Source: Nitrospirae bacterium CG2_30_53_67
GTDB lineage: Bacteria > CG2-30-53-67
Direction of reading: 5' to 3'
Length of the DNA: 23,606 bases
Assembly: GCA_001873285.1 (NCBI GenBank)
Contig: MNYV01000055.1
Location: forward strand, 1 to 23,606
This document shows positions 1 to 23,606 of this stretch, in pieces; within the stretch, counting starts at the first letter, position 1; every line of letters begins with the position of its first letter. The notes under the pieces are model-generated. The model saw nothing but the letters and a program-made list of their open reading frames with translations, was not told the origin of the DNA and made no database searches. The position numbers were made by a program, and so were the translations under genes.

Positions 1-40
1 GAACAAATTTACCGTGTCAACGCGGGTCTGCGACAAAAAT

Positions 41-132
41 GCCTGTCCTCCGACTGGATCGGGGGATTGGTACACATCAGGATTATATAGGGTTGTCATT
101 GTCCGGTCCCCCGATCCAGTCGGAGGACAGGC
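41..132. repeat. 26-bp perfect inverted repeat overlapping R2 copy A
   Basis: Positions 41-66 (starting GCCTGTCCTCCGACTGG) and 107-132 are perfect reverse complements over 26 bp, separated by 40 bases. The right arm lies inside R2 copy A and the left arm outside it, so this is either a nested palindrome or a variable extension of the R2 end. It has no U-tract and is not a classical terminator, although such a hairpin could stabilise the 3' end of the terC transcript. Confidence 0.85.
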
Positions 133-227
133 CCGACCGGACAATCCACCCTTCGACAGGCTCAGGGTGACAATTGTCATGGTGAGCTTGTCGAACCATG
201 GATTCCCCGATCGAGTCGGGGAATGAC
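95..227. repeat. Dispersed intergenic repeat R2, copy A
   Basis: A 133-bp element bounded by GTCATT (95-100) and its complement AATGAC (222-227). Positions 135-212 are identical over 78 bp, in inverted orientation, to 5833-5910. The centre is built around the palindrome GACAATTGTC with flanks related to CTTCGACAGGCTCAGG and GAGCTTGTCGAACC, so the core can fold into a long imperfect hairpin. The element lies just past the stop codon of the terC-like gene. It carries no credible protein. It is likely a MITE or REP-like sequence multiplied in the genome; the motif CTTCGACAGGCTCAGGGTGAC is familiar from intergenic repeats in many environmental bacterial genomes, which is recollection and was not searched. 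Confidence 0.85.
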
Positions 228-270
228 GCTCTCAGAGAAATATTTACCCATAAATTTGTCGCACACCCGA

Positions 271-1515
271 TCAACGCCGTTTTTCCCCCCCATGCATCAT
301 GTTTTGAGCGGCGTCGGCCAGACTCTCTGCCTTGTGTTTGGCTTTTTTGAGCAGGCTCCTCGCCCAGACGAACTCGGTTGCGAGGATGCCAAGGCCGGCT
401 GGGATGACGATCACCGCAGGGCCGGGGAGCACGATCATGGCCACGCCGACCAGAAGCACGCTCGTTCCGATGATCAGGACCAGGATCCGCTTCGCATTTT
501 TGTAGGTCAGCCCGGCCAGGCGCTCCATATTCAGGGAGATGGCGGAGGGCTTGGTGGACGCGGTCTTGACAGGGGCGAAGATCGATGCGAGGATGCCGAC
601 CGATAGGATGCCGGCAATGACCGCGAGCGATATAGGCGCCGGGATATGGAAGTGCCTGGAGAGAATCATCTTCATCCCCACAAAGGCCAGGAGGAAGACC
701 AGGCTTGTTTTGATGTATCTCATTTTTTCCATGATACCGGCGATGACAAAGTAGAGCGACCGCAGGCCCAGGATCGCAAAGACGTTTGAGGTGAGCACCA
801 GAAAGGGATCCCGTGTGACGGCGATGACCGCCGGTATGGAGTCGACTGCAAAAAGGACGTCCGTGGTCTCGACCATGAGCAGGGCGAGAAAGAGCGGCGT
901 GACCGCACGTTTTCCGTGGACCCTAGTGAAGAACTTCAACCCGTCATACCGGGTGGTCACCGGGTAAATCTTCCGGGCAAGGCGCACGGCAAGGTTTTTA
1001 TCAGGGTCCACGTTCTCCTGGCTGGAGATGAGCATCTTGACCGCGGTCATCAGAAGGATCGCCCCGAAAACATAGACCACCCACTCAAACCGGTTGATCA
1101 GAGCCAGGCCTCCGGCGATCATAAGACCGCGAAGGACCACGGCGCCGAATATGCCCCAGAAGAGCACCCGATGCTGGTATTTCTGAGGGACCTTGAAATA
1201 GGAAAAGATGAGCGCCATGATGAAGATGTTGTCCAGGCTGAGCGACTCCTCGATGAGGTATCCGGTAAAGAACTGAAGGGCCGCCTGGCTGCCGCTGAGT
1301 CCATCCGGTGTATCAAGCCCGATGCCGAGCCAGTGGTGTTCGTATATATAGTAGACACCCGCGTTGAATGCCAGGGCAAGGGATATCCAGAAGGCGGTCC
1401 AGGCCAGGGACTCGAGCGGGGAGATTGCATGGGCCTTGCGGTTAAAAACACCGAGGTCAAGGACAAGAACGGCCGCGACCAGGGAGAAGAAACCGATCCA
1501 GATCCAGATACTCAT
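271..1515 (-). CDS. TerC/Alx family membrane protein with C-terminal PGPGW domain
   Basis: A 414-residue integral membrane protein. Residues 1 to about 310 match the TerC/Alx family: an N-terminal helix with LDLGVFNRK, then SLSLDNIFIMALIF near residue 90, then LFAVDSIPAVIAVTRDPF near 220, which supply the intramembrane acidic residues typical of the family. Alx-type members are linked to manganese export and alkaline or metal stress; tellurite resistance is the historical name. Residues about 340-400 form a separate module with two hydrophobic segments around VLPGPAVIVIPAG and EFVWAR, resembling the PGPGW transmembrane domain. The start codon overlaps the hemL stop by one base (TAATG), so translation is probably coupled to hemL. 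It is the last gene before R2 copy A. Family assignment is firm; the transported substrate is not shown by the sequence. Confidence 0.9.
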   Translation of the reverse strand: MSIWIWIGFFSLVAAVLVLDLGVFNRKAHAISPLESLAWTAFWISLALAFNAGVYYIYEHHWLGIGLDTPDGLSGSQAALQFFTGYLIEESLSLDNIFIMALIFSYFKVPQKYQHRVLFWGIFGAVVLRGLMIAGGLALINRFEWVVYVFGAILLMTAVKMLISSQENVDPDKNLAVRLARKIYPVTTRYDGLKFFTRVHGKRAVTPLFLALLMVETTDVLFAVDSIPAVIAVTRDPFLVLTSNVFAILGLRSLYFVIAGIMEKMRYIKTSLVFLLAFVGMKMILSRHFHIPAPISLAVIAGILSVGILASIFAPVKTASTKPSAISLNMERLAGLTYKNAKRILVLIIGTSVLLVGVAMIVLPGPAVIVIPAGLGILATEFVWARSLLKKAKHKAESLADAAQNMMHGGEKRR

Positions 1516-2795
1516 TATAAGCCCTTTAAACTTTTTCCGCAGGCCTCGATGGTCTTTTCGATGTCCTCTTCGGTGTGGGCCAGGGACATGAAGGCCGCCT
1601 CAAACTGGGAGGGCGCCAGGTTCACGCCATTCTTCAGCATGTTGTGAAAGAATTTCCCGAAACGTTTCGTGTCCGACCGGGACGCGCTTGCATAGTCCGA
1701 GACCGGATCACCCGTGAAGAAGGTGCAGAACATAGCGCCCACACGGGTCTGGTAGGCCGGAATGCCGGCTTTGCCGAAGGCCGTCCGGATCCCGGCGCAG
1801 AGCATGTCCGTGCTGCGCTCCAGTTTTTCATAGGCGCCGGGTTCAGAGAGGATCTTCAGGGTTTCGATCCCCGCGGTCATGGCCAACGGGTTCCCGGAGA
1901 GGGTCCCGGCCTGGTAGATGGGCCCCGAGGGCGAGACTTGTTCCATGATCTCTCTCCGGCCGCCGTAGGCCCCGACCGGAAGGCCTCCACCGATGATCTT
2001 GCCGAGGGTTGTCATGTCGGGCCGCACGCCGTAGCGTTCCTGGGCGCCTCCATAAGCCGCCCGGAACCCGCTCATCACCTCGTCGAAGATCAGCACGATC
2101 CCGTGTTCCTGGGTGATCTTTTTCAGACCTTCGAGAAAACCTTTTCCGGGAGGGATCACGCCCATGTTGCCCGGCAGGGGTTCGAGAATGATGCAGGCGA
2201 TCTCTTCCCCTTGTTTTTCAATGATCTCCTGCACGGCATGGAGGTCATTAAACGGCGCGGTGAGGGTGTTTCTCGCATAGTCCTTGGGCACACCCGGGCT
2301 GGTCGGGACGCCGAAGGTCGCGGCGCCGGATCCGGCCTTGACCAGCAGGCCGTCGGCGTGTCCGTGGTAGCACCCTTCAAACTTGATGATCTTGTCCCTT
2401 CCGGTGAATCCCCTTGCCACGCGGATCGCGCTCATGGTCGCCTCGGTCCCGGAGTTGACCATGCGGACCATCTCGATGGACGGCACGGCGTCTATAACCA
2501 TTTGGGCCAGCTCGATCTCGAGTTCCGTGGGGGCGCCGAAGCTCGTCCCTTTGGCGAGTGCCCGGGTCAATGTCTCGATCACCCTCGGATGGGCATGCCC
2601 CACGATCATGGGGCCCCAGGATCCCACATAGTCGATGTACGCATTGCCGTCCACGTCGTAGATCCTGCTCCCCTCCGCCCGTTCGATAAAGATCGGCGTT
2701 CCGCCTACGGATTTAAACGCCCTGACCGGACTGTTGACCCCGCCTGGGATGAGTTTTATTGCCTGCTGAAACAATTTTTCCGACCGATTCGTCAT
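1515..2795 (-). CDS. hemL: Glutamate-1-semialdehyde 2,1-aminomutase
   Basis: PLP-dependent cytosolic enzyme converting glutamate-1-semialdehyde to 5-aminolevulinate, second step of the C5 route. I chose the ATG at 2795, giving 426 residues, the usual family length: an AAGGAGA ribosome site lies 8-9 bases upstream and the protein then begins [13 protein letters not shown] start at 2831 would add 12 unrelated residues. Landmarks are [13 protein letters not shown] near residue 15, GCYHGHADG at 141, the PLP aspartate in FDEVMSGFR at 238, and the Schiff-base lysine K266 in [14 protein letters not shown]. It works with HemA, encoded upstream in the same cluster. The stop overlaps the next gene's ATG. 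All key residues are intact. Confidence 0.97.
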
Positions 2796-2899
2796 GGATT
2801 CTTCTCCTTCTCTGCATTTGCCGCCAGACATTAAGTAACATTTTCAAAGGGGTTCTGTCAACGGGGATATAGGGCCCGAATCCCGATTATGAATCCTGT

Positions 2900-3163
2900 T
2901 TACGGGGCATAGGTCAGGAATGCGATGAGCATGAGCAGGAGAGGAAAGACCATGTGCGGAATAACGAAGGGCCAGCGGATGTCCCTGCATGCTTTCCTGA
3001 AGCAGATCAGATGGAGGTACCCGAAGACCAGAATAGAGAACAGAGAAACCCATGGGTTCTCCCGGATCAGGAGGAGCATCAGGGCCATGAAATAGATCAG
3101 ATCAAAAAAGAACAGGCTCAAGAGGTGAAAGATAATCTCGCCGTGGTAACGCCGGATGAACAT
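2900..3163 (-). CDS. Small predicted membrane protein between hemB and hemL
   Basis: I do not recognise a family. The start at 3163 gives 87 residues (MFIRRYHGEI...) and has GGAGGG upstream; a longer form from 3202 would overlap the end of hemB and lacks a better site. It shows about three hydrophobic segments: residues 10-32 (FHLLSLFFFDLIYFMALMLL), 37-52 and 68-85. Charged loops such as RKACRDIRW lie between them, and no signal-peptide cleavage site is evident. It is co-directional with and tightly packed after hemB, about 100 bases before the hemL start. That suggests membership of the heme operon, perhaps a membrane accessory, but no function can be assigned. The possibility that it is a chance reading frame is reduced by the good ribosome site and the coherent hydrophobic pattern. 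Confidence 0.6.
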   Translation of the reverse strand: MFIRRYHGEIIFHLLSLFFFDLIYFMALMLLLIRENPWVSLFSILVFGYLHLICFRKACRDIRWPFVIPHMVFPLLLMLIAFLTYAP

Positions 3164-3182
3164 CTCTCTTTGCCCTCCATCC

Positions 3183-4151
3183 CTAAAGGAGTTTTGCCGC
3201 ATCCTTGGCCCAGTAGGTGAGGATCATATCCGCTCCGGCCCGTTTGATGGCCGTGAGGGATTCCATCATGACTTTCTTTTCATCGAGCCATCCGAGTTTG
3301 GCCGCGGCCTTGAGCATGGCGTATTCCCCGCTGACGTTGTAGGCCGCGACCGGGAGATCGAATTCCTCCCGCACGCGGTAGATGATGTCGAGATAGGGGA
3401 GGGCGGGCTTGACCATGAGGATGTCCGCGCCTTCGGATGCATCCAGCTCGGCCTCGCGCATGGCCTCCCGCGTATTGGCCGGGTCCATCTGGTAGGATGA
3501 CCGGTCTCCGAACTTGGGCGGGGATTCGGCCGCATCCCGGAAGGGTCCGTAAAAGGCCGAGGCATATTTGACCGCATAGGACATAATGGGGATCGCCTCA
3601 AACCCTTCTTCATCCAGGGCGTCCCGGATCGCCCCGACCCGGCCGTCCATCATGTCCGACGGCGCGACCATGTCGGCGCCGGCTCGGGCATGGGACACGG
3701 CCTCCCTGGCCAGAAGCTCAAGCGTCGTGTCATTGAGGACCTCTCCATTTTCCACGATGCCGCAATGGCCGTGGCTGGTATATTCGCAAAGGCAGACATC
3801 GGTGATGACCATGAGGTCCGGGACCTTGTCCTTGAGCGCCCGCACCGCCGTCTGGATGATCCCACGGTCATCGTAGGCCCCGGAACCCATCTCGTCCTTG
3901 GTCTTGGGGATGCCGAAGAGGATGACGGCGGGGATGCCGAGTCCATGCACGGTCTTGGCCTCTTTGATCAGGTGGTCCACGGAGAACTGAAAATTCCCCG
4001 GCATGGAGGAGATCTCCTTACGCACATTCTTCCCGTGGATCACGAACATGGGATAGATCAGATCATCCACGGAGAGGGCGGTCTCCCGGATCATCCTCCG
4101 CCATTGCGGGTTCTTCCGCATCCTTCGCGGCCGGTAGCTGGGAAAGAACAT
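3183..4151 (-). CDS. hemB: Porphobilinogen synthase (5-aminolevulinate dehydratase)
   Basis: Condenses two 5-aminolevulinate molecules to porphobilinogen in the cytosol. At 322 residues the length is normal. The metal-binding cysteines of the zinc-type enzyme are present as C120, C122 and C130 in [14 protein letters not shown]. The two active-site lysines are K195 in [14 protein letters not shown] and K248 in [12 protein letters not shown]. This is therefore a zinc-dependent form and not the magnesium-only form in which the cysteines are replaced. The ATG at 4151 is preceded by AGGAGG at a suitable distance, and that ribosome site overlaps the end of cobA-hemD, whose stop lies 5 bases upstream. 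The two are almost certainly co-transcribed. Confidence 0.97.
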
Positions 4152-4156
4152 GATGG

Positions 4157-5725
4157 TTAATCCTCCTTTTTTTTCTCTATATTATACGGTTCCCCGAACA
4201 AACGCAAGATCGAATCGGAAAGCGAGCTTAAGGTGGACGATTCGGGTTCGAGCGCCACCTCCAATCCCTGTTTCCTGGCAGCATTCCCTGTCACCGGGCC
4301 GATGCAGGCGATCCGGATTCCCTGAAGGGCCCCGCTCAGCCCCTCCTTTTCCACGGACGTCATGAAATTATTTACATTGGAAGGACTGGTGAAGACGATC
4401 AGATGGGCCTTTCTCTTGACCAGGATCTCCTGAAGGTCCTTGGGGTTGATCTCCGGCGGGACATTGCGGTAGACCGGGGCGACCACCACCTCGGCCCCCT
4501 CGTCCCTCAGGGTGTCTGGAAGGATCTCCCGGGCCTTTTCCGCCCTCGGGATCAGGATCTTGGCGCCGTGCAGATCGCCCTCTGCCTTGAGGGCCCGGAT
4601 CACCCCTTCGCCCCGGAATTCCTCAGGGATCAGGTCCGTCCGGATCCCTTTATCGAGAAGGGCCTGTGCCGTGGCCGTTCCCACGGTGATGATCCGGATC
4701 CCCTTGAGGTCACGGGCGTCCCGGCCCCGGGAAATGAGCCGGTCCATGAATCCCCGGACTGCGTTGGCGCTGGTGAAGACCGCCCAGTGGAAGGAGGAAA
4801 ACTCATCTATGGCACGATCCAGGATCTCAAAGCTCTCCGGCGGGACGATCCGGATGGTGGGAAGATAAAAGATCTCGGCGCCGAACCGTTCCAGGTGTTC
4901 GGAGAAGTCTCCGGCCTGCTCTCTCTCACGGGTGAGGACGATCCGTTTCCCGAAGAGGGGGAGCCGCTCCGCCCATTGGAGCTTGTCCCGAAGGGTCACG
5001 CTCTCCCCCACGATCATGATGGCCGGGGCCTTGAAGTCCGCGGCCTGCGCCTTTTCGTAGATGTCGGAGAGGGTTCCGCACAGGGTTTCCTGGTCCGGGG
5101 TGGTGGCCCACCGGATCAGGGCCACCGGGGTCTTAGGGGACCGGCCGTGGGCCATGATCTTCAGGACGTTTTCCTTGAGGTTTCCGATTCCCATGTAGAT
5201 TACCAGGGTCCCGACGCCGGTGCTGAGTTTTGCCCAGTCCACGGAGGGGCCGGATTTTTCAGACCCCTCATGTCCGGTCACGAAGGCCACGGTCGAGGAG
5301 AGGTTCCGGTGGGTCAGGGGGATTCCTGCGTAGGCCGCTGCGGCCGTGGCCGCGGGGATCCCCGGCACGATTTCGAACTCAATCCCCTGCTTGACAAGTT
5401 CCTCGGCCTCTTCGCCTCCACGGCCGAAGAGGAGCGGGTCCCCGCCCTTGAGCCGGCCCACGGTGCGGCCCTCTCGGGTCTTCTCAATCAGGATCTGATT
5501 GATCTCGTCCTGGTGCAGGGTGTGATGGACGCCGGTCTTCCCGGCGTAAATGATCTCGCAGCCTTTTCTCGCGTATTGAAGAAATTTCTGATTGGCCAGG
5601 TGGTCATAGAGAAGGACATCGGAGTCCTGAATGCACTCAATGGCCCTGAGAGTGATCAGTTTGGGATGTCCCGGTCCGGCGCCGATCAGGTAGACCTTTC
5701 CATTTTTGGGCCTTTCACGAAGCAA
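4157..5725 (-). CDS. cobA-hemD: Fused uroporphyrinogen-III C-methyltransferase / uroporphyrinogen-III synthase
   Basis: A 522-residue two-domain protein. Residues about 8-250 are the SAM-dependent methyltransferase (SUMT/CobA), with [17 protein letters not shown] at 12-28, [17 protein letters not shown] at 90-106 and [21 protein letters not shown]. Residues about 256-505 are uroporphyrinogen-III synthase (HemD), with [28 protein letters not shown] and [11 protein letters not shown]. The fusion closes the tetrapyrrole ring and then methylates at C2 and C7 to precorrin-2, pointing to siroheme, cobalamin or siroheme-derived heme. Such fusions are common in anaerobic bacteria. The start is TTG at 5725, supported by GGAGGA 6 bases upstream; no in-frame ATG precedes the first conserved motif. 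The SUMT part has no Met1-based redox extension of the CysG type. Confidence 0.95.
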
Positions 5726-5738
5726 AGCAGATCCTCCA
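5719..5738 (-). promoter_or_regulatory. Ribosome binding site fixing a TTG start for cobA-hemD
   Basis: Read on the minus strand, GGAGGA stands 6 bases before TTG CTT CGT GAA, the first codons of cobA-hemD. The next in-frame codons lead straight into [10 protein letters not shown], so the TTG is the only start consistent with both spacing and the conserved N-terminus. Confidence 0.75.
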
Positions 5739-5789
5739 AATATACATAGAGTAATAAATATGCACAGCGACAGAAGTCGTAATCAGTTT

Positions 5790-5925
5790 GTCATTCCACG
5801 ACCCTCCGATCGGGGGATTGGAGGGCATGCTTGATCGGGGAATCCATGGTTCGACAAGCTCACCATGACAATTGTCACCCTGAGCCTGTCGAAGGGTGGA
5901 TTGTCCGGTCGAGCCGGACAATGAC
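5790..5925. repeat. Dispersed intergenic repeat R2, copy B
   Basis: A 136-bp element with GTCATT at 5790 and AATGAC at 5920-5925, inverted relative to copy A near the left end of the window. The 78-bp core (5833-5910) is identical to 135-212; the tip sequences differ, including an extra GATCGGGGGATTGGAGG stretch. It fills most of the 228-base gap between hemC and cobA-hemD, so it sits inside the heme cluster and would be transcribed if the cluster is one operon. Its long foldback could act as a processing or attenuation site. Confidence 0.85.
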
Positions 5926-5953
5926 GTTATTCAACCATTTTTAGAAGAAATGG

Positions 5954-6886
5954 TTATCGTTGTTTATAGACTTCCTCCAGGATCTTGTCCGCACCGGCTT
6001 CGAGGAGCCGTTCGGCCAGCTTGACCCCGAGAGATTCTCCCCGGGTCCTGGGTCCCATGATCTCGTCCCGGATCAGGGTCTTCCCGTCCACGCTCCCCAC
6101 CAGACCCCTCAGGCGCATGGTATGGTTTTCGATCTCGGCGTATGCCGCGATGGGGACCTGACAGCCCCCTTCGAGCCTTTTCAGCAGGGCGCGTTCCGAC
6201 GTGACGGCGTCAAAGGTCTCCCGGTGCAGAAGAAAAGCGATTTGGCTGTTGATCCATGGATCCTCCCTGCGGCACTCAATGCCCACGGCCCCCTGGCCGA
6301 TGGCCGGAAGCGAGATCTCAGGGGAGAGCAACTCGGTGATCTTGTCGCCCCAGCCCATCCTCCGGATCCCTGCGGCCGCGAGGATCACGGCATCCAGGCC
6401 TTCGGTGTCGAGTTTGCGGATCCGGGTGTCGAGGTTGCCCCGCAGGGTGACCATTTTGAGGTCCGAGCGCAGGTGCAGGAGCTGGGCCTGCCGTCGGAGA
6501 CTGCTGGTTCCGATTTTAGCGCCCTGCGGCATTTCGGAAAACTTAAGTCCGCGGGAGATCAGGGCGTCCCTGGGGTCTTCCCGTTTGCAGATGACCGGGA
6601 GGTGGAGCGGATCAGGAAGGTCAGTGGGCACATCCTTGATGCTGTGTACGGCGATATCGATCTTGCCGTCCATGAGGGCCTCTTCAATCTCTTTGACAAA
6701 GAGCCCCTTGCCTCCCACCCGGGCCAGAGGCACATCGAGAATTTTGTCTCCGGTGGTCTTGATCTTGATCAGGGAGACCGACAGGTCTTTGTCCTTGGAC
6801 TCCAGGGATTCCTTGATCCAGTTGGCCTGCCAGAGTGCGAGCCGGCTTCCGCGCGTCCCGATTCGTATCTCATTTTTCTTCTGCAT
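5954..6886 (-). CDS. hemC: Hydroxymethylbilane synthase (porphobilinogen deaminase)
   Basis: Polymerises four porphobilinogens to hydroxymethylbilane, the substrate of HemD. It has 310 residues, the normal length. It begins IRIGTRGSRLALWQAN; VHSIKDVPTDLP at about 80-91 supplies the catalytic aspartate; GTSSLRRQAQL and LRGNLDTRIRKLD supply the substrate-binding arginines. C242 in LEGGCQVPIAAYA is the attachment point of the dipyrromethane cofactor. The ATG at 6886 has AAGGA 7 bases upstream. It lies 80 bases after hemA and 228 bases before cobA-hemD, the latter gap taken up by repeat R2. Confidence 0.97.
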   Translation of the reverse strand: MQKKNEIRIGTRGSRLALWQANWIKESLESKDKDLSVSLIKIKTTGDKILDVPLARVGGKGLFVKEIEEALMDGKIDIAVHSIKDVPTDLPDPLHLPVICKREDPRDALISRGLKFSEMPQGAKIGTSSLRRQAQLLHLRSDLKMVTLRGNLDTRIRKLDTEGLDAVILAAAGIRRMGWGDKITELLSPEISLPAIGQGAVGIECRREDPWINSQIAFLLHRETFDAVTSERALLKRLEGGCQVPIAAYAEIENHTMRLRGLVGSVDGKTLIRDEIMGPRTRGESLGVKLAERLLEAGADKILEEVYKQR

Positions 6887-6966
6887 GATATGTCCTTATG
6901 GTCCCTTCACCGAGTTCAGGCTGGGGTTATTTTTTTATCGACCTGCAAGATGACGTTCATGAACAT

Positions 6967-8241
6967 TCAGTCTTCTTCGGATTTTTCCAGTCGAAAGATC
7001 TCCTTGAGGATCTGTATGAAAGTCTCCTTCTCTTGCCTGTGGCTGTACATTTTCAAGGCCTGCGTGGGCCCGTGCAGGATCTTGTTGATCATGGAGACGG
7101 ACATGGATTCGATGGCCTTCTTGTCCTGCTCCGAGATCCCGTTTAACTTGGGGAGGGTCTTTTTCAGTTCTTCCCGGCGGATCTGTTCCAGCCGTTCCCG
7201 GAGAAGCACGATCAGAGGGGTGACCTCCAGTGATGCCATCCATTTCAGGAAGGCCAAGACCTCTTCGGAGACGATGGTGTCGGCCTTTTCGGCTTCTTTT
7301 TCCCGTCCCTCGATGTTGGTGTGCACCACCGACTGCAGGTCGTCAATGTCATAGAGGTAGACGTTGTCGATCTTATTGATCTCAGGATCCAGGTCCCTGG
7401 GTACGGCGATGTCGATCATGAGGATCGGTTTGTTGCGCCTCAAGTGAAGGACGTCCTTAACCTGATGATGGTGGAGGATATAATGGGGCGAGCCGGTTGA
7501 GGTGATAATGATATCGGTATGGATCAGGGAGTTGATGAAATCTTCAAAGCGGATGGCGCTTCCTCGGAACTCCTGTGCCAGTTCCACGGCCCTGCTGTAG
7601 GTCCGGTTGGTGACCAGAATTTTTCCGGCGCCGTTGTTCATGAGGTGCCGGGCCGCGAGCTCGCTCATTTCTCCGGCCCCGATCAGCATCACGGTCTTGT
7701 CCGTGATGTCCTCAAAGATTTTTTTGGCGAGTTCCACGGCCGCATAACTGATGGAGACGGCGTTCTTCGCGATCTCTGTCTCTGTCTTGACCCGCTTGGC
7801 CACGGCAAAGGCCTTGTGCATCAGCCGGTTCAGGATCAAGCCCGTGGCGTGGTTCTCCAAGGCGATGGTATAAGCGCTCTTGATCTGCCCTAGGATCTGA
7901 GGCTCGCCGACCACCATGGAGTCGAGCGATGATGCCACCCGGAAGAGGTGCAGGACCGCTTCCTCGTCCTTAAGGACATAGATATACGGATCAAGGGAAC
8001 TCACGGGCGTATTTTTTCCCGATCCGAGGAAACTCTTGATCTGCTCGATTCCCTTCTCCGGATGGCTGCTCAGCGTGAGAATCTCCACGCGGTTGCAGGT
8101 GGAGAGGATCAGGCATTCCTGGATGGCCTCGCTTTTCAGTTTTATAAGGAGATCGGGAAGGGTATCCACGGGCATGGAAAGCTTTTCCCGAAGCTCCACC
8201 GGCGCTGTCTTGTGGCTCATCCCGACCAGTAAAATACCCAT
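6967..8241 (-). CDS. hemA: Glutamyl-tRNA reductase
   Basis: Reduces glutamyl-tRNA(Glu) to glutamate-1-semialdehyde with NADPH, the committed and usually regulated step of the C5 pathway. It has 424 residues. The N-terminal catalytic domain has VGMSHKTAPVELREK and the nucleophile C49 in LILSTCNRVEIL. VVGEPQILGQIK follows near residue 112. The NADPH domain has MLIGAGEMSELAARHL near 187 and LVTNRTYSRA. The C-terminal dimerisation helices run from about 330, with MINKILHGPTQALK. Its ATG overlaps the hemX stop (TAATG), suggesting coupled production with HemX, a membrane protein that in Bacillus affects HemA abundance. Confidence 0.97.
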   Translation of the reverse strand: MGILLVGMSHKTAPVELREKLSMPVDTLPDLLIKLKSEAIQECLILSTCNRVEILTLSSHPEKGIEQIKSFLGSGKNTPVSSLDPYIYVLKDEEAVLHLFRVASSLDSMVVGEPQILGQIKSAYTIALENHATGLILNRLMHKAFAVAKRVKTETEIAKNAVSISYAAVELAKKIFEDITDKTVMLIGAGEMSELAARHLMNNGAGKILVTNRTYSRAVELAQEFRGSAIRFEDFINSLIHTDIIITSTGSPHYILHHHQVKDVLHLRRNKPILMIDIAVPRDLDPEINKIDNVYLYDIDDLQSVVHTNIEGREKEAEKADTIVSEEVLAFLKWMASLEVTPLIVLLRERLEQIRREELKKTLPKLNGISEQDKKAIESMSVSMINKILHGPTQALKMYSHRQEKETFIQILKEIFRLEKSEED

Positions 8242-9053
8242 TAAAACCGCTCCGGATTATGATAGCTGGATAGAAACAGGTTCACTCCCAAAAAGGCGAA
8301 GACCAGCACGGCAAAGCCGATAATGGCCATGGTGGCGGACCGCCTCCCCCGCCACCCCACGGTCAACCTGCCGTGGAGGAGGGCGGCGTAGATCAACCAG
8401 GTGATGATCGACCAGATCTCTCTGGGATCCCCCTGCAGGTAACTTCCGAGGGCAACCCGTGCCCATAGGGCTCCGCTGATGATGCCGAGGGTCAGGAGCA
8501 GGAAACCGGTCGTGATGACCCGATGGTTCAGGGCGTCCAGGACCTCCAGGGAGGGGAGCTTGCGGAAGGTCGCCCCGAACCGGCGGGTTTTCAACTGGTT
8601 CTCCTGGAGAATGTACATGAGGCTGACGGCAAAGGCCAGGGCAAAGGCCGCATCCCCCAGAAAGGCCAGGCTCACATGGATGGCGAGCCAGGAACTCTTG
8701 AGGAGCGGCGAGAGATTCCGGATTTCATGGGGCAGCAGGGCCGGATAGAGCAGGGAGATGAAGGCCAGGGGGATGATGAAGGACCCGAGAATCAGGATCT
8801 TGTAGCGGTATTCCAGAATCAGGAAAATCAGGATGATGGCCCAGGAGAAGAAAGACATCCCTTCCTGAAAGTTGGTGACGGGGAGATGCCCCAAATGGAT
8901 GGTGTTCAGGGCGATGGCGGCGGTATGCAGCAGGAACCCGATGACGGCGCTCACCATATAGGCCCTTCCAAGGCTCTTTTTGGGGGTCACAAAATAAAGC
9001 AGGCAGTTGATGGTCGCGAGGAGGTAAAAAACCAGGGCAAGCTTGAGTATCAT
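8241..9053 (-). CDS. hemX: HemX-like CcsA/ResC-family membrane protein
   Basis: A 270-residue protein with about eight hydrophobic helices, of the cytochrome c assembly (CcsA/CcmC) superfamily. Family landmarks are NFQEGMSFFSWA near 61-72, SWLAIHVSLAFLGDAAFALAF at 121-141, HRVITTGFLLLTLGIISGALWA at 177-198 and LLHGR at 226-230. H43, H126, H177 and H227 are candidate heme ligands. The periplasmic WWD segment is degenerate: 201-214 reads ALGSYLQGDPREIW, where canonical CcsA has tryptophans at three of these places. Position immediately before and overlapping hemA, plus the loss of the WWD tryptophans, favours the HemX role (control of HemA level) over heme delivery to cytochrome c. No CcsB partner is nearby. 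The ribosome site is weak (AAGGA about 12 bases away). Confidence 0.82.
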   Translation of the reverse strand: MILKLALVFYLLATINCLLYFVTPKKSLGRAYMVSAVIGFLLHTAAIALNTIHLGHLPVTNFQEGMSFFSWAIILIFLILEYRYKILILGSFIIPLAFISLLYPALLPHEIRNLSPLLKSSWLAIHVSLAFLGDAAFALAFAVSLMYILQENQLKTRRFGATFRKLPSLEVLDALNHRVITTGFLLLTLGIISGALWARVALGSYLQGDPREIWSIITWLIYAALLHGRLTVGWRGRRSATMAIIGFAVLVFAFLGVNLFLSSYHNPERF

Positions 9054-9098
9054 ATCAATAGTTTTTCCTTTCTTCGGAACAAAAATCTTTTTTCAACC

Positions 9099-9728
9099 TT
9101 AAACCAGCATGGCAAATTGCTTGAGGATCGAAAGGCCTGCCTCCTGGCTCTTTTCCGGATGGAACTGTGTGGCAAAGAGGTTATCCTTCCAGATCATGGA
9201 TGTAAAATCCATGCCGTAGCACGTGGTGGCGGCAATGATTTCGGGGTCATCCGGCGCCACATAATAGGAGTGGACAAAATAGAGATAGGTCCGATCCGGC
9301 ACCTCTTTGAGGATGGGCGGATTCTTAACCTTATGGATGGTGTTCCATCCCATGTGAGGGATTTTACGGAGGTCGGACGGGTCGGAATCCGTCCGTTCAA
9401 AATGGAACCGGACGACTTTTCCGGGAATCAGGCCGAGCCCGGGGGTCTTCCCGAACTCATCGCTTTCCGTGAAGAGGATCTGCATGCCGAGACAGATCCC
9501 CAGGTAGGGTTTACCCTTTTGGATATGTTCGACGATCGGATCGATGAGCCGGAGGGCCGCTAAATTCTTCATGCAGTCCTTGAAGGCGCCCACACCCGGG
9601 AGCACGAGGGCCGAGGCCTTCCGGACGGCCTCAGGTTCTCGGACAATCTCAGCCTTGAAGCCGGTTTTCTCAAAACCCTTTTGCACGCTTCTGATGTTTC
9701 CCATACCGTAATCGACAATAGCAATCAT
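9099..9728 (-). CDS. hisH: Imidazole glycerol phosphate synthase, glutamine amidotransferase subunit
   Basis: The class I glutaminase that feeds ammonia to HisF in histidine biosynthesis. It has 209 residues, the normal length. The opening IVDYGMGNIRSVQKGFE is typical. The catalytic triad is visible: C79 in YLGICLGMQ, H190 and E192 in QFHPEKSQ. The oxyanion-type loop LPGVGAFKDCM lies at 43-53. The ATG at 9728 has GAGG upstream and a strong promoter just before it. The gene is separated from hisB, hisC and hisD by a c-di-GMP signalling gene and stands 45 bases before hemX, so it may be transcribed with the heme genes. HisF, its obligate partner, is not in the window. Confidence 0.96.
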   Translation of the reverse strand: MIAIVDYGMGNIRSVQKGFEKTGFKAEIVREPEAVRKASALVLPGVGAFKDCMKNLAALRLIDPIVEHIQKGKPYLGICLGMQILFTESDEFGKTPGLGLIPGKVVRFHFERTDSDPSDLRKIPHMGWNTIHKVKNPPILKEVPDRTYLYFVHSYYVAPDDPEIIAATTCYGMDFTSMIWKDNLFATQFHPEKSQEAGLSILKQFAMLV

Positions 9729-9771
9729 CTCGACCTCGGATATTAAAAAAACCGTCCGAACCGTTCAAATG

Positions 9772-9800
9772 ATTGTAAGATGAGGCGGGGCCAATGTCAA
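9772..9800 (-). promoter_or_regulatory. Predicted sigma-70 promoter for hisH and downstream hem genes
   Basis: Reading the minus strand, TTGACA (complement of 9795-9800), a 17-base spacer and TACAAT (complement of 9772-9777) form a near-consensus promoter. The expected transcript start is about 35-40 bases before the hisH ATG. It lies in the 96-base gap after the GGDEF gene. Confidence 0.65.
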
Positions 9801-9824
9801 CAGGTGTTAATTTTATTTTGGTGT

Positions 9825-11237
9825 TTATTTCGGAACCGGGTTCTTGTTTTTAGCTTTATAGGTGTAAAGGCTGCGGTCCGCTATGGTGACCAGGTCATCG
9901 GCTTTCAAGATCTGTTCGTTCGGATAGGTGGAGATGCCGTAGCTGACTTTTATTTTGGAATCGGGCAGAGATTCGAACTGGTAATCCATGATGGAACGGA
10001 CGACGCGATGCGCTTCCATTTCCGCGCCCTGACGGTCGGTCTGCGGCAGAAGGATGATAAACTCGTCCCCTCCATACCTGGCGACGATGTCGCTTTTGCG
10101 GATCTTTGATTTCAGGACCACGGCCAGTTCCTTGAGGATGCGGTCCCCGATCCTGTGCCCGAGGGTGTCATTGATCCCCTTGAAACTGTCCACGTCCATC
10201 ATAATGGCGGAAAGGGGGATGCTGTAGCGTTCTGCCCGATTAAATTCTTCGTCCAGGCGCCTGTAGAAATACCTGTGATTGAAGATGCCGGTCAGCCCGT
10301 CGGTGGTGGCCAGTTTTTCCAGATGGATGTTGGCGAGTTCCATGGACTCGAACAGGGAGGCATTGATCAAGGCGTTTGCCGCGGCGTTGGCAATGATCTG
10401 GCAGAACTGGATCTCCCGCTCTTCAAAGGGGCGGGTCCGGGCGGTCCTGAGGAGGATGGTCCCGATGACGTTCTGTTTCATGATGACCGGAAGGACGAGA
10501 AGGGAGTGAAAGAGGGTCTTCGATAGAAGCTTCCTCACAGAGGCCACCAGGGGGTCTTTGTCGATGTCGTTGACGAGGACAACTTCCTTGGTTTCGAGCA
10601 CCTTCATGATTTCCGGGTATTTCTCGATGTCAATGGGGATATTAAAGATATCCGGGTTCTCGTTGGAGGCGAGCACAAAGCCCCTGTGTCCATCGGCATC
10701 GATCTTGACGATGGAGCAGCGGTTCACATCAATGATTTCCGATATCTTTTTGACGATGGAGTAAAGGACGTCCCTGGAATCAAGCGTGGAGGTGATGGCA
10801 TTGCTGATGTCGAGGATGGCCATGAGATCCCGTTTTTCCCTTTCCAGTTGTTTGAGGAGGTTCCCGGCTCTCAAAAAAGTCTTGATTCTTGCCAGAAGTT
10901 CGCTTTTGTCATAGGGTTTGACGATGTAGTCATCCGCTCCGGACTTGAGCCCCCGGATAATGTCCTCCTTGCTCCCCATGGAGGTGGTCATGAGGATGGG
11001 AATCTTTTTATAATCCGGGTTGGATTTGATTGATTTGCAGACCTTGATTCCGTCCACTCTGGGCATCACGATATCCAGGAGTACGAGATCGGGGTTTTCG
11101 GTCTTGACCTGCTGCAGTCCGGAGGCGCCGTCCTCAGCTTCCAAGACCAGATACCCCTCTTGTTCGAGGATGGACCGGATGGATTTTCTGGCGGCTTTAT
11201 CGTCATCCACGACCAGAATTTTTGTTGAAGATTCCAT
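9825..11237 (-). CDS. Response regulator with GAF and diguanylate cyclase (GGDEF) domains
   Basis: A 470-residue soluble signalling protein. Residues 1-125 are a receiver with the acidic pair D11/D12, phosphoacceptor D55 in LVLLDIVMP and K107 in IVKPYDK. Residues about 145-290 are a GAF-type sensor domain. Residues about 305-465 are a GGDEF domain with an intact active-site motif at 389-393 (RYGGDEFIILLP). An inhibitory I-site RKSD stands at 380-383, exactly five residues before the motif, so product feedback is likely. It should make cyclic di-GMP from GTP when phosphorylated or when GAF senses a ligand. It is embedded between hisB and hisH but has its own promoter. The ATG at 11237 has GGAG 6 bases before it. 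No cognate kinase adjoins it. Confidence 0.93.
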   Translation of the reverse strand: MESSTKILVVDDDKAARKSIRSILEQEGYLVLEAEDGASGLQQVKTENPDLVLLDIVMPRVDGIKVCKSIKSNPDYKKIPILMTTSMGSKEDIIRGLKSGADDYIVKPYDKSELLARIKTFLRAGNLLKQLEREKRDLMAILDISNAITSTLDSRDVLYSIVKKISEIIDVNRCSIVKIDADGHRGFVLASNENPDIFNIPIDIEKYPEIMKVLETKEVVLVNDIDKDPLVASVRKLLSKTLFHSLLVLPVIMKQNVIGTILLRTARTRPFEEREIQFCQIIANAAANALINASLFESMELANIHLEKLATTDGLTGIFNHRYFYRRLDEEFNRAERYSIPLSAIMMDVDSFKGINDTLGHRIGDRILKELAVVLKSKIRKSDIVARYGGDEFIILLPQTDRQGAEMEAHRVVRSIMDYQFESLPDSKIKVSYGISTYPNEQILKADDLVTIADRSLYTYKAKNKNPVPK

Positions 11238-11295
11238 CTATGCTCCGGAATGGTTATAAAATTGAGAAAAATATATGATTTAACCGCTTTTATAT

Positions 11296-11324
11296 AATAT
11301 AACAGAATTGTGCCCTCTTTTCAA
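11296..11324 (-). promoter_or_regulatory. Predicted sigma-70 promoter for the GGDEF response regulator
   Basis: On the minus strand TTGAAA (complement of 11319-11324), a 17-base spacer and TATATT (complement of 11296-11301) form a good promoter, with an AT-rich leader running to the gene start at 11237. It shows the gene can be expressed apart from hisB. Confidence 0.6.
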
Positions 11325-11355
11325 GGTGAAAATCGACGTATTCCCACTTGAAAAG
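11317..11355. promoter_or_regulatory. 9-bp inverted repeat over the -35 region (possible operator)
   Basis: CTTTTCAAG at 11317-11325 and its exact complement CTTGAAAAG at 11347-11355 are centred 30 bp apart, about three helical turns. The first arm covers the predicted -35 box of the GGDEF gene. There is no U-tract for a terminator of hisB on the minus strand, so an operator is the more likely reading. Confidence 0.35.
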
Positions 11356-11358
11356 AAC

Positions 11359-11949
11359 CTATTCGAGGGTCCCTTTTGTGGACGGGACCATGGGATTCCG
11401 CTGATCCAGCGCGGTGGCCTGATCCAAGGCGCGGCCCAAGGCCTTGAACATGGCCTCCAGGATATGATGGAGGTTGTCACCATAGATCAGGCTGATATGG
11501 AACGTCGCCTTGATATGGTTGCTGAAGGCACGGAAGAATTCCTCAGCCAATTCCAGGTCGAAATCCCCCACTTTTTCCTTGGGGATCTCGGCATGGAAGA
11601 TCAGGCGCGGCCGTCCGGAGATATCCACAGAGACCTGGGCGAGCGCCTCATCCATGGGGATGGAGGCATGTCCATACCGGACAATCCCCCGTTTGTCCTC
11701 CAGGGATTTTTCAAAGGCCTTTCCCAGGCAGATCCCCACGTCTTCTACCGTGTGGTGGAAGTCCACAGCCGTATCCCCTTCGGCATGAATGGCCAGGTCA
11801 AAAAGACCATGCCGGGCAAAGAGTTCCAGCATATGGTTCAAAAACGGGACCGGGGTTTGGATCTCATAATCTCCTTTCCCATCGAGGTTGAGGCTTACCT
11901 TTATGCTGGTCTCCTTGGTTTTCCTTGCAATCTTTGCTTGTCTTGCCAT
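11359..11949 (-). CDS. hisB: Imidazoleglycerol-phosphate dehydratase
   Basis: Dehydrates imidazoleglycerol phosphate to imidazole acetol phosphate, step six of histidine synthesis. It is a monofunctional form of 196 residues with no fused phosphatase domain. Metal-binding motifs are HHTVED at 65-70 and [15 protein letters not shown] at 161-175. I chose the ATG at 11949 because AGGGGGG lies just upstream and residue 1 then leads into [17 protein letters not shown]. The open frame extends to 12060 but those 37 residues are unlike the family and run into a repeat hairpin. It follows hisC by 283 bases of repeat-bearing spacer, so it may be only loosely co-transcribed with hisD and hisC. Confidence 0.96.
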
Positions 11950-12051
11950 AAAGCCCCCCTTTGTTGGTTGATGTATTGTAAAAATTAACCAGCACACAGA
12001 GAAATTCTTGGATATTATTAATAATCTCGAAATAGTCTGGACATAGGACGG

Positions 12052-12106
12052 CCCCCTCACCCTCCCCTCTCCCCCGCTGACGGGGGAGAGGATAAAGGTG
12101 AGGGGG
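12052..12106. repeat. Intergenic two-tier hairpin between hisC and hisB
   Basis: A near-perfect foldback: CCCCCTCACC at 12052-12061 pairs with GGTGAGGGGG at 12097-12106, and CCTCTCCCCC at 12066-12075 pairs with GGGGGAGAGG at 12082-12091, around a 6-base loop. This CCCTCACC/GGTGAGGG pattern resembles REP-like hairpins common in bacterial intergenic DNA. On the minus strand it would sit in the hisC-hisB transcript. There is no long U-tract after it, so it is more a processing or stability element than a terminator. Confidence 0.8.
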
Positions 12107-12170
12107 TCCCGCTCGTCAAGATAATTATGAGAACGTTAATAAATGGAAATTCTTTTAGAGAACATAGCGT

Positions 12171-12197
12171 GTTTCTCTGCGCACTCTGTGGTTTCAT
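12171..12197. repeat. Degenerate TTTCTCTG...CTCTGTGGT repeat remnant
   Basis: The stretch TTTCTCTGCGCACTCTGTGG resembles 16449-16472 (TTCTCTGTGTTCTCAGTGGT). Both lie between genes and are rich in the CTCTGTG word. They look like decayed copies of a low-complexity intergenic repeat. Confidence 0.4.
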
Positions 12198-12232
12198 TTT
12201 GTACCGTATACGAGACGAAAACATCCAGGCTG

Positions 12233-13291
12233 TCAAAAAAAACGGCCAAGGTGTTCCAGAAACTCCGTATTTTCCTCAGGCATTCCCACGGTCATCCGGA
12301 GACACCCTTGAAGCGGTCCCGATTGGTCCAGGTTCCGGACGAGGATGCCGGCCTTGAGCAGGTTCCGGTAGAGTTCGTAAGCGTCTTGCGTCCGGAAGAG
12401 GATGAAGTTTGCCTGTGAAGGATAGACCTTGATCTCTTGGATGCTGCACATGGATTGGAAGAGGCGCTCCCGTTCTTCAATGATCATCCGGATCTGTTTC
12501 TTAATCGTTTCGGGACGGCTGAGCAGGGCCGAGGCGGCGGCCTGAGAAAAAGTATTGATGTTGTATGGCAGCCGGACCTTCTCCAATTCACTGATCACCT
12601 CTTGGCTGCTGATGAGGATCCCGACACGAAGGGCCGCCATGCCGATCTTTGACAAGGTCCTTAAAATGACCAGGTTCGGAATGGTCTGAAGATATTTCAT
12701 GAAACCCGGATGATCGGAGAAGTCGATATAGGCCTCGTCCACCACCACGATCGCCTGCGTTTCCTTCAGGATTCTGAGCAGGGTCTCATCGGCAAACCTG
12801 TTTCCCGTGGGGTTGTTGGGTGAGGCCAGGAAGATGATCCTCGGGGAGCGCTCTTGGGCCGTTTTTAGAAACAATTCGGGATTGATCTGGAAATGGCCGT
12901 CGAGAGGGACGGGAATGGCCGTCTGGCCCTGAGCCTTGGCGATGATGCCGTACATGGAAAAAGTCGGAACGGGGAAAAGGATCCCGCTGTTTTGGCCGCT
13001 GAATGCCGTGATCAAATACCCGATCAGTTCGTCGGACCCGTTTCCGAGCATCAGGTTCCGGGGTTCCGTGTGCAGGTATTCGGAAATCCGTTTCTTTAAT
13101 GTCACGGCCCCGGAATCCGGATAGCGGTTGAAATGCATGCGCCGAAGTTCTTCTGAGATTTCCTGCAGGATCTCGAAAGGAGGGTCAAATGGGCTTTCAT
13201 TGGCGTCCATCTTGACTCGTGACGGGGTCTCAACAACGGAATAGGGTCTCAGTGTCCGGATCTCAGGCCGAAGCAGATCAAGTGGATTCAT
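12233..13291 (-). CDS. hisC: Histidinol-phosphate aminotransferase
   Basis: PLP-dependent conversion of imidazole acetol phosphate to histidinol phosphate. It has 352 residues. Family features are KMDANESPFDPP at 27-38, LGNGSDELI at 82-90, ASPNNPTGN at 156-164, VVDEAYIDF at 183-191 with the PLP-contacting Asp and Tyr, and the Schiff-base lysine K215 in RTLSKIGMAALRVG. The ATG at 13291 overlaps the hisD stop as ATGA, giving translational coupling. The gene ends in a run of T (FF-stop). A general aromatic aminotransferase is possible for this family, but location right after hisD makes HisC the best call. Confidence 0.95.
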   Translation of the reverse strand: MNPLDLLRPEIRTLRPYSVVETPSRVKMDANESPFDPPFEILQEISEELRRMHFNRYPDSGAVTLKKRISEYLHTEPRNLMLGNGSDELIGYLITAFSGQNSGILFPVPTFSMYGIIAKAQGQTAIPVPLDGHFQINPELFLKTAQERSPRIIFLASPNNPTGNRFADETLLRILKETQAIVVVDEAYIDFSDHPGFMKYLQTIPNLVILRTLSKIGMAALRVGILISSQEVISELEKVRLPYNINTFSQAAASALLSRPETIKKQIRMIIEERERLFQSMCSIQEIKVYPSQANFILFRTQDAYELYRNLLKAGILVRNLDQSGPLQGCLRMTVGMPEENTEFLEHLGRFF

Positions 13292-14601
13292 AGACCTCCG
13301 CCCTCGTTTTTCAGCCGCTTGTTTCGGAGACTGACGGCACGGGCATGTCCCTGAAGCCCTTCGAGTTCTGCAAGGCGGATGGTATCCTCGGCTACGAGCC
13401 GGAATCCTCTCCGGGTAAAAGAGATCAGGCTGGATCGCTTATAGAAGTCTCCCACAGAGAGCGGAGAGAAGAACCGGGATGTTCCGCCGGTTGGAAGGAC
13501 ATGGTTCGGTCCTGCCATGTAGTCGCCGATGGGTTCCGGAGAATAGGGGCCCAGGAAGATTGCCCCGGCATTCTCAATCCGTTCCAGGATTTCAGACGGG
13601 TTTTCAGTCATGATCTCGAGGTGCTCCGGGCCGACGGCATTCGCTACCTGTGCGCCTTCGACGAGGTCTTTTACAAGGATCAGGGTCCCGTAATTTTGAA
13701 GCGCCTTTCCCGCGATGTCCCGGCGGGGCAATGTGCCAAGCTGCTCTTTTATGGCCTTCTGAACGGACCGGATCAAGTCCCTGGAAGTGGTGACCAGGAC
13801 TGTCCAGGCCATCTCATCGTGTTCTGCCTGGGAAAGCATATCAGAGGCGATGAAATCGGGATCGGCCGTATGATCCGCGAGGACCAGGATTTCGCTCGGC
13901 CCTGCGATCATGTCAATGTCCACGATGCCGAAGACCATCTTTTTGGCCAGGGCGACATAGATGTTCCCCGGCCCCACGATCTTGTCCACCTTGGGGATGG
14001 TTTCCGTCCCATAGGCCAAGGCGGCGACGGCCTGCGCCCCTCCCACACGGAAGATCCGGTCTATGCCGGCGATCCGGGCCGCAGCGAGGACATAGGGGTT
14101 GGCCTCTCCGCCGGGTGTGGGGCTGACCATGACCAATTCCCTGACTCCGGCCACCCTGGCCGGGATGGCGTTCATCAGCACGGATGATGGATAAGATGCT
14201 TTACCGCCGGGGACATAGATCCCGACCCTTTGAAGCGGGCGGACAATCTGGCCGAGCGTCACGCCATCCTGGTCCGTGAATGTCCAGGTCTGATCTTTCT
14301 GTTTCTCGTGAAAGGCCAGGATCCGCGCGGCTGAGGCACGGAGTGAGGCCAAGGCCTGGGGGTCGACCCTCTCCTCGGATCGTTCGATCTCTTTCCGAGC
14401 GATCTCCACGTTGGTGCGGTCAAGGGTGACCCGGTCAAATTTACGGGTCAACTCGAACAGGGCGGGATCTCCCTCCGCGCGGATCCGGCCGAGTATCTTC
14501 TCAACGACTTTGACGGTCTTCTTGTCGACCTCGCCCGCCCGTTGCTTGAAGCCGAGGACCTCCTCTTCGAAACCGGATGCTTTAGAATCAAGAATTCTCA
14601 T
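13288..14601 (-). CDS. hisD: Histidinol dehydrogenase
   Basis: Zinc enzyme that oxidises histidinol to histidine in two NAD-dependent steps, the end of the pathway. It has 437 residues, normal for the family. Zinc ligands match the known pattern: Q258 and H261 in LSQAEHDEMAW, D360 in GDYMAGPNHVLP and H419 in LQGHARAV. Catalytic E326 and H327 lie in NAVGPEHLEIM. VGPGNIYVALAK at 209-220 and DMIAGPSEILVLAD are also conserved. The ribosome site is weak (TAGG close to the ATG). It follows the 391-base repeat-filled gap after dapA and overlaps hisC by four bases. Confidence 0.97.
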   Translation of the reverse strand: MRILDSKASGFEEEVLGFKQRAGEVDKKTVKVVEKILGRIRAEGDPALFELTRKFDRVTLDRTNVEIARKEIERSEERVDPQALASLRASAARILAFHEKQKDQTWTFTDQDGVTLGQIVRPLQRVGIYVPGGKASYPSSVLMNAIPARVAGVRELVMVSPTPGGEANPYVLAAARIAGIDRIFRVGGAQAVAALAYGTETIPKVDKIVGPGNIYVALAKKMVFGIVDIDMIAGPSEILVLADHTADPDFIASDMLSQAEHDEMAWTVLVTTSRDLIRSVQKAIKEQLGTLPRRDIAGKALQNYGTLILVKDLVEGAQVANAVGPEHLEIMTENPSEILERIENAGAIFLGPYSPEPIGDYMAGPNHVLPTGGTSRFFSPLSVGDFYKRSSLISFTRRGFRLVAEDTIRLAELEGLQGHARAVSLRNKRLKNEGGGL

Positions 14602-14629
14602 GGCCTACACGGGTATCGTTAGAATTTAA

Positions 14630-14988
14630 GGTTCTTCTCCCATTTAGTGGGTAAAAAGGGTTACGCTTCGCGTTCCCCGCTTTTCTCTGTTTTTGCCGTC
14701 TGCGACGGCTACTACACTAATGTATCTTGGGGTCGAGGGTTGAAGAACCATAGGGTTATAGGAGTCAAGGGGTCAAGGATTCAAGTGAAATACTGATACC
14801 GGTAAACCGAGTACAAGAACGCAAGCAAAATCTCCAGAGAAAAACACTTGAACCCTTGAACCCTTGAACCCTTGAACCCTTGAACCCTAGGACCCTCGGC
14901 CCCTTATGTTTTTAGCACTTCACTTGACCCCTGGAATCCTTGACCCCTTCACCCCTGATGTTTTCACACACTCTTTTGGAGATGATCT
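14630..14988. repeat. Intergenic repeat R1, long copy between dapA and hisD
   Basis: This 359-bp block fills the gap between dapA and hisD. Its left end (GGTTCTTCTCCCATTTAGTG from 14630) matches, reverse-complemented, the right end of the compact copy ending at 20042. Its right end (GTTTTCACACACTCTTTTGG and on to GATGATCT at 14988) matches the left end of that copy from 19917. The interior is about 230 bp longer than in the compact copy and contains many GGGTCAAGG / CTTGACCCC words, a GCCGTC-TGC-GACGGC hairpin at 14695-14709 and an 8-bp tandem array. It ends 4 bases from the dapA stop codon. No credible gene is inside. Confidence 0.8.
14848..14887. repeat. Tandem array, five copies of TTGAACCC
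   Basis: Five perfect head-to-tail copies of an 8-bp unit at 14848, 14856, 14864, 14872 and 14880. They lie inside the long R1 copy. The same word occurs once in the compact R1 copy (19990-19997), so the array probably arose by slippage within the element. The copy number may vary between strains. Confidence 0.9.
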
Positions 14989-14992
14989 GAAT

Positions 14993-15901
14993 TTAAAAGG
15001 CTGCTGGGTCTTGTCTGCGGTCCGCAGGGATCAGCCCATACTCATTCATGACTGCACTCAGTCTGTTTCTGTTTACCTCTCCCATCCTGCAGAGGGGAAG
15101 GCGGAACTCATCCTCGCATTTCCCCATGAGATGGAGAGCGGTTTTGACCGGGATCGGATTGGTCTCGAAAAACATGGCTTCCATGAGCCTGAGCAGTTCA
15201 TAATGCAGAGACCGCGCCTGGTCCGGGTCCCCGTCAAAAAAGGCCCGGACCATCTCCGACATCTTTCCGGGCGCCACATTGGCAACCACGGAGATAACGC
15301 CTTGGCCCCCGATGTCCAGAGTGGGAAGGGCCGTGAAGTCGTCCCCGGAGAGGACCACGAAATCTTCACGGCACAACTCAATAATTTTGCTGATCTGACG
15401 GAGGTCGGCCGATGCTTCCTTGATCCCCGTGATTTCACGGATACCCGACAGGCGGGCCACGGTTTCGGGAAGGATGTTCAGAGCGGTCCTGCCGGGCACA
15501 TTGTAGAGAATCAGGGGGAAGGAGGTCTCTTGGGCTACTTTTTTGTAATGTTGGTAGATCCCCTCCTGCGTGGGTTTATTGTAATAGGGAGAGATCAGCA
15601 GGGCCCCGTCCGCCCCGGCCTTTTTTGCCGCCCTCGTCAGTTCGATGGTCTCAGCCGTGGAATTGGACCCTGTCCCCGCCAGTACCGGGATCCTGCGGTT
15701 CACGGCCTGTACGGTGATCCGCACGACCTCCTTGTGTTCCTCATGCGTCAGTGTGGCCGATTCACCGGTGGTGCCGCAGGGGACGATCCCGTCGACCTTC
15801 TCTTCAATGCAAAAATGGATCAGCGCCCTGAGGGCCTCTTCATCTATCTTGCCGTCTTTTTTAAAGGGCGTAATGATGGCAGGCAGCGTACCTTGAAACA
15901 T
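14993..15901 (-). CDS. dapA: 4-hydroxy-tetrahydrodipicolinate synthase
   Basis: Condenses pyruvate with aspartate semialdehyde, entry to the lysine and diaminopimelate pathway. It has 302 residues. The active site is complete with the numbering of the E. coli enzyme: T44 and T45 in PCGTTGES, Y107 in SPYYNKP, Y133 and R138 in LYNVPGRT, and Schiff-base lysine K161 in GIKEAS. The ATG at 15901 has AAGGAGAAG upstream, and this ribosome site overlaps the stop of the preceding zinc-ribbon gene (9-base gap), so the two are co-transcribed. No dapB follows; repeat R1 begins 4 bases past the stop. Related aldolases such as N-acetylneuraminate lyase are excluded by the full set of DapA residues and by dapF upstream. 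Confidence 0.97.
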   Translation of the reverse strand: MFQGTLPAIITPFKKDGKIDEEALRALIHFCIEEKVDGIVPCGTTGESATLTHEEHKEVVRITVQAVNRRIPVLAGTGSNSTAETIELTRAAKKAGADGALLISPYYNKPTQEGIYQHYKKVAQETSFPLILYNVPGRTALNILPETVARLSGIREITGIKEASADLRQISKIIELCREDFVVLSGDDFTALPTLDIGGQGVISVVANVAPGKMSEMVRAFFDGDPDQARSLHYELLRLMEAMFFETNPIPVKTALHLMGKCEDEFRLPLCRMGEVNRNRLSAVMNEYGLIPADRRQDPAAF

Positions 15902-15910
15902 ATCTTCTCC

Positions 15911-16348
15911 TTATTGTTTTTTCTTAAGCGTGATCAGAATCCCCCCTGTGCCCCATGCCAGAATATTGTAGAGGGACCCCGCGATCAGGCCCAGAAATGA
16001 TCCGATGAACCCGTAAAAAACGGCGCAGGCGAGGATGACGGCGATCCAGGGCCCACTCCCTAAAAAGTGTCTTCCATTCATATGGAACGGGAGATCCGGC
16101 ATGCCCATGCCGGACAGGCCGAAACTTGCAAACAGAATCCCGAAGACCATGCCGATGACCGCATGGATCATGAAGAAAAGCTTGACCATGGAACAGACCC
16201 CGATCCTGCTGACTTCAAAGACCGTATCGCGGCCCTGTTCTGAAGGGGGCGGCGCGGCAGGCCGCCCGGCCCCGCAGTATGTGCAGAATCGAGCCCCTTC
16301 AAACATCTCCTTCCCGCAGGAAGCACAGAATTCGGCTGGATGCAGCAT
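15911..16348 (-). CDS. Zinc-ribbon membrane protein, DUF3566-like C-terminus
   Basis: A 145-residue protein of unknown function. Residues 8-25 are a zinc ribbon with two cysteine pairs (FCASCGKEMFEG and FCTYCGAG). A Pro/Ser-rich linker follows, then VSRIGVCSMVKLFF leads into two hydrophobic hairpins at about 55-77 and 101-138, ending LYNILAWGTGGILITL. The latter part resembles the DUF3566 fold as I remember it, not checked by search. The ribbon should be cytosolic and the rest in the inner membrane. The start at 16348 has a strong AGGGGAGGG site. It lies between dapF and dapA with its own promoter and is tightly coupled to dapA, but nothing ties it to lysine synthesis. Confidence 0.75.
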   Translation of the reverse strand: MLHPAEFCASCGKEMFEGARFCTYCGAGRPAAPPPSEQGRDTVFEVSRIGVCSMVKLFFMIHAVIGMVFGILFASFGLSGMGMPDLPFHMNGRHFLGSGPWIAVILACAVFYGFIGSFLGLIAGSLYNILAWGTGGILITLKKKQ

Positions 16349-16383
16349 GGTCCCTCCCCTTGTATCGGCTCGTCATAAAACAT

Positions 16384-16412
16384 AAAATAAGTTATCTTGA
16401 ATCATTGGTCAA
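16384..16412 (-). promoter_or_regulatory. Predicted sigma-70 promoter for the zinc-ribbon gene and dapA
   Basis: Minus strand: TTGACC (complement of 16407-16412), 17-base spacer, TATTTT (complement of 16384-16389). It lies 36 bases before the gene start, giving a short leader. The -35 box is one arm of an inverted repeat, GGTCAAC at 16407-16413 with GTTGACC at 16430-16436, that could be an operator. Confidence 0.45.
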
Positions 16413-16448
16413 CTCTGGGTTAATAAATGGTTGACCTTGACATTTATT

Positions 16449-16472
16449 TTCTCTGTGTTCTCAGTGGTGAAT
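16449..16472. repeat. CTCTGTG-type repeat remnant between dapF and the zinc-ribbon gene
   Basis: TTCTCTGTGTTCTCAGTGGT is a decayed relative of the stretch at 12171-12197. It sits in the 134-base gap after dapF. Nothing else is evident there apart from the promoter and inverted repeat. Confidence 0.4.
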
Positions 16473-16482
16473 GGTTCTCTTC

Positions 16483-17304
16483 TCAAATCTCGATCTCTCC
16501 GGAGAAGACTTCTTGGGCCGGGCCCGTGAGGGTCACACGGTCTTTCTCATCCCATAGGACCTTGAGGTCTCCTCCCTTCAAATGGACAAGAACGCTGCGT
16601 CCGGTCCAGTGGTTGAGCGCCGATGCGACAGCGGAAGCACAGGCCCCCGTCCCGCAGGAAAGGGTCTCTCCCACGCCCCTTTCCCAGACCCGCATCTTGA
16701 TTTCATGGTCATTCAGGATCTGGATAAACTCAACGTTGGTCCTTCTCGGGAAAAAGGGGTGCGACTCGATCTGCGGCCCGATCTTTTCCACAGTGAAAGC
16801 GTCTACATCCTGGACCTTGATCACACAATGCGGATTGCCCATGGAAACACAGGTTATGAGCAAATCATTGCTGTCCAGCCGGATCGGTTTGGAGATGATG
16901 GTCCCCTCCATCTTGACGGGGATCTCAGGACCGGAGAGAACCGGGACACCCATGTCAACGGAGATCTCCTTCTCCCCTATGGCAGGCGTCATGATCCCCG
17001 CGAGGGTCTCCACGCGGATCACGTTCTTGGACGTATACCCATGATCTTTGAGATATTTTGCAAAACACCGAATTCCGTTCCCGCACATCTCCACTTCTGA
17101 GCCGTCGGCGTTTAAGATCTGCATCCGGAAATCCGCTTTTTCGGAAGACCGTAACACCAGGATCTGGTCCGCACCGATCCCGAATTTCCGGTCACACAGG
17201 AAACGGGCATAGGGATCCAGGGGACCGATCCTTTCTTGAAGACCGTCCACCAGGATAAAGTCATTTCCCGTCCCTTGCATCTTGGTAAAATGAAGGGTCG
17301 TCAT
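16483..17304 (-). CDS. dapF: Diaminopimelate epimerase
   Basis: Interconverts LL- and meso-diaminopimelate by a cofactor-free two-base mechanism. It has 273 residues. The two catalytic cysteines are C74 in EMCGNGIRCFAKY and C217 in LSCGTGACAS. It begins FTKMQGTGNDFILVD, and FGIGADQILVL and SMGNPHCVI are also conserved. The ATG at 17304 is immediately preceded by AAGGGGTCAAAG, a ribosome site supplied by the end of repeat R1. The gene follows rsmA by 75 bases and is followed by 134 bases before the zinc-ribbon gene. Confidence 0.97.
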   Translation of the reverse strand: MTTLHFTKMQGTGNDFILVDGLQERIGPLDPYARFLCDRKFGIGADQILVLRSSEKADFRMQILNADGSEVEMCGNGIRCFAKYLKDHGYTSKNVIRVETLAGIMTPAIGEKEISVDMGVPVLSGPEIPVKMEGTIISKPIRLDSNDLLITCVSMGNPHCVIKVQDVDAFTVEKIGPQIESHPFFPRRTNVEFIQILNDHEIKMRVWERGVGETLSCGTGACASAVASALNHWTGRSVLVHLKGGDLKVLWDEKDRVTLTGPAQEVFSGEIEI

Positions 17305-17306
17305 CT

Positions 17307-17347
17307 TTGACCCCTTATGGTTTCACCCACGCTTTTGGAGATGATCT
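17307..17347. repeat. Intergenic repeat R1, solo end upstream of dapF
   Basis: 41 bp matching one end of R1: TTGACCCCTTATGGTTTCAC, then CCACGC, then TTTTGGAGATGATCT. The same terminal TTTTGGAGATGATCT occurs at 14974-14988, and its complement starts the compact copy at 19917. The second end is absent. The inner side ends three bases before the dapF ATG. Confidence 0.75.
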
Positions 17348-17379
17348 AAATTGAAAATTTATCACATCATGATGCGGAA

Positions 17380-18195
17380 TCAAAGAAGAAATTGAGCAAG
17401 TTTTGCAAACTCGTGAATGGAGAGGGATTCCGCTCGGAGGGTTGGAGAGATGCCGGCGGCCTTGAAGGCCGAATCCAGCTTGTCTGCGGAGACCCTTCCG
17501 GAACCAAGAAGCGAGTTCCGCAAGGTTTTTCTGCGGTGGGAGAAAGCGGCCTGAACCACCCTGAAAAAACCTTCTGGGTTTGATATATTGACGCAGGGCT
17601 GTTTTAAAACCTGGAGACGGACCAGCGCAGAGTCTACGGCGGGGGGGGGATAGAACGCCGTCCTCGGGACATGGGCCACGATTTCCGCCTGTGTGTGGAA
17701 CTGGGTCATGATGCTGAGAGATCCATATTTCTTTGATCCGGGTTCAGCGGTGATCCGTTCGGCAAGTTCCTTCTGGAGCATGATCAGGATCAAAGAGAAT
17801 TTTCTGACGGATTTCATGAGGTGTTTAAGAATCGGCGTGGAAATATAATAAGGCAGGTTTGCGATAACCTTTATATCCTGGCCCGGAAGATCATCGGTGT
17901 TGAATTTCAGGATGTCCTGCCATAAGATTCGGACGTTTTTGCGGTTCCTGAAACGGTTTCCAAGATACTCATAAAGGATTTTATCCACCTCAAGAGAAAT
18001 GAGGCAGCCGGCTGATTCTGAAAGGCGTTCGGTCAGACTTCCCAGTCCGGCTCCGATTTCAAGGACCGTATCGCCAGGCTGGATGTCCGCATGGAAAAGG
18101 ATCTCATCCAAGACCATTTCGTCATGTAGAAAATTCTGACCCAGCCGTTTTTTTCTTTTAAATTCAAGCTGTTTTAAGATGTTTTTGATATTCAT
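17380..18195 (-). CDS. rsmA: 16S rRNA (adenine(1518)-N6/adenine(1519)-N6)-dimethyltransferase
   Basis: KsgA-type enzyme that dimethylates two adjacent adenines in the 3' hairpin of 16S rRNA late in small-subunit assembly. It has 271 residues. SAM-binding elements are KKRLGQNFLHD at 15-25, LEIGAGLGSLTERL at 45-58 and SLEVDK at 67-72; the catalytic NLPYYIS motif is at 113-119. The C-terminal domain has FYPPPAVDSALVRL and FSHRRKTLRNSL. The ribosome site is weak (CCTGAA region, no clear GGAGG). It is the first gene of the minus-strand run, opposite a divergently transcribed sensor kinase. Confidence 0.96.
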   Translation of the reverse strand: MNIKNILKQLEFKRKKRLGQNFLHDEMVLDEILFHADIQPGDTVLEIGAGLGSLTERLSESAGCLISLEVDKILYEYLGNRFRNRKNVRILWQDILKFNTDDLPGQDIKVIANLPYYISTPILKHLMKSVRKFSLILIMLQKELAERITAEPGSKKYGSLSIMTQFHTQAEIVAHVPRTAFYPPPAVDSALVRLQVLKQPCVNISNPEGFFRVVQAAFSHRRKTLRNSLLGSGRVSADKLDSAFKAAGISPTLRAESLSIHEFAKLAQFLL

Positions 18196-18279
18196 CAGTT
18201 CAGGACCCGATGGTGTTGCGCCAAGATATCACCTTGCCGAACAGCCGTCCAGTCAAATTTTCATAAATGGCGGCTTAGA

Positions 18280-18285
18280 ATTATA
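18280..18285 (-). promoter_or_regulatory. Possible -10 box for rsmA
   Basis: The complement of 18280-18285 is a perfect TATAAT on the minus strand, about 85 bases before the rsmA ATG. No good -35 box lies at the right distance. It abuts the -35 box of the divergent kinase promoter, so the two promoters would compete if both are real. Confidence 0.3.
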
Positions 18286-18314
18286 TTGACAATTATTAGA
18301 GCATTTGTTTAAAT
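18286..18314 (+). promoter_or_regulatory. Predicted sigma-70 promoter for the sensor kinase
   Basis: TTGACA at 18286-18291 is a perfect -35 box; after a 17-base spacer comes TTAAAT at 18309-18314 as -10. The predicted start is about 45 bases before the kinase ATG. The surroundings are markedly AT-rich compared with the coding DNA. Confidence 0.6.
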
Positions 18315-18364
18315 AAAATTATCATTATTGCAGAACAAACGCTTCATTTTTTAAGTCAATTCCG

Positions 18365-19534
18365 ATGGTGTTTACGCCCTTGCGAATTCTTATTGTTGAT
18401 TCTGACCAGGAACTCTCAGCCGGCATCCGAAAGATCTTTCAGGACGGGGGTTACGAGGTGAACCACTGCGCCGGGAGTTCTGCTGCGATTCGGACCATGG
18501 AACAGGATCTGTTTCACTTCGTCCTGATCCATTCCGTACTCCCCGAAAAAGAACAACTCGAACTGATGGATCATATCAGCCGATTCTGTTCCGGTCTTCC
18601 ATTTTTTTACTTGTTTTGGTATGTGAGGTTCTCCGGCGCCGGGCCGGAATCTCGGCCGACTGATCCTGAAGGAGGCGATGAATGGGCCGGCATCCGGGCG
18701 ATAAAAATGACCATGGACCGGTTGTCCAAGGGTATTCTAAGAGAGTCCAGGGGCCAGGAGATGCAGCGGGATACCTTGAATATGGTCAAGGAATTTCAGG
18801 AGTCGAACCAACGGCTGATGGAACTCGGCAAAAAGAAGAATGCCTGTCTGGCAGCGGCAACTCATGAACTGAGGACCCCTCTCACCATCTTAGGTGGTTA
18901 CCAGAAACTTCTTCTCAGCGAATCCTTCGGGCCATTGAACGAAAAACAGAAGCATCTCTTGAAGGAGTCGGGGAGGAATTGCCGGCGGCTGATCGGGATG
19001 GTGAACTCGATGTTGGATCGTTGCAGGCTGGAATCGGAATCGGCGGAGTTTCATTTTCAGTATGCATCTTATCTGAAGACCCTGAAGAATATTCTTGAGC
19101 AGATGAGAAACTACATCGAAGAAAACGGGATTACACTCCATGTGGATTTTCCTGAAGAAGAGCTGATGCTGACCTTTGATGCCGGCGCCATTGAGCAGGT
19201 TCATATCAATCTGATCGGCAATGCCGTTAAATTCACCCCTTCGTCCGGCAAGATCACGGTGAAGTGTGAAAACACGCCGGATGGTATTCTCACGCAGATC
19301 ATGGATACAGGTGTGGGGATCGATGCCGAGGAGATCGGCCGGGTCTTCGATGAGTTCAACAATGTCGGGAAGCGGTATGGGGAGAAAAAGGGGGCTGGGC
19401 TCGGTCTTTCCATCTGCAAGAAAATTATTCAGGCGCATGGGGGGAGGATATGGGTTGAAAGCCGGACCGGGAAGGGGAGTTGTTTCTCTTTCCTCCTTCC
19501 CCGAGAAACAGTGGATATTACGGCTCATCCATAG
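18365..19534 (+). CDS. Soluble sensor histidine kinase with degenerate N-terminal receiver domain
   Basis: 389 residues without membrane segments or signal peptide. Residues 5 to about 90 have the start of a receiver fold (RILIVDSDQELSAGIRKIF), but the phosphoacceptor Asp is replaced by H56 (FVLIHSVLP), one of the acidic pair is Ser (S13) and the conserved Lys region is unrecognisable. A helical linker (about 115-160) leads to HisKA with H167 in ATHELRTPLTILGG. The ATPase domain has the N box HINLIGNAVKFTP, G1 MDTGVGID, F box FDEFN and G2 GAGLGLSI. It is thus a probable active kinase with a pseudo-receiver acting as a protein-binding or sensory domain. The sigma-54 activator 536 bases downstream is the likely partner, by inference. 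The start has no clear ribosome site, so an upstream alternative is possible. Confidence 0.9.
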   Translation: MVFTPLRILIVDSDQELSAGIRKIFQDGGYEVNHCAGSSAAIRTMEQDLFHFVLIHSVLPEKEQLELMDHISRFCSGLPFFYLFWYVRFSGAGPESRPTDPEGGDEWAGIRAIKMTMDRLSKGILRESRGQEMQRDTLNMVKEFQESNQRLMELGKKKNACLAAATHELRTPLTILGGYQKLLLSESFGPLNEKQKHLLKESGRNCRRLIGMVNSMLDRCRLESESAEFHFQYASYLKTLKNILEQMRNYIEENGITLHVDFPEEELMLTFDAGAIEQVHINLIGNAVKFTPSSGKITVKCENTPDGILTQIMDTGVGIDAEEIGRVFDEFNNVGKRYGEKKGAGLGLSICKKIIQAHGGRIWVESRTGKGSCFSFLLPRETVDITAHP

Positions 19535-19540
19535 AAAATT

Positions 19541-19603
19541 TGGAAAAAGTTTTCCACTTTTGGGAAAAAGTTTTCATAAAAAGGGAAAACATTTTCCTTT
19601 TTT
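19541..19603. repeat. Three imperfect 21-bp tandem units of GGAAAAAGTTTTCC type
   Basis: Near-palindromic 14-mers GGAAAAAGTTTTCC (19542), GGAAAAAGTTTTCA (19563) and GGAAAACATTTTCC (19584) recur at exactly 21-bp spacing, two helical turns. A fourth looser match (AGAAATAGTTTTCC) starts at 19614, out of phase. The array starts 7 bases after the kinase stop codon. Confidence 0.75.
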
Positions 19604-19607
19604 TTTT
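19583..19607 (+). terminator. Possible intrinsic terminator after the sensor kinase
   Basis: GGGAAAACATTTTCC can form a short AT-rich stem and is followed at once by ten T residues (19598-19607). The stem is weak in GC, but its place 49 bases after the kinase stop and the long T-tract fit a terminator. It coincides with the third 21-bp unit, so the two readings compete. Confidence 0.45.
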
Positions 19608-19864
19608 CAGAACAGAAATAGTTTTCCTAAAAAAGAAACTTTTTTTCCATTTTTTTGTATTCTTTCATTTGTCATTTTTCTGTGTTCCAATTGAGCGTTT
19701 TTTATGTTACACTAACCCTGTTTGATGGAGATATTCCTATGGATTTTACATCGGTTTGCCTTTTTTTGACCCGTTGAAGGATGTGGATGAGATGGATAGG
19801 GTGGATAGAAGATAAAATATATGAATATGCCGGGATTTTAGGTTAGATATGCATAAATTGGTTA

Positions 19865-19882
19865 TTGGCACACGATTTGCAA
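19865..19882 (+). promoter_or_regulatory. Predicted sigma-54 promoter
   Basis: TTGGCACACGATTTGCA has GG at 19867-19868 and GC at 19879-19880, exactly ten bases apart, with TGGCAC and TTGC as in the -24/-12 consensus. Transcription would start near 19892, about 180 bases before the activator ATG. Upstream, 19780-19808 holds spaced GGAT words, but no clear palindromic activator site was seen there. Confidence 0.7.
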
Positions 19883-19916
19883 AAAAAACCGTTGATTTTC
19901 ATTATAAAGTAAATAA

Positions 19917-20042
19917 AGATCATCTCCAAAATAGTGGGTGAAAACATCAGGGGTCAAGGGGTCAAGGATTCCAGGGTTCACTTGACCCCTTGAACCCTGG
20001 AATCCTCGAACCCTTTTTACCCACTATATGGGAGAAGAACCG
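19917..20042. repeat. Intergenic repeat R1, compact foldback copy in the leader of the sigma-54 activator
   Basis: A 126-bp element with imperfect terminal inverted repeats. The left end (AGATCATCTCC, then ATAGTGGGT at 19931-19939) pairs with the right end (ACCCACTAT at 20019-20027, then GGAGAAGAACC). Inside, AGGATTCCAGGGTTCA at 19965-19980 is the perfect 16-bp complement of 19991-20006 around a 10-base loop. The element lies between the predicted sigma-54 start and the activator ATG, so the RNA leader would carry the whole hairpin, ending 28 bases before the ATG. No protein is encoded. Confidence 0.85.
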
Positions 20043-20070
20043 TAAATAAGAGCCATTGTTAAGGAGCTTC

Positions 20071-21531
20071 ATGCCTGAAGAGGCCACTATTCTTGTTATT
20101 GATGATGAGCTTGAGATCGGTAACTATCTCAAGACGCTGATCACACAGTTTGGGTACAGGTCAGAGATCGCTACGAGCGGGAAGGACGGTCTGCAGACCA
20201 TTCAGAGGATCAGGCCCGAGCTTGTCATCCTTGATGTGGTCATGCCGGATATGGACGGGCTTGAGGTCCTGAAACAGATACAGGAAGAAAAAATGGATAC
20301 GAGCGTGATCATGCTTTCGGGCCACCGTCAGACGAGCACGGTGGTCGGGGCCATGAAACTCGGAGCAGCCGATTTTCTCAACAAGCCGTTTGATCCGGAG
20401 GAACTGCAATTCACGATCAGCAAGGTTTTGGAGAGAAGGAATCTGATCTCAGAGGTTCAAAGACTCAAAAAACAGGTCAGTGAACAGAACGGGAACCAGA
20501 TCCTTTTTGGGAACAGTGAAAAGATGGGGGCCATCAAAGAGATTATCGAACAGGTTGCGGATACGGATATTACGATATTGATCCGTGGTGAAAGCGGCAC
20601 GGGGAAGGGGCTGATCGCCCGTTTCATCTATATGAATTCCAGCCGGCGGGACCGGCATTTTGTAAATGTGAACTGTGCGGCGCTTCCTGCCGAACTTCTG
20701 GAGAGCGAACTCTTCGGATATGAACGCGGGGCCTTTACCGGCGCCCATAAGAAAAAGCCCGGGAAGTTTGAGTTTGCAAACCATGGGACCATATTCCTGG
20801 ACGAGATCGGTGAGATTCCACCGGCCCTCCAGGCCAAGCTCCTGCAGGTCCTTCAGGATGGGGAGTTTGCCCCGCTGGGGAGTGAACAGGATGTCCGGGT
20901 GGATGCCAGAGTCATCGCGGCATCCAACAGGGATTTGGAAGCCGAGGTGGCGAGGGGGAAATTCAGGGAGGATCTTTACTTCAGATTGAATGTGGTCAAT
21001 ATTACGGTCCCGCCCTTGAGGGAAAGGATGGAAGAGATCCCGATCCTCACCGAGCATTTTCTGCAGAAATACAATCGTAAGTACAACAAAGACTATAAGA
21101 AGATTTCCAAGGAGACCATGGGCCTTTTCATGCAGTACAACTGGCCGGGGAATGTGCGGGAACTGGAGAACATGATCAAACGGGTGGTGGTCCTGGAGAG
21201 CGAGAAACCGATTGCCACCGAATTTCTCCTGAAAGAAGAGGATAAAGTCAGATCGGAACGGAAGAATGGTTCATCGGGATCCGGGGGGAATATGACGGCA
21301 TCCGGAGAATTCAGCTTTATCGATCCTCTTCTGGAGGGAAAGGATCATAACTTCACCCTGCGGGAGATCAGCAAAGAGGCATCCAAGAGGGCCGAGAAGG
21401 AACTCATCGAAAAGATTCTGAGGCAGACCAATTGGAACCGTAAAAAAACAGCAGAGATCCTGCAGGTCAGTTATAAGGCCTTGCTTTATAAGATAAAAGA
21501 GAATAAAATAGACAAATTTTCAGACTTTTAA
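20071..21531 (+). CDS. NtrC-family sigma-54-dependent response regulator
   Basis: 486 residues from the ATG at 20071, chosen because AAGGAG lies 5 bases before it; an upstream TTG at 20056 adds only five residues. The receiver (1-120) is complete: D11/D12, phosphoacceptor D55 in LVILDVVMP and K105 in LNKPFD. The AAA+ domain (about 143-385) has Walker A GESGTGKG at 173-180 (the usual final Glu is Gly), the sigma-54 contact loop GAFTGA at 220-225, Walker B FLDEIGE at 242-248 and FREDLYFRLN with the arginine fingers. A Gly/Ser-rich linker (about 395-415) leads to a Fis-type helix-turn-helix at 455-480. It should activate sigma-54 promoters, probably its own and those of the polysaccharide genes starting 24 bases downstream. 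Confidence 0.95.
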   Translation: MPEEATILVIDDELEIGNYLKTLITQFGYRSEIATSGKDGLQTIQRIRPELVILDVVMPDMDGLEVLKQIQEEKMDTSVIMLSGHRQTSTVVGAMKLGAADFLNKPFDPEELQFTISKVLERRNLISEVQRLKKQVSEQNGNQILFGNSEKMGAIKEIIEQVADTDITILIRGESGTGKGLIARFIYMNSSRRDRHFVNVNCAALPAELLESELFGYERGAFTGAHKKKPGKFEFANHGTIFLDEIGEIPPALQAKLLQVLQDGEFAPLGSEQDVRVDARVIAASNRDLEAEVARGKFREDLYFRLNVVNITVPPLRERMEEIPILTEHFLQKYNRKYNKDYKKISKETMGLFMQYNWPGNVRELENMIKRVVVLESEKPIATEFLLKEEDKVRSERKNGSSGSGGNMTASGEFSFIDPLLEGKDHNFTLREISKEASKRAEKELIEKILRQTNWNRKKTAEILQVSYKALLYKIKENKIDKFSDF

Positions 21532-21555
21532 ATTATTTATTCAGAGGAGCAGGAT

Positions 21556-22155
21556 ATGATGAAAAAATATAGGGCAACTTATTTTCTTTGGATGGTGTTC
21601 ATGGTTTCAGGGTGTGCGACCTTCGGGTTGAGAACCGAAGTGCCGGTCGAAACAGCGGTTCAGGAGTCCGCACCGAAACAGGAAGAATATATCATCGGTC
21701 CTGAGGACCAGCTCATTGTTTCCGTCTGGAAGGATGAGACACTCTCGACCAAGGCCGTGGTCAGGTCGGATGGCAAGATCTCGGTCCCCCTCATCAATGA
21801 TGTACAGGCAAGCGGGCTGACCGTGTTGCAGCTCAAGGATGAGATCACCAAACGGCTTAAGGAATTCATCCCGGAGGTTGAGGTGACCGTGGTTGTGGAA
21901 CAGATGATCAGCAACAGGATTTATGTCCAGGGAGAGGTTCTCCACGCCGGCCCGCTTCCCTTCAACGGGGATCTGACGGTGATCCAGGCCCTGGCCCTGG
22001 CCGGGGGGCTGACCCCGTACGCGGATCGGGGTTCCATTATTATCCTGCGGGCCGATGGAGAGAAGCTGAAGTTTAATTACAATCAGGTGATCCGGGGTAA
22101 GAATACCGAACAGAACGTGAAACTGAAGAGATGGGATACGATCATCGTCCCGTGA
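21556..22155 (+). CDS. Polysaccharide biosynthesis/export lipoprotein (Wza family, SLBB domain)
   Basis: 199 residues. A lipoprotein signal peptide ends in the lipobox VSGC with acylated C20, placing it in the outer membrane or periplasm. Residues about 44-115 are the Poly_export domain (YIIGPEDQLIVSVWKDETLS and VVRSDGKISVPLINDVQASG). Residues about 120-175 are one SLBB domain (RIYVQGEVLHAGPLPF and QALALAGGLTPYADR). It ends NVKLKRWDTIIVP. This is the short form of about 200 residues found in GumB or PEP-CTERM-associated systems, much shorter than E. coli Wza, and likely forms the outer-membrane part of an exporter with the Wzz/GumC protein downstream. GAGGAG lies 6 bases before the ATG, and the gene follows the regulator by 24 bases. 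Confidence 0.93.
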   Translation: MMKKYRATYFLWMVFMVSGCATFGLRTEVPVETAVQESAPKQEEYIIGPEDQLIVSVWKDETLSTKAVVRSDGKISVPLINDVQASGLTVLQLKDEITKRLKEFIPEVEVTVVVEQMISNRIYVQGEVLHAGPLPFNGDLTVIQALALAGGLTPYADRGSIIILRADGEKLKFNYNQVIRGKNTEQNVKLKRWDTIIVP

Positions 22156-22190
22156 GCGTAAATTTTTTCATGAATGGGGTATGAACAGCC

Positions 22191-23606
22191 ATGGAACAGA
22201 CCAAAGTGATGGACATTCGAGATCTACGGCGGATTGTCCGGAAGCGAAGATGGGTCATCCTGATTCCTGCGATTTCAATCTTTGTGGTCGTTTCCCTGAT
22301 CGCCTATCTTTATCCGGCGATCTACAAGTCGGAAACCCTGATCCTGATTGAAGAACAGAAAATTCCTGTGGATTATGTGCAGTCTACGGTCACCTCCCAG
22401 GTTGAGGAGAGGCTCAATGTGATCAACCAGAGGATCATGAGCCGGACCAAGCTCGAGGAGATTATGCAGAAGTTCAACCTCTACCCTGAGTATAAAGACG
22501 ACTGGACCAGGGAAGAGATCATTGAAAAAATGCGCGAAGACATCGCCATGGAGATTGTATCTGCCGAGGGCGTGAACAAGAAGAGCGGTCAGCAGGTCAC
22601 TTTCACGGTGGCCTTTAAACTTTCCTATGAAGGCAAGGACCCTCGGACCGTGCAGGCCGTGACCTCTGAGCTCGCCTCTCTTTATATCGGGGAGAACCTC
22701 AAGGTCCGTGTGGATGCGAGCGCCATGACCACGCGGTTTGTCTCCGACGAATTAAAAAAGATGGAGACCGAGATTGCAAGAATCGGCAAGGACATTTCGG
22801 ACTTCAAGCAGCAGCACCTCGATGAACTCCCTGAGCAGATGCAGGTCAACATGGCCAACCTCGACCGGTATGAGCGTTATCTCGAGACGAATCACAGGGA
22901 TTTGGAAATGGCCAAGTCCAACCTGGTTTTTCTCAAAGGGCAGCTCGCCATGACCGATGCGGACGCCACCATGATTTCCAGTTACGGGCAGAGGGTCCTT
23001 TCCCCGAAGGAGCAGTTGGAGCTTGACAAAACCCAGCTGATTTCACTGCAGTCCAAACTCTCCGAGAATCATCCTGATGTGATCGACCTGAAGAAACGGA
23101 TTGCCCGGATGGAAAAGGAAGTCAACTCCAATGATACCGAAAAGGCGCTTCATGAAAGTCTTGCCGGCAAGGAGAGTGAGCTGACTGCGATGGCCTCAAA
23201 GTATACCGAAAAACATCCTGATGTGGTCCGGCTCAAGGCGGAAATCGAGGACTTGAAGAAGAAGATTGAGACGGCTAAGAATTTACCGGATGTGGAGTAT
23301 GCCTCCAATCCCACCAATCCGGCCTATATCAATCTCCAGACACAGATCGAATCCAAGAGGCTTGAAATCCCGGCTTTGGAACAACAGGTGAAGGAGTATA
23401 AGAGGCTGATTGAATACTATCAGCAGAAGATGGCCAATACCCCGGTGGTGGATAAGACCCTGGCTGCCATGCAGAGCGATTATGACGTGGCCAGGATGAA
23501 TTATCAGGAACTGGTCAACAAGGAGACCCAGGCCAAGATCTCGGAGAGTCTGGAGAACCGGCAGCAGGGGGAAAAGTTCGCCATCATCGATCCCGCGCAG
23601 CTCCCC
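22191..23606 (+). CDS. GumC/Wzz-type polysaccharide chain-length protein, cut by the window end
   Basis: 472 codons are visible, open to the last base. The N-terminus carries the Wzz pattern (MDIRDLRRIVRKRRW) and a membrane helix at about 21-44. The periplasmic part has VDYVQSTVTSQVEERLNVIN and RTKLEEIMQKFNLY, then long coiled-coil helices at about 185-420. A PDVEYASNPTNPAYINLQTQ segment near 370 is typical of the GNVR/GumC group. The second membrane helix, and any C-terminal tyrosine kinase domain, would lie beyond the window. It should span the periplasm and set chain length or link polymerase to the export lipoprotein upstream, from which it is separated by 35 bases. Two HPDV motifs lie 48 residues apart (H294, H342). 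The ribosome site is modest (GGGG about 10 bases before the ATG). Confidence 0.92.
   Translation, partial: MEQTKVMDIRDLRRIVRKRRWVILIPAISIFVVVSLIAYLYPAIYKSETLILIEEQKIPVDYVQSTVTSQVEERLNVINQRIMSRTKLEEIMQKFNLYPEYKDDWTREEIIEKMREDIAMEIVSAEGVNKKSGQQVTFTVAFKLSYEGKDPRTVQAVTSELASLYIGENLKVRVDASAMTTRFVSDELKKMETEIARIGKDISDFKQQHLDELPEQMQVNMANLDRYERYLETNHRDLEMAKSNLVFLKGQLAMTDADATMISSYGQRVLSPKEQLELDKTQLISLQSKLSENHPDVIDLKKRIARMEKEVNSNDTEKALHESLAGKESELTAMASKYTEKHPDVVRLKAEIEDLKKKIETAKNLPDVEYASNPTNPAYINLQTQIESKRLEIPALEQQVKEYKRLIEYYQQKMANTPVVDKTLAAMQSDYDVARMNYQELVNKETQAKISESLENRQQGEKFAIIDPAQLP

Follow-up and report, generated by a model that had tools for sequence, protein, structure and literature searches.

R1, a Short Copy of an Orientation-Biased MITE Family in the Leader of a Sigma-54 Activator Gene

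The foldback repeat R1, which lies just upstream of an activator gene in a stretch of 23,606 nucleotides from Nitrospirae bacterium CG2_30_53_67 (hereafter the window, meaning the whole stretch analyzed), is an ordinary short member of its family of MITEs. As far as the open-access literature shows, this family is new, and in the genomes searched it is confined to one genus. We consider it very likely that R1 was moved by cut-and-paste transposition, most likely by a transposase of the ISL3 family, and that the surviving copies acquired their biased orientation most likely through the loss of reverse insertions.

Structure of R1 and Its Relatives in the Window

The first-pass annotation described R1 as a foldback element of 126 bp with inverted ends; the element is real, and its true end lies at 20041, which gives a length of 125 bp. 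Its parts are the following.

19909–19916, no strand: left copy of the target site duplication (TSD), GTAAATAA, 8 bp, defined on the basis of the 8-bp duplications found family-wide
19917–20041, plus strand: MITE copy R1 from left to right end, 125 bp
19917–19944, plus strand: left terminal inverted repeat, consensus GGATCATCTCCAAAAGAGTGGGTGAAAA (the first base of R1 is A, that of the consensus G)
19965–19980, plus strand: 5' arm of the inner hairpin, built of 8-bp repeat units
19991–20006, plus strand: 3' arm of the inner hairpin
20014–20041, plus strand: right terminal inverted repeat, consensus TTTTTACCCACTAAATGGGAGAAGAACC
20042–20049, no strand: right copy of the TSD, GTAAATAA

The sequence GTAAATAA thus flanks R1 on both sides as a perfect 8-bp direct repeat. 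The inverted ends are imperfect (84% complementary between 19920–19944 and 20014–20038), and the perfect 16-bp inner palindrome noted earlier is indeed present at 19965–19980 and 19991–20006, its arms enclosing a loop of 10 bases. Folded as RNA, R1 reaches –61.6 kcal/mol, with a z score of –6.3 relative to dinucleotide shuffles.

Relatives of R1 had also been recognized at two other sites of the window, and these are now resolved into one complete copy and one fragment.

14622–14629 and 14989–14996: perfect 8-bp duplication GAATTTAA around R2, the latter copy overlapping the dapA stop codon
14630–14988, minus strand: R2, complete MITE copy of 358–359 bp between dapA and hisD, in the same direction as the genes
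about 17312–17352, minus strand: R3, left-end fragment of the R1 family directly 5' of dapF, oriented with the genes

The interior of R2 is longer than that of R1 and contains arrays of octamers; R3 is unaligned in the sister species introduced below. The window also holds, at 130–215 and 5830–5915, a second foldback family with a CACCCTTCGACAGGCTCAGGGTGACAATTG arm, which has 28 intergenic copies in the genome (loci L227–L254).

Family Size, Range, and Target Duplications

A pattern search of the 2.36-Mb genome from which the window derives recovered at least 106 left ends and at least 81 right ends, and reversed control patterns of either end gave no match there. The genome-wide search for copies proposed in the first-pass annotation therefore leaves no doubt that R1 has further copies, and the accompanying checks on ends and target sites gave equally positive results, the ends being constant between copies and 8-bp duplications being present. 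This genome is a fragmented draft (95% complete, 183 contigs), in which many contigs end inside these repeats.

Among 79 genomes searched, the left end occurs in two, namely the own genome and one of the same genus, Hainich-H32-bin143-1 from Hainich samples, which contains 19 left ends and is hereafter called the sister genome; it was not found in the 77 more distant genomes, and none of the viral contigs searched carries the right end. Matches in two other metagenome-assembled genomes, Deltaproteobacteria CG_2015-17_54_20 and Omnitrophica CG11, were set aside as apparent stray contigs of the source species; in both, the element and its first flanking bases match those of own-genome copies.

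When copies were retrieved with their flanks and their ends paired, 62 pairings were obtained, of which 52 passed quality filters. These full copies measure 124–425 bp. A perfect 8-bp duplication surrounds 12 of the 52 (0.14 expected), and duplication identity is at least 7/8 in 23 of them (1.04 expected). Flank identity is 0.60–0.75 within the 8 bp and 0.23 at the next base outward; such duplications, together with this sharp drop, are typical signatures of cut-and-paste transposition. The duplications have an A+T content of 87%, and the empty-site consensus is approximately TTNNNAAWTNNNAA, symmetric apart from its centre. The family is thus multi-copy and small, and its members are without a transposase gene, as is typical of MITEs. 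Four copies (L064, L082, L087, and L124) have a common variant right end (ending in CCGATGGCTCGTAGAGGAGAAGAA) and perhaps form a subfamily.

Interiors Built of Exchangeable Modules

The constancy of the ends is not matched by the interiors, which consist of shuffled octamer modules: in addition to exchangeable modules, they contain arrays of 8-bp units that resemble TTGAACCC on one arm and GGGGTCAA on the other. The octamer arrays are not diagnostic of the family, since they are also present beyond the elements and, in rare cases, in other phyla. Comparison of five insertion sites between the two species shows that the left ends are kept (as are the right ends where both are present) and that the interiors differ strongly, which indicates that modules are swapped or lost without the copy changing its site. 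Element length would change as internal octamer modules are gained, lost, or exchanged. A perfect nested hairpin, CCCCGTTAGAG..CTCTAACGGGG, was seen at differing places in the interiors of L041, L116, L118, and L205, and that of L205 is missing from the ortholog of this copy in the other species.

Some copies also contain pieces of a gene for a four-helix-bundle S23/IVP protein (TIGR02436). All the pieces observed are truncated, interrupted, or cut by the end of a contig, and they are found only in longer copies; R1 itself has no S23p reading frame. In contigs C94, C22, and C123, which break within their TIGR02436 matches, these matches stop a few dozen bases before the right end. One could imagine from these pieces an orientation-locked foldback transposon that carries, or once carried, an S23/IVP gene, its insertion or survival being coupled to the direction of transcription, and thereby a type of mobile ancestor that might explain how S23p-bearing intervening sequences (IVS) entered rRNA genes. 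We regard this extended scenario as doubtful. S23 fragments within foldback copies that have clean duplications nevertheless offer a concrete starting point for explaining how S23p intervening sequences move.

A Candidate Transposase of the ISL3 Family

The proposed transposase would recognize the 28-bp ends and duplicate 8 bp at AT-rich sites resembling TTNNNAAWTNNNAA. The sister genome contains a degraded copy of an ISL3 transposase (PF01610) whose 5' end has the sequence GGTCTTCTCCCAAACGAGTGGGTAGGAA. Aligned with the MITE ends, this sequence scores 14–15, the maximum of 1300 background scores being 14; the similarity is short and concerns one end only of a broken ISL3 copy. The duplication length of the R1 family equals that of ISL3, of which the member ISAeme19 generates 8-bp direct repeats (PMC12554700). 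On the strength of this end alignment and this precedent, ISL3 is our best guess, and the R1 family is probably driven by an ISL3-type transposase. Against this attribution, no PF01610 match and hence no ISL3 transposase was found in the own genome (95% complete, with assembly breaks in repeats), and only one end of the broken remnant could be identified. ISL3 element ends from other genera of the taxonomic family did not score above background.

Another candidate was rejected: a tail fragment beside the right end at L105, considered as an autonomous partner, is the 3' end of an unrelated element with a 463-aa transposase, whose ends mismatch and which is probably nested. An insertion sequence with a 463-aa transposase (L255 and L256) is 98% identical between the two species, other compared loci being about 75–92% identical, which suggests recent transfer.

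Position and Orientation of the Copies

The surviving copies are almost all located in short spacers between co-directional genes, with their left end upstream. Genes were called by home-made hexamer scoring and the calls are approximate; on this basis, 46 of the 54 copies that have a co-directional downstream gene lie within 100 bp upstream of its called start, and the left end is within 10 bp of the stop codon of the upstream gene in about 20 of the 49 full copies for which this gene is on the same strand. The median length of the spacers, many of them short, is 61 bp.

These placements bear on the view that R1 is not a transposon at all, being instead an extragenic palindrome of the REP/ERIC type or an intrinsic terminator, retained for functions in transcription or in the chromosome. 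The elements are extragenic and fold strongly, and a TTTTT run often follows the right arm on the forward strand. Yet the 8-bp duplications and the species-specific presence point to transposition, no terminator-like site was called in the leader region of the activator, and a terminator would be polar in the short spacers that many copies occupy. This view therefore appears very improbable.

Of the full copies between co-directional genes, 46 point with transcription and two oppose it (p = 8e-12), and those with a duplication identity of at least 6/8 all point with it (28:0; p = 7e-9). The copies of the sister genome show a ratio of 9:2 (p = 0.065 taken alone). Both reverse-oriented full copies fall in the group with the CCGATGGCTCGTAGAGGAGAAGAA right end. 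At one orthologous site (L141 and L217) the element is apparently oppositely oriented in the two species, which suggests either inversion in place or independent insertion.

The 46:2 ratio could be explained by selection against reverse insertions or by an asymmetric target. According to the latter explanation, a transposase with unequal ends would read an asymmetric target, AAAT rather than ATTT, of a type that is concentrated around stop codons on the coding strand. The target core is indeed asymmetric, position 3 of the TSD being A in 28 of 34 cases and its mirror, position 4, being divided between A and T as 17:16; the many copies that start within 10 bp of an upstream stop fit the same idea. 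However, the orientation remains 20:2 (counted from individual rows) when the upstream stop is more than 20 bp away, the coding strand of the spacers has only a slight excess of A (A 0.29, T 0.25), and the few reverse copies do not tell which strand the asymmetry follows. An origin of the bias in insertion itself is thus a possibility to be taken seriously, albeit the less likely one.

We favor the loss of reverse insertions, which would disturb expression of the downstream gene, forward insertions being tolerated. Two observations weigh against selection, namely the asymmetry of the target core just described and the behavior of a control: 28 copies of an unrelated foldback family also lean 11:3 between co-directional genes, so that intergenic repeats here may in general favor one direction to some extent. 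Whatever its cause, the 28:0 orientation of verified insertions constitutes a natural test of what makes insertions between genes tolerable.

R1 in the Leader of the Sigma-54 Activator

The region surrounding R1 contains the following features.

about 19670–19720, plus strand: putative promoter segment (GTCATT..TGTGTTCCAATT..TATGTTACACTAACC), conserved with the sister species by alignment
19866–19881, plus strand: sigma-54-type box TGGCAC-N5-TTGCA, a perfect match to TGGCAC-N5-TTGCW, within a stretch missing in the sister species
20071–21531, plus strand: NtrC-type sigma-54 activator (receiver, AAA+, and Fis-type HTH domains by Pfam)

R1 had been placed between a GG-N10-GC promoter and the ATG of the sigma-54 activator, and the perfect box at 19866–19881 and the ATG at 20071 bear this out (the shuffle mean of the box search, 0.54, counts matches with at most one mismatch). 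A transcript from the box or from further upstream would consequently carry the hairpin. The same annotation let a large hairpin end 28 bases before the start codon; a stable hairpin does precede the ATG, at a distance of 29 bases. In the predicted fold of the leader, the AAGGAG Shine-Dalgarno sequence lies outside the hairpin. No Rfam family was matched in the window.

The sister species has an activator with 90% identity in the same gene order, and its leader contains neither R1 nor the sigma-54 box. R1 is absent at this orthologous site in leaders that differ elsewhere too, the junction not being aligned base by base; most simply, it would have landed in the spacer 5' of the activator after the split from the sister species. 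A leader stretch of about 190 bp with the sigma-54 box (window 19740–19905) is likewise missing from the sister species.

It had been suggested that R1 modulates the regulator, in other words that it is a domesticated leader element whose hairpin adjusts how the activator mRNA is translated or degraded and thereby influences the polysaccharide genes. Several facts are in keeping with this proposal: the very stable hairpin in transcripts from the sigma-54 box or further upstream, the forward orientation seen family-wide, and precedents such as Correia hairpins, which are cut in mRNA by RNase III, and ERIC, which alters transcript stability according to its orientation (PMC10969869, PMC2229807). 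The sister species, however, keeps the activator without the element and without the box, the Shine-Dalgarno sequence is not in the hairpin, and upstream placement is the default of the family, so that the position of R1 is no sign of a dedicated switch. Moreover, the terminal stem shows no compensatory changes among 49 copies (958 standard pairs vs. 955.8 in permutations, p = 0.15), and such uncompensated substitutions fit conservation as transposase binding sites, not as an RNA stem. The forward RNA folds better than the reverse in 44 of the 52 copies, an excess that is not independent evidence because the copies share ancestry. A dedicated regulatory role for R1 is therefore unsupported, and we judge domestication to be quite unlikely.

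With R1 read as a MITE copy at its customary place, at most a mild change of the leader RNA would be expected for the activator, and a nonspecific influence on decay of the mRNA or on read-through is possible by analogy with ERIC and Correia elements (PMC2229807, PMC10969869). The case illustrates how a repeat in the leader of a regulator can seem purposeful while occupying the default position of a mobile family.

Comparison with Known Systems

The intergenic MITE Chunjie of Geobacter uraniireducens measures 178–235 bp and has tens of copies plus many partial ones, and the title of the original report cited for it speaks of insertion into an operon without disturbance (PMC10969869). By description, it resembles the R1 family as an intergenic MITE with conserved inverted ends and direct repeats; unlike for the R1 family, the part of that source devoted to it mentions neither S23 cargo nor octamer modules nor a bias in orientation (PMC10969869).

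ERIC and Correia (NEMIS) elements are also similar to R1 by description, being about 100–160 bp long and extragenic, with inverted ends, and forming hairpins in mRNA co-transcribed with the neighboring genes; the effect of ERIC depends on orientation (PMC2229807). Most such small elements have a terminal TA motif (PMC2229807), whereas the R1 family has GG..CC ends and 8-bp duplications.

The IVS of 23S rRNA are foldbacks of about 430 nt with a terminal stem and an S23p reading frame, and they have been proposed to originate by transposition (PMC4990558). Longer copies of the R1 family similarly hold S23-like (TIGR02436) fragments inside a foldback; in contrast to IVS, they lie between protein genes and their S23 pieces are broken or truncated, with none in R1.

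Finally, ISL3 insertion sequences share with the R1 family the 8-bp direct repeats (as in ISAeme19; PMC12554700) and inverted ends starting with GG, and differ from it in that the family is without a transposase and no intact partner was found in the own genome. Overall, the R1 family is probably an ISL3-type MITE with two uncommon traits, its near-absolute orientation and its S23 cargo.
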